This document shows, in pieces, positions 1-51,206 of a DNA stretch of 51,206 nt (position 1 is its first letter; each line of letters starts with the position of its first letter). The DNA comes from Chloroflexota bacterium (GTDB taxonomy: Bacteria > Chloroflexota > Limnocylindria > Limnocylindrales > CSP1-4): positions 1 through 51,206 of the forward strand of contig VBGT01000075.1 in assembly GCA_005889475.1 (NCBI GenBank), written 5' to 3'. The position numbers and the translations under genes are program-made. The notes under the pieces were generated by a model, which did not search any database, was not told the origin of the DNA, and worked only from the letters and a program-made list of their open reading frames with translations.

Positions 1-846
1 AGCCACTCCGGCGAGGACCTCCACGTTCGGACGCTGCAGGCGATGTTCCGGCGAACCGGAATCAGCCAGGCGATGTTGGCGACCGGCACGGAAGGCATGC
101 CGCTCGACGCGCTCACGGCGGCCCGGCTCGCGCGCGACGGCGAGCGGCCCGGCGAGATCCGGCACATGTGCTCGGGCTACCACGCCGCCTTCCTCCTCCT
201 GGCGCGCCTGCACGGCTGGCCGGCCGACGAGTACTGGCTCGACGACCATCCCACGCAGATGGCGGCCCGCGAGGTGGTGGCGCGCTCCTTCGGCGTCCCG
301 CCGTCGAAGCTCGTCACGAGCCTCGACGGCTGCGGCGTCCCGACGTTCGCGTTCCCGTTGCGGGCCATCGCCCGTGCCTACGCCTTCCTCGCCGATCCCG
401 AGTCCGTTCGGTCTGACGATGCCCGGGCAGGTCTCGCCGGCTCGGTCGCGGTCGTGCGCGACGCGATGCTCGGCCACCCGGAGATGGTGGGCGGAACGCG
501 CGAACGGCTCGACACGTCGGCCATGAAAGCGCTCCCTGGCCGGCTCGTCGCCAAGGGCGGCGCGGAAGGGCTGCGCTGCTTCGCGATCCTGCCCGGACCG
601 AGAGCGAAGGGCGGCTCCGCGGCTGCTTCGGGGCTCGCACTCAAGGTCGAGGACGGGGGCGCGAACGAGCGGGCGGCGTCGGCGGCCTCGGTCGAGTCGC
701 TCGTCCAGGCGGGCGTGCTCGACGGGCAGGCACTCCGGGTCCTCGCCCGGTACCACCGCCCGATGGCGGCCGATCCGCACGGCCGCCCCGCCGCGGAGGC
801 GAGCCCGTCGTTCGAGCTTGCGCCGATGAGGGAGCTGCTCGGCTAG
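1..846 (+). CDS. L-asparaginase II-like protein, 5' truncated by window edge
   Basis: Frame open from base 1 (SHSGEDLHVRTLQAMFRR...); motifs CSGYHAAFLLLARLHGW and LDGCGVPTFAFPL typical of the asparaginase II family. Confidence 0.8.
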   Translation, partial: SHSGEDLHVRTLQAMFRRTGISQAMLATGTEGMPLDALTAARLARDGERPGEIRHMCSGYHAAFLLLARLHGWPADEYWLDDHPTQMAAREVVARSFGVPPSKLVTSLDGCGVPTFAFPLRAIARAYAFLADPESVRSDDARAGLAGSVAVVRDAMLGHPEMVGGTRERLDTSAMKALPGRLVAKGGAEGLRCFAILPGPRAKGGSAAASGLALKVEDGGANERAASAASVESLVQAGVLDGQALRVLARYHRPMAADPHGRPAAEASPSFELAPMRELLG

Positions 847-892
847 CAAGCGCTCCCGTTCGGGCCGAGTTCGGAGGGCATACGCTTTTCGC

Positions 893-2362
893 GTGCGTGA
901 CCGGGAGCAGCCGCTCGGCGACCCATATCGAACGCTCGGCCTGGAGCCGGGCGCGTCGATGGCCGAGGTCAAGCGCGCCTATCGACGCCTCGCGAAGGCG
1001 TTCCATCCCGACTCGGCGGGCGAGGCGGCACTGCCCCGCTTCCTTGCGATCCACGAGGCATACGAGCGCCTGAACAGCGGCCGCGCCCGCGCGACCATCA
1101 TCCGGCCGACCCGCAGCACGACGTCGGAGCCGTGGCGCGCCGATCCCGAGCGTGCTCGCGCCGCTCGCGAGCGGGCGCGGACGAGGCGCTCCGGCGCGGC
1201 CGGCAGCACCGGCGCGGCCGGCAGTAGCGGCAAGGCGCGCAGCACCGGCACGCCGGGCGGTGCCGGCACGGGAGCCGCCGCAGGGGCGACCCGCGCAAGC
1301 GGGACCGGAGCAGGGGCTCGCGGCAGGGCGGGGCGGACGGGCACGGCCGGCGCGACGTCCGACTCGAGCGGAGCTGGATCGACGGGCGCGGGGTCGTCGC
1401 GGCGCGCGGGCGGCCGGAAGCGCGAGGTGCGCAAGGCCACCCTGGGCTCGACCTCGTACGACGAGGCCCGTGACCCGACCGACGCGACCTGGAGCGGCGC
1501 GTCGTGGTACGGCCCGACGAGCGGGGAGTACTGGATCGTCAACCCGCGCGAGTACGCCGATCCGCGGAAGCACGGCCCGGGCTACCAGCAGCGCTCGCGG
1601 CGGCCGTCCGGACTCCCCGGGAAGGGGCCGCTGGACGGCGACGACGCGGGCGAGGACGAGGCAATTGACACCGGCGGTGAGCCCGGTGCGGCCCGATCCA
1701 CCGCGGCTCGTGCAGCAGCCGCGCATCGCGCGGGAGCCGCGCGCCCCGACGCGCCCAGAGCGGAGGCTTCGCCCGAGGCGGCCTCGACCTCGGCTCGTGA
1801 TGCGCGCCGCTGGGGCGCCACGGCTCGACCGGGCTGGGCTGCCGCATCTGCCGACGCCGATATGCGCCACGACGGGGCGATGTCCCGCGAGTCTGGCGGA
1901 CCCGGCGACGCCGGCTTCGACCCGCTCGGACCCCTGGCGACTGCGAGCCGCGACTGGCTCGGCAGCCCGGGGGATGACCCCATCCGACGGCTTGGCCTCG
2001 CGCTCGTGGCCTGGCCGCCCGTCGGGCTCGCCGCAGCGGCGGCCATCGGCGAGATGACCGGCTGCACGGCCTACTCGGCCGAGTGCGGCGGCTCCGACAT
2101 GCTTCTCCCGTGGCTCGCCCAGGCGGCGATCCTGGGGCTGCTGCTTCTGTTGCCGCCCCTCGCGCGCCTGTTCGTCGGGGGCACGATCGCTGTCCTGCTC
2201 GCGCTGGTCCCGATCACCGCGTTCCTGCTCGTCGTCGGCGCCGGCGGCGCGCCGCAGGCAGCGCTCGTGATGGCCGCGCTGCTCGCGGTGGCGTGGGTCG
2301 CAGGCGTGGGCTGGGCTGCGTTCGCCTGGCGACGGCGTCGCACCTCGGGGCTGGCGCCGTGA
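893..2362 (+). CDS. J-domain protein with Gly/Ala/Ser-rich linker and C-terminal transmembrane segments
   Basis: N-terminal DPYRTLGLEPGASMAEVKRAYRRLAKAFHPD (J domain with HPD); hydrophobic C-terminal segments; GTG start after TACGCT. Confidence 0.8.
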   Translation: MRDREQPLGDPYRTLGLEPGASMAEVKRAYRRLAKAFHPDSAGEAALPRFLAIHEAYERLNSGRARATIIRPTRSTTSEPWRADPERARAARERARTRRSGAAGSTGAAGSSGKARSTGTPGGAGTGAAAGATRASGTGAGARGRAGRTGTAGATSDSSGAGSTGAGSSRRAGGRKREVRKATLGSTSYDEARDPTDATWSGASWYGPTSGEYWIVNPREYADPRKHGPGYQQRSRRPSGLPGKGPLDGDDAGEDEAIDTGGEPGAARSTAARAAAAHRAGAARPDAPRAEASPEAASTSARDARRWGATARPGWAAASADADMRHDGAMSRESGGPGDAGFDPLGPLATASRDWLGSPGDDPIRRLGLALVAWPPVGLAAAAAIGEMTGCTAYSAECGGSDMLLPWLAQAAILGLLLLLPPLARLFVGGTIAVLLALVPITAFLLVVGAGGAPQAALVMAALLAVAWVAGVGWAAFAWRRRRTSGLAP

Positions 2363-3114
2363 GCCGCTCCGGCGGGTCCGGCGGGCCGGGCGGCGATCGA
2401 CATCGGGCCACGAGCAACCTCTCCAGCTCCGCCCAGGAGTACCTGCTCACGCTTCGGATCATGGCCGGCGACGGCTCGCGGATCACCGCCTCGCAGGTCG
2501 CCCGGAAGCTCGGGGTCAGCACCCAGGCCGCCAGCGAGATGTTCCGGCGACTCGCGAACGACGGCCTGGTCGCACTCGCCGAGGGCCGCGAGCTGCAGCT
2601 GACCACAGCAGGCCGGACTGCTGCGGATGGCATCTTCCGGCGCCACGCCCTGTGCGAGTGGCTGCTCACCGAGATCGTCGGGCTGGGCTGGGCAGAGTCG
2701 GACGCGGAGGCGGAGCGGCTGCAGGCGGCCATCTCGCCGCGCGTCGAGCAGCAGCTCGACGACCTCCTCGGGCACCCGCAGACGTGCCCGCACGGAAACC
2801 CGATCGACGCCGAGATCGCCCGCCGCCGGCCGGCCGGCGAGCCGCTGTCCGAGACCGACGCCGGGCAGCGGGCGACGATCTATCGGATCACCGAAGCCGC
2901 CGAGGAGGACGCGGCGCTGCTGTCATACCTCGAGGCACGGGGCCTGCGCCCCGGCACCCACATCACCGTGCTGGCCCGTTCGGAGTCGCTCGACTCGCTG
3001 ACCCTCGACGGCCCGCTGGGCCGGGCGACGCTCGGCCTCCGTCCGGCTGCCCTCGTCCGCGTCCTGCCCGGCGACGCCGACCCATCGCTCTTCCACCGAG
3101 TGCCGGCGAGATAG
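2359..3114 (+). CDS. DtxR-family metal-dependent transcriptional regulator
   Basis: SSSAQEYLLTLRIMAGDGSRITASQVARKLGVSTQAASEMFRRL HTH, then LLGHPQTCPHGNPI and FeoA-like C-terminus; GTG at 2359 overlaps the upstream stop. Confidence 0.8.
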   Translation: MSRSGGSGGPGGDRHRATSNLSSSAQEYLLTLRIMAGDGSRITASQVARKLGVSTQAASEMFRRLANDGLVALAEGRELQLTTAGRTAADGIFRRHALCEWLLTEIVGLGWAESDAEAERLQAAISPRVEQQLDDLLGHPQTCPHGNPIDAEIARRRPAGEPLSETDAGQRATIYRITEAAEEDAALLSYLEARGLRPGTHITVLARSESLDSLTLDGPLGRATLGLRPAALVRVLPGDADPSLFHRVPAR

Positions 3115-3383
3115 GCACCCCCAGACGTCTGCGACGCATCATTTCGGCCTTGTGTGCGCCGAGTGCAACGTAGTCGGCGATTCCGTGTCATCTGGTCGCG
3201 GGGTGGACGTTTGACCCCGATGGGTGGGCAGCCCAAGCGAGCGCACCCACCGCGGCGAAGCATCCTCGCTGACGAAGGTGCGCCGGCGGCGAATTTGACC
3301 GAAATGGCCGTCGCGTCAGGTGGCCTCGGCAGCGCGTAACCCGTTCTTAAGATTACACAGGTTATCTGGTAGGCTTCCGGGGT

Positions 3384-4889
3384 ATGCCCGCCCCGCGCGT
3401 CAGGATCGCGCCCAGCCCGACCGGCCCACTGCACATCGGGACCGCGCGCACGGCCCTGTTCAACTACCTGTACGCCCGCCGGAACGGCGGCACGTTCGTC
3501 CTCCGCCTCGAGGACACGGATGTCGCGCGGAGCACGCTCGCATTCGAGGCGGACATCCTCGAGCAGCTCCACTGGCTCGGAATCACCTGGGACGAGGGGC
3601 CGGACGCGGCAGGCGGCGAGGATCGCGGGCCGTTTGGGCCGTACCGCCAGATGCAGCGGCTCGAGCGCTATGCCGAGGCCGCCGCGCGGGTGCTCGCCGA
3701 GGATAAGGCGTACCCGTGCTATTGCACGCCGGAGGAGCTCGACGCCGATCGCAAGGCCCAGGAGGCGGCCCACAAGCCGCCGCGCTACGTCGGTCGCTGC
3801 GCGAATCTCACCCTCGAGGAGCGCGCGGCCCGCGAGACGGAGGGCAAGCGCGGCGCGCTCCGATTCCGCGTTCCGGCAGGAAAGATCCGATTCGACGATC
3901 TCGTCCGCGGCGAGGTCGAGATCGATACCGCCAACCTCGGCGGCGACTTCGTGATCGTCCGCAGCGACGGCACGCCCCTGTACCACTTCACGGTCGTCGT
4001 CGATGACGCAGCGATGGAGATGACCCACATCATCCGTGGCGAGGACCACCTCTCCAACACGCCCAAGCACATCCTGCTGTTCCAGGCGCTCGGCCACACC
4101 GTGCCGGCGTTCGCTCACCTGCCGCTCATCCTGAACCCGGACCGGACCAAGATGAGCAAGCGCAAGAGCCAGACGGCGATCGCGGACTACCGCGCCCAGG
4201 GCTTCATCCCGGAGGCGCTGGTCAACTACCTGGCCCTCCTCGGCTGGTCGACCGGGACCGAGGAGGAGATCCTCTCGCTCGACGAGCTCGCCGGTCGGTT
4301 CGATCTCGAGCACGTCCAAAAGGGCGGCGCGGTGTTCGACCGCGAGCGGCTCGAATGGCTGAACGGGCAGTGGATCCGGCGGCTCGATGCCGAGGACCTC
4401 ATCGAGCGCCTCCAGCCGTTCCTCGAAGCCGACCGGGATGCCGGGCGCATCGACCTCGTGCCGTCGCCCGAGGAGCTCCGTCCGCTGGTGCCGATCATCC
4501 AGGAACGACTGCCAACGCTCGGCGCGATCGGTGACCTCGTCGGCTTCCTGTGGATCGAGGACCTGTCCGTCGACACCGTCACGCTCGTCCCCAAGCGCTG
4601 GGACCGCGACACGACGCTCGCGGCGCTGCGGGCCGCTCGGGAGGCAATCCTCGAGTCCATCGGCCCCGTGACCTTCGAGGCGGACGAGCTCGAGCCGCCG
4701 CTGCGCGCCCTGGCCGAGGCGCGTGGTTGGAAGGCGGGCGACCTGTTCATGGCGATTCGTGTCGCCGTGACGGGTCGGACCGCGACGCCGCCCCTGTTCG
4801 ACTCGCTCGTCGCGCTCGGGCGCGAGCGGACCCTCGCCCGGCTCGACCGGGCGATCGCGACCCTGGAAGGAATGGAGGTACCCGCCTGA
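3384..4889 (+). CDS. gltX: Glutamyl-tRNA synthetase
   Basis: RIAPSPTGPLHIGTARTALFNYLYARRNGGTFVLRLEDTD and KMSKRKSQ motifs. Confidence 0.97.
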   Translation: MPAPRVRIAPSPTGPLHIGTARTALFNYLYARRNGGTFVLRLEDTDVARSTLAFEADILEQLHWLGITWDEGPDAAGGEDRGPFGPYRQMQRLERYAEAAARVLAEDKAYPCYCTPEELDADRKAQEAAHKPPRYVGRCANLTLEERAARETEGKRGALRFRVPAGKIRFDDLVRGEVEIDTANLGGDFVIVRSDGTPLYHFTVVVDDAAMEMTHIIRGEDHLSNTPKHILLFQALGHTVPAFAHLPLILNPDRTKMSKRKSQTAIADYRAQGFIPEALVNYLALLGWSTGTEEEILSLDELAGRFDLEHVQKGGAVFDRERLEWLNGQWIRRLDAEDLIERLQPFLEADRDAGRIDLVPSPEELRPLVPIIQERLPTLGAIGDLVGFLWIEDLSVDTVTLVPKRWDRDTTLAALRAAREAILESIGPVTFEADELEPPLRALAEARGWKAGDLFMAIRVAVTGRTATPPLFDSLVALGRERTLARLDRAIATLEGMEVPA

Positions 4890-5317
4890 TGTCGAACGAC
4901 ATCGCCACTCGCATCACCCACGAGACCGTCCAGGCCTGGCTCGACGCCTACATGCACGCTTGGGAGACGTACGACCCGGACGAGATCGGCGCGCTCTTCA
5001 GTGAGCATGCGGACTACCGCTGGCATCCCGCCGACGATCCGGAGGTCGGCCGCGACGCGATCGTCCACGCCTGGGTCAACCCGGGCGGGAACGCGTCCGA
5101 CCGGGATGCGCCGGGCACGTACGCCGGCGAGTACCACTCGTACGCGGTCGAAGACACCAAGGCGGTCGCGGTCGGCACCAGCACCTACTGGACCGACGCG
5201 TCGAGGTCGACCGTCGCCCGGATCTACTACAACAACTGGCTGCTCGAGTTCGACGGCGACGGCAAGTGCAGCTCGTTCACCGAGTACTGGATGTCGCCGA
5301 GGAAGGCCGCCTACTAG
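4889..5317 (+). CDS. SnoaL/NTF2-like fold protein
   Basis: ATGA overlap with gltX stop; AWLDAYMHAWETYDPDEIGALFSEHADYRWHP typical of SnoaL-like proteins. Confidence 0.75.
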   Translation: MSNDIATRITHETVQAWLDAYMHAWETYDPDEIGALFSEHADYRWHPADDPEVGRDAIVHAWVNPGGNASDRDAPGTYAGEYHSYAVEDTKAVAVGTSTYWTDASRSTVARIYYNNWLLEFDGDGKCSSFTEYWMSPRKAAY

Positions 5318-5394
5318 GCCGTCGCGGATGGCGTTGGCCGGCGCACAACGGCAGGCCAATGCTCTGTTAACACTGGTGCGTATCCTCGACGACG

Positions 5395-6111
5395 GTGGCA
5401 CGAAGCATTCTCGTCGTCGAGGACGAGCCGACGCTGCGCGAGACCCTCGCCGAGGCCCTTGAATCGGAGGGCTACCGCGTCCTCCAGGCCGGTGACGGCC
5501 ATAGCGGGCTCGCGCTCTTCCGTGCCGATCATCCGGACCTCGTCCTGCTCGACTTGATGCTGCCCGAGCTGTCGGGGCTCGAGGTGACGCGCCAGGTGCG
5601 GGCGGAGTCGTCCGTCCCGATCGTGATGCTCACGGCACGCGACGCGGAGGTCGACAAGGTCGTCGGGCTCGAGCTCGGCGCCGACGACTACGTGACGAAG
5701 CCATTCAGCCTCCGCGAGCTCTCGGCACGCATCCGGGCGGTGCTCCGCCGCGGCGAAGCGCTTGTGCCGGCATTGCCGCCGCGCGTGCCGCTCGGCCCGG
5801 TCGAGGTCGACATCGCCGGCCACCGCGTGCTTCGCGACGGCCGCGAGGTGCCGCTCAAGCCAAAGGTCTTCGAGCTCCTGGCGTTCCTCCTTCGCCATCC
5901 GGGCCAGGTCGTGAGCCGTGACCAGCTCCTCGAGCGGGTGTGGGGCTACGACTACCCCGGCGAGACGCGCACGGTCGACGTACACGTCCATTGGCTGCGC
6001 TCGGCGATCGAGCCCGAGCCGGCCAACCCGACGATCATCCAGACGGTCCGCGGCGTCGGCTATGTCCTCCGCCGGCCGGAGCCCTCACCCGCCGTCACAG
6101 GAGCCGGCTGA
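5395..6111 (+). CDS. OmpR/PhoB-family response regulator (PhoB/RegX3-like)
   Basis: Receiver VVEDEPTLRETLAEAL...LLDLMLPELSGLEV...GADDYVTKPF plus winged-helix RDQLLERVWGYDYPGETRTVDVHVHWLR; GTG start. Confidence 0.92.
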   Translation: MARSILVVEDEPTLRETLAEALESEGYRVLQAGDGHSGLALFRADHPDLVLLDLMLPELSGLEVTRQVRAESSVPIVMLTARDAEVDKVVGLELGADDYVTKPFSLRELSARIRAVLRRGEALVPALPPRVPLGPVEVDIAGHRVLRDGREVPLKPKVFELLAFLLRHPGQVVSRDQLLERVWGYDYPGETRTVDVHVHWLRSAIEPEPANPTIIQTVRGVGYVLRRPEPSPAVTGAG

Positions 6112-7099
6112 GCACCTCCCAGGCCGCCCAGGCGACGGCGCCCGAGGCCGGGATCGTCAGGATCCAGGCAACGACGATGTTGCCCGCCACGCCCCAGCGG
6201 ACCGCCGAGAACCGGTCGCTCGAGCCGACGCCGATGATCGCGGAGGAGATCACGTGCGTGGTCGAGACGGGCATGCCGAAATGCGACGCGCCGATGATGA
6301 TCGTCGCGGCCGTCGTCTCGGCCGCGAAGCCGTGGATGGGATCGAGCTTCACCACCCGCTGGCCCATCGTCCTGATGATCCGCCAGCCTCCGGCCGCCGT
6401 CCCGAGCGAGATCGCCGACGCCGAGATGAGGATGACCCACAGCGGGACGATGGGTTCGGGGATCACCCCGCCCGCCACGAGCGCAAGCGTGATGACGCCC
6501 ATCGTCTTCTGCGCGTCGTTCGAGCCATGGCTGAATGCCATGTACGCCGCCGAGAGGACCTGGAGCCGACGGAACCGGTCGTTGATGCGCTTCGGATGCG
6601 CGCGGCGGAACACGTTCAGGAGGACAACCATGAGCGTGAACCCGATGACGACGCCGAGCACCGGCGAGGCAACAAGCGGGAAGAGCACCTTGTCGTATAT
6701 GCCCTGGCCGTTCAGGGACTGCGCCCCCGAGGCGGCGACCGCCGAGCCGATGATGCCGCCGATCAGCGCGTGGCTCGATGACGAAGGGATGCCGAGCCGC
6801 CAGGTCACCAGGTTCCAGGTGATGGCCCCGACCAGCGCCGCCGCAACGACGATCTGGCCCGCATCGCCGGTCGGGGTCGTGGCGATGCCGGAGGCGATCG
6901 TCTTGGCCACCGCGGTGCCCGTGAGCGCCCCGAGGAAGTTGGCCGTCGCCGACATGAGGATGGCGTGGCTGGGCCGGAGCGCCCGGGTCGACACCGACGT
7001 GGCGATCGCGTTCGCCGTGTCGTGGAACCCGTTGATGTAGTCGAAGGCGACGGCGAGGACGATGACGACGATCAGGAGCAGGCTGAAGCCGTCGGGCAC
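6095..7099 (-). CDS. PiT-family inorganic phosphate transporter
   Basis: DYINGFHDTANAIATSVSTRAL and FSHGSNDAQKTMGVI, PiT signature motifs. Confidence 0.93.
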   Translation of the reverse strand: MPDGFSLLLIVVIVLAVAFDYINGFHDTANAIATSVSTRALRPSHAILMSATANFLGALTGTAVAKTIASGIATTPTGDAGQIVVAAALVGAITWNLVTWRLGIPSSSSHALIGGIIGSAVAASGAQSLNGQGIYDKVLFPLVASPVLGVVIGFTLMVVLLNVFRRAHPKRINDRFRRLQVLSAAYMAFSHGSNDAQKTMGVITLALVAGGVIPEPIVPLWVILISASAISLGTAAGGWRIIRTMGQRVVKLDPIHGFAAETTAATIIIGASHFGMPVSTTHVISSAIIGVGSSDRFSAVRWGVAGNIVVAWILTIPASGAVAWAAWEVLSRLL

Positions 7100-7185
7100 G
7101 ACCGCGAGGCTAGCAGGGCGGCGTGCGCCTCGACCGACGCGCCCGCCGCCTCGTGATCCGGGAGCGCCGATAGACTTCGCGTCCC

Positions 7186-8907
7186 ATGCGCCTGAGCGAG
7201 CTGTTCTTCGCGACCCTGCGCGACGATCCGGGCGAGGCCGAGATGGCGTCGCACCGGCTGCTGCTGCGTGCGGGCTACCTGCGCCAGCTCGGGTCGGGGA
7301 TCTACTCGTTGCTGCCGCTCGGCAAGAAGGTCAGCGACCGGGTCGAGCAGGTCATCCGCGAGGAGATCGACGCGATCGGCGGGCAGGAGATGGAGATGCC
7401 CGTCGTCCATCCCGCCGAGGTGTGGAAGGAGAGCGGCCGCTACTTCAAGATCGGGCCCGAGCTCGTGCGGTTCAAGGATCGCTCTGAGCGGGACATGGTC
7501 CTCGCGATGACCCACGAAGAGGTCGTCGCGATGCTGCTGCGCGACCTGGTCCAGAGCTACCGGCAGCTGCCGATGATCGTCTACCACTTCCAGACCAAGT
7601 TCCGCGACGAGCCGCGCTCCCGCGGCGGTCTCATCCGGGTCCGCGAGTTCGTGATGAAGGACTCGTACTCGTGCGACCTCGACGATGCCGGCCTCGACGA
7701 GAGCTACCGCAAGCACTACGCCGCCTACGAGAAGATCTTCCGGCGCCTCGGGCTGGAGGCGATCGCGGTCCGGTCGGACGTCGGGATCATGGGTGGAACG
7801 GCTGCCCACGAGTTCATGGTCCTGAACGACTTCGGCGAGGACACCCTCGTGCTGTGCGACAACTGCGACTTTGCCGACAACCAGCAGATCGCGGGGGTCG
7901 GCAAGCCCGATCCCGAGCCCGAGGGCCTCCTGTCGATGGAGGACGTCGAGACGCCGGGCGCGACGACGATCGAGGCGCTCGCGACGTTCCTGAACATCCC
8001 GAAGTCGAAGACGGCCAAGGCGGCATTCTTCGTCACCGGCGACGGACGCTTCGTCGTCGCGATCGTCCGCGGCGACTACGACGTCAACGAGACGAAGCTC
8101 GTCAACGCCCTGAAGGCGCGCGGCGGGCTTCGGCCGGCCCAGCTGGAGGAGATCAAGGGCCGCGGGATGGAGGCTGGCTACGGCTCGCCCCTCGGGGCGC
8201 GGGACGCGGTGATCGTCGTCGATGACCTGGTCGAGCGATCACCGAACCTGGTCGCCGGGGCCAATCGCGTGGGGTGGCACGTGCGGAACGTCAACGTGCC
8301 GCGTGACTACCAGCCGGACATGATCCTGGACATCGCCAACGCCCGTGAGGGCGATCCGTGCCCCAACTGCGGCTCGCCGGTGAAGCTCCGCAAGGGCATC
8401 GAGGTCGGCAACATCTTCAAGCTCGGGACCGACTTCACGAACGCGTTCGGCTCGATGTACCTCGGCGAGGACGGCGAGCGCCACCCGATCGTCATGGGCT
8501 CGTACGGCATCGGGCTCGGGCGGAACGTGGCGTGCATCGTCGAGGCCCACCACGACGAGAAGGGCATCGCCTGGCCCGATGAGGTCGCCCCGTATCCGGC
8601 GCACCTGGTTTCGATCGGGGCCGGCCGGGACGAGAAGGTGCGCGAAACCGCCGAGCGGCTTCACGACCTCGCGAAGGCGGCCGGGCGCGAGATCCTTTAC
8701 GACGATCGCGACGAGTCACCGGGCGTGAAGTTCACCGACGCCGAGCTGCTCGGGATGCCCTGGACCCTGACCGTCTCGCCGCGCTCGCTTGCCGCGGGCG
8801 GCGTCGAGGTTACGCGGCGCGAATCCGGCGAGCGCCGGACCGCGTCGATCGACGAGGTCGAGGGCTTCCTCCGGACCGGGCGGTTCGCAGGGGCCGCCGC
8901 GGCCTGA
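7186..8907 (+). CDS. proS: Prolyl-tRNA synthetase
   Basis: Full-length ProS: MRLSELFFATLRDDPGEAEMASHRLLLRAGYLRQLGSGIYSLLPLG; editing-domain insertion; GIGLGRNVACIVE. Confidence 0.96.
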   Translation: MRLSELFFATLRDDPGEAEMASHRLLLRAGYLRQLGSGIYSLLPLGKKVSDRVEQVIREEIDAIGGQEMEMPVVHPAEVWKESGRYFKIGPELVRFKDRSERDMVLAMTHEEVVAMLLRDLVQSYRQLPMIVYHFQTKFRDEPRSRGGLIRVREFVMKDSYSCDLDDAGLDESYRKHYAAYEKIFRRLGLEAIAVRSDVGIMGGTAAHEFMVLNDFGEDTLVLCDNCDFADNQQIAGVGKPDPEPEGLLSMEDVETPGATTIEALATFLNIPKSKTAKAAFFVTGDGRFVVAIVRGDYDVNETKLVNALKARGGLRPAQLEEIKGRGMEAGYGSPLGARDAVIVVDDLVERSPNLVAGANRVGWHVRNVNVPRDYQPDMILDIANAREGDPCPNCGSPVKLRKGIEVGNIFKLGTDFTNAFGSMYLGEDGERHPIVMGSYGIGLGRNVACIVEAHHDEKGIAWPDEVAPYPAHLVSIGAGRDEKVRETAERLHDLAKAAGREILYDDRDESPGVKFTDAELLGMPWTLTVSPRSLAAGGVEVTRRESGERRTASIDEVEGFLRTGRFAGAAAA

Positions 8908-8926
8908 TCGATCCGCGGGCGCAGGC

Positions 8927-9424
8927 TCAGACCTGCGCCTGGAGCTCCTCGAGCTCTTCGCCCTGGACCGCGACGCCATCGAGGCTGACGATCGTTTCGT
9001 CAACCTTGGTCGCGTCCGCCGCAAGCAACGTGCTGGAGTCCACCAACCCGTGCGCTTCTGCGTCGTCGACGCGGGCGATGGTGAAGGTCACGCTCGGCGG
9101 GATGGCCGCCCCGATCCCGATCTCGCTGATCCGGTAGAGAGAGCCGCGCTCCTTCAGGCTCGCGTTCGCCCGCTCCTGGAGCGAGGTCGCCTTGACGACG
9201 ACGTCGGCGAGGATCCGCGGGTCGATGCGCTCGAGGGCAGTCGTGAACCCGCGCTTGGCCTTGTTGACCGCGGACTGAGCGCGAGCCTTGGTCGCCGGGT
9301 CGCGGATGGTCGTCGCTGCCTTCTGCCCGACCTCCGCGCCCACCTTCGCGGCCTCGCGACCGACCTCCGCGCCCACCTTCGCGGCCTGTTCGGCAACCTG
9401 CTTCGCTCGTTCGAGGAAGCTCAT
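8927..9424 (-). CDS. Helical/coiled-coil hypothetical protein with 11-residue repeats
   Basis: N-terminus AKVGAEVGREAAKVGAEVGQKA; 28-bp near-tandem DNA repeat at 33-bp offset. Confidence 0.65.
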   Translation of the reverse strand: MSFLERAKQVAEQAAKVGAEVGREAAKVGAEVGQKAATTIRDPATKARAQSAVNKAKRGFTTALERIDPRILADVVVKATSLQERANASLKERGSLYRISEIGIGAAIPPSVTFTIARVDDAEAHGLVDSSTLLAADATKVDETIVSLDGVAVQGEELEELQAQV

Positions 9425-9496
9425 CCCGCATCCCTCCCGGTTGCGTGGACAACCGGGGAGATCATACCGATCCGGATTCGCCGGATCAGGGTCGAT

Positions 9497-10000
9497 TCAG
9501 ATCGACAGCAGCCGGTCGAAGAACGCGCGATAGCGCCGGATCGCCTGGCGCAGGTCCTCGGTCGAGACCTCGGCGCCGTTGTCATCGCCGGCACGCGACC
9601 AGCCCGATTCGAGCTCGTCGCGCTCTCGCGCGAACGTGTCGGTGAGTCGTTGCAGCACCTCGGCGACGAGCGAGTCGGCCTTCTCGACGGCCCCACGGGG
9701 CTCGTCGACGAATGCCGTCTGGATCACGAGCCAGCGCTCGCGCAGGTCGCGGCCGGCTTTCTCGTCGAAGAGCGGCGCGCCCTTCGGCGACGTCTCCTTC
9801 ATCGCGGGCGCGCCCTCGGCCCGGATCGGCGGGCGGCGCTGCGCGTCGCGGAGCTCGCGCGTGCTCGACGGCCCCTTCGTCTCCGGCGGCGCCTTCGACG
9901 CAAACGACGTCTTCGCGTCGGGCTCCGCGGACTGCTGCGACGGCTGCTCGCTCGTCGACTGCTCGACTTCAGATGCGGCGGTTCGCTGCTCCGGCATCAC
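9497..10000 (-). CDS. Hypothetical protein, C-terminal domain shared with the upstream neighbour
   Basis: RERWLVIQTAFVDEPRGAVEKADSLVAEVLQR...EDLRQAIRRYRAFFDRLL. Confidence 0.65.
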   Translation of the reverse strand: MMPEQRTAASEVEQSTSEQPSQQSAEPDAKTSFASKAPPETKGPSSTRELRDAQRRPPIRAEGAPAMKETSPKGAPLFDEKAGRDLRERWLVIQTAFVDEPRGAVEKADSLVAEVLQRLTDTFARERDELESGWSRAGDDNGAEVSTEDLRQAIRRYRAFFDRLLSI

Positions 10001-10707
10001 GTCCTCCTCCCCGGCTCGGCCGGCTGCTCGGTCTCGACGGGGGGTGTTGACGGCGTCGAGTCCTGTCGCGTCCGCCGGCGGGTGCTTGTCGCGACCGGCT
10101 CGCGCGCCTCATCCGCAGCGTCGACCGGTCGCCGCGTGGTGGCGGCTTCACGCTCGGCCTCCGGCTCGGGTGTCTCCAGGAGGTCGGCGAACAGCGCGCG
10201 GTAGTGCACGAAGGCCTGGCGCAGCTGCTCGGTCGCGCCATCGCCCGAGCGTCGGCGGATCGCGATGGCGTGCGCCGTGCGGTAGTGGTCGACCACCTGC
10301 GGGTGGTTGACCGAGATGTCGGCCGCGCGCTGCTCGAAATCGCCGACCGGATAGCCACGCGCACGCATGACCTCGCCGATCAGCGTGTCCGCCTGGTCGA
10401 CGGCGCTGCCCGGGTCGTCGACGAACATCGCCTGGACCTCACGCCAGCGTTCGCCGAACCGGTCACGCGCGGCGGCGTCCAGCGGCCGGATCTCGAGCGC
10501 ATCGACCCGCTCCTGGCGCGCGCGGAGGTCGGCCTCGGCCTGTCGTCTGTCCTGGGCGGACTCGACCGTCCGCTCGTACTCGGGCCCGAATCGTCGCCGA
10601 AGCTCCTGGGACCGACGCCGTTGCATCGCCCAGATCGCGAGGCCCGCGATCGCCACGACCACCAGGATCGCGACGACGATCATCTCCACGTTGTTCACGA
10701 CGTGCAC
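9997..10707 (-). CDS. Membrane-anchored hypothetical protein, paralogous C-terminal domain
   Basis: N-terminal TM segment (VVAILVVVAIAGLAIWAMQRRR); GERWREVQAMFVDDPGSAVDQADTLIGEVMRARG...EQLRQAFVHYRALFADLL; 4-nt overlap with 9497..10000. Confidence 0.75.
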   Translation of the reverse strand: MHVVNNVEMIVVAILVVVAIAGLAIWAMQRRRSQELRRRFGPEYERTVESAQDRRQAEADLRARQERVDALEIRPLDAAARDRFGERWREVQAMFVDDPGSAVDQADTLIGEVMRARGYPVGDFEQRAADISVNHPQVVDHYRTAHAIAIRRRSGDGATEQLRQAFVHYRALFADLLETPEPEAEREAATTRRPVDAADEAREPVATSTRRRTRQDSTPSTPPVETEQPAEPGRRT

Positions 10708-10811
10708 CTCGGACTACTGGAGAGTTCGAGGAGACGCCCGATGGGGTTGCTCCGGCGCGCCCCGCCTCGCGAACCGGCTGGCAGGTGGGTGTCAGATCGC
10801 GGCCGAGCCGC

Positions 10812-11429
10812 TCAGGCGTGCTTGATCGTGATCCGCTCGATGATGTTGGCGACGTCCTCGCACTTGTCGATGGTCTCCTCGAGCAGGGCGTACACGTCTT
10901 TCCACTTGATCAGCTCGATCGGATGGCCGCCGCCCGCGAAAAGGTCGGCAATGGCCTTGCGCGCCAGCTGGTCGCCCTCGTTCTCGAGCCGGTGGACCTC
11001 GATCCAGTAGCGCTCGAGGCCCTTGAAGCCGCGCAGGTTCGCGAGCGCCTCCTGGAGCTGCTCGCACTGCTTGACGATGATCGATGCCTGCTGGACGGCA
11101 ACCGCCGTGGGCGCCTCGATCCGATACAGGATGAACGTGTCCGCGCATTCCTCGATGAAGTCGAGCACGTCGTCCAGCGCGCTGATCAGGCCGTGGATGT
11201 CCTCTCGGTCGAAGGGCGTGACGAAGGTCGACTCGAGACGCCGCCCGATCTCGTGGCTGATCTCGTCGCCGCGATGTTCGGCGTCGCGAATCTCGAGGGC
11301 GCGCTGCTCAGGAGCGTCGTAGGAGCGCAGCATCGCCTCGAACAGCCGGGCCGCCCCGAGGACGTTCGCGGCGTCCTCCGCGAACATGTCGAAGAAGCGC
11401 TCCTCGCGGGGGATGAGGCGCAGTCGCAT
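10812..11429 (-). CDS. DUF47/PhoU-like phosphate transport accessory (Pit accessory) protein
   Basis: REERFFDMFAEDAANVLGAARLFEAML...EHRGDEISHEIGRRLESTFVTPFDREDIHGLISALDDVLDFIE. Confidence 0.9.
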   Translation of the reverse strand: MRLRLIPREERFFDMFAEDAANVLGAARLFEAMLRSYDAPEQRALEIRDAEHRGDEISHEIGRRLESTFVTPFDREDIHGLISALDDVLDFIEECADTFILYRIEAPTAVAVQQASIIVKQCEQLQEALANLRGFKGLERYWIEVHRLENEGDQLARKAIADLFAGGGHPIELIKWKDVYALLEETIDKCEDVANIIERITIKHA

Positions 11430-11483
11430 CGGGACCAAGGGTAGCGTCGCCCGCGGCGCATCGGGTGTGCAATGCTCGCGCCG

Positions 11484-12869
11484 GTGGACAACGTCGTCAT
11501 CGTCTTCGTCGCGCTGCAGGCCGTTGCCGTCGCCGTCGCGCTCGGATTCGCCTGGTCGCGCGGCCGGACCCTCGAGGAGATCGACGAGTCGTTGCGCGAG
11601 GCCGAGGGCGCCGTACCCGGCGAGGGCAACGCCGTCACCGCCGGCGGGTCGAGCGAGGTCCTGGTCGATCGGCTGCGCAGGCTCCGCCGTCGCGCCGAGG
11701 CGGCCGAGTTCGGGCTGGAGCAGCGGCTGCGCGACCTGGCCTACCTGGCCGATCTCGTCGGCGTCGGCATCGTCCGCCTCAGCGACGATCTGCGGGTCGA
11801 GATCGCCAACACCGCCGCGCACGTATTCCTCCGGCGCGAGCCGGGCTCGATGCTCGGGCGGACGGCGATCGCGGCGCTCGGCGACCATCGCGTCGAGGCC
11901 ATCGCCCGGGGGGCTCGCGAGGCCGGCTGGGCGAGCGATGAGGTCATGCTCGCGGATCGCGAGCCCGACGGGACAGGCAGCACGCTCGTCGTCCGCGCCC
12001 GTCGCTCGCCCATCCTCGGCGTGTGGCTGGTGCTCGAGGACGTCGCCGAGCTCCGCCGACTGCAGCGGATCCGGGCGGAGTTCATCGACAACCTGTCGCA
12101 CGAGCTGCGCACGCCGATCACGACCGTCGGGCTGCTGGTCGAGTCGCTGACGCGCGACGCCGAGGGCGCGGCCGAGGCCGGCACGCCGGTCCCGGAAAGG
12201 ATGCGCGAGCGGATCGGCAAGCTCGAGGTGGAGACCGGCAACATCGCCCAGATGGTCGCCGAGCTGCTCGACCTCGCCCGGATCGAGAGCGGGGGCCGCC
12301 AGCTGCACCTCGACGACGTCGACCTGGGCCGGATCGCCGCGGAGTCCGCCGAACGCCTGCGGCCGTTTGCCGAGCGGCAGGGCGTGACGCTCCGGGTGCT
12401 GGTCGAGCCGGGCCTGCCGCCGGTCCGCGGCGAGGCGGCGAGGCTGGCGCAGGTGTTCGCAAACCTCGTGCACAACGCGGTCAAGTTCAGCCCGTCCGGC
12501 ACGGAGGTGCGGGTCGGCGTGGGGCGCGACCCGGACGGGTCGCGGATCGCGTCCCGGCCTCGCTCGGCCGCGGCGACGATGCTCGTGGGCTGGGTGTCGG
12601 ACGACGGGCCGGGGGTGGCCGCGGTGGATCAGCCGCGGATCTTCGAGCGCTTCTACAAGGGGGATCGGACGCGAAGCGGCGGCGGCGGGACCGGCCTCGG
12701 TCTGGCCATCGCCAGGCACATCGTGGAGGGCCACGGCGGCGTGATTCGCGTCGAATCCGAGGAGGGGAGGGGAGCGACGTTCACGTTCACCATCCCGGTC
12801 TCCGACGCGCCGGCCGACCGCCACGTCTCCGAGCGGAGCCCCGTGCCCGCGCGAGTCGCCGGTGGCTGA
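11484..12869 (+). CDS. Sensor histidine kinase (PhoR-like)
   Basis: HisKA FIDNLSHELRTPITTVGLLVESL; HATPase VFANLVHNAVKFSPSG, GDRTRSGGGGTGLGLAIARHIVEGHGG; GTG 11484 or ATG 11472 possible start. Confidence 0.9.
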   Translation: MDNVVIVFVALQAVAVAVALGFAWSRGRTLEEIDESLREAEGAVPGEGNAVTAGGSSEVLVDRLRRLRRRAEAAEFGLEQRLRDLAYLADLVGVGIVRLSDDLRVEIANTAAHVFLRREPGSMLGRTAIAALGDHRVEAIARGAREAGWASDEVMLADREPDGTGSTLVVRARRSPILGVWLVLEDVAELRRLQRIRAEFIDNLSHELRTPITTVGLLVESLTRDAEGAAEAGTPVPERMRERIGKLEVETGNIAQMVAELLDLARIESGGRQLHLDDVDLGRIAAESAERLRPFAERQGVTLRVLVEPGLPPVRGEAARLAQVFANLVHNAVKFSPSGTEVRVGVGRDPDGSRIASRPRSAAATMLVGWVSDDGPGVAAVDQPRIFERFYKGDRTRSGGGGTGLGLAIARHIVEGHGGVIRVESEEGRGATFTFTIPVSDAPADRHVSERSPVPARVAGG

Positions 12870-13635
12870 CCCGAGCCCGAGCCGCGGCCGGCCCGACGAG
12901 CTGCTGGTCGCGACGCTGAACCTGCGCAACATCGCCGATCGCTGGCCGGAGCGGATCTCGCTCCTCCTGGCCGACATGGCCGCACTCCAGCCCGACCTCA
13001 TCGGTCTCCAGGAGTGCGTCTTCGCCGTCCAGCAGGACCGGCTGCTGGGAGCTGCGGGCGAGGGCCGCTACGAATCGCGCCGCGGCTGGGCCGGCAGGCC
13101 CGAGTACGGCAACGCGGTCCTGGGCAGGGCGCCGCTGGCGCTCGCCGACGGACAGCGGTTGGAGCTCGATCACAACCGCTCCGCGCTCCGAGTCCCCGTG
13201 TCGCTGCCGTCCGGCGCGACGCTCGACTTCGTCGTCACCCACCTGCACCACCTGATGACCGGCGAGGCCGTCCGCGAGGCACAGGCCCAGGCCGTCACGC
13301 GCTGGCTTGCCGCCATCGCTGGACCGCTCGTGGTCGTCGGCGATTTCAACGCGGAGCCGACCGAACCGACGTACCGGGTGATGCTCGACGCCGGCTTCCG
13401 ATCCGCCCATGGCGAAGCGAACGGGGCCGAACCGGCGGTGACGTGGCCGTCGGGCATCAAGGCGCCGGGCATCGACGACGACGGCGAGCCTGGCTGTCTC
13501 GACTACATCTGGGTCCGTGGCCCGATCACGGTCGGGGCCTGTCGCCTGGCGTTCGACCGGCCCGCGGTCGACGACGCGACACTCTACCCGTCTGACCACC
13601 TCGGGCTGAGCGCGCGCATCCGCATCGGTGGCTGA
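12862..13635 (+). CDS. Endonuclease/exonuclease/phosphatase family protein
   Basis: ATLNLRNI...LIGLQECV...VVVGDFNAEPTEPTY...SDHLGLSA motifs; overlaps kinase stop by 8 nt. Confidence 0.88.
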   Translation: MADPSPSRGRPDELLVATLNLRNIADRWPERISLLLADMAALQPDLIGLQECVFAVQQDRLLGAAGEGRYESRRGWAGRPEYGNAVLGRAPLALADGQRLELDHNRSALRVPVSLPSGATLDFVVTHLHHLMTGEAVREAQAQAVTRWLAAIAGPLVVVGDFNAEPTEPTYRVMLDAGFRSAHGEANGAEPAVTWPSGIKAPGIDDDGEPGCLDYIWVRGPITVGACRLAFDRPAVDDATLYPSDHLGLSARIRIGG

Positions 13636-14308
13636 GACCCTGCGCCTCGCCCATCGCGGCGACTGGCGAGCTGCCCCCGAGAACTCGCTGGCGGCGATGG
13701 AAGCCGCCCTCCGGGTGCCCGCCTGCGACGGGCTCGAGCTCGACGTCCGGGCCTCCTCGGACGGCGTCCCGATCCTGCTCCATGACGGCTCGCTCCGACG
13801 CGTCCAGAAGGTCAATGCCGTGCCCTCGGCCCTCACGGCGGACGAGTGCGCAGGCCTCGGCATCGCATCCCTCGGCCACGTGCTCCGCACGGTCGGCTGC
13901 GACCCGTTCATCGACGTCGAGTTGAAGGAGCTGGTCCCTGCCGTTATCGACGTGCTGGAGCTCGAGCGCGGCGGAACCGGCGGCGACGGACGGCCGGTCC
14001 TGCGCGCCGCCGCGGTCTCGTCCTTCGAGCGGACGGTGCTCGAGTGGCTCGCGGCCGAGCGCCCGACCTGGCCGCGCTGGCTGAACGCCCGCGACCTCTC
14101 GCCAACGACGCTCGACCTTGCCACCTCGCTGGGCTGCTCCGCGATCTCGGTCTGGTGGCGCGCGATCGGTCCGCGGCGGGTCGAGCGAGCGCGCGATGCG
14201 GGTCTCGACATCGCCGCCTGGACGATCACCGACTCCGAGGCGTACCGGCGAGTCGAGGCATTGGGTGCGATCGCGATCTGCGCCGAGGGCGCCGCCCTCG
14301 ACGGTTGA
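13628..14308 (+). CDS. Glycerophosphodiester phosphodiesterase family protein
   Basis: RLAHRGDWRAAPENSLAAMEAALR...GLELDVRASSDGVPILLHDGSLRR; 8-nt overlap with upstream gene. Confidence 0.88.
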   Translation: MAETLRLAHRGDWRAAPENSLAAMEAALRVPACDGLELDVRASSDGVPILLHDGSLRRVQKVNAVPSALTADECAGLGIASLGHVLRTVGCDPFIDVELKELVPAVIDVLELERGGTGGDGRPVLRAAAVSSFERTVLEWLAAERPTWPRWLNARDLSPTTLDLATSLGCSAISVWWRAIGPRRVERARDAGLDIAAWTITDSEAYRRVEALGAIAICAEGAALDG

Positions 14309-14331
14309 GGCCCGCGCGCGGCGCGGGCCTC
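14307..14331. terminator. Hairpin between convergent GDPD and arsM transcription units
   Basis: GAGGCCCGCGC-GCG-GCGCGGGCCTC, 11-bp perfect stem with 3-nt loop; no clear U tract. Confidence 0.5.
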
Positions 14332-14350
14332 CCTTGATGATCGGTTCGAA

Positions 14351-14401
14351 TCAGCAGCCGCACGGACAGCTGGGACCGCACGGGCAGTCACAGGCCGACA
14401 T
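14351..14401 (-). CDS. Putative 16-aa Cys-rich (metallothionein-like) small protein MSACDCPCGPSCPCGC
   Basis: ATG-to-TGA ORF preceded by AAGGAGGTGA-GCTCG-ATG (full anti-SD complement), 24 nt after the arsM stop; 6 of 16 residues are Cys. Confidence 0.6.
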   Translation of the reverse strand: MSACDCPCGPSCPCGC

Positions 14402-14425
14402 CGAGCTCACCTCCTTCCGGGATCG

Positions 14426-15202
14426 TCACGCTGGCTTGGTCGCGCGGACGATTGCCGAATGCATGCCCGGGACGAGCTGATGCGTCGGCACGACCTCGAC
14501 ATCCGTCATGCCCACGGCGTTGAGCCCTGCCCGGAATTCCCGGAATGACAGGGCCCCGGCGATGCAGCCGACGTAGGAGCCACGCTCCGCCCGCTGCTGG
14601 GGGGTCAGGAGGTCGTCGGCAACGACGTCGCTGACGCCGACACGGCCGCCCGGCTTGAGGACGCGCGCCATCTCGGCGAAGACGGACGCTTTGTTCGACG
14701 CGAGGTTGATGACGCAGTTGCTGATGACGACGTCGACGCTTGCGTCATCGACCGGGAGCCGCTCGATGGTGCCCTTCCGAAACTCCACGTTCGATGCGCC
14801 GGCCTCCGTGGCGTTGCGCCGCGCCAGGGCCAGCATCTCGTCGGTCATGTCGATGCCGATCGCATGGCCGGTCGGTCCGACCCGGCGCGCAGAGAGCAGG
14901 ACATCGATGCCCCCGCCCGACCCGAGGTCGAGCACCGTCTCGCCCTCGCGCAGCTCGGCGACGGCGACGGGATTGCCACAGCCCAGCGATGCAAGCAGTG
15001 CCGCGTCCGGGATGCCCTCCCGCTCGGCCGCGTCGTACAGCTCGAGCCCGTACGTACCCGACGCGTCCGAGCAGCAACCGTCGCCGCAGGCACAGCCATC
15101 GGCGCAGCATCCCTCCGCGCGGGTGGCAGCCAGCACCGCTTCGGCGTACCGGTCGCGGACCTGCTGCTGGATCTCGTTGAGCTCGAGTGTCTGGTCGACC
15201 AT
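14426..15202 (-). CDS. arsM: Arsenite S-adenosylmethionine methyltransferase
   Basis: GETVLDLGSGGGIDVLLSARRVGPTGHAIGIDMTDEML, VISNCVINL; N-terminal Cys-rich GCCADGCACGDGCC. Confidence 0.93.
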   Translation of the reverse strand: MVDQTLELNEIQQQVRDRYAEAVLAATRAEGCCADGCACGDGCCSDASGTYGLELYDAAEREGIPDAALLASLGCGNPVAVAELREGETVLDLGSGGGIDVLLSARRVGPTGHAIGIDMTDEMLALARRNATEAGASNVEFRKGTIERLPVDDASVDVVISNCVINLASNKASVFAEMARVLKPGGRVGVSDVVADDLLTPQQRAERGSYVGCIAGALSFREFRAGLNAVGMTDVEVVPTHQLVPGMHSAIVRATKPA

Positions 15203-15252
15203 GGCTGCTCTCCTCTATGCGGCGTCGCCAAGACTCGCAGCGATATCGATTC

Positions 15253-15288
15253 TTGTCAATATCGAAATGTGTCGATATGATGCACGCC
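15253..15288 (+). promoter_or_regulatory. arsR promoter with operator palindrome in the -35/-10 spacer
   Basis: TTGTCA (15253-15258) - N17 - TATGAT (15276-15281) - N7 - ATG 15289; ATATCGA-AATGTG-TCGATAT at 15259-15278; overlapping minus-strand TTGACA for arsM. Confidence 0.75.
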
Positions 15289-15651
15289 ATGGCCAAGTCG
15301 ACGGACCCTGACGTTCTCCTGCTCGCCGCGCTCGCCGACCCGACCCGACTGGAGATCCTGCGCCAGCTCGCTGGGTCCGCGGAGGTGTGCGCCTGCGACT
15401 TCACCGATTGCTGCGGCGTCACCCAGCCGACGATCTCGCATCACCTGAAGGTGCTGCGCGACGCGGGCGTCGTCGTGTCCGAGCGGCGCGCGAGCTGGGT
15501 CTTCTACCGTGTCGCGCCCAACCTCATCGAGCGACTCGGCGGGATCGCCCAGACGCTGGTCCCCGGCGGGATCATCCCCGTCGCGGCATTGCTCAGCACC
15601 GGAGCAGCGTCGAAGTCAGGACGAGCGGTGGGTCGGCCGGCGACGGCCTGA
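15289..15651 (+). CDS. arsR: ArsR/SmtB-family transcriptional regulator
   Basis: LAALADPTRLEILRQLAGSAEVCACDFTDCCGVTQPTISHHLKVLRDAGVV; alternative ATGs at 15277 and 15280. Confidence 0.93.
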   Translation: MAKSTDPDVLLLAALADPTRLEILRQLAGSAEVCACDFTDCCGVTQPTISHHLKVLRDAGVVVSERRASWVFYRVAPNLIERLGGIAQTLVPGGIIPVAALLSTGAASKSGRAVGRPATA

Positions 15652-15664
15652 CCGAGCCGGCCGG

Positions 15665-16291
15665 TCAGTCCGGCACGGCTCCCGGCGGGATCAACCAGCG
15701 CAGCGCGCCCTCGCCGGGTGTGGCACCGGCATCGGGCAGGTCGATCCGGGCGATGGCGCCCTTGCGCAGCTCGATCGCGGCGCCGGTCAGCGTCGAGGCG
15801 ATCGCGCTGAAGTCCGGGTCGTGCCCGACCAGCAGGACGCGCCGGGCGTCCGGGTGGGCGGCGAGGATGCCCTCGAGGTCGCCGACCTCGAGGGCTGCCA
15901 CGAGGCGGCTCTCGTCGTCCGGCTTCACGTCGACGGCCTCGCCGACGATCCCTGCCGTCTGCGACGCACGGAGCTTGGGCGAGGTGAGGATGATGTCGGG
16001 TCGCCAGCCGATGCCCGCGAGCATGCTGCCGAGGCGACGCGCCTGCCGCTTGCCCTTCGCCGACAGCGGGCGGTCCGCGTCATCCCCGGGCCAGGCCATC
16101 GGATCGCCGGCGTCGGCGTGCCGGAGGAGATACAGCTGAAGCGGCTCGGGCGACTCGACGGAGTGCGCGGATGCAGTTGGATCCCCGGACGCTTTCGCGG
16201 CCTTCGCCGGCGGCTTCGCGGCGGCGTCGGCGCGCGCTCGTGACGTCCGTGACGTCCGGCGCGGGGCGGGGCGATCGCCCTGCTCGGTCAT
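15665..16291 (-). CDS. sixA: SixA-type phosphohistidine phosphatase (histidine phosphatase superfamily)
   Basis: LYLLRHADAGDP...DRPLSAKGKRQARRLGSML...VLLVGHDPDFS. Confidence 0.87.
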   Translation of the reverse strand: MTEQGDRPAPRRTSRTSRARADAAAKPPAKAAKASGDPTASAHSVESPEPLQLYLLRHADAGDPMAWPGDDADRPLSAKGKRQARRLGSMLAGIGWRPDIILTSPKLRASQTAGIVGEAVDVKPDDESRLVAALEVGDLEGILAAHPDARRVLLVGHDPDFSAIASTLTGAAIELRKGAIARIDLPDAGATPGEGALRWLIPPGAVPD

Positions 16292-16767
16292 GATCGGCGG
16301 TTCACGACGAGGGGCAGGAACGTGCGGATTCGTCCGGCGAGATCCTTGAGCGCCCGGTCGAAGGCCTGCTGGCGCTCCTCATCCGTGCCGGTTGCCTCCG
16401 CCGGGTCGTCGACGCCCCAGTGCAGGGTCACGCTCCCGCCCGGGAAGACCGGGCAGCTGGCCCGAGCCCGGTCGCATACGGTGATCACGTAGTCGAACCG
16501 CTGGCCCAGGAACTCAGCCACGGACTTCGAGCGGGCGCCCGTGATGTCGATGCCGACCTTGTCGAGCGATCGGATGGTCATCGGATGGACACCGCGCGGG
16601 CTGACCCCGGCGCTGACGACCTCGAACGCCGGGCCGCCGTCGCGCCGGAGCAGCGCCTCGGCCATCTGGCTCCGCGCCGAGTTGCCGGTGCAGACGAAGA
16701 TCACCCGGATCGGGGCCGCGGGGTCGCCGGTGCCGTCGGTGGGTACATCGACGCCCTGGACGCTCAT
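16288..16767 (-). CDS. arsC: Arsenate reductase, low-molecular-weight phosphatase family
   Basis: VIFVCTGNSARSQMAEALLRR P-loop (CTGNSARS) and VITVCDRARASCPVFPG; overlaps phoU stop and sixA start. Confidence 0.9.
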   Translation of the reverse strand: MSVQGVDVPTDGTGDPAAPIRVIFVCTGNSARSQMAEALLRRDGGPAFEVVSAGVSPRGVHPMTIRSLDKVGIDITGARSKSVAEFLGQRFDYVITVCDRARASCPVFPGGSVTLHWGVDDPAEATGTDEERQQAFDRALKDLAGRIRTFLPLVVNRRS

Positions 16768-17471
16768 GGGTTCAGATCCTCGATCCGGCCGGTCGCGAGG
16801 TAGACCACGTCCTCGGCAATGTTGGTCACGCGGTCGCCGATTCGCTCGACCCAGTGTGCCGCCAGGATCAGGCGCGTCCCGCGCTCGACCGTCTGGGGAT
16901 CGGTCCGCATCAGGTCGATGATGTCGGCGAAGGTCGTACGGTACAGGTGGTCGATCTCGTCGTCGCGACCGGCGACCTCGCGCGCGATCCTGTCGTCGAT
17001 GTCGATCAGGGCGCTCACGATGCCGCGGACCTGGTCGGCGGCGAGGCGGCCCATCTGGACGAGCACGGCCGTCTGGGGCAGCGGCGATTCCTCGACGAGC
17101 CGGCGCGCCTGCTTGGCGATCGACGACGCATGATCGCCGATTCGCTCGAGCTCGAAGGCGACGTGATCCAGGCCGATCAGGAACCGCAGGTCGCGTGCGA
17201 CCGGCGATTGCGTCGCGATGGTCGAGACGATCGTGTCGGCGATCTCGCGCTGGGCCTCGTTGATCCGGGCATCTGCAGCGACCACCGCGTCGGCCGTCTC
17301 GAGGTCGCGCTCCGCGACGGATCGCACCGCCTCCCGGATCTGCGCCTCGACGAGCGAGCCCATGCGCAGGATGCCGTCCTTGACGACCCGCTCCTCGCGG
17401 TCGAGCGTCGCTCGCGAGCCGGCCTGCTCCGGGCGGAGGATGGACACCCGCGCCGCGGTCTCGGCATCCAT
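16764..17471 (-). CDS. phoU: Phosphate signalling complex protein PhoU
   Basis: Tandem PhoU helices (LERIGDHASSIAKQARRL; VERIGDRVTNIAEDVVYLATG). Confidence 0.93.
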   Translation of the reverse strand: MDAETAARVSILRPEQAGSRATLDREERVVKDGILRMGSLVEAQIREAVRSVAERDLETADAVVAADARINEAQREIADTIVSTIATQSPVARDLRFLIGLDHVAFELERIGDHASSIAKQARRLVEESPLPQTAVLVQMGRLAADQVRGIVSALIDIDDRIAREVAGRDDEIDHLYRTTFADIIDLMRTDPQTVERGTRLILAAHWVERIGDRVTNIAEDVVYLATGRIEDLNP

Positions 17472-18358
17472 CAGCCGAACCTCCCCGAGATGTAGTCCTC
17501 GGTGAGCTGCTCCGCGGGGTTCGTGAAGATCCTCACCGTGTCGTCGGCTTCGACCAAGTAGCCGGCGCGCTCCTCGCCCATCGTGAAGAACGCTGTGCGA
17601 TCGCTCACCCGCGAGGCCTGCTGCATGTTGTGGGTCACGATGACGATCGTGTACTGCCGGCGCAGCTCGGCGATCAGCTCCTCGACCCGCAGGGTCGCGC
17701 TCGGGTCCAGGGCGGAGGCCGGCTCGTCCATCAGGATGACCTCGGGATCGACCGACAGCGCCCGGGCGATGCACAGGCGCTGCTGCTGCCCGCCCGAGAG
17801 CGAGGTCCCCGGCTGCCTGAGCTTGTCCTTGACCTCGTCCCATAGCGCCGACCGGCGGAGCGACCGCTCGACGACCTCGTCGAGCTCGGAGCGCTTGTGC
17901 CGACCGGTGAGCCGGAGGCCCGCCGTGACGTTGTCGTAGATCGACATCGTCGGGAATGGGTTCGGCCGCTGGAAGACCATGCCGACGACCCGTCGCAGCT
18001 GCACCGGATCGACGTCCGGGCGGTAGATGTCGATGCCGTCGAGGGTGACCACTCCCTCGACCCGAGCGCCCGGTGTCAGCTCGTGCATCCGGTTCAACGT
18101 CCGCAGGAACGTCGACTTGCCGCAGCCGGACGGCCCGATGATTGCCGTGACGGCACGAGGCGGGATCGTGAGGCTGACGTCACGCACCGCGCGGAATTCG
18201 CCGTAGTAGACGTTCAGGTCCTCGACGACGATCTCGCCGCTGACGATGTCGAGCGGCGACGCGGCAGGCCGCCGGTCCGGTGGCGCGAGCGGCGTAGCGC
18301 GCTCCGGCGGGGCCTCGATCGCCTCGTCGGGGCGCCGCACCGCGGTCTCCACGTTCAT
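17471..18358 (-). CDS. pstB: Phosphate ABC transporter ATP-binding protein
   Basis: [53 protein letters not shown]. Confidence 0.97.
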
Positions 18359-18368
18359 TTCCTCCACC

Positions 18369-19259
18369 CTAGCCGATCCGGCGGCCCCAGGACCGAGCCC
18401 GGACCGCGACGTTGATGATGAGCACGATGAGCAACAGCAGGAAGGCAGCGCCCCAGGCCTGCTGGTTGAGCGCGTCGACCGGTTGCCGTGCGTTGACGTA
18501 GATGAACAGCGGCAGCGAGTCCATCGGCCGCCCGAAGTCGCCGACGTTGACCACCCGGCTCCCGAGCGCCGTGAACAGCAGCGGCGCGGTCTCGCCCATG
18601 GCCCGCGCGATCGCCAGCATCGAGCCGGTGAGGATGCCAGGGAGGCCGGTCCGGAGCACGACCGAGAGGACAGTGCGCCAGGCCGGCACGCCCAGGGCAA
18701 GCGACGCCTCTCGCAGCGAGTTCGGGACCAGATGCAGCGACTCCTCGGTCGTGCGCATCACGACCGGGATCATGATCACGGCCAGCGCCACGCTGCCCGC
18801 GAACCCGTTGAACTGCTTGAACGGCAGCACCAGGAACGTGAACACGAAGACGCCGATGAGGATCGAGGGCATGCCGACCAGGACATCCGCACAGAACCGG
18901 ATGACCCGGGCCGACCGGCTGTTCGCGAACTCGGCGATGTAGACCGCCCCGAGCACGCCCACGGGAACGGCGATGAGGGCCGCCAGCGGGACCATCTGCA
19001 GCGTCCCCACGACCGCGTTCGCCGCGCCACCGCCGATGCCGAGGGCGCGCGGCGGCTTGGTGATCAGGTCGAGGCTGAGCGCGGAGAGGCCGTTCGCGGC
19101 CACGAAGAACAGCACCGCCGCAAGCGGCAGCGCGCACAGGAATGCCGCGCCCATGGCGATCGTGCGCATGGAGCGGTCGACGACCGTCCGGCGCCGCCCG
19201 ACCCGAGCGCCGGTCAGGCGCGCCGCCATCGACGGCTGGGCGATCACCGCGCCGGTCAT
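18369..19259 (-). CDS. pstA: Phosphate ABC transporter permease PstA
   Basis: Hydrophobic permease with [32 protein letters not shown] and [14 protein letters not shown]. Confidence 0.95.
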
Positions 19260-20218
19260 CAGCTCGTTCCCTGCGGCCCGGCCACGCGCCAGACCAGGAG
19301 TCGGGCGATCACGTTGAGGGTCATCGTGATCACGAGCAGGACCAGCCCGAGGCTGATCAGCGCCGACGTCTGCAGCCCGATCGAGGCCTCGTTGAACGTC
19401 GTCGCGATCTGCGAGGCGATGGTCTGCGAGCTGTCGAAGATGCTCTGCGGGATCTGCGGCCGGTTGCCGATGACCATCGTCACGGCCATCGTCTCGCCGA
19501 GCGCCCGCCCGAGCCCGAGGATGACCGCGCCGATGATCCCCGAGCGGGCGTACGGCAGGACGGCATTCGTGATCATCTCCCAGCGCGTTGCGCCGAGCGC
19601 GAGCATCGCCTCGCGCTGCGAGTCGGGCACCGCGGTGATCATGTCGCGTGAGATCGCGACGATGGTGGGCAGGATCATCAGGGTGAGGATCACGCCGGCG
19701 GTGAACAGGCCGACCCCGAACGGCGGCCCGGCGAAGATCGGGATCCAGCCGAGGGTGTCGACGACCCACGCCTCGACTGTCCTGGACAGGAACGGGCCGA
19801 GGACGAACACGCCCCACAGCCCGAACACGACCGATGGGATCGCGGCGAGCAGCTCGATGGTGAACGTGAGCGGGATGGCGACGCGCCGCGGGGCGAGCTC
19901 GGCCAGGAAGATCGCGGTCAGCAGGCCGATCGGCGTCGCCAGGACGATCGCGATGAAGGACGAGGCGATCGTGCCGATGATGAACGGCAGTGCGCCGTAG
20001 ATCCCGGCGATCGGGTCCCAGGTCGTGCCGGTCAGGAACGAGATCCCGAACTTGGCGAGGGCCTGCCCCGAGTTCGCGACGAGCAGCGCCGCGAGCAACC
20101 CGAGGATGCCGACCGCGACCCACGCGAGTACGCCGCTCCCGGAGCGGAAGACGACGTCCGGGACGCGCGACGCCGCCCGGCCGAACCGGGCGGCGGCGGT
20201 GACGGTCGCAGAGGTCAT
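19259..20218 (-). CDS. pstC: Phosphate ABC transporter permease PstC
   Basis: SFLTGTTWDP...YGALPFIIGT...ALGATRWEMITNAVLPYARSGIIGAVILGLGRALGETMAVTMVIGN. Confidence 0.95.
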   Translation of the reverse strand: MTSATVTAAARFGRAASRVPDVVFRSGSGVLAWVAVGILGLLAALLVANSGQALAKFGISFLTGTTWDPIAGIYGALPFIIGTIASSFIAIVLATPIGLLTAIFLAELAPRRVAIPLTFTIELLAAIPSVVFGLWGVFVLGPFLSRTVEAWVVDTLGWIPIFAGPPFGVGLFTAGVILTLMILPTIVAISRDMITAVPDSQREAMLALGATRWEMITNAVLPYARSGIIGAVILGLGRALGETMAVTMVIGNRPQIPQSIFDSSQTIASQIATTFNEASIGLQTSALISLGLVLLVITMTLNVIARLLVWRVAGPQGTS

Positions 20219-20234
20219 CGGGCGATGGAGCTGG

Positions 20235-21401
20235 CTACATCGGCCAGATCGGTGACCCACCGGTCGTGATCCGGTGGAGCTCCTCGAGGGCTTTCTGCTG
20301 GATCGGAGCCGGCAGCGGCGCGTAGCCGATGGCCTTCTCCTCGCTCTGCCCGTCGGTCAGCGCCCAGTGCAGGAAGGCCGTGAGCGCCTGGCCCTTCGTG
20401 GCGTCGGTCTGGTCCTGGTAGAGGAGCAGGTACGTGTACGCAGCGATCGGGTAGGTGTCGTCGCCCGGGCCGTTGATGATCGGCGCCGCCCGGAAGTCAT
20501 CCGGAAAGGCGTCGACGGCGCCCTCGGCAGCGGCGGTTACGCCGGCCGACGAGCCGGCGACGAACTTGCCGTTCGCGTTCTTCACCGCGGCGCTCGAGAG
20601 ACCCGAGACGACCGCGTACTGCAGCTCGACATAGCCGATCCGGCCGTCGGCGGTCTTGACCCCGCCGGACACGCCGTCGTTGCCTGGCGCGCCGTCCCCG
20701 GTCGGCCAGTTGACCTCCTTGCCCGCGCCCACGGAGTCCTTCCACTCCGAGCTCACGGTCGCGAGATAGGTGGTGAACGCATTGGTCGTGCCCGAGCCGT
20801 CCGAGCGGTGGATGACCTTGATCGGGGTCGCCGGGAGGTTGCTGGCAACGTCGGCGTTGAGCGCCGCGATGGCCGGATCGTTCCAGGTAGTGATCTTGCC
20901 GAGGAACACGCCCGCGATCGTGTCGCCGTCGAGGTTGAGCTTCTTGATCGCGCTGCCGTCGGCACCGGCGAGGTTGAAGATCACCACGACGGCGCCGAGC
21001 GCCGTGGGAACGTGGAGGATCTTGGTGCCCGCAGGCAGGGCGGCGATCTCCTCGTCCTTCATCGCCGCGTCAGAGGCGCCAAAGTCGACGGTCTGCTGGG
21101 TGATCGCCTTGATGCCGCCGCCGGAGCCGATGGCCTGGTAGTCGACCGTCACGTTCGAGTGCGCCTCGCCGAACTTCTCGATCCAGACCTGGTACAGCAG
21201 GGCGGGGAACGTGGCGCCGGCGCCGCTCAACGTGACGTTGCCGCTCGGCACCTGGGGCTGGGACATGCCGCCCGAGGCGGGCGGCCCGGACGCCTGCCCG
21301 CCTGTGGTCGGTCCGGTCGTGGCGCCCGGGCTCGTGCAGCCCGCGATGACGACGATCGCCCCGAAGGCGAGGCTCGCCAGCCGGGAAGCTCGATTGGTCA
21401 C
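20235..21401 (-). CDS. pstS: Phosphate ABC transporter substrate-binding lipoprotein
   Basis: Lipobox FGAIVVIAGC; GAGATFPALLYQVWIEKF, YQAIGSGGGIKAITQQTVDFGASDAAM, HRSDGSGTTNAFTTYL; GTG start with GGAGG upstream. Confidence 0.95.
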   Translation of the reverse strand: MTNRASRLASLAFGAIVVIAGCTSPGATTGPTTGGQASGPPASGGMSQPQVPSGNVTLSGAGATFPALLYQVWIEKFGEAHSNVTVDYQAIGSGGGIKAITQQTVDFGASDAAMKDEEIAALPAGTKILHVPTALGAVVVIFNLAGADGSAIKKLNLDGDTIAGVFLGKITTWNDPAIAALNADVASNLPATPIKVIHRSDGSGTTNAFTTYLATVSSEWKDSVGAGKEVNWPTGDGAPGNDGVSGGVKTADGRIGYVELQYAVVSGLSSAAVKNANGKFVAGSSAGVTAAAEGAVDAFPDDFRAAPIINGPGDDTYPIAAYTYLLLYQDQTDATKGQALTAFLHWALTDGQSEEKAIGYAPLPAPIQQKALEELHRITTGGSPIWPM

Positions 21402-21550
21402 TCGATGGTCCTCCGTACGCCACGGCACGCCCGCATGGCGGCCCGATGTCACTGATGCAGCCGCGTCGAGCGTGGTCGACGGCCGTGAACGGAGGATCGT
21501 CTTCGTGTTAACAGGAGGTGTTCGTCAACGCTCCCGGCGCGCGCGCGAGC

Positions 21551-22249
21551 TCAGGTCGCGGCCGAGCGGGCTCCGTCAAGCGCGAAGTCGAGTTTCGAGC
21601 CGACCGGCGGGCCGACGCCGTCGATGGTCGCGAGCGCGGCGGCGAGGTCGTCCAGGGGGGCGGCTGGGCCGCGCTTCAGCTCGGCTTCGAGCTCGACTCG
21701 ATGGTCGACCGGCCGGCCCTGTTCGAGGGCATCCATCTCATCGAGGCTGAGCTCTACGAGCGTCATCCCCCGCCGGACGTTCCGGACCAGCCGATGCTGG
21801 CGGAGCGCGGCGATCTCCACGAGGCTGTCGCCGGCGGTCGCCGCGACCAGCAGATCCCGCGCCGCCGATGCCGGCCAGGCCGCGGGCTCCAGCGCCGTCG
21901 TGGCGGGGCCCTCGAGCTCGGCGCGGGTCGTGATCGCGCCGGCCAGCGTCCCGCGCCGCTTGACCGTCAGCGTCACGCCGTCGGGCGCTTCCCGGAGCCG
22001 AGCGCGCATCCCGGACAGGTACAGGCGGCCATCGGCCACACCGGTGTCCAGATAGCGGTCAACGATGACGTCGACGTGCGGCTCCCCTGCGGGCTCGAAC
22101 CCGGCCAGGCGAGACGGATCCGGATGCTCGATGAGCTCGACGATCAGGTCCGGCCGCGCGACGCCGAACTTGACCTCGACCTCGACCGGCTCGGCGGCCG
22201 GGCCAGCGGTCGACGTGTCGACCGGCTCGCTCCGCGGTTCGTTCGCCGT
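21551..22249 (-). CDS. CYTH-domain (triphosphatase/adenylate cyclase fold) protein; start uncertain
   Basis: VEVEVKFGV N-terminal ExExK motif, DRYLDT, RARLRE, TVKRRG, LELDRHR-like residues; no canonical in-frame start found close upstream of the motif. Confidence 0.75.
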   Translation of the reverse strand, partial: TANEPRSEPVDTSTAGPAAEPVEVEVKFGVARPDLIVELIEHPDPSRLAGFEPAGEPHVDVIVDRYLDTGVADGRLYLSGMRARLREAPDGVTLTVKRRGTLAGAITTRAELEGPATTALEPAAWPASAARDLLVAATAGDSLVEIAALRQHRLVRNVRRGMTLVELSLDEMDALEQGRPVDHRVELEAELKRGPAAPLDDLAAALATIDGVGPPVGSKLDFALDGARSAAT

Positions 22250-22250
22250 G

Positions 22251-22604
22251 TCAGGCCTCGGCGATGTAGCGGCGCTCGCCGCTCGCCGGGTCGACGACGA
22301 CGCGCATGCGATGACCCGTGGTGGGGTCGATGAACACCTCGCCGGTCGGGCGGAAGCGCGGTTCGATCGGTCCTCCGAGCGGCTCGCCACCGCCCGGCCC
22401 GGGCGCCATGTTCGCCTGCTCCGCGGTCGCCGAGCGGTAGCGCTGCCGCTCGAAGACGACGACGAGCACGAGGAACGCACCCATGGCGACGAGCTCCAGC
22501 CCGCCGATCGTGCCGAGGGCGGGAACGGCCATGATGACCAGCAGGCCGGCGAGCATCAGCGCGATGCCGACGACGACCAGGCCGCCGCGAACGAAGCTGC
22601 CCAC
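22251..22604 (-). CDS. Small membrane protein, unknown function
   Basis: Two hydrophobic segments, then FRPTGEVFIDPTTGHRMRVVVDPASGERRYIAE. Confidence 0.7.
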   Translation of the reverse strand: MGSFVRGGLVVVGIALMLAGLLVIMAVPALGTIGGLELVAMGAFLVLVVVFERQRYRSATAEQANMAPGPGGGEPLGGPIEPRFRPTGEVFIDPTTGHRMRVVVDPASGERRYIAEA

Positions 22605-22612
22605 GCGGCCAG

Positions 22613-22957
22613 CTACTCCGTCGCCGGCTTCGCCGACGCGTCCGGCTCGACGACGACCGCCGTACCGTAGGCCACGATCTCGGTCATGTAGCTGGCCATC
22701 TCGCTGCTGTCGAAGCGCATCGAGATGATCGCGTTGGCGCCCATGAGCGTGGCGTTCTGGACGAGACGGTCGAGCGCCTGTCGCCGCGTGTCCTCGAGGA
22801 GCTGGGTGTACTCGTGGATCTCGCCCCCGGCGAGGGAGCGCAGGCCGGCGATCAGGTTGCCCGAGAAACCACGGCTGCGAACGACGAGCCCGAATGTCTG
22901 GCCCTTCGTCTCAACGGTGCGGTGGCCGGCGATGAACGGTGCGGTGGCGACGATCAC
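22613..22957 (-). CDS. YbjQ/UPF0145 family protein
   Basis: TFGLVVRSRGFSGNLIAGLRSLAGGEIHEYTQLLEDTRRQALDRLVQNATLMGANAIISMRFD. Confidence 0.85.
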   Translation of the reverse strand: MIVATAPFIAGHRTVETKGQTFGLVVRSRGFSGNLIAGLRSLAGGEIHEYTQLLEDTRRQALDRLVQNATLMGANAIISMRFDSSEMASYMTEIVAYGTAVVVEPDASAKPATE

Positions 22958-23346
22958 GGTGAGCCCTCCATGGCATTGCGCGAACCAGTTGGTCGCCCGG
23001 CGCGCCGGATCGTGCACTCGGGGCACGAGCAGCGGTCGCGCAGCAACCGGAATGGGTAGTAGCCGGTGTGATGGCCGTCACCCCACGTCGGGGCGATGGC
23101 GTACGAACCGACGAGATGGACGTCGACGAGGCGCGTCTGCTCGGACGTGAGCGTCGGCGAGGTGTCCAGCCAGCCCGGCAGCCCGGCCTCACCGCGGCAG
23201 AACGCGCACGGGCAGAGCCAGCGCAAGTCGTGCGCGATGTAGGTCGTCAGGTGGCCGTCCTGCCACTCCAGCTCCAGCGTGCCGGCCGCGCGGTCCGCGT
23301 GGATCCGGGTCGGGGTCGTCGAGCTGGCGTCGACGTCGGCTGTCAT
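22954..23346 (-). CDS. DUF971 domain protein
   Basis: LELEWQDGHLTTYIAHDLRWLCPCAFCRGE...YAIAPTWGDGHHTGYYPFRLLR. Confidence 0.85.
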   Translation of the reverse strand: MTADVDASSTTPTRIHADRAAGTLELEWQDGHLTTYIAHDLRWLCPCAFCRGEAGLPGWLDTSPTLTSEQTRLVDVHLVGSYAIAPTWGDGHHTGYYPFRLLRDRCSCPECTIRRAGRPTGSRNAMEGSP

Positions 23347-23442
23347 GGCTCCGATTCTGCGCTGAAACCGAGTCGAGGACCGCGCGATAGGACCATCGGC
23401 TAACGGACCCGTACGGGGTCGCGGGCTATGCTCGCGCGCACC

Positions 23443-24459
23443 ATGTCCCTTGCCGTCGACGGGCTCGTCAAGCGTTTCGGGCCGGTCACCGCTCTTGCCG
23501 GGCTGTCACTCGAGGTCCCCGAAGCGCACGTCTTCGGCTTCCTCGGATCCAACGGCGCCGGCAAGACCACCACGATGCGCATCGCCCTCGGCGTGCTCCG
23601 AGCCGACGGCGGCAGCATCCGCTGGCGCGGCCGCGACCACCGCGAGCTACCGCGCCAGACGTGGGGCTACCTGCCCGAGGAGCGCGGCCTCTACCCGAAG
23701 ATGACCGTGCTCGACCAGCTGGTCTTCTTCGCCGGGCTGCAGGGCGTGCCGGCAGACGTCGCGAAGCGCGAGGCGCGCTCCTGGCTGGCCCGATTCCGGG
23801 TTCCCGAGTTCGCGGTCCGGCGCGCGGAGGAGCTGTCGAAGGGCAACCAGCAGAAGGTCCAGTTCCTGGCCGCAGTCATGCACGACCCCGAGGTCCTGCT
23901 CATGGACGAGCCATTCACCGGCCTCGACCCGGTGAACATCGTCCTGCTGCGCGAGGCGATCCTCGAGCTCCGCGATCGGGGCAAGACCGTGGTGCTCTCG
24001 ACCCACCAGATGGAGGCGGTCGAGGCGATGTGCGAGTCGGTCGCGATCGTCGACCATGGCCGGACCGTCGTGGCCGGCACACTGCGAGACGTCAAACGGT
24101 CGACCGGGCGGCGCATGGTCCTGCTCTCGGTGCGCGGCGACCATCGACTCGAGTGGCTGGCCGCCGTGCCCGGCGCACGGCTGCTGCGACCGGGCATCGA
24201 GCGCGCCGAGATCGAGATCGAACCGACCGTTGAGCCCGAGGCCATCCTCGCGGCGGCGCTCGCCGCGGGTGCGCGGGTCACCCACTTCGAGGTCGCCGAC
24301 CCGTCGCTCGAGCAGGTGTTCATCGAGCACGTCGGCCACCCGGCCGACGTCGAGACGGAGTCGATGGCGAGCGCCGGCACGCCGTCGGCCGGACCGTCGC
24401 CAGGTCTCGAGCGCCAGGGCTCCGGCCGCCCCGCACCCGATGGCGAGGCCGCCGCGTGA
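23443..24459 (+). CDS. ABC transporter ATP-binding protein (NatA-like)
   Basis: [46 protein letters not shown]; alternative ATG at 23428. Confidence 0.93.
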
Positions 24460-25805
24460 GCGGGCCGCTGCCGCCTCCCGCGACGGCCTCGGCGAAGAGG
24501 CCCAAGCGCGCGGTCGTCGCCAACTCGTGGCTGGTCGCCCGGCGCGAGTTCCGCGAGCGGGTTCGGGGCCGTCTGTTCTTCGTCTCGACGGGCCTGCTCG
24601 CCGTGCTGGCGGTCGTCGTCTCGCTCACGCCGATCCTGGTCAAGATGGTCGACCGTGGCACGACCACGACCATCGCCGTCGCCAGCAGCGACGCACACGT
24701 CACCGATAACTCGATCCGGATCATCGGCGCAATCCTCAACCCCGCGCCGGTCCCGGGCACGCCGCCGCCGTACACCTTCGTCGCGGTGCCACCCTCCGAC
24801 GCCATCGGCAACGAGGTGGCCGACGGCGTCTATGACGGTGCGCTCCTGGCGACACGCCAGGCGAACGGCCAGATCGCGTTCCAGTTCCTGACCGGTGAAC
24901 GCATCGGGACCGACCGGGTCCAGCTGATCCAGGTCGGCGTCCTCGCCGTCGGCATCTTCGACTGGATCGAGGGCAACAACCAGGGCGTCTCGACACCGTT
25001 CGTGCCGCCCGGCTTCGAGTCGTCGCAGGTCGGCGCAGGCGCCGGCGGCGGCAAACCCGTCGGGGCGAGCGAGTACGCCGGTCGGCGCATCGTCGGCGTG
25101 GTCTTCGTGGTCCTGATCTTCATCACGCTGGTGATCTACGGCATGTGGGTCGCGGCCGGGGTTGTGGCCGAGAAGTCGAGCCGCGTGATGGAGCTCCTCA
25201 TCAGCGCCGCGGCGCCGGAAGAGCTCGTCATCGGCAAGGTTGCCGGCATCGGGCTGGCCGGGCTCGTGCAGTACGTTGCGATCCTGGTCCCGGCACTTAC
25301 GACCCTGTTCCTCCAGGACCGGATCGCGACCGTCGTGCTCGGATCGTCGAGCGGCCTCGACGTATCCCTGGGCGCCCTCACCCCCGGCCTGCTCACGGCC
25401 TACGGCGCGTTCTGGATCCTCGGGTTCATCCTGTACGCCTTGATCTACGCCGCGGCGGGCTCCCTCGTCAGCCGCGCCGAGGACCTGCAGGTGCTGGCGC
25501 TGCCGTTGTCCATCATCGCCATCGGCGGCTATCTGCAGGCGGTCATGGCGCTGTCGGGCGGGATCAGCACCTTCATCCGGATCTCCTCGTACGTCCCGTT
25601 CTGGAGCCCATTCGTCATGCTCACGCGACTGACGGTGGGGCGCGTCGAGCCGTGGGAGCTCGTCCTGACGTTCGGGCTGCTCATCGCATCGATCCCGATC
25701 GTCGCGGTGATCGCGGTCCGTGTGTACTCGGCCGGGGTCCTGCTCTACGGCCAGCGTCCGGGCGCCCGCGCCATCGTCGGCGCGATCATCCGCCCGCCCG
25801 CCTGA
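24456..25805 (+). CDS. ABC transporter permease (NatB-like, ABC-2 family)
   Basis: [69 protein letters not shown]-type overlap with ATPase gene. Confidence 0.9.
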
Positions 25806-25825
25806 CGCATCTGGCACACGGCGTC

Positions 25826-26620
25826 TCAGCTGACGTCGCGATCCTCGTCTTCGAACTCGAGGGGCAGGCGGCGGATCAGCGCCAGGACTGGCTCCGAGTG
25901 GCCGGTCGCCGGCTCCAGGGCGTCATCCGTCTCACCTGAACCTTCGGCGCCGTTTCCTCCGGGAAGGCCCGTAGGGACGACGCCGGCAGCGCCTGCGACC
26001 GCGACGGTGCGCCAGAGCCGGCTGCGCACGCCCGGCAGGTACGGGCTCGCATGCTGCCGAGCTCGGATCCCGTACAGGCCCTGACCGGTCACCGCTTCGA
26101 ACAACGCCCGCCCCTCGGTGACGATCGAAGGGACCGCGACGACCTCGTCGCCGGGTCGGAGGACCTGCCGCAGGAGCTGCCGCCGGCGGTCGAGCGGAAG
26201 GCCGAGGAGCGACCGCCCATCGAGGTGGAGCAGGTCGAAGGCGAGGAAAGACAGCGGCCGCCCCGTTGCTCCCGACAGCCGACGCGCGAGCTCGTCGCGA
26301 TCCAGCCGGCCGTCGGCGTCGACGACGACGACCTCGCCATCGAGCACGGCCGACCGCGCCTCGACGCGCATCGCCAGGCCGGCCAGGTCGAGCGGCGCCG
26401 GACCCTGGGTCCCGTCCTCCGCGACGAGCATCACGTCGCCGCCGCCCGGCGCGTCGGCCGGTCCGATCAACGCCAGTGCCCGGGCGCCACCCCACATCGG
26501 CTCGAAGAGGTGCTCCATGGAATCGAAGGCATCCGGCAGGGGCCGCGCGAGCATCGGTCGCAGCCCCGAGGGGAGCTTCGGCAGCCGCGGCTCCAACCGC
26601 ATCGTGAGTTGATCGGTCAT
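25826..26620 (-). CDS. ATP-dependent DNA ligase-like protein with degenerate catalytic motifs
   Basis: MLARPLPDAFDSMEHLFEPMWGGARALALI aligns with ligase motif I EPKWDGxRAL; AVLDGEVVVVDADGR; LSFLAFDLLHLDGRSLLGLPLDRRRQLL. Confidence 0.8.
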   Translation of the reverse strand: MTDQLTMRLEPRLPKLPSGLRPMLARPLPDAFDSMEHLFEPMWGGARALALIGPADAPGGGDVMLVAEDGTQGPAPLDLAGLAMRVEARSAVLDGEVVVVDADGRLDRDELARRLSGATGRPLSFLAFDLLHLDGRSLLGLPLDRRRQLLRQVLRPGDEVVAVPSIVTEGRALFEAVTGQGLYGIRARQHASPYLPGVRSRLWRTVAVAGAAGVVPTGLPGGNGAEGSGETDDALEPATGHSEPVLALIRRLPLEFEDEDRDVS

Positions 26621-26716
26621 CTCACCGAGGTTGTCGCTCGCGGCCGTACGACGGCCGAGGCGATGCCCCTGCGAGCCATCGGCCGGAGGATTCATGCGGT
26701 GTATCCTGCCAGTCCC

Positions 26717-27697
26717 ATGGCCGTCCGGCAGCCCGACACGATCTCGCGGGAGCGCGCCAGCGAGCTGGTCCGGGCGTGGGCAGGCGGCCGTCCAGGCCCG
26801 CTCGGCAGCGTGCTCGGCAGACAGACGGCAGTCGACCAGGTCGGGGTCGAGCTGCGGGTCGAGACCCTCAAGCGCCGCTCGATCAAGAAGGCGTCCAAGG
26901 TGTGGGCGCTCGACCTCGCCATCCGGATGATGGACCTCACCACCCTCGAGGGCCGGGACACCCCGGGCAAGATCCGGGCGCTGTGCGCCAAGGCGATCCA
27001 CCCGCAGCCGGGTGATCCCTCGATCCCGTCGGTCGCGGCGGTGTGCCTCTATCCGACGCTCATCCCCGAGGCGAAGGACGCGCTGAGGGGCTCGACCGTG
27101 AAGGTCGCGAGCGTCGCCACGGCGTTCCCGTCGGGCCAGACCTTCCGCGACATCAAGGTCGCCGAGGTCAAGGAGGCCGTCGCGGCGGGCGCGGACGAGA
27201 TCGACATGGTCATCGACCGCGGCGCGTTCCTGTCCGGCGACTACGCGACCGTGTTCGACGAGGTCGTCGAGATCAAGGACGCTTGCGCTGACGCGCACCT
27301 CAAGGTCATCCTCGAGACGGGCGAGCTGGGCACGTTCGACCAGGTCCGCCGGGCGAGCATCCTGGCCATGGCCGCCGGCGCCGACTTCATCAAGACGTCC
27401 ACCGGCAAGGTCCAACCGGCCGCAACGCTGCCCGTCACGCTGGTCATGCTCGAGGCGATCCGCGACTTCGAGAAAGCGACCGGGCGCGCCGTCGGCATGA
27501 AGCCGGCGGGGGGCATCCGGACGGCGAAGGAAGCCGTGCAATACCTCGTCGTGCTGTACGAGACCCTCGGGCCGCGCTGGATGACGCCCGACCGCTTCCG
27601 GTTCGGTGCGTCGACGCTGCTCAACGACGTGCTCATGCAGATCGAGAAGGAGCGCACGGGTCGCTACCAGGACCCCGACCACTTCACGATCGACTAG
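26717..27697 (+). CDS. deoC: Deoxyribose-phosphate aldolase
   Basis: VCLYPTLIPEAK, KVASVATAFPSGQ, EIDMVIDRGAFLSGDY, KVILETGEL, DFIKTSTGK, GMKPAGGIRT. Confidence 0.96.
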   Translation: MAVRQPDTISRERASELVRAWAGGRPGPLGSVLGRQTAVDQVGVELRVETLKRRSIKKASKVWALDLAIRMMDLTTLEGRDTPGKIRALCAKAIHPQPGDPSIPSVAAVCLYPTLIPEAKDALRGSTVKVASVATAFPSGQTFRDIKVAEVKEAVAAGADEIDMVIDRGAFLSGDYATVFDEVVEIKDACADAHLKVILETGELGTFDQVRRASILAMAAGADFIKTSTGKVQPAATLPVTLVMLEAIRDFEKATGRAVGMKPAGGIRTAKEAVQYLVVLYETLGPRWMTPDRFRFGASTLLNDVLMQIEKERTGRYQDPDHFTID

Positions 27698-28965
27698 TCC
27701 CTGGCGTCGGTCGGCGCTCCGAAGACGAGCGCCGCGTTGAGCCCCCCGAACCCGAACGAGGTCGAGAGCACGCGCTTGTAGCGGCCCGGACGGCCGTCCT
27801 GCAGGAGCCCGGGCAACTCCCGGACCACCTCCGGATCCATCGTCTCGAGGTTCGCCGTGCCCGGCGCCCAGCCGTGTTGGATCGTGAGCGCGCAGATCGC
27901 GGCCTCGATGGCGCTCGAAGCGCCGAGCGGGTGGCCGTACAGCGCCTTGGTCCCGCTGACGGGTACCGCCCGGGCCTGCCCATCGAGGGCGCGGGCGATC
28001 GCGCGAGCCTCCGCCATGTCGCCGAGCGGCGTCGACGAGGCGTGCGCATTCACGTAGTCGATCTCCGCTGGCGCGACCCCGGCATCCTCGAGGGCGATCG
28101 TGATCGCACGGGCCGCCTCCCGACCGTCCGCTCGGGGCTGGACCATGTGATACGCATCGGACGTCGAGCCGTAGCCCATCACCTCCGCATAGGGCGTTGC
28201 GCCTCGCCGCCGCGCGACGTCGGCGGCTTCGAGGAGGAGCAGCGCAACCCCCTCGCCCATGACGAAACCGTCGCGCCCAGCGTCGAACGGTCGCGCGGCG
28301 CGATCCGGCGTGTCGTTCGAGCCGGACGAGAGCGCGCGAATGATGTCGAACGCACCGAACGCGAGCGGGCTGAGCGGCACCTCCGCGCCGCCGGCGATCG
28401 CCGCGTCAACCGTACCGTCGCGAATCGCACGCAGTGCCTCCCCGAGCGCGACCGCGCCCGACGCGCATGAGTTCGCCGTCGACAGGATCGGGCCGCGCAG
28501 GTCGAGGGCGATGCCGAGGTTGGCCGGGGCGGCCCCGCCGAAGACCGCCAGCGCGAGGTTGGGCGCCACGGAGCGGATGCCGCGCTCCATGAACCGTTCG
28601 TGTTGCCGCTCGGCGTACGCGATCCCGCCGAGCGCGCTGCCGAGGTAGACCCCGATGCGATCGCGATCGAGGCCGTTCGTGTGCCCCGCCTCGAGCGCCG
28701 CATCGGCGAGGGCGAGCCGCCCCGCCGCGAGGGCGAACTGACTGAACCGGTCGAGCTGGCGCGTGGTCCGGGCGTCCATGTGATCGAGGGGCTCGAAATC
28801 GTCCACCTGCGCTGCGACCTGCGACCGGAAGGGCGACGGATCGAAGCGATCGATGCGCCGAACCAGCGATCGCCCCTCGCGAACACCTGCCCAGAACGGG
28901 TCGCGTCCCGATCCGATGGGGCTGATCACGCCGATGCCGGTGATCCAGACTCGACGGCGGGTCAT
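27694..28965 (-). CDS. Beta-ketoacyl-ACP synthase (KAS II/FabF-like)
   Basis: ITGIGVISPIGSGRDPFW; STANSCASGAVALGEA (Cys), YVNAHASSTPLGD (His), KALYGHPLGASSAIEA (His). Confidence 0.92.
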   Translation of the reverse strand: MTRRRVWITGIGVISPIGSGRDPFWAGVREGRSLVRRIDRFDPSPFRSQVAAQVDDFEPLDHMDARTTRQLDRFSQFALAAGRLALADAALEAGHTNGLDRDRIGVYLGSALGGIAYAERQHERFMERGIRSVAPNLALAVFGGAAPANLGIALDLRGPILSTANSCASGAVALGEALRAIRDGTVDAAIAGGAEVPLSPLAFGAFDIIRALSSGSNDTPDRAARPFDAGRDGFVMGEGVALLLLEAADVARRRGATPYAEVMGYGSTSDAYHMVQPRADGREAARAITIALEDAGVAPAEIDYVNAHASSTPLGDMAEARAIARALDGQARAVPVSGTKALYGHPLGASSAIEAAICALTIQHGWAPGTANLETMDPEVVRELPGLLQDGRPGRYKRVLSTSFGFGGLNAALVFGAPTDARD

Positions 28966-29474
28966 GTCGCAGACTTCTTCGGCGGACGTGCGCGACCGGA
29001 TCGCCTGGCTTCCGTCTTCGTCGCCGCAACTGCCTCGGCGATCGCCTTGAATGACCCGAGCGTCCGCCGCGCGATCGGTCGCACGAACAATCGATCGACG
29101 AGCAGGCCCCATGCGCCGACCCGAGGCTTGAACTCGTGCTCGATCGAAGCCCGGCAGCCCGATGCCATGGGCGCGATGTGCCAGGTGACCTCCATCCCGT
29201 CCGTCGCGCCGCCCAGGTGGACGAACCGGAGCTGGAGTGCATCGGCGTCAACCCAAACGCGCGAGCGCCACAGCACCGGCAGACCCAGCCCGACGACGGG
29301 GGCGATCGGGCGGACGGCGACCATCTCCGCCGTCAGCGACTCATCGGCATGCCGCGTCAGGACCCTGACGCGAAGGTAGTGCGGGAGCAGGGCCGGCCAG
29401 CGCTGCACGTCCCGGGCGAGGTCGAAGACGAGGCTCGGCGGTGCCTCGACCTCGACCGTGACGGTCGAATGCAT
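28962..29474 (-). CDS. SRPBCC (polyketide cyclase-like) protein
   Basis: TVTVEVEAPPSLVFDLARDVQRWPALLPHYLRVRVL; 4-nt overlap with KAS gene. Confidence 0.85.
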   Translation of the reverse strand: MHSTVTVEVEAPPSLVFDLARDVQRWPALLPHYLRVRVLTRHADESLTAEMVAVRPIAPVVGLGLPVLWRSRVWVDADALQLRFVHLGGATDGMEVTWHIAPMASGCRASIEHEFKPRVGAWGLLVDRLFVRPIARRTLGSFKAIAEAVAATKTEARRSGRARPPKKSAT

Positions 29475-29487
29475 CGGCGGCGCGACG

Positions 29488-30687
29488 TCAGGGCGCCAGG
29501 AGCGCGGCGAGGAACCGCGGATCAAGCGCGCGGGCGGCGGGCACGATGTCGCCGATCACCAGGCCCATCGTCTCACGTACGCCATGCCGGGCCGCCAGAC
29601 GCCGTGCCGCGTAGTCGAACAGCGACGGTCGCGCCAGGAAGGCCTGCACGATCCGGCTCACGAGGTCCTTTGTCGCGAAGCGGGCGCGCATGGCTCGGTC
29701 GTAATCGGCGAGGGTGCTGGCGCCTCGGCCCGCAAGCGCCGCATCGATGGCACTCGCGGCAAGCTCCGCCGAGACGATCGCTCGGTGGAGCCCCTCGCCA
29801 GTGAATGGATCGAGGAAGCCTGCCGCATCGCCGACGAGCAGCCACTCGGTCCCGGCCCGCTGCGCGACGGCGTGGCCGAGCGGCGTCACTCCGGCGACAC
29901 GGTCCAGGGGCGTGAACGAGTCCGCGGGACCCGCACCGGCCTCCAGCACCCGGGAGCAGATTCCGTGCGCAACGGCGCGGCCGCCATCTCGGCGCAGGCG
30001 TTCGAACCACGATCGCCCGAGGACGATCCCGACGTTGACTCGTCCCCCAGGCACCGGCGCGATGCCGACGTAGCCGTCATCGATGACCACCATGCGCGCG
30101 TCGCGATCGTGCTCGGTGTCGGCGAGGTGGAAGCTCAGCGCTGCGCGCGGCCCGAGCGGCGACCTTCGGGCGACGCCCGCCGCTCGAGCCACCAGCGAGC
30201 GCAGTCCGTCGGCGCCGACGACTACGCGCGCGATCACGTCGGATCGGTCACCGCCGATCGCGAGTCGCGCGTGGTCGCGGGCAAGGACGACGCGTTCCAC
30301 CGTCGCGCCGAGTCGGACGTCCGCCCCAGCCGCGCTCGCCCGCCCGAGCAGGAGCGAGTCGAGCGCGGCGCGATCGAACCCGACCGGAGCGTCGTGCAGG
30401 CCGCCCGATCCGCCGTAGGTCAGCCGGAAGCCGAGGCCACGTGGCGTCTCGACTCGCATCGCCGCAACGGGCCGCGCCACCGGCGCGAGCTCCGGATCGC
30501 GAAACCCGAGCGACACGAGCGCGGCGACGCTCGCCGGCGATGCGAATACGCCGCAGGCCCGCCACCGCCACTGCGGGGCGCGCTCGAGGACGAGGACGTC
30601 ACGACCGCGCCGCGCCAGGAGCATCGCGGCCAGCGCGCCGGCGGGACCACCGCCCACGATCGCCACGTCGCGGAGCGCAGCGTTCAC
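29488..30687 (-). CDS. FAD-dependent oxidoreductase (geranylgeranyl reductase/monooxygenase-like)
   Basis: DVAIVGGGPAGALAAMLLARRGRDVLVLERAP, VVGADGLRSLVAR, WLLVGDAAGFLDPFTGEGLHRAI. Confidence 0.9.
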   Translation of the reverse strand: MNAALRDVAIVGGGPAGALAAMLLARRGRDVLVLERAPQWRWRACGVFASPASVAALVSLGFRDPELAPVARPVAAMRVETPRGLGFRLTYGGSGGLHDAPVGFDRAALDSLLLGRASAAGADVRLGATVERVVLARDHARLAIGGDRSDVIARVVVGADGLRSLVARAAGVARRSPLGPRAALSFHLADTEHDRDARMVVIDDGYVGIAPVPGGRVNVGIVLGRSWFERLRRDGGRAVAHGICSRVLEAGAGPADSFTPLDRVAGVTPLGHAVAQRAGTEWLLVGDAAGFLDPFTGEGLHRAIVSAELAASAIDAALAGRGASTLADYDRAMRARFATKDLVSRIVQAFLARPSLFDYAARRLAARHGVRETMGLVIGDIVPAARALDPRFLAALLAP

Positions 30688-31409
30688 CCACGCACCGCCG
30701 CGATCGCCCAGCGATGGCCGGCGATGCCCACGATCTCCCACACCGGTCGGAGGCCGGCTTCTGCGAGCAGCGCTCGGACCTCGGCCAGCGTGTACGCCCG
30801 GCGCACCGAGAGTGGGCCGTCGTGGAGCGTGAACCGGTTGCGCGTGAGGAGATGCAGCGTCAACCACGCCCCGAGCCAGCCAAGCCGGCTGCGCTCCAGG
30901 TCGTTGACGACGATTCCGACGCCGGCGACACGCAGCAGCTCGCGGAGGAACGCGCTCGCGTCGCCTGCCTCCAGGTGATGCAGGACGAGCGACGCGTGCG
31001 CGACATCGAATGCAGCATCGGGGTAGGGAAGCGTCCGACCGTCAGCAACCGCCAGCGACAGGTTCGCGTTGCGAGCGAGCGATGGCTCGAGCGCCAGGGC
31101 CGCCTCGATGATCTCCGGCCGGCTGTCCACGGCCGTCACATGGACGGCTCGCCAGGGCCCGCGGGCGTGGAGCATCCTTGCCGGGATGTCCGCCGCTCCC
31201 GTGCCGACGTCGAGGACCCGCAACGTGCCGAGCCCGGTTGGGACGAGCGGCGCGCCCTGTTCGATGAGGACGCGCATCGCCCTGAGGGACAGGTCGGCGC
31301 CGCCGAAGATCGCGTTGACCCGGCGCAGGTCGCGCAGGTTGCCGAGCAGCGTGGCTCGATCCGATAGGGCGCCGTCGAGATACTCGCTGGCGTCGCTCAG
31401 ACGGCGCAT
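30684..31409 (-). CDS. Class I SAM-dependent methyltransferase
   Basis: LRVLDVGTGAADIPARML, VTAVDSRPEII, FDVAHASLVLHHLEAGD; 4-nt overlap with FAD gene. Confidence 0.88.
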   Translation of the reverse strand: MRRLSDASEYLDGALSDRATLLGNLRDLRRVNAIFGGADLSLRAMRVLIEQGAPLVPTGLGTLRVLDVGTGAADIPARMLHARGPWRAVHVTAVDSRPEIIEAALALEPSLARNANLSLAVADGRTLPYPDAAFDVAHASLVLHHLEAGDASAFLRELLRVAGVGIVVNDLERSRLGWLGAWLTLHLLTRNRFTLHDGPLSVRRAYTLAEVRALLAEAGLRPVWEIVGIAGHRWAIAAVRG

Positions 31410-31482
31410 CCTCGTGATGATGCCGCCTCTGGCGCAAGCGATGCTCGGGAACCGATCGGGGCCAGCCGTCGTCCCCGGGCCG

Positions 31483-32391
31483 ATGCTGCGCTGTCTGGCC
31501 CTCATCGTGATGCTCGTTGCGGCATGCTCGGCCGCCGGTTCTCCCGGGCCGACGATCCTGCCCGGTCCGAGCGGCGGCGGCACATTGTCCTCGGCGGAGC
31601 TCAGACTGCGCCTGATCGACCAGCTCGGGCCGCGGTGGTATTGCGACCCCGACTTCTACCCCATCGCCGTCAATGACGAGATGACGCGGATGCGCACACG
31701 CTGGGCCGAGGTCCTCGCGGACGGCGAGGCGCTCGAGGCGATCCTGCAGCACGAAGGCCTCGCCTCCGTCGCGGTCGCCAACCTGACCGACGACCAGCGC
31801 CTTGCCGTCTACCGCGACTGGAAGGTTCTCAACTCGATCCAGCTCGACCCGGCGGGGGAGGGCCGCTACCGATTCGACTACCTCGCGCAGCCGGTGGGCG
31901 GCGCCACCGAGGGCACGCGCAGCGCCGGGACCATCACCGACCGAGGGGACATCACGGTCGAGCAACAGGCATCGGCCGGCGAACCGCCGTGTCCAATCTG
32001 CCTATCGCTCGGCACGCTCATCGACACGCCCGGCGGTCCGATCGCGGTCGAGAAGCTGCGACTGGGCGACCCGGTCTGGACGCTCGACGCCGTCGGCCGG
32101 CGCATCGCCGGGACGGTGATCGCGCTCGGCTCGACGCAGGCGCCGAAGGACCACCACGTGCTCCGAGTACGGCTTGGCGACGGGCGCTCGGTGACCGCAT
32201 CACCCGGGCACCCGCTGCTCGATGGCCGGCCCCTTGGCGACCTTGGTGTCGGCGATGTCGTCGATGGCAGCCAGGTCGTCGCGATCGACTCGCTGCCGTA
32301 CCCGAGCGGCGAGACATTCGACCTCGTCGCCTCCGGCACGACAGGCGCCTACTTCGCCGGCGGGATCCCCCTCGGGACGACGCTCCGCTAG
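31483..32391 (+). CDS. Lipoprotein with C-terminal Hint (hedgehog/intein) domain
   Basis: Lipobox LIVMLVAAC; CLSLGTLIDTPGGPIAVEKLRLGDPVWTLDAVGRRIAGTVIA and DGRSVTASPGHPLLDGRPLGDLGVGDVV (Hint blocks A and B), C-terminal TTGAYFAGGIPLGTTLR. Confidence 0.82.
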   Translation: MLRCLALIVMLVAACSAAGSPGPTILPGPSGGGTLSSAELRLRLIDQLGPRWYCDPDFYPIAVNDEMTRMRTRWAEVLADGEALEAILQHEGLASVAVANLTDDQRLAVYRDWKVLNSIQLDPAGEGRYRFDYLAQPVGGATEGTRSAGTITDRGDITVEQQASAGEPPCPICLSLGTLIDTPGGPIAVEKLRLGDPVWTLDAVGRRIAGTVIALGSTQAPKDHHVLRVRLGDGRSVTASPGHPLLDGRPLGDLGVGDVVDGSQVVAIDSLPYPSGETFDLVASGTTGAYFAGGIPLGTTLR

Positions 32392-34265
32392 ACGAGATCG
32401 CGCTCGGGCGCCCGCGTCTCGCGAACACCATCGAGGCGGCGCACCCCGGGCACGGTCTTCGACAGGTAGTCGAGCACGACGCCGAGCTGGCGGACCCGCT
32501 CGTCGACGTCGAACGAGGAATGGCCCGTCCCGAACAGATAGAGCTCGTGCGGATGGCCGCGCGCCTTCAGCCGGTCGACGTACTTGAGGATCTGCGGCAG
32601 CGGGCAGCGGCTGTCGTGCTCCCCGGCCAGGAGCAGGAGCGGCGCGGTGACCCGGTCGACGTACTCGATCGGGGAGCGTTCCTTCATGAGCTCCGGCACG
32701 TCGTCGGGCGTCCCGCCGAGCAGGGCGCGGTCATATGCCTGGAGCAGCGGCGACTCATCGGCATAAGCGGACGCGAGGTCGGCGACGGGCACGCCGGCTA
32801 CCCCCGCGATGAACCGCTCGGGGTGCATACCGTGCATCAGCAGCGTGAGGTAGCCGCCCCACGACCAGCCCGCGATCACCGAGCGCTCGGGATCGGCGAT
32901 GCCCCGCGACAACAGGTCCTCGTGACCGGCGACGATGTCCTCGACCTCGGGCCACCCGATGTTGCGGATGAGCGTGTCGCGCCACGCCGCACCGAAGCCG
33001 ATCGAGCCGCGGTAGTTGAGCATGGCCACGCAGAAGCCCATGTCGACGTAGGCCTGGACCTCGGGCGCCCATCGATCAAGATCGACGGAGGTGGGCCCGC
33101 CATGGATGAACATCAGCGTCGGCCAGGGCTTCGGGCCATCGGGCTCCACCAGCCAGCCCTGGACGCGCTGGCCGTGCGGGTTGGCGTACTCCCAGGGCAC
33201 GAACGGGCGCCCGGGGGGCGCCGACTGCGGCGGCGCGAGGATGGGTTCGTCCTTCCCGACCTGGAACACGACCCCCGGGTGCTCGCCGCGCTGGAGCCGG
33301 TACCAGACGTCGCCATCCGGCCGAACGCGCGCGCCCGAGAGGCTGCCCTCGAGCATCGGCAGTGCTTCGAGCGCGCCGGTCTCGAACGTGTACTTGTGCA
33401 GGTAGTTCCGGCCGTCACGAAGCTCGAACAGCAGGAGCGCGCTGCCGTCCGGCCACCAGTCGGCGACCTCGGTCAGGCGGTCCCATGGCAGCGGGATGTC
33501 GGTGACCTCGCCGGTCTCGACGTTCCAGATGGCCGGCGCGCGCTCGCCGCGCCGCTCGTGGCCGATGGCGAGCCGCGGGTCGCCCGGGATCGGCGACCAG
33601 CCGAACGCGCACAGGGCGCGGCCCTCGTCATGCAGGTCCGCCTTCACGTCGCCGGTGCGGGCATCGAGGATGCGCAGCGAGGGATGGATCAGGTCGCCGT
33701 GCTCGGCGTGCTCGATGCACAGGAGCGATTCGTCGGTCGACAGCGCGGCGTGGTCGGCCGCCGCGGTCATCGCGTTCGAGCCGCCGAGCTGGAGCGACTC
33801 GGAGCTCGTTGCGATTCGGCGCGCGGGTCCGCCGCCGTCGGCGACGAAGAGCGCAAAGCCATCGCGGTCGCTCACGCCCGCCGCGGTGCGGGTCCGGCCG
33901 ATGGAGATGCCCTCATCCCAGCCCGCCGGCAGGCCCTCGACGAGCGGCTCCGCAGCCGTGCCTGTGCCACCGACGAATGGCGTTGCAACCCACATGCCCG
34001 ACTCGTCGCCGGTGAGGTCGCGATGCCAGACCACCCACTCGCCATCCGGGTTGATCTCGCCGCTGATCAGCCCGACTGGCTCATCGGTGATCTGTCGCTT
34101 CTCGCCCGTCGCGAGGTCCCATGCGTGCAGCTGGTACACGCCACTCTCCGATGAGGCGAAGATCACCCGGTCCTTGGCGTGGCGCGACCAGTGCGGAAAG
34201 CCGATGATGGGCGCACGAAAGCGGCGCTGCCACAGCGGTTCGGGATCGGGCACGCGCGGCAGCAT
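32388..34265 (-). CDS. S9-family (prolyl oligopeptidase-like) serine peptidase
   Basis: Beta-propeller N-terminus; WPTLMFIHGGPTSVDLDRW, VIAGWSWGGYLTLLMHGMHPERF (GWSWGG), GEHDSRCP, GTGHSSF. Confidence 0.92.
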   Translation of the reverse strand: MLPRVPDPEPLWQRRFRAPIIGFPHWSRHAKDRVIFASSESGVYQLHAWDLATGEKRQITDEPVGLISGEINPDGEWVVWHRDLTGDESGMWVATPFVGGTGTAAEPLVEGLPAGWDEGISIGRTRTAAGVSDRDGFALFVADGGGPARRIATSSESLQLGGSNAMTAAADHAALSTDESLLCIEHAEHGDLIHPSLRILDARTGDVKADLHDEGRALCAFGWSPIPGDPRLAIGHERRGERAPAIWNVETGEVTDIPLPWDRLTEVADWWPDGSALLLFELRDGRNYLHKYTFETGALEALPMLEGSLSGARVRPDGDVWYRLQRGEHPGVVFQVGKDEPILAPPQSAPPGRPFVPWEYANPHGQRVQGWLVEPDGPKPWPTLMFIHGGPTSVDLDRWAPEVQAYVDMGFCVAMLNYRGSIGFGAAWRDTLIRNIGWPEVEDIVAGHEDLLSRGIADPERSVIAGWSWGGYLTLLMHGMHPERFIAGVAGVPVADLASAYADESPLLQAYDRALLGGTPDDVPELMKERSPIEYVDRVTAPLLLLAGEHDSRCPLPQILKYVDRLKARGHPHELYLFGTGHSSFDVDERVRQLGVVLDYLSKTVPGVRRLDGVRETRAPERDLV

Positions 34266-34297
34266 AGCCGACCGTCGCACCCGTACCCTTGGCGCCG

Positions 34298-35221
34298 ATG
34301 GGCGGCATTGGTGGCATCGGCGGGCGCGCACTGTCCGCGAGGTTGGGCCGGGTCGGGATCTGGTCGTTCGCGCTGCAGCGGCTGACCGCCGCCGACGCGG
34401 GCGCCGCGATGCGCGAATACGAGCGGCTGGGGTACCCGGCGGTGTGGATGCCCGAAAGCGTGGGGTCGAAGGAGGTCTTCGCCCACGCCGCGCTGCTCCT
34501 GGCTGGAAGTGAGCGCGCGATCGTGGCCCCCGGCATTGCCAGCATCTACGCCCGTGACCCGATGGCCATGGCCGGCGGCGCGAAGGCCCTCGCGGAAGCG
34601 CATCCCGGGCGCTTCGTGCTGGGCATCGGGGTGAGCCACGCGCCGTCCGTGGCGACTCGCGGCGGGAGCTACGGCAAGCCGGTCGAGACGATGACCGCGT
34701 ACCTCGACGGGATGGCCGCCGCCTCGTACGCGGGCCCCGAGCCCGGCGAGCCCGTGCCGCTGGTCCTTGCCGCGCTCGGGCCCCGGATGCTCGAGCTGGC
34801 GGCGGCCCGCGCGGACGGGGCGCACCCGTACTTCGTCCCGGTCGAGCACACGCCGATCGCGCGCGCCGGCCTCGGTCCCCAGCCATGCCTCGCCGTCGAG
34901 CAGACCGCGGTGCTCGCGACCGACCCGACCGAGGCGCGCCGCATCGGGCGCGGGTTCGCCCGCCACTACCTCGCGCTGCCCAACTACGCAAACAACCTGC
35001 GCCGCCTCGGCTGGTCCGACGACGACATCGCCAGCGACGGTAGCGACCGCCTCATCGACGCGGTCGTCGCCTGGGGCGACGCCGACGCGATCGTCGCCCG
35101 CGTGAAGGCGCATCTCGACGCCGGCGCCGACCACGTCTGTGTCCAGCTCCGCGCCGAGTCCTCCGCGGACCCGTCGCTGGCGGGCTACGCCGAGCTCGCG
35201 GCCGGCCTCCTGGGGCTCTAG
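34298..35221 (+). CDS. LLM-class (F420-dependent-type) oxidoreductase
   Basis: RVGIWSFALQRLTAADAGAAMREYERLGYPAVWMPESVGSKEVF; FVLGIGVSHAP; TIM-barrel luciferase-like family. Confidence 0.88.
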   Translation: MGGIGGIGGRALSARLGRVGIWSFALQRLTAADAGAAMREYERLGYPAVWMPESVGSKEVFAHAALLLAGSERAIVAPGIASIYARDPMAMAGGAKALAEAHPGRFVLGIGVSHAPSVATRGGSYGKPVETMTAYLDGMAAASYAGPEPGEPVPLVLAALGPRMLELAAARADGAHPYFVPVEHTPIARAGLGPQPCLAVEQTAVLATDPTEARRIGRGFARHYLALPNYANNLRRLGWSDDDIASDGSDRLIDAVVAWGDADAIVARVKAHLDAGADHVCVQLRAESSADPSLAGYAELAAGLLGL

Positions 35222-35263
35222 CGACGCGCCGGTCTGGAGGGAGGCTGCGCGTATGATTCGAGC

Positions 35264-36763
35264 GTGACCACCGAATCGAAGGCGCTCCGACCGTGGTCGG
35301 GCGATCGGGCCCCGGCGGACTGGGGCATCGGGGACGGGCAGGCGGTCCCGTGGGAGTACGCACCCGCACCCGAGTCGAAGGACGTCGTCTCGATCAAGCC
35401 GCGCTACGGCCTCTTCATCGACGGGCGCGAGGTGAACGCCTCCGACGGGGGCTGGTTCCCGAGCGTCAACCCGGCGACCGAGGAGGTCATCGCGCAGGTC
35501 GCGAAGGCCACCACGGCCGACATCGATCGGGCCATCCGCGCCGCACGGCGCGCGCAGAAGACACGCTGGGGCAACCTGCCCGGCCGGGAGCGGGCGAAAT
35601 ACCTCTTCCGGATCGCGCGGATCCTCCAGGAGCGGTCACGCGAGTTCGCCGTGCTCGAGTCGATGGACTCCGGCAAGCCGATCAAGGAATCGCGCGACGT
35701 CGACGTGCCCCTGGTCGCCAACCACTTCTGGTACTACGCCGGCTGGGCGGACAAGCTCGAGTACGCCTTCCCGGGCCGGGTCGCGAAGCCGCTCGGCGTC
35801 GCGGCGCAGGTCATCCCCTGGAACTTCCCGCTGCTGATGCTGGCGTGGAAGATCGCGCCGGCGCTCGCGGCCGGGAACACGGTCGTGCTCAAGCCGGCGT
35901 CGACGACGCCGCTCAGCGCGCTCCTCTTCGCCGAGCCGAGGTCTGCCGGCAGGCCGACCTGCCACCGGGCGTCGTGAACATCGTCCCCGGGCCATCGGAC
36001 ATCGGCATGCACCTGGTCAGCCATCCGGGCGTCGACAAGGTCGCCTTCACCGGCTCGACCGGCGTCGGCAAGCTCATCCAGAAGGCGACTGCGGGCACGA
36101 ACAAGGCGCTGACGCTCGAGCTCGGCGGTAAGGCCGCCAACATCGTGTTCGATGACGCGGCGCTCGACCAGGCCGTCGAGGGCATCGTCAACGGCATCTA
36201 CTTCAACCAGGGCGAGGTGTGCTGCGCCGGTTCGCGCCTCCTCGTCCAGGAGTCCGTGCAGGGACCGCTGATCGAGAAGCTCAAGGACCGGCTGTCGACG
36301 ATCCGCGTCGGTGACCCGCTCGACAAGAACACCGACGTCGGCGCGATCAACTCCAAGGCCCAGCTCGAGAAGATCACCGAGCTCGTCCAGGCCGCCGGCG
36401 TGCGACCTGCCCGATCGGGGCTACTTCTTCCGGCCGACGCTGTTCACCAACGTCGCCCAGAGCCACCGGATCGCGAAAGAGGAGATCTTCGGGCCGGTGC
36501 TCTCGGTGCTGACGTTTCGAACGCCCGACGAGGCCGTCGAGAAGGCGAACAACACCCCCTACGGCCTATCGGCCGGCGTGTGGACGGAGAAGGGGAGCCG
36601 GATCCTCTGGATGGTCCGCAAGTTGAAGGCCGGGGTCGTCTGGGCCAACACATTCAACCGGTTCGACCCGACGTCGCCCTTCGGCGGCTACAAGGAGTCG
36701 GGCTTCGGGCGCGAGGGCGGCATGCACGGGCTGCACGCCTACGTGAGGCTCGAGGATCGCTGA
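35264..36763 (+). pseudogene. Aldehyde dehydrogenase interrupted by two frameshifts
   Basis: N-terminal part in frame 2 (...TPLSALLFAE), middle in frame 1 (EVCRQADLPPGVVNIV...NQGEVCCAGSRLL...ELVQAAG), C-terminal part in frame 2 (CDLPDRGYFFRPTLFTNV...RLEDR); breakpoints ~35935 and ~36400. Confidence 0.85.
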
Positions 36764-36764
36764 G

Positions 36765-37133
36765 GTGGCCGGCCGGCCTGTTGCGCTCGCGCAGGGGCCG
36801 ATCTCGCTGCCGAGCGCGGTCGAGCAGCTGACCCAGGCCTGGCATCCGATCGACATCGTCAGGGCCAACGACGCCATCGTCAGGCTCGCGCGCCTCGAGG
36901 GCTCGTTCGAGTGGCATGCCCATGACGAGGACGAACTGTTCCTGTGCTGGTCGGGCGGGTTCCGCATCGAGCTCGAGGGCAGCGCGTCGATCGAGCTCGC
37001 GGCGGGCGACCTGTTCGTGGTTCCGGTCGGCACCCGGCATCGTCCGGTCGCGGACCATGGCCCGGCGTACGCGATCCTGCTCGAGCGACCCGAGACGCTC
37101 CAGTACGGCAACCCAGCCGACGAGGAGCACTGA
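36765..37133 (+). CDS. Cupin-domain protein
   Basis: LEGSFEWHAHDEDELFLCWSGGFRIELEG...GDLFVVPVGTRHRPVA; GTG start. Confidence 0.85.
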   Translation: MAGRPVALAQGPISLPSAVEQLTQAWHPIDIVRANDAIVRLARLEGSFEWHAHDEDELFLCWSGGFRIELEGSASIELAAGDLFVVPVGTRHRPVADHGPAYAILLERPETLQYGNPADEEH

Positions 37134-37134
37134 G

Positions 37135-38094
37135 GTGCATCCGCGCCGAGAGGGCACATCCGGCGAGGTTGTCTCTCGAGCACGAACGGTGCGCGTCCAA
37201 CCCTCGCCCGACGATCGGATCTCGATCCGCAAGACCTACAAGCTGTACATCGGCGGGCAGTTCCCGCGGAGCGAGTCCGGCCGGTCCTACGAGGTGAGCG
37301 CCGCGGATGGAACGCCGCTGGCCAACGCCGTGCGCGCTTCGAAGAAAGACCTCCGCGACGCGGTGCGTGCCGCTCGCAACGCCTTCCCCGGCTGGGCCGA
37401 GCGCACCGCGATGAACCGCGGCCAGGTCCTGTACCGAGTCGCGGAGCTGATGGAGGGCAGGCGCGACCAGTTCACCGCCGAGGTCGGCCAGGCAGAAGGA
37501 TTGCGCGTCGATCGGGCGCGCGAGGTGGTCGCTCGGGCGATCGATCGCTGGGTCTGGTACGCCGGCTGGGCGGACAAGATCGCGCAGGTGCTCGGCTCGT
37601 CGAACCCCGTCGCATCCGACTACTTCAACTTCACGATCCCGGAGCCCACCGGTGTCGTCGGCGTCGTCGCACCGGAGGTGTCCTCGCTCCTCGGCCTCGT
37701 CTCACGTCTGGCACCGCCGCTCGTCGGCGGCAACAGCGTCGTGGTCCTCGCCTCCGAGTCGCGGCCGTTGCCGGCGATCACCCTCACCGAGGTCCTCGCG
37801 ACCTCGGACGTGCCGGACGGCGTCGTCAACGTCCTGACCGGCCGCAAGCGCGAGCTCGTGCCCGTCCTCGCTGCGCACGTCGACGTCGATGCGCTCGACG
37901 TCTGGGGCGTGCCGGAAGACCTGCGCACCGACGTGGAGCTGGCGGCCGCGGATAGCGTGATGCGCATCGCGCGTCGCCCGAAGGGCACGACCGACGCTCG
38001 GTTCGACTGGCTCGACGACAAGGCGAGCGAGCGGCCCGAGTGGATCGCCGCGTACCTGGAGATGAAGACCGTCTGGCACCCGATCGGGGTCTAG
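37135..38094 (+). CDS. Truncated aldehyde dehydrogenase-like protein lacking the catalytic half
   Basis: KLYIGGQFPRSESGRSYEV, VRAARNAFPGWAERTAMNRGQVLYRVAELME, WVWYAGWADKIAQVLG; ends without the ELGGK or catalytic Cys region; start GTG 37135 or GTG 37189. Confidence 0.82.
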   Translation: MHPRREGTSGEVVSRARTVRVQPSPDDRISIRKTYKLYIGGQFPRSESGRSYEVSAADGTPLANAVRASKKDLRDAVRAARNAFPGWAERTAMNRGQVLYRVAELMEGRRDQFTAEVGQAEGLRVDRAREVVARAIDRWVWYAGWADKIAQVLGSSNPVASDYFNFTIPEPTGVVGVVAPEVSSLLGLVSRLAPPLVGGNSVVVLASESRPLPAITLTEVLATSDVPDGVVNVLTGRKRELVPVLAAHVDVDALDVWGVPEDLRTDVELAAADSVMRIARRPKGTTDARFDWLDDKASERPEWIAAYLEMKTVWHPIGV

Positions 38095-38110
38095 ACGACG
38101 TCGTTCAGTA

Positions 38111-38145
38111 TTGTCTGAACATTCAGAACGTTCTACAATCGCCCG
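38111..38145 (+). promoter_or_regulatory. Promoter with overlapping palindromes upstream of GbsR/MarR-like regulator
   Basis: TTGTCT (38111-38116) - N17 - TACAAT (38134-38139) - N6 - GTG 38146; TCTGAA-CA-TTCAGA (38114-38127) and AGAACGTTCT (38125-38134). Confidence 0.72.
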
Positions 38146-38616
38146 GTGACGCCGGGTGAATCGGAGTTCGTCGAGGAGATGGGTCGGTTCCTGGCATCCC
38201 TCGGGATGACCCCGATGGCCGGCCGGATGTGGGGCTGGTTGCTCATCTGCGATCCGCCTGAGCAGACCGCATCGGACATTGCGGCGGCGCTTCGCGCGAG
38301 CCGTGGCGCGATCAGCGGCACGGCCCGGCTCCTTGCCACGAGCGGCCTGATCCGCAGGACGACGCGAGCCGGCGATCGGCGGGAGTACTTCAGCGCGCCG
38401 CCCGAGGCACTCGACGCGATGCTCGGCAGCGCCGCTGCGATCTATCGCCAGATGCGTCAGATCGCCGAGCGAGGCCTGGCGGCGACGGCCGATCGCCCAC
38501 CACGGGCCAGAGCCCGGCTCCAGGAGTTCCGCGACGTCATGGCGTTCGTCGAGCAAGAGGTGCCGGCCGTCATCGGCCGGTTCCTGAAGGATCGCAACAG
38601 GAGAGGACAGGCATGA
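38146..38616 (+). CDS. GbsR/MarR-family transcriptional regulator
   Basis: EEMGRFLASLGMTPMAGRMWGWLLICDPPEQTASDIAAALRASRGAISGTARLLATSGLIRRTTRAGDRREYF. Confidence 0.87.
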   Translation: MTPGESEFVEEMGRFLASLGMTPMAGRMWGWLLICDPPEQTASDIAAALRASRGAISGTARLLATSGLIRRTTRAGDRREYFSAPPEALDAMLGSAAAIYRQMRQIAERGLAATADRPPRARARLQEFRDVMAFVEQEVPAVIGRFLKDRNRRGQA

Positions 38617-39530
38617 GCGCCGTCATCGAAACCGAGCAGCTGACCAAGTCGTATGGGCCGTTCCGCGGCATCGTCGAGGTCGATCTCGTCGTCAACCAGG
38701 GCGAGGTGTTCGGGTTCCTCGGGCCGAACGGGGCCGGCAAGACGACCACGATCCGGATCCTGCTCGATCTCATCCGGCCGACCGCGGGCCGCGCCAGCGT
38801 CTTCGGCATCGAGACGACCGCAGACCCGGTGGCGATCCACCGCCGGATCGGGTACCTGCCGGGCGAGTGGAACCTGTACGACCGCCTCACGGGCGCGGAG
38901 ACCATCACGTACTTCGCGAACCTGCGCGGCGGCGTGGACAGGACCTACGTCGAGCAGCTGGTGGAGCGCCTCGACCTCGATCCGTCGCGCCGCTTCCGCG
39001 AGTACTCGAGGGGCAACAAGCAGAAGGTCGGGCTGATCACCGCACTCCAGCATCGACCCGAGCTGCTGATCCTCGACGAGCCGACCGCGGGCCTCGATCC
39101 GCTCGTCCAGCAGACGTTCAACGAGCTGCTGTTCGAGGCGCGGGGGGAAGGCCGCACGGTGTTCCTGTCCTCGCACATCATCAGTGAGGTCGAGCGCACG
39201 TGCGACCGCGTCGCGATCATCCGCGAAGGTCGAATCGTCCGGCTGGATAGCGTCGAGGGCGTTCGCTCTCTCGCTGCCCATGAGGTCGAGCTGCGGTTCG
39301 CGGCGCCGGTGGCGGCTGCGCCCTTCGGGGCGATCCCCGGGGTGAGGAACCTGGTCGAGGAGGGCCGCACGCTGCGCATGCTCGTCGCCGGCCCGATTGC
39401 GCCCGTCGTCCGATTGGCCGGGCAGTTCGACCTGGTCGATTTCGTGAGCCGCGAGCCGTCGCTCGAGGAGGTTTTCCTTAGCGAGTACGGCAGCGCCAGC
39501 CCGGCGACCACGCCGGCGGCGGCCCGATGA
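38613..39530 (+). CDS. ABC transporter ATP-binding protein
   Basis: [56 protein letters not shown]. Confidence 0.94.
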   Translation: MSAVIETEQLTKSYGPFRGIVEVDLVVNQGEVFGFLGPNGAGKTTTIRILLDLIRPTAGRASVFGIETTADPVAIHRRIGYLPGEWNLYDRLTGAETITYFANLRGGVDRTYVEQLVERLDLDPSRRFREYSRGNKQKVGLITALQHRPELLILDEPTAGLDPLVQQTFNELLFEARGEGRTVFLSSHIISEVERTCDRVAIIREGRIVRLDSVEGVRSLAAHEVELRFAAPVAAAPFGAIPGVRNLVEEGRTLRMLVAGPIAPVVRLAGQFDLVDFVSREPSLEEVFLSEYGSASPATTPAAAR

Positions 39531-41218
39531 CCGCCGTCGCACCCGCGCCCGCGCTCGCGTCGAGCGTGATCCAGGCGCCCTCGCTCCGGGCGCGCCTGCT
39601 CGGTCTCGGCTCTATCTTCGGCAAGGCGTTCCGCGACAGCAGGCGGACGGCGATCGCCCTTGGCGCCCTGTTCGCGCTGGTCTTCATCGCCACGGCGGCA
39701 CAGATCGCCGAACAGTTCGACACCGCCGCCGATCGCCTCAAGTTCGCCGCGGAGCTGCAGGGCCTGCCGCCGATCTTCCAGGGCATGCTCGGCGAGCCGA
39801 TCGACATCGACAGGCTCGGCGGCTTCATGTCCTGGCGGATCCTGAACTTCATGCCGGTGATGCTCGGCATCTGGTCGGTGGTCGCGATGTCAGGCCTGCT
39901 CGCGGTCGAGCTCAACCGCGGGAGCATGGATCTGCTGGCCGCGTCGCCGATCAGCCGCGCGCGCCTGGCATTCGAGAAGCTCGCCGGCTACCTCGTCGCC
40001 CTCGCGGTTTCGATCGCGATCCTGGTCGTCGGGATGGCTGTCGCGTTCGCGGCGTTCTCGAAGCTGCCCGGCGACGCGGTGGGGATCGATGCGATCCTCG
40101 CCCACTCGGTCTGGCTCTATATCGCCATTCTGGTGCCCGGCGCCGTCGCCTTCGCCGTCGCGCCACTGCTCGGGCGGAACCAGGCGCTGGGCATCGGCGC
40201 GGTCGTGCTGTTCGCGAGCTTCGTGATCAACGGGTTCGCCGGCAGCGTGACCGCGTTCGAGCACGTACGTGGCCTCTCGTATTTCGCCATCACGGCCGAA
40301 CACCGCCCGCTCGCGGGCCGCTACGACTGGTCGTCGATCGCGCTGGTCGGCGGGATCATCGTCGCCCTCCTCGCGGCCGGACTGTGGGTCTTCTCGCGGC
40401 GCGACCTGCTCGTCGCTGTCGGTGGGCGAGTCCGGCTGCCAAGCATCGGGCTGTGGCTACGCGAGCCGTTCACGCGGGCCTTCGGTGAGCGCTTCCCGGC
40501 CGCGCTCGCGTGGGGGGCGTTCCTGGGCGTGTTCGGCCTGTTCATCGCGACCTCGGCAGACCAGTTCGTCAAGACCCTCGGGGCGATTCCCCAGATCGTG
40601 GCGATGATCAAGCAGTTCTTCCCGAACGAAGACATCCTCTCGACCGGCGGGTTCCTCCAGCTCGCCTTCTTCCAGGAGGCGATTCTGGCGATGACGCTCG
40701 CCGCGGGCGGCTTCGTCGCGGGCTGGGCATCGGACGAGAGCGAGCGCCGGCTCGAGCTGGTCCTCAGCACGCCCGTCGCGCGGGGGCGATGGGCGGTCCG
40801 GAGCGCGCTCGCCGTGCTCGCGGCGATCGCGGTGATGACCGCGGTCATGGCCGTCGGGGTCGGCGCCGGCGCCGCCACGCAGGCGGGTGACGCCACGCGG
40901 CCCGTGCTCGGGCTGTGGGTGCTCGGGCTGTATGGGATGGCGCTCGCGGGCATCGGCCTGGCTGTCGGCGGCCTGATCCGGCCGAGCCTGGCCGCGCCGG
41001 TCACGATCGTCGTCGGCCTGGGTTTCTACCTCCTCGACCTCATCGGTTCGATCCTCGACCTGCCCGACGCGGTCCTTGGTATTGCCCTGAACCGGCATCT
41101 CGGCCGGCCCATCCTCGGTGTCTACGACGAGGCCGGCATGCTCGCATGCGCGGCGCTGGCGGTCGGCGGCGTGGTCCTGTGCGCGATCGGCATGCGCCGT
41201 CGCGACATCGGCCGGTGA
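39527..41218 (+). CDS. ABC-2 type exporter permease
   Basis: Multiple hydrophobic segments in 563 aa; 4-nt overlap with ATPase gene; SPISRARLAFEKLAGYLVAL, STPVARGRWAVRSALAVL. Confidence 0.88.
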   Translation: MTAVAPAPALASSVIQAPSLRARLLGLGSIFGKAFRDSRRTAIALGALFALVFIATAAQIAEQFDTAADRLKFAAELQGLPPIFQGMLGEPIDIDRLGGFMSWRILNFMPVMLGIWSVVAMSGLLAVELNRGSMDLLAASPISRARLAFEKLAGYLVALAVSIAILVVGMAVAFAAFSKLPGDAVGIDAILAHSVWLYIAILVPGAVAFAVAPLLGRNQALGIGAVVLFASFVINGFAGSVTAFEHVRGLSYFAITAEHRPLAGRYDWSSIALVGGIIVALLAAGLWVFSRRDLLVAVGGRVRLPSIGLWLREPFTRAFGERFPAALAWGAFLGVFGLFIATSADQFVKTLGAIPQIVAMIKQFFPNEDILSTGGFLQLAFFQEAILAMTLAAGGFVAGWASDESERRLELVLSTPVARGRWAVRSALAVLAAIAVMTAVMAVGVGAGAATQAGDATRPVLGLWVLGLYGMALAGIGLAVGGLIRPSLAAPVTIVVGLGFYLLDLIGSILDLPDAVLGIALNRHLGRPILGVYDEAGMLACAALAVGGVVLCAIGMRRRDIGR

Positions 41219-41280
41219 GCCACTGATCGCGTCGACGCGTCCGGCCTGTGGCGGGCTGACTGGCCCCGCACACTTCGCTG

Positions 41281-42192
41281 ATGCCAACCCTGGCCATCGG
41301 GCTCGTGCTCGTCGCGGCCGTGCTGCATGCCGGCTGGAACGTGCTGCTCAAGACGTCGGGCGACACGCTCTGGACGGCCCTCCGGCTGCAGGCCATCGGG
41401 ACGGCGATCCTGCTCCCGATCGGGATCGCGGCGTGGCTGTGGAACGGGATGCCGGCGGTCTCGGCCGCGGCGTTCTGGCTCGCCATTGCCTCGGGGGTGG
41501 TCGAGGCGATCTACTTCGTGTGCCTGTCCGCCGCGTACAGCCGCGGTGCGCTGTCGCTCGTCTATCCGCTCGCCCGGGGAAGCGCCCCGCTCCTGGCTGT
41601 CGCGGTCGGCATCCTGCTGCTCGGTGAGCGGCTGGCCCCAGGCGCGCTGCTCGGCGTCGGGTGCCTGCTCGTCGGGATCCTGCTCGTCGCCCGGCCGTGG
41701 CAGGCGATCCAGGCAGCGGGACGGGCGCAGCGCGGCGCTATCGGGTTCGCGCTCGCGACCGGCGCCTCGATCGCCGCCTACTCCGCGATCGATCGACTCG
41801 GCGTCCGCGCCACCGAACCATGGCTCTATGGCTCGATGCTTGCCGTCGCGGCGACGAGCTTCCTTGGAGTCGCAGTGGTGATCGGCCGGCGGACCGGGTT
41901 CCTGGCGCCGGCGCCGACGTCCGCGCCGCCCGGGCAGCGGCAGGGCACCAACCTCGGGCGCGACGCGGTGGCCGGGATCCTCGCCCTGGCCGCCTACCTC
42001 CTGGTGCTGAGCGCGTACTCGATCGCCCCGTTGGCGACCGTCGCGCCGCTCCGGGAATCGGGCATCGTCCTGGCCGCGGCGTGGGGCTCGATCCGCTTGG
42101 GCGAGGCGGCCGGTCGCCGGCAGGCGACGTACCGCACCGCAGCCGCCGGCCTCGTCGTGGTCGGCGCGATCCTGCTCGCGACCGCGCGCTGA
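41281..42192 (+). CDS. EamA/DMT-family transporter
   Basis: About ten hydrophobic segments; AVLHAGWNVLLKTSGD; LAPGALLGVGCLLVGILLV. Confidence 0.85.
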   Translation: MPTLAIGLVLVAAVLHAGWNVLLKTSGDTLWTALRLQAIGTAILLPIGIAAWLWNGMPAVSAAAFWLAIASGVVEAIYFVCLSAAYSRGALSLVYPLARGSAPLLAVAVGILLLGERLAPGALLGVGCLLVGILLVARPWQAIQAAGRAQRGAIGFALATGASIAAYSAIDRLGVRATEPWLYGSMLAVAATSFLGVAVVIGRRTGFLAPAPTSAPPGQRQGTNLGRDAVAGILALAAYLLVLSAYSIAPLATVAPLRESGIVLAAAWGSIRLGEAAGRRQATYRTAAAGLVVVGAILLATAR

Positions 42193-42210
42193 GCCGAGCG
42201 GCGCAGCCGC

Positions 42211-43164
42211 CTAGGCAGCGGCCCCCGTCGACGTATCCGGCGACTGCTCGGCGGCTCGGCGGCCGAAGATGCGCCGAGTGCCGAACTTGCTGTTCACCAG
42301 GGTGACGCCGCCGAGGATGAGCCCCGTGCCGCCGATGACACGAGCGTCGACCTGCTCGCTGAACATCAGCGCCCCGGTCACGATGCCGACGACCGGCAAC
42401 AGGTAGGCCAGCTGCGACGTGGCCGTCGCCCCGATCCGCCCGAGCAGCCGGAACATGATCAGGTACGCGGCCCCGGACCCGAGGAGCCCGAGCCAGAGCA
42501 CCGCGATCAGCGCGTTCGGGTTCCAGGCGACGGCGAGTGGCTTCTCGAAGACGAGCGCAAGCGCGGCGACCATGAGGAACGCGAAGCCGACCTGGAAGAC
42601 GGCCGGGATCATCGGTCGCAGGCCCTTGATGTTGCGGCGCGCGTACACGGCACCGACGGCGTAGGAGACCGTCGAGCCGAGGAGCGCCACCTCGCCGGTC
42701 ACCTGGCTGCCGCCGAGGGCGCCGGCGAGACCGGGCGCGACCAGCACGACCACGCCGACATAGCCGACGATGACCCCGACCAGCCGGCCGAGGGTGATCG
42801 GCTCGTCGGGGAAGACCAGCGCGGCGAGCACGATGACGAGCAGCGGCACCGCCCCGTTGAGGATCGCGGCGATGGCCGATGCGACCGATTGCTCCGCCCA
42901 GGTGATCAGCGAGAACGGGATCACGATATTGACCGCGGCCATGACGAGCAGGTGCAGGTACGTCCGCGGGTTCCTGGGCAGCGGCTCCTTCGCGACGGCG
43001 ACCACCGTCGCGAGCAGGGCAAAGCCGATCAGCAGCCGGCTCGCGATCAGGGTGAACGTGGGCAGCGTCTCGACGCCGAGCTTGATGAAGGCGTAGCTGG
43101 TGCCCCACATCACGCCGAGGGTGAGCAACAGGGCCAGGTCGGTGCGGGTCGGTCGGGCGATCAC
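42211..43164 (-). CDS. EamA/DMT-family transporter; exact start uncertain
   Basis: ALLLTLGVMWGTSYAFIKLGVETL; FPDEPITLGRLVGVIVGYVGVVVLV; hydrophobic 10-TM pattern. Confidence 0.85.
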   Translation of the reverse strand: MIARPTRTDLALLLTLGVMWGTSYAFIKLGVETLPTFTLIASRLLIGFALLATVVAVAKEPLPRNPRTYLHLLVMAAVNIVIPFSLITWAEQSVASAIAAILNGAVPLLVIVLAALVFPDEPITLGRLVGVIVGYVGVVVLVAPGLAGALGGSQVTGEVALLGSTVSYAVGAVYARRNIKGLRPMIPAVFQVGFAFLMVAALALVFEKPLAVAWNPNALIAVLWLGLLGSGAAYLIMFRLLGRIGATATSQLAYLLPVVGIVTGALMFSEQVDARVIGGTGLILGGVTLVNSKFGTRRIFGRRAAEQSPDTSTGAAA

Positions 43165-43289
43165 CGCCGGAGTGTACCTCCATCTTGGCCTAGACGAGTG
43201 TGCCAAGGCTCCGCTCGTTGCCGCATACGACCTCCAACACGGTCCGCCCGATCTTGGTTGCCCGATTTAGGGATTCGAGCTCGCGGCCT

Positions 43290-43307
43290 ATCGGTCGGAC
43301 GACCGAT
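43290..43307. promoter_or_regulatory. Palindromic operator copy 1: ATCGGTCG-GA-CGACCGAT
   Basis: Perfect 8-2-8 inverted repeat, arms identical to 47230-47247; ~75 bp upstream of ATG 43382. Confidence 0.75.
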
Positions 43308-43381
43308 GACCGAGGGACTTGGTCGGAACAGCCTCCTTAAAGCAGCGCCGGAACAGGCCGGCGACCAAGCGGAGGAACGGC

Positions 43382-43630
43382 ATGGGCAAGTTCATGGACG
43401 TCCACAACGGGTTCTTCGGCGTGAGCGCCGAGCAGCTCCGGGACGCCCACAACCGCGACCTGGCGATCCAGGACGACGAGACCGTGGTCTACGAGCGGGC
43501 CTGGCTCGACCCTGAAGCAGGGAAGGTCTTCTGCCTCGCAACCGGGCCGTCGAAGGAGGCCGTGATGCGCATCCACCAGCGCGCCGGCCACCCGACTCCC
43601 GAGGTCTACGAAATCATGGCTGAGGTGTGA
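43382..43630 (+). CDS. DUF4242/SCO4226-like nickel-binding family protein
   Basis: GKFMDVHNGFFGVSAEQLRDAHNRDLAIQDDETVVYERAWLDPEAGKVFCLATGPSKEAVMRIHQRAGHPTPEVYEIMAEV; GGAGGA SD. Confidence 0.8.
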   Translation: MGKFMDVHNGFFGVSAEQLRDAHNRDLAIQDDETVVYERAWLDPEAGKVFCLATGPSKEAVMRIHQRAGHPTPEVYEIMAEV

Positions 43631-44187
43631 CGATGATCGGAATTCGTTCAGGCCGCCGCCTACGCGCCACGAGCGCGCTCGGGCTGGCCTTGCTCATCGT
43701 GCCGGCGTTCACCGGCGTCGCCAACGGCGCCGGCCAGGCCGACGTCGCGCAGGTCCGCCAGGCGACCCTCAAGTACCGCGACGTGAACGCCGCCATCGCC
43801 GACGGCTACGTCAAGTTCTACAAGTGCACCGAGCAACCCGGCATCGGGACAATGGGCCAGCACTACGTCAAGTTGCCGCTCGTCGGCGACCCGGCGATCA
43901 ACGCGCTGACGCCGGAGGTTCTCGTCTACGCGCCGAAGCGCAGCGGCGAGCTGAAGCTCGTGGCAGTCGAGTACGTCGTCACGCAGGCCGACTGGCAGAC
44001 CGCGTTCGGCTCGGCGACCCCGACCGTCCTCGGCCAGAACATGCTCTTCCGGGCCGCCGGCAACCGCTACGGCCTGCCGAACTTCTACGAGCGGCACGCC
44101 TGGCTGTGGCAGGGCAACCCGCTCGGCCTGTACAACGACTGGAACCCGGACATCAGCTGCCTGGGCAACGGCGACAACGGCGGCTGA
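43627..44187 (+). CDS. Secreted protein of unknown function
   Basis: Signal peptide ATSALGLALLIVPAFTGVANGA; GTMGQHYVK, PNFYERHAWLWQGNPLGLYNDWNPDISC; 4-nt overlap with upstream gene. Confidence 0.8.
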   Translation: MTMIGIRSGRRLRATSALGLALLIVPAFTGVANGAGQADVAQVRQATLKYRDVNAAIADGYVKFYKCTEQPGIGTMGQHYVKLPLVGDPAINALTPEVLVYAPKRSGELKLVAVEYVVTQADWQTAFGSATPTVLGQNMLFRAAGNRYGLPNFYERHAWLWQGNPLGLYNDWNPDISCLGNGDNGG

Positions 44188-44210
44188 TCGAGCTCGCTCT
44201 CCTCGCACGA

Positions 44211-44248
44211 CGGTCGGCCGGCGGCGCAAGCCCCGGCCGGCCGTTTTT
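44211..44248 (+). terminator. Rho-independent terminator with GCAA tetraloop
   Basis: CGGTCGGCCGG-C-GGC-GCAA-GCC-CCGGCCGGCCG followed by TTTTT. Confidence 0.85.
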
Positions 44249-44263
44249 CGTGCGTGCGCCGCC

Positions 44264-47194
44264 TCAGTTGGGCGCGGCGACCTGGAGCTGGGGCGGCGTC
44301 GGCGACGCCGGCGGCTCGGTGGCACGCACGGTCGCGGCCCACGCCGCGATCTCCGCGCGTCGAGCGACCCCGAGCTTGGCGAGGATGTGCTCGACGTGGG
44401 CGCTCACCGTCTTCGGTGACAGCACGAGCTCGGCCGCGATCTGGGCGTTGGTGAGCCCCGACGCGACCAGCCGAGCAATCTCGAACTCGCGCACGGTGAG
44501 CGGCCGCCACGGTTCGTCCTCGAGCCCGCGCCCGCGGCCGGCCTTCGACAGCTCCTCCGCTCGAGCGAGCAGCGGCTCGCTCCTGAGCTCCAGGGCGATC
44601 GACCGGACCTCTGCCAGGATCGCCGCTGCGTCCCCGTGCCGGTTCATGCGCATGAGGCAATGCGCCAGGTCGAGCCGTGCCCACGTGGCCTCCCAGACAC
44701 GACCGCGCTCCTGCCAGCCGCGGACGGCCCGCTCCAGCGCCTCGCGCGCGGCCGAGAGTGACCCGGCGGCGAGGCGCGCGAGGCCATCGGCGTGGCTCAA
44801 CGCCGGACCCGCGACAGATTCCCAGGCCGCGAGGTGCTCGCGGGCGCGGGCCACCCAGCGTTCGGCGTCATCGGGCCGCCGTGCGGCGATGAATGCTCGC
44901 GCGCCGGTCACGACGAATGGAATGAACAGCGCTCGCTCGCCAACCGCGCTGGCGATCGCCCAGCCCTCCTCGCAGCGCGCGACCGAGGCGTCCGCGTCGC
45001 TGGTCAGGAGATCGGTCTCGGCCAGGCCCCACAACGGCGTGAGGATGAACTGGTTCTCACCAATTCGTCGCCCTGACGCGAGCGATTCCTCGAGCCAGCG
45101 CCTCGCCTCGTCCGGACGGCCGCGGCCGAGGGCGACGAGTCCGATGACATCGAGCGATCCGATCACGCCGCGCGGGCAGCCGCGATCGACCAGCTCCTGC
45201 CGGGCGCGCTCATCGGCCGCGTCCCAGCGACCGGCGGACCAGTCGAGGACCGCCCGCGTCGTCGCCATCATTTGGCGGCAATGCGATTGCTCGATCGCAT
45301 CCGCGTACTGGAGGCCTTCGTGGAGCGCCAGCTCGGCAGTGCTGGCGTCCATGATGCGCGCCGCAAGGATGGCGAGATTGCGATAGCCGGTGACGCCGAC
45401 CGATTCGAAGCCGGCGTCCCGCGCCTCGCGGGCAGCCCGCATGCCGTCGCGCAGGCCCGTCTCGTAGCGGCCGGCGACGATGTCGATCCTGGCCAGGAGC
45501 AGATCGGCATCCAGTGCCGTTTCCCGATCGCCCACCGATTCGGCTAGTTCGCGCGCACCGATGGCTTCGCTGCGTGCGGCTGAAAGGTCCGAGGCGGCCC
45601 GCAACCGATCATCGGCGCGGAGCATCGTGTAGAAAGCCCGAACTTTCTCCCGCTCCGCCGTCGGTGGCAGGGCGGCGATCTCCGCGAGCGCCCGGTCGGT
45701 GATGGCGCGAAGGTCGCCGGTCGGGGCCCCACCCCGCGCCGCCAGCATGTAGTCCGAGATCAGCATCCCTGCGGCCTCGAGCGGCCTGCCGGCTTCCAGA
45801 TAGAGCTGGCGTGCGCGCGCGCCCGCCGTTCCGGATTCCTTGTTCAGCTCGATGGCCGCTGCTGCGTTGGAGAATCGCTCGTAGAGATCGGCTTGCTCTT
45901 CCACCGGCAGGTCCGGCGGCATGTTGTCGATCGCCCGCTGGTAGAGCTCGAACGCCTCCTGGCGGGCCGAGATCCGGCTCGCCTCGCGGGCGGCGGTGAG
46001 CGCGGCGCGGAAGGCCTGGGGTCGGAGGCCGGCGCGCTCGTAGTGGCGCGACGCGTGGACGACGCTCGACCCATCGAGGTGCATCACGAACTCAGCCGCC
46101 TGGGCGTGGAACCGGCGCAGCTGCGACGGTGGCACGGAGCCGTAGATCGCATCGCGCAACAGCTGGTGTCGGAAGTCGTAGTAGCCGCGGTCGATGTAGT
46201 CGAAGGGATAGATGATCGCCGCGTCGACGAGCTCCTCGAGCGTCGGCTCGAGCTGGGCAAGCGGCCGGTCGATGATCCCGGCCATCACGTCGGGCGTGAA
46301 GCAGCGCCCGATCACGGCGCCCGCGCGCGCGATCGTCCGCGCATCGGGTGAGAGCCGGGACAGTCGCGAGAGGACGGCGTCGCCGATCGTGTCCGGGACG
46401 GTCGCCTCGCGGATCAGCCGGCCGTCGTGACGCGCATCGTCGTCGAGCGCGGCGAGTAGCTCCTCGATGTGGAGCGGGATGCCGTTGGTGCGCTCGTAGA
46501 CCGCCTCGACGACGTCACTCGGCGCCGGCAGGTCGCCGCCGAGGATCAGCGTCGTGGCCATGCCGGTCTCCTCGAGCGTGAGCCGGCGCAGGCGGACCTC
46601 CTCGGCGTGGCGCTGGCTGAGGAGGCGAGCGCGCCACTCCCGGTGGATCGTGTCGGCCGGGAACTCGTCCCCGCGGTAGTCGCCGACGATGAGCAGCGGC
46701 AGATCCGCGGCATGTCGAGCGAGCTCGCCAACCACCTCGAGGCTCATCTCGTCCGTCCAGTGGAGGTCATCGAAGATGAGCATGGTCGGCCGGTCGATCG
46801 CCTCGAGGATGCGGTCGGCGGCCGTCCGGACCATGAGCCGGCGGGATCCGAGCGCGTCGCCCTCATGTCGACCGTCGATCGCCAGCAGGCCCTTCGACAA
46901 TGCCTTGAACGGCTCGCTGCCGCGCATCCCGGTGGCCATCTCGCGAATCGAGGCGAGGGGGACCTGGTGGTCCTGGGGCGCGACCGACCCGCCCTCCACT
47001 CGAAGCCCTGCGGCCAGTGCCTTGCGCATCGCGGCCCTGATCAGGCGCGTCTTGCCGAGCCCCGCCTGGCCCGAGATGAAGAGCGCGTGGCCGCGACCGC
47101 GATCCGCCTCGGCGATCAGCTCGTCGAACAGCTCGAGCAGATGGTCGCGGCCGACGAGGATCGGGCACTGGACGATGCGGCCGGTGCTGCTCAT
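44264..47194 (-). CDS. Large LuxR-family regulator with N-terminal AAA/STAND ATPase
   Basis: Walker A FISGQAGLGKTRLI; C-terminal LuxR HTH LTVREFEIARLVASGLTNAQIAAELVLSPKTVSAHVEHILAKLGV. Confidence 0.93.
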   Translation of the reverse strand: MSSTGRIVQCPILVGRDHLLELFDELIAEADRGRGHALFISGQAGLGKTRLIRAAMRKALAAGLRVEGGSVAPQDHQVPLASIREMATGMRGSEPFKALSKGLLAIDGRHEGDALGSRRLMVRTAADRILEAIDRPTMLIFDDLHWTDEMSLEVVGELARHAADLPLLIVGDYRGDEFPADTIHREWRARLLSQRHAEEVRLRRLTLEETGMATTLILGGDLPAPSDVVEAVYERTNGIPLHIEELLAALDDDARHDGRLIREATVPDTIGDAVLSRLSRLSPDARTIARAGAVIGRCFTPDVMAGIIDRPLAQLEPTLEELVDAAIIYPFDYIDRGYYDFRHQLLRDAIYGSVPPSQLRRFHAQAAEFVMHLDGSSVVHASRHYERAGLRPQAFRAALTAAREASRISARQEAFELYQRAIDNMPPDLPVEEQADLYERFSNAAAAIELNKESGTAGARARQLYLEAGRPLEAAGMLISDYMLAARGGAPTGDLRAITDRALAEIAALPPTAEREKVRAFYTMLRADDRLRAASDLSAARSEAIGARELAESVGDRETALDADLLLARIDIVAGRYETGLRDGMRAAREARDAGFESVGVTGYRNLAILAARIMDASTAELALHEGLQYADAIEQSHCRQMMATTRAVLDWSAGRWDAADERARQELVDRGCPRGVIGSLDVIGLVALGRGRPDEARRWLEESLASGRRIGENQFILTPLWGLAETDLLTSDADASVARCEEGWAIASAVGERALFIPFVVTGARAFIAARRPDDAERWVARAREHLAAWESVAGPALSHADGLARLAAGSLSAAREALERAVRGWQERGRVWEATWARLDLAHCLMRMNRHGDAAAILAEVRSIALELRSEPLLARAEELSKAGRGRGLEDEPWRPLTVREFEIARLVASGLTNAQIAAELVLSPKTVSAHVEHILAKLGVARRAEIAAWAATVRATEPPASPTPPQLQVAAPN

Positions 47195-47228
47195 CGAGGG
47201 GAGTGTAGGGGCAGCTCACCAGGCGCCG

Positions 47229-47248
47229 CATCGGTCGAACGACCGATG
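47229..47248. promoter_or_regulatory. Palindromic operator copy 2: CATCGGTCG-AA-CGACCGATG
   Basis: Perfect 9-2-9 inverted repeat centred ~44.5 bp upstream of ATG 47194; minus-strand TACACT (47202-47207) lies 7 nt from ATG. Confidence 0.75.
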
Positions 47249-47260
47249 GACGCCGGCGCC

Positions 47261-48187
47261 CTAGAGCTCGCTCGTCGTGGCGATGGTGACGTCGCGCGCA
47301 AGGTGGGTATCGAGGGCCCAGGCACGCGCGAGGATTACGTGGAATGTCGCCTGCGCCCGCCCATGCGGCAGCTCGATCGTTGGCAACGGGCGCGGGTCGA
47401 TCGCGCCGGCGATGTCCAGGCCGAGCGAGCCCCCATAGGTGCCCGCCGGGGCGAGGATCGCCGACCAGGCCGTGATCGTCTCGCTCTCGCCTTCGTTGAC
47501 GGTCGCCTCGACCTTGACTCGAATCTCGGCGCGAATCTCCTGGAGCTTGACCGCGCCCGGCATCGAGAGCTCCAGCCGGCCGGTCAGCGACTCGCCGCAC
47601 ACCAGCGGCATGGGCTCGAGCTTGATCGTGCCGGTGATCCCGTCCGATGCGCTGTCGGTCTGCTCGTAGAGCGCGAACTCGCCGACGTGGACGACGCCGG
47701 CCCGGAGTAGCGCCGTGGGCTGGGCGACGACGACCTCGTGTTCGATGCTCGAGTCCAAGCCGCCAGCGATGTCGAGCTTCGCCTCGAACGCCCAATCCAG
47801 GCCCACATCATCGGCGACGAGCGTCGCCGGGCCCATCCCCGGTACGGGCTGTTCGAAGGTCGCCGTCCATGTCTCGCCCTGAGCGATCTGCAGGGGACCG
47901 TGCACCTGCACGGGCTCCCGAAGAAGGTCTTCTCGCGTCGTCACGACCCTGGTGGTGGTCGTGCCATTGGCCCCATGCGTGGTGACCCGATGCCGCCAGT
48001 GCTCCTCCGCGACGAGGCCGACGAGGACGCCGCGCGCCTCGATCGCGCGATCCGCCCTGATCGAGACACGGCCAGAGACCAGGCGGCCGGGGAGCAGGAT
48101 CGATCGGTCGAGCTCGACATGCCACGTGGCACCGCCGGATGAACCCTCCCAGGCCGCGGCGGCCGCCCGCGATTGCGTCTCGGTCAC
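47261..48187 (-). CDS. Arrestin-like/sporulation-control (SpoOM-like) beta-sandwich protein
   Basis: [45 protein letters not shown]...[18 protein letters not shown]; two-lobe beta pattern suggestive of an arrestin-like fold. Confidence 0.55.
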
Positions 48188-48252
48188 GTCCGAGAGCGTA
48201 CCGGCTCGCCCGGCGCCGCGGCTACCATCGGGCCGAGGGCCTGAGGGACGGG

Positions 48253-49359
48253 ATGCTGACGCTCGACACGATCCGGGGGGCGCCGAAAGCGCTTCTGCAC
48301 GACCATCTCGACGGCGGGCTGCGGCCGGCGACCGTGGTGGACCTCGCTCGCGAGTTCGGCTATCAACGGCTGCCGACGACTGACGTCGACGAGCTCGCGA
48401 GCTGGTTTCGCCGCGGCGCCGACCGCAAGTCGCTGGAGCTGTACCTGGAGACGTTCGAGCACACCGTCGGCGTGCTCCAGGACCGCGACGCGATCATGCG
48501 CGTCGCCGCCGAGTGCGCGGAGGATCTCGCCGCCGACCGCGTCGTCTATGCGGAGGTGCGCTACGCCCCGGAGCTGTCGACCGAGAAGGGCCTGACCCTG
48601 GACGAGGTGGTCGAGGCCAATCTCGAAGGCTTCCGGCTCGGGAGCGCGAGGGCCGCCGAGGCCGGCCAGCCGATCGTCATGAAGGTCCTCGTGACCGCGA
48701 TGCGCCAGGCCGCTCGGTCGGTGGAGGTCGCCGAATGTGCGATCCGCTGGCGCGATGCGGGTGTCGTGGGCTTCGACATCGCGGGGCCCGAGGCCGGCTA
48801 CCGCCCGACGCGCCACCTCGAGGCATTCGAGGCGGTGCGCAAGGAGAACTTCCACATCACGATCCACGCCGGCGAGGGCTTCGGCCTCCCGTCGATCTGG
48901 GAGGCCCTCCAGTTCTGCGGCGCCGAGCGGCTCGGCCACGGCGTCCGCATCGTCGACGACATCACCGCGCTGCCGGATGGCTCGTACTCGCTCGGTCGGC
49001 TGGCGGCGTTCGTGCGCGACCGCCGCGTGCCGCTCGAGATGTGCCCGACCTCGAACGTCCACAGCGGCGCCGCGACCTCGATCGCCGAGCACCCGTTCGA
49101 CCTGCTCCGGCGCCTGCGTTTCCGGGTCACGGTCAACACCGACAACCGACTGATGTCCAACGTGTCCATGTCGAGCGAGCTCAAGGTCCTCGACGAGACC
49201 TTCGGGCTCGGCCTGGGCGAGCTCGAGTGGCTGACGATCAACGCGATGAAGTCGGCCTTCGCGCCGTTCGACGAGCGGCTCCGGATCATCAACGAGGTCG
49301 TGAAGCCCGGCTACGCGCACCTGCGGGCAGCGGAGTCGCGGGTCGTCGCCCACGCGTGA
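48253..49359 (+). CDS. add: Adenosine deaminase
   Basis: [79 protein letters not shown]. Confidence 0.95.
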
Positions 49360-49490
49360 CGCCGGCGGACTGTGAGCTCCTTGGACGACCTCAGCGGGCG
49401 GCTCGCGGCGATCCACGAGCAGCTCGACCAGCGGCCGACGTCAGCCTCGCTGTCGCCGTCGGCGAGCCCGCCTCGGAGGCCTGACGCAGC

Positions 49491-49913
49491 TCAGCCGCCG
49501 GTGACGGTCAGCGTGCCCTTCATCCCGAGCTGGTCGTGGCCGTTCAGCTTGCACAGGAAGGTGTACTCGCCTGCGGCGAGCGTGACCGTCGCGTCCTTGG
49601 TCAGCCCGGCCGCGATTGCCTCGACCTTGCTCACCACCTGGTCGCCCTGCAGGATCTCGAGCTCGTGCTCCTGCGTGCCCACGTTCTTGATCGAAAAGGT
49701 GACCGAGCCGGCCGGCACCGTGATCGTCGACGGCGTGAAGGCGTACTCCTTTGCCTCGACCGCGAGCACGCCCGACGGGACCGGCGTGACCGGGCCGGCC
49801 GTCGGTGTCGTCCCGCCGCCGCAGGCGGCAAACACTGCCGCGAGGGCGAGGGGCGCGACGAGGCGCGTGGCGAGGCGTGCGGCGATGTCAGCTGGGCGGC
49901 CGGAACGAAGCAC
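49491..49913 (-). CDS. Cupredoxin-domain lipoprotein
   Basis: Lipobox LALAAVFAAC; YAFTPSTITVPAGSVTFSIKNVGTQEHELEI...GEYTFLCKLNGHDQLGMKGTLTV (candidate Cu ligands H, C, H, M). Confidence 0.85.
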   Translation of the reverse strand: MLRSGRPADIAARLATRLVAPLALAAVFAACGGGTTPTAGPVTPVPSGVLAVEAKEYAFTPSTITVPAGSVTFSIKNVGTQEHELEILQGDQVVSKVEAIAAGLTKDATVTLAAGEYTFLCKLNGHDQLGMKGTLTVTGG

Positions 49914-49966
49914 TGGTGTGGTCCTCCAAGCGGACGCTTCGCATCGCGGGCGAAGCGTCGGGGGTC

Positions 49967-50800
49967 TCAGCCGGCGACGGCGGGTGGCGCCGGTCGGCGG
50001 ATGAGCGGGCGATCGACGATGAACAGCACGAGCACAGGGACGAGGTAGGCAAGGTATCCGAGCAGCTCGAGCACCGTCGGGGCCGACCGGTACCCGAAGA
50101 GGGCGTGGAGGATGCTGCCGACCGCGCTCGTCTCGGAAACCACGCCCTCGAGGTCGAACGCGATGCCGGTGTTGGCGATGAGCCCGGCTTCCCCGAACTC
50201 GTGGATCGCAAACGCGACAAGGCCGGCCGCGACGAAGATCAGGATCGTGCCGGTCACGGTGAAGAACCGGCGAAGGTTGACCCGTCGCCCAGCGACGAAG
50301 ATGGCCCAGCCGGTCGCGATCGCGACGGCAAGCCCCAGGACGCCACCCGCAATCGTGTCGATGCCGGAACCGTTGAAGGACAGCACCGGGATCAGGAACA
50401 ACGCCGTTTCCACCCCCTCGCGGATTACCGCCACGAACGCCAGGGCGACCAGCGCAAACGTCCCGCCGCGCGAGATCGCAAGGTCGACGTCGTGCTCGAG
50501 CTCGCCCTTGATGGCTCGACCCTGGCGGCGCATCCAGAACAGCATCCAGGTCAGGACCGCCACGGCCACCAGCGCCGCGACGCCCTCGGCCGTGGCCTGG
50601 ACGATCTCGGGCAGCTCCTCGATCGTGAGGATGACCGCTACGCCGATCGCGATCGATAGCGCGACGGCACTGGCCACACCCATGGCGATACTCGGCAGGG
50701 CGTCTCGCCGACCGATCCTGACCAGGTACGCGGCGACGATGCCGACGATGAGGGCCGCCTCGAGGCCCTCTCGGAGCATCAGGAAGAAAGTGGCGAGCAT
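49967..50800 (-). CDS. FTR1-family iron permease (EfeU-like)
   Basis: Two REGLE-type motifs (MLREGLEAALIVGI, IREGVETALFL) in a 7-TM protein. Confidence 0.93.
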   Translation of the reverse strand: MLATFFLMLREGLEAALIVGIVAAYLVRIGRRDALPSIAMGVASAVALSIAIGVAVILTIEELPEIVQATAEGVAALVAVAVLTWMLFWMRRQGRAIKGELEHDVDLAISRGGTFALVALAFVAVIREGVETALFLIPVLSFNGSGIDTIAGGVLGLAVAIATGWAIFVAGRRVNLRRFFTVTGTILIFVAAGLVAFAIHEFGEAGLIANTGIAFDLEGVVSETSAVGSILHALFGYRSAPTVLELLGYLAYLVPVLVLFIVDRPLIRRPAPPAVAG

Positions 50801-50817
50801 TGGGTTGCTTGGTGCCT

Positions 50818-50864
50818 CGGACTCAAGCGTTCTTGCGTTGCTGGGTCAAGCGCCCTTGAGTCCG
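50818..50864. promoter_or_regulatory. Long inverted repeat upstream of FTR1 gene
   Basis: CGGACTCAAG (50818-50827) and CTTGAGTCCG (50855-50864), 10-bp perfect arms; minus-strand TAGCCT at 50866-50871. Confidence 0.6.
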
Positions 50865-50925
50865 AAGGCTAGCATGGAATTTTCGGGGGTGCCACGGCGG
50901 AAATACCGCCTCCGCGCGCTTGCGC

Positions 50926-51206
50926 CTACGACAGGCCCAACGTCCGCAGGTACGGCTCGATGGTCGTCCGCCACGAGGCGAATGTGCCCGACCCGGTGGT
51001 CAAGGTGGCAACGATCGCGCGGTCCGACCGGACCCCGAACACCGCCAGGAAGTGCAGCTGACGGCCCTGGGCGGTGCCCGTGTACTCGAGCACCTCGAGC
51101 GTCGCGCCCGAGGCATCGACCTGGGCCTCCGAGACCACCTTGAAGTCGGCGATCAATGCCGGCGCGTTGGCGACCGAGGCCGTCGTGTAGTCGGCGAGGC
51201 TCATCC
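50926..51206 (-). CDS. Hypothetical protein, possibly truncated by window edge (LpqN/PsbP-like?)
   Basis: VSEAQVDASGATLEVLEYTGTAQGRQLHFLAVFGVRSDRAIVATLTTGSGTFASWRTTIEPYLRTL. Confidence 0.55.
   Translation of the reverse strand, partial: MSLADYTTASVANAPALIADFKVVSEAQVDASGATLEVLEYTGTAQGRQLHFLAVFGVRSDRAIVATLTTGSGTFASWRTTIEPYLRTLGLS

Follow-up and report, generated by a model that had tools for sequence, protein, structure and literature searches.

Does a 16-codon reading frame behind an arsenite methyltransferase gene encode a working metal-binding peptide, or is it an accident of the DNA in which it lies? The frame is found in a 51,206-nucleotide contig of a Chloroflexota bacterium, analysed here at its full length (the window). 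The original prediction, which named no strand, described a 16-codon ORF 24 nt past the arsM stop, preceded by a full Shine-Dalgarno (SD) site and containing six Cys in a near-symmetric pattern, and this description agrees with the minus-strand reading. On the plus strand, 14351-14401 reads SAAARTAGTARAVTGRH; the minus strand gives MSACDCPCGPSCPCGC followed by a stop. The arsM stop occupies 14428-14426 and the micro-ORF ATG 14401-14399, leaving a gap of 24 nt. The Cys fall at residues 4, 6, 8, 12, 14 and 16 (C-x-C-x-C-x3-C-x-C-x-C), so that the peptide consists of 37.5% Cys arranged in two CxCxC arms, with no His. The features of the locus are collected in Table 1.

Table 1. Position and strand of the micro-ORF and the elements around it in the window.
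Feature	Position	Strand	Remarks
Cys micro-ORF	14351..14401 (reads 14401..14351)	minus	MSACDCPCGPSCPCGC then stop; 16 aa, 6 Cys
Shine-Dalgarno AAGGAGGTGA	14407..14416	minus	full site; 5-nt spacer to ATG
arsM	14426..15202	minus	NCBIfam NF008823, 294.8 bits (cut-off 263)
Perfect 11-bp hairpin past the micro-ORF, no U-tract	14307..14331	none	
arsR, ArsR/SmtB metalloregulator with CACDFTDCC	15289..15651	plus	NF033788, 92.5 bits (above cut-off)
Imperfect palindrome, arsR-arsM intergenic	15243..15278	none	
Low-molecular-weight phosphatase-type gene, arsenate reductase-like	16288..16767	minus	TIGR02691, 113 bits (below cut-off 174)

Because the ORF is very short, unannotated and missing at most arsM loci, it could be a chance frame in GC-rich intergenic DNA, a reading to which we give very little credence. 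The window has 20 SD-led ORFs 10-45 aa long; after the micro-ORF, the next richest in Cys has 8%. Among 400 order-2 Markov simulated windows, not one contained an SD-led ORF reaching both six Cys and 30% Cys. In 499 strand-kb of the window and related DNA we counted 690 loosely SD-led short ORFs, 17 of them Cys-rich and 17/17 family members; most of this DNA was chosen for containing a member, and the informative figure is the zero count of non-member Cys-rich SD-led ORFs. This absence of background in simulated and real DNA, together with a second-species orthologue whose Cys codons carry synonymous changes, refutes the chance reading as far as sequence can.

The gene upstream of the micro-ORF is, judged by its NF008823 score, a proper arsenite methyltransferase. 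In an alignment to 4kw7/4fr0, it has Cys at all three As-binding positions of CmArsM, residues 72/174/224 (PMC5552862). The window ArsM ends in ...RATKPA. Near its N terminus lies the Cys cluster already pointed out in the original prediction, GCCADGCACGDGCC (15071-15112, minus strand), which has a variable counterpart in most ArsMs examined. The arsR gene is divergent from arsM and upstream of it, and the palindrome between the two is a candidate ArsR operator; a similar motif occurs upstream of arsM in G003. Beyond arsR, besides the phosphatase-type gene, are a PhoU-like gene and Pst-like transport genes, named from our reading of the ORFs. On the 3' side of arsM the order is micro-ORF, hairpin and convergent GDPD-like gene, an arrangement shared by G012, where a different 11-bp hairpin occupies the matching place. 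The arsM unit and the GDPD-like gene probably both end at the hairpin in the window, and the micro-ORF is most likely the last gene of a predicted arsM transcript.

Another unannotated ORF, of about 70 aa, was observed between arsR and arsM in L119 (G012), L061 (G009), L062 (G011), L063 (G014), L065 (G004) and L069 (G006). Its products carry C-terminal Cys pairs (DACACPA, DACNCPA, EACACTA, IACATC, ELSACCA), and three of them gave no Pfam match; the window has no such ORF between the two genes.

The orthologue of the micro-ORF was found in genome G012, a second species of the same genus, as MTSCDCPCGPDCPCGG at the syntenic site behind arsM. Its SD and core match those of the window although the ArsMs are 72-73% identical, and it is without the last Cys. 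The recurrence of the ORF and its Cys codons at related arsM loci, on which the original prediction turned, is borne out by this orthologue and by SD-led Cys micro-ORFs at the arsM end in six further genomes. A pattern search of 60 related genomes returned one clear second member, MLLRCDCPCGPDCPCDCCC in G028, which overlaps a MerR-family gene and has CDCPCGPDCPC in common with the G012 peptide; by its sequence it is a bridging form. The MerR frame upstream of it (L089) has an apparent frameshift near the HTH, from mutation or assembly error.

Longer relatives were recovered with a CxCPCG pattern and then with a profile, bringing the CDCPCG-type core to 16 distinct loci, one of them a degenerate second copy in G113, spread over 14 of the class's genomes. 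We define the group as SD-led ORFs of up to about 45 aa with a C[DE]CxCGxxCxC-type core and an adjacent metal gene. The window peptide has the SD, the length and the core, and SDs are present at the other members too. Each adjoins, overlaps or is fused to a thiophilic-metal gene, which is arsM in the window and MerR or merA elsewhere. The typical long form is M-x-TCDCPCGxCCGCxxCxCGCxCSSHR, and twelve of them agree without exception at 10 core Cys, one Gly and one His. Pairwise differences between the long forms number 329, 296 and 704 at codon positions 1, 2 and 3 (n = 12), and both TGC and TGT occur in every Cys codon column; the Cys conservation is partly ascertained by the search, while the synonymous variation is free of that bias. 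On this evidence the micro-ORF appears to be a real, conserved and unannotated gene, and it is probably functional.

Matches to profile A2 over 399 genomes of the phylum were confined to this class. A DNA scan of GTDB r220 with C[DENK]CPCGxxC[PGAR]C, a pattern that misses cores such as CDCACG and CECTCG, found SD-led micro-ORFs in Chloroflexi records only; the remaining hits were long open frames, frames without a plausible start and unrelated planctomycete Cys-rich proteins. The planctomycete records (L125, L131, L132) encode longer Cys-/Lys-rich repeat proteins, CKCPCGKECACGPDCKCPGCTCC, metallothionein-like in appearance but seemingly unrelated. No tblastn match to a long form was found on plasmids.

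Most CDCPCG-type peptides are encoded at the 3' end of a MerR-type regulator gene, either overlapping it or joined to it in frame, and it is on such genes that the long forms sit. At eight long-form loci the MerR stop TGA arises within the TGYGA of the first Cys-Asp/Glu codons. In G029 the peptide lies behind a mercuric reductase gene (TIGR02053 above cut-off), and one peptide of G130 immediately precedes a MerA-like reductase. Equivalog scores for the metal specificity of the MerRs were all below cut-off. These thiophilic-metal neighbours (arsR, arsM, MerR-family and mercuric reductase genes) count for the reading of the micro-ORF product as a thiolate peptide. Peptide and MerR share a reading frame in G014 (L168), G127 (L169), G031 (L170) and apparently G063, with an SD and an internal ATG retained; such an internal start could yield a free peptide in addition to the tailed regulator. 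A third Cys-tailed MerR of G130 is encoded at L118:276-845 on the minus strand, its tail reading MLSCDCGCVGSGCTCGCTCCGAAGHAEH...ACDCGCCG. Just downstream of the MerR-peptide unit in L168 and L114 is a gene for a small thioredoxin-like DF-family protein (NF049942 above cut-off in L114), and L170 has a similar ORF.

To ask how the Cys module is distributed at arsM itself, we compared 107 arsM genes from the class at their 3' ends, calling a tail when at least 3 Cys occur in the last 25 residues. A Cys-rich C-terminal tail is present on ArsM at 56/107 loci (e.g. ...GCGCGSGGCC at the stop). An SD-led Cys micro-ORF follows arsM at eight loci from five genera and two families: G000 and G012 (g1); G024 (g11), with MTWNCDCGPECGPECRPDCC; G077 and G078 (g30), whose peptides end ...DCGPDCPCPCPPC and ...ECGPECPDCGPDCPCEC; and G147, G138 and G137 (g36, g34), with MSGSCCPIPVECCPEPESDQPCC and kin, where the start codon overlaps the arsM stop. 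Tail and micro-ORF avoid each other. The micro-ORF occurs beside 0/56 tailed ArsMs and 8/51 others (Fisher p = 0.002, kinship ignored); with a 2-Cys threshold the counts are 1/64 and 7/43 (p = 0.007, kinship ignored), and the G024 ArsM has a short Cys pair besides its micro-ORF. The tails resemble the micro-peptide in Cys density and in position relative to ArsM, and at the 3-Cys threshold the two are mutually exclusive. They differ in being covalently fused and in motif, usually xCCGxGGCC or xCGCGxGGCC as against CDCPCGPxCPC in the free peptide. We regard this tail-or-micro-ORF pattern, which would tie the Cys module to ArsM specifically, as our strongest functional clue.

The module is nevertheless dispensable, since 43/51 untailed ArsMs go without a micro-ORF. 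Among the 11 arsM loci of the genus whose 3' end could be read, two have one, and its absence from the majority marks it as an optional accessory. Carriers are scattered across the ArsM tree. G000 and G012 are not sisters, the sister of G012 being G014 (support 100/99), and this requires losses or repeated gain. The eight arsM-end peptides are probably not all homologous, and those of family f3 (CCP-rich) look independent.

What, then, might the peptide do? We consider it fairly likely that it is a translated 16-aa thiolate peptide, encoded at the end of the arsM transcript, that binds As(III) or a similar ion as a detachable module of ArsM. An alternative that we regard as unlikely is a general thiophilic-metal buffer riding in ars and mer operons, which would soak up cytosolic Hg, Cu, Cd, Zn or As with no specific dealings with ArsM. 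Such a buffer would suit the metallothionein-like composition, the lone PDB profile match (plant metallothionein EC protein I/II, E = 1) and the residence of the long form mostly at MerR-type regulators and mer genes. It does not lead one to expect the avoidance of tailed ArsMs, or placement this tight at the end of arsM, which extends to -1 overlaps. The location of the long form also bears on the original prediction of a micro-metallothionein that chelates or delivers As(III). Its link to arsM holds, in that the ORF and its Cys codons recur and no micro-ORF accompanies a tailed ArsM. The CDCPCG-type core, though, is commoner beside MerR-type regulators and mer genes than beside arsM, so that a role with thiophilic metals in general and one confined to arsenic are equally likely. 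Given where this sister form resides, As(III) is one candidate for the true ligand.

In a further reading, a nascent Cys peptide would sense metal on the ribosome and so control a downstream gene, as metal-sensing upstream ORFs such as CruR are known to do (PMC9426467), and some long forms do have a co-directional downstream gene (G130, G063, G014, G031). CruR is likewise a small Cys-containing ORF in a metal operon, but it heads the operon and controls the genes that follow, whereas the window micro-ORF ends one. No co-directional gene for it to control lies downstream in the window or G012; the next gene in both is convergent, with a hairpin between, so that there is nothing to regulate. With no constant gene downstream of the long forms and no Rfam element in the region, we judge a sensing leader quite improbable. 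A riboswitch or other RNA element was also considered and rejected: there was no Rfam match, and shuffled sequences fold as well as the ORF stretch does. Scarcely credible is an extension of ArsM by readthrough of its TGA, for instance as selenocysteine, with no free peptide made. In the window, micro-ORF and arsM share a frame and no second stop comes between them, and NCBIfam includes ArsM-type selenoproteins, but in G012, G024, G077 and the f3 loci the micro-ORF is in a different frame from arsM and has its own SD and start, for which reason we reject readthrough.

Searches of protein families gave the peptide no name. Four relatives of the group had no Pfam match at E<=1, a search with little power for short peptides, and the 16-mer padded with four Gly had no NCBIfam match at E<=1, again with little power at such length. 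Like the bacterial metallothioneins (SmtA/BmtA/PmtA, Pfam Metallothio_Pro; MymT), which occur in metal-response loci, the window peptide shows the general marks of a metallothionein, being small and Cys-rich with CxC. Known bacterial metallothioneins are about 50 aa or more, whereas this peptide has just 16 aa and 6 Cys and lacks His. The proposed role, in which Cys residues pass As(III) on to an enzyme of the ars operon, resembles that of the As(III) metallochaperone ArsD. ArsD differs in being a folded protein, about 120 aa long, whose partner is ArsA. The Pseudomonas/SmtA-type metallothionein carries a Cys9His-type cluster (PMC7387436). No such site is seen here, the window peptide having 6 Cys without His and the long forms 10 core Cys with one invariant His. 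Fungal copper thioneins are also very short and Cys-dense, and the 26-residue metallothionein of Neurospora crassa was once considered the shortest (PMC4755600); those proteins are eukaryotic and of known metal content, whereas the window peptide is bacterial, 16 aa long, linked to arsM and a predicted binder. In the open-licence papers searched, we found no Cys micro-ORFs with arsM or MerR.

Returning to the thiolate module of ArsM, we infer the translation of the peptide, its co-transcription with arsM, its metal binding and metal preference, and its delivery of metal to ArsM. We infer too that it works like a very small metallothionein, and we do not file it as a member of the metallothionein family. 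The micro-ORF would be the final gene of the arsM transcript, probably under ArsR control, and its product a minimal thiolate ligand made together with ArsM. Its two CxCxC arms would capture As(III) or some comparable thiophilic ion. From the chemistry of such ligands, six Cys would suit two three-coordinate AsS3 centres, or a small thiolate cluster of Cu, Zn, Cd or Hg. The peptide would then hold As(III), pass it to ArsM, or both. In relatives, the fused C-terminal Cys tail of ArsM presumably does an equal job, and the longer sister form may do the equivalent for MerR-type regulators and mer genes. It is also possible, and we put it forward tentatively, that ArsMs and MerRs across the class are served by exchangeable Cys micro-modules, fused as tails or split off into translationally coupled micro-genes, with the fused MerRs giving both products.

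If the proposed role is correct, this peptide would be among the smallest genetically encoded metal-binding peptides, below the fungal metallothionein, and of a size that ORF length cut-offs tend to conceal. Arsenic methylation would gain an accessory factor of which the literature searched makes no mention, and a purpose would be suggested for the Cys-rich tail on many ArsMs. The exchange of tail and micro-gene would be a rare, very small case of fusion and fission pointing to function. For the class as a whole, a previously unannotated group of tiny, probably metal-grabbing Cys peptides appears to accompany the arsenic and mercury resistance genes.
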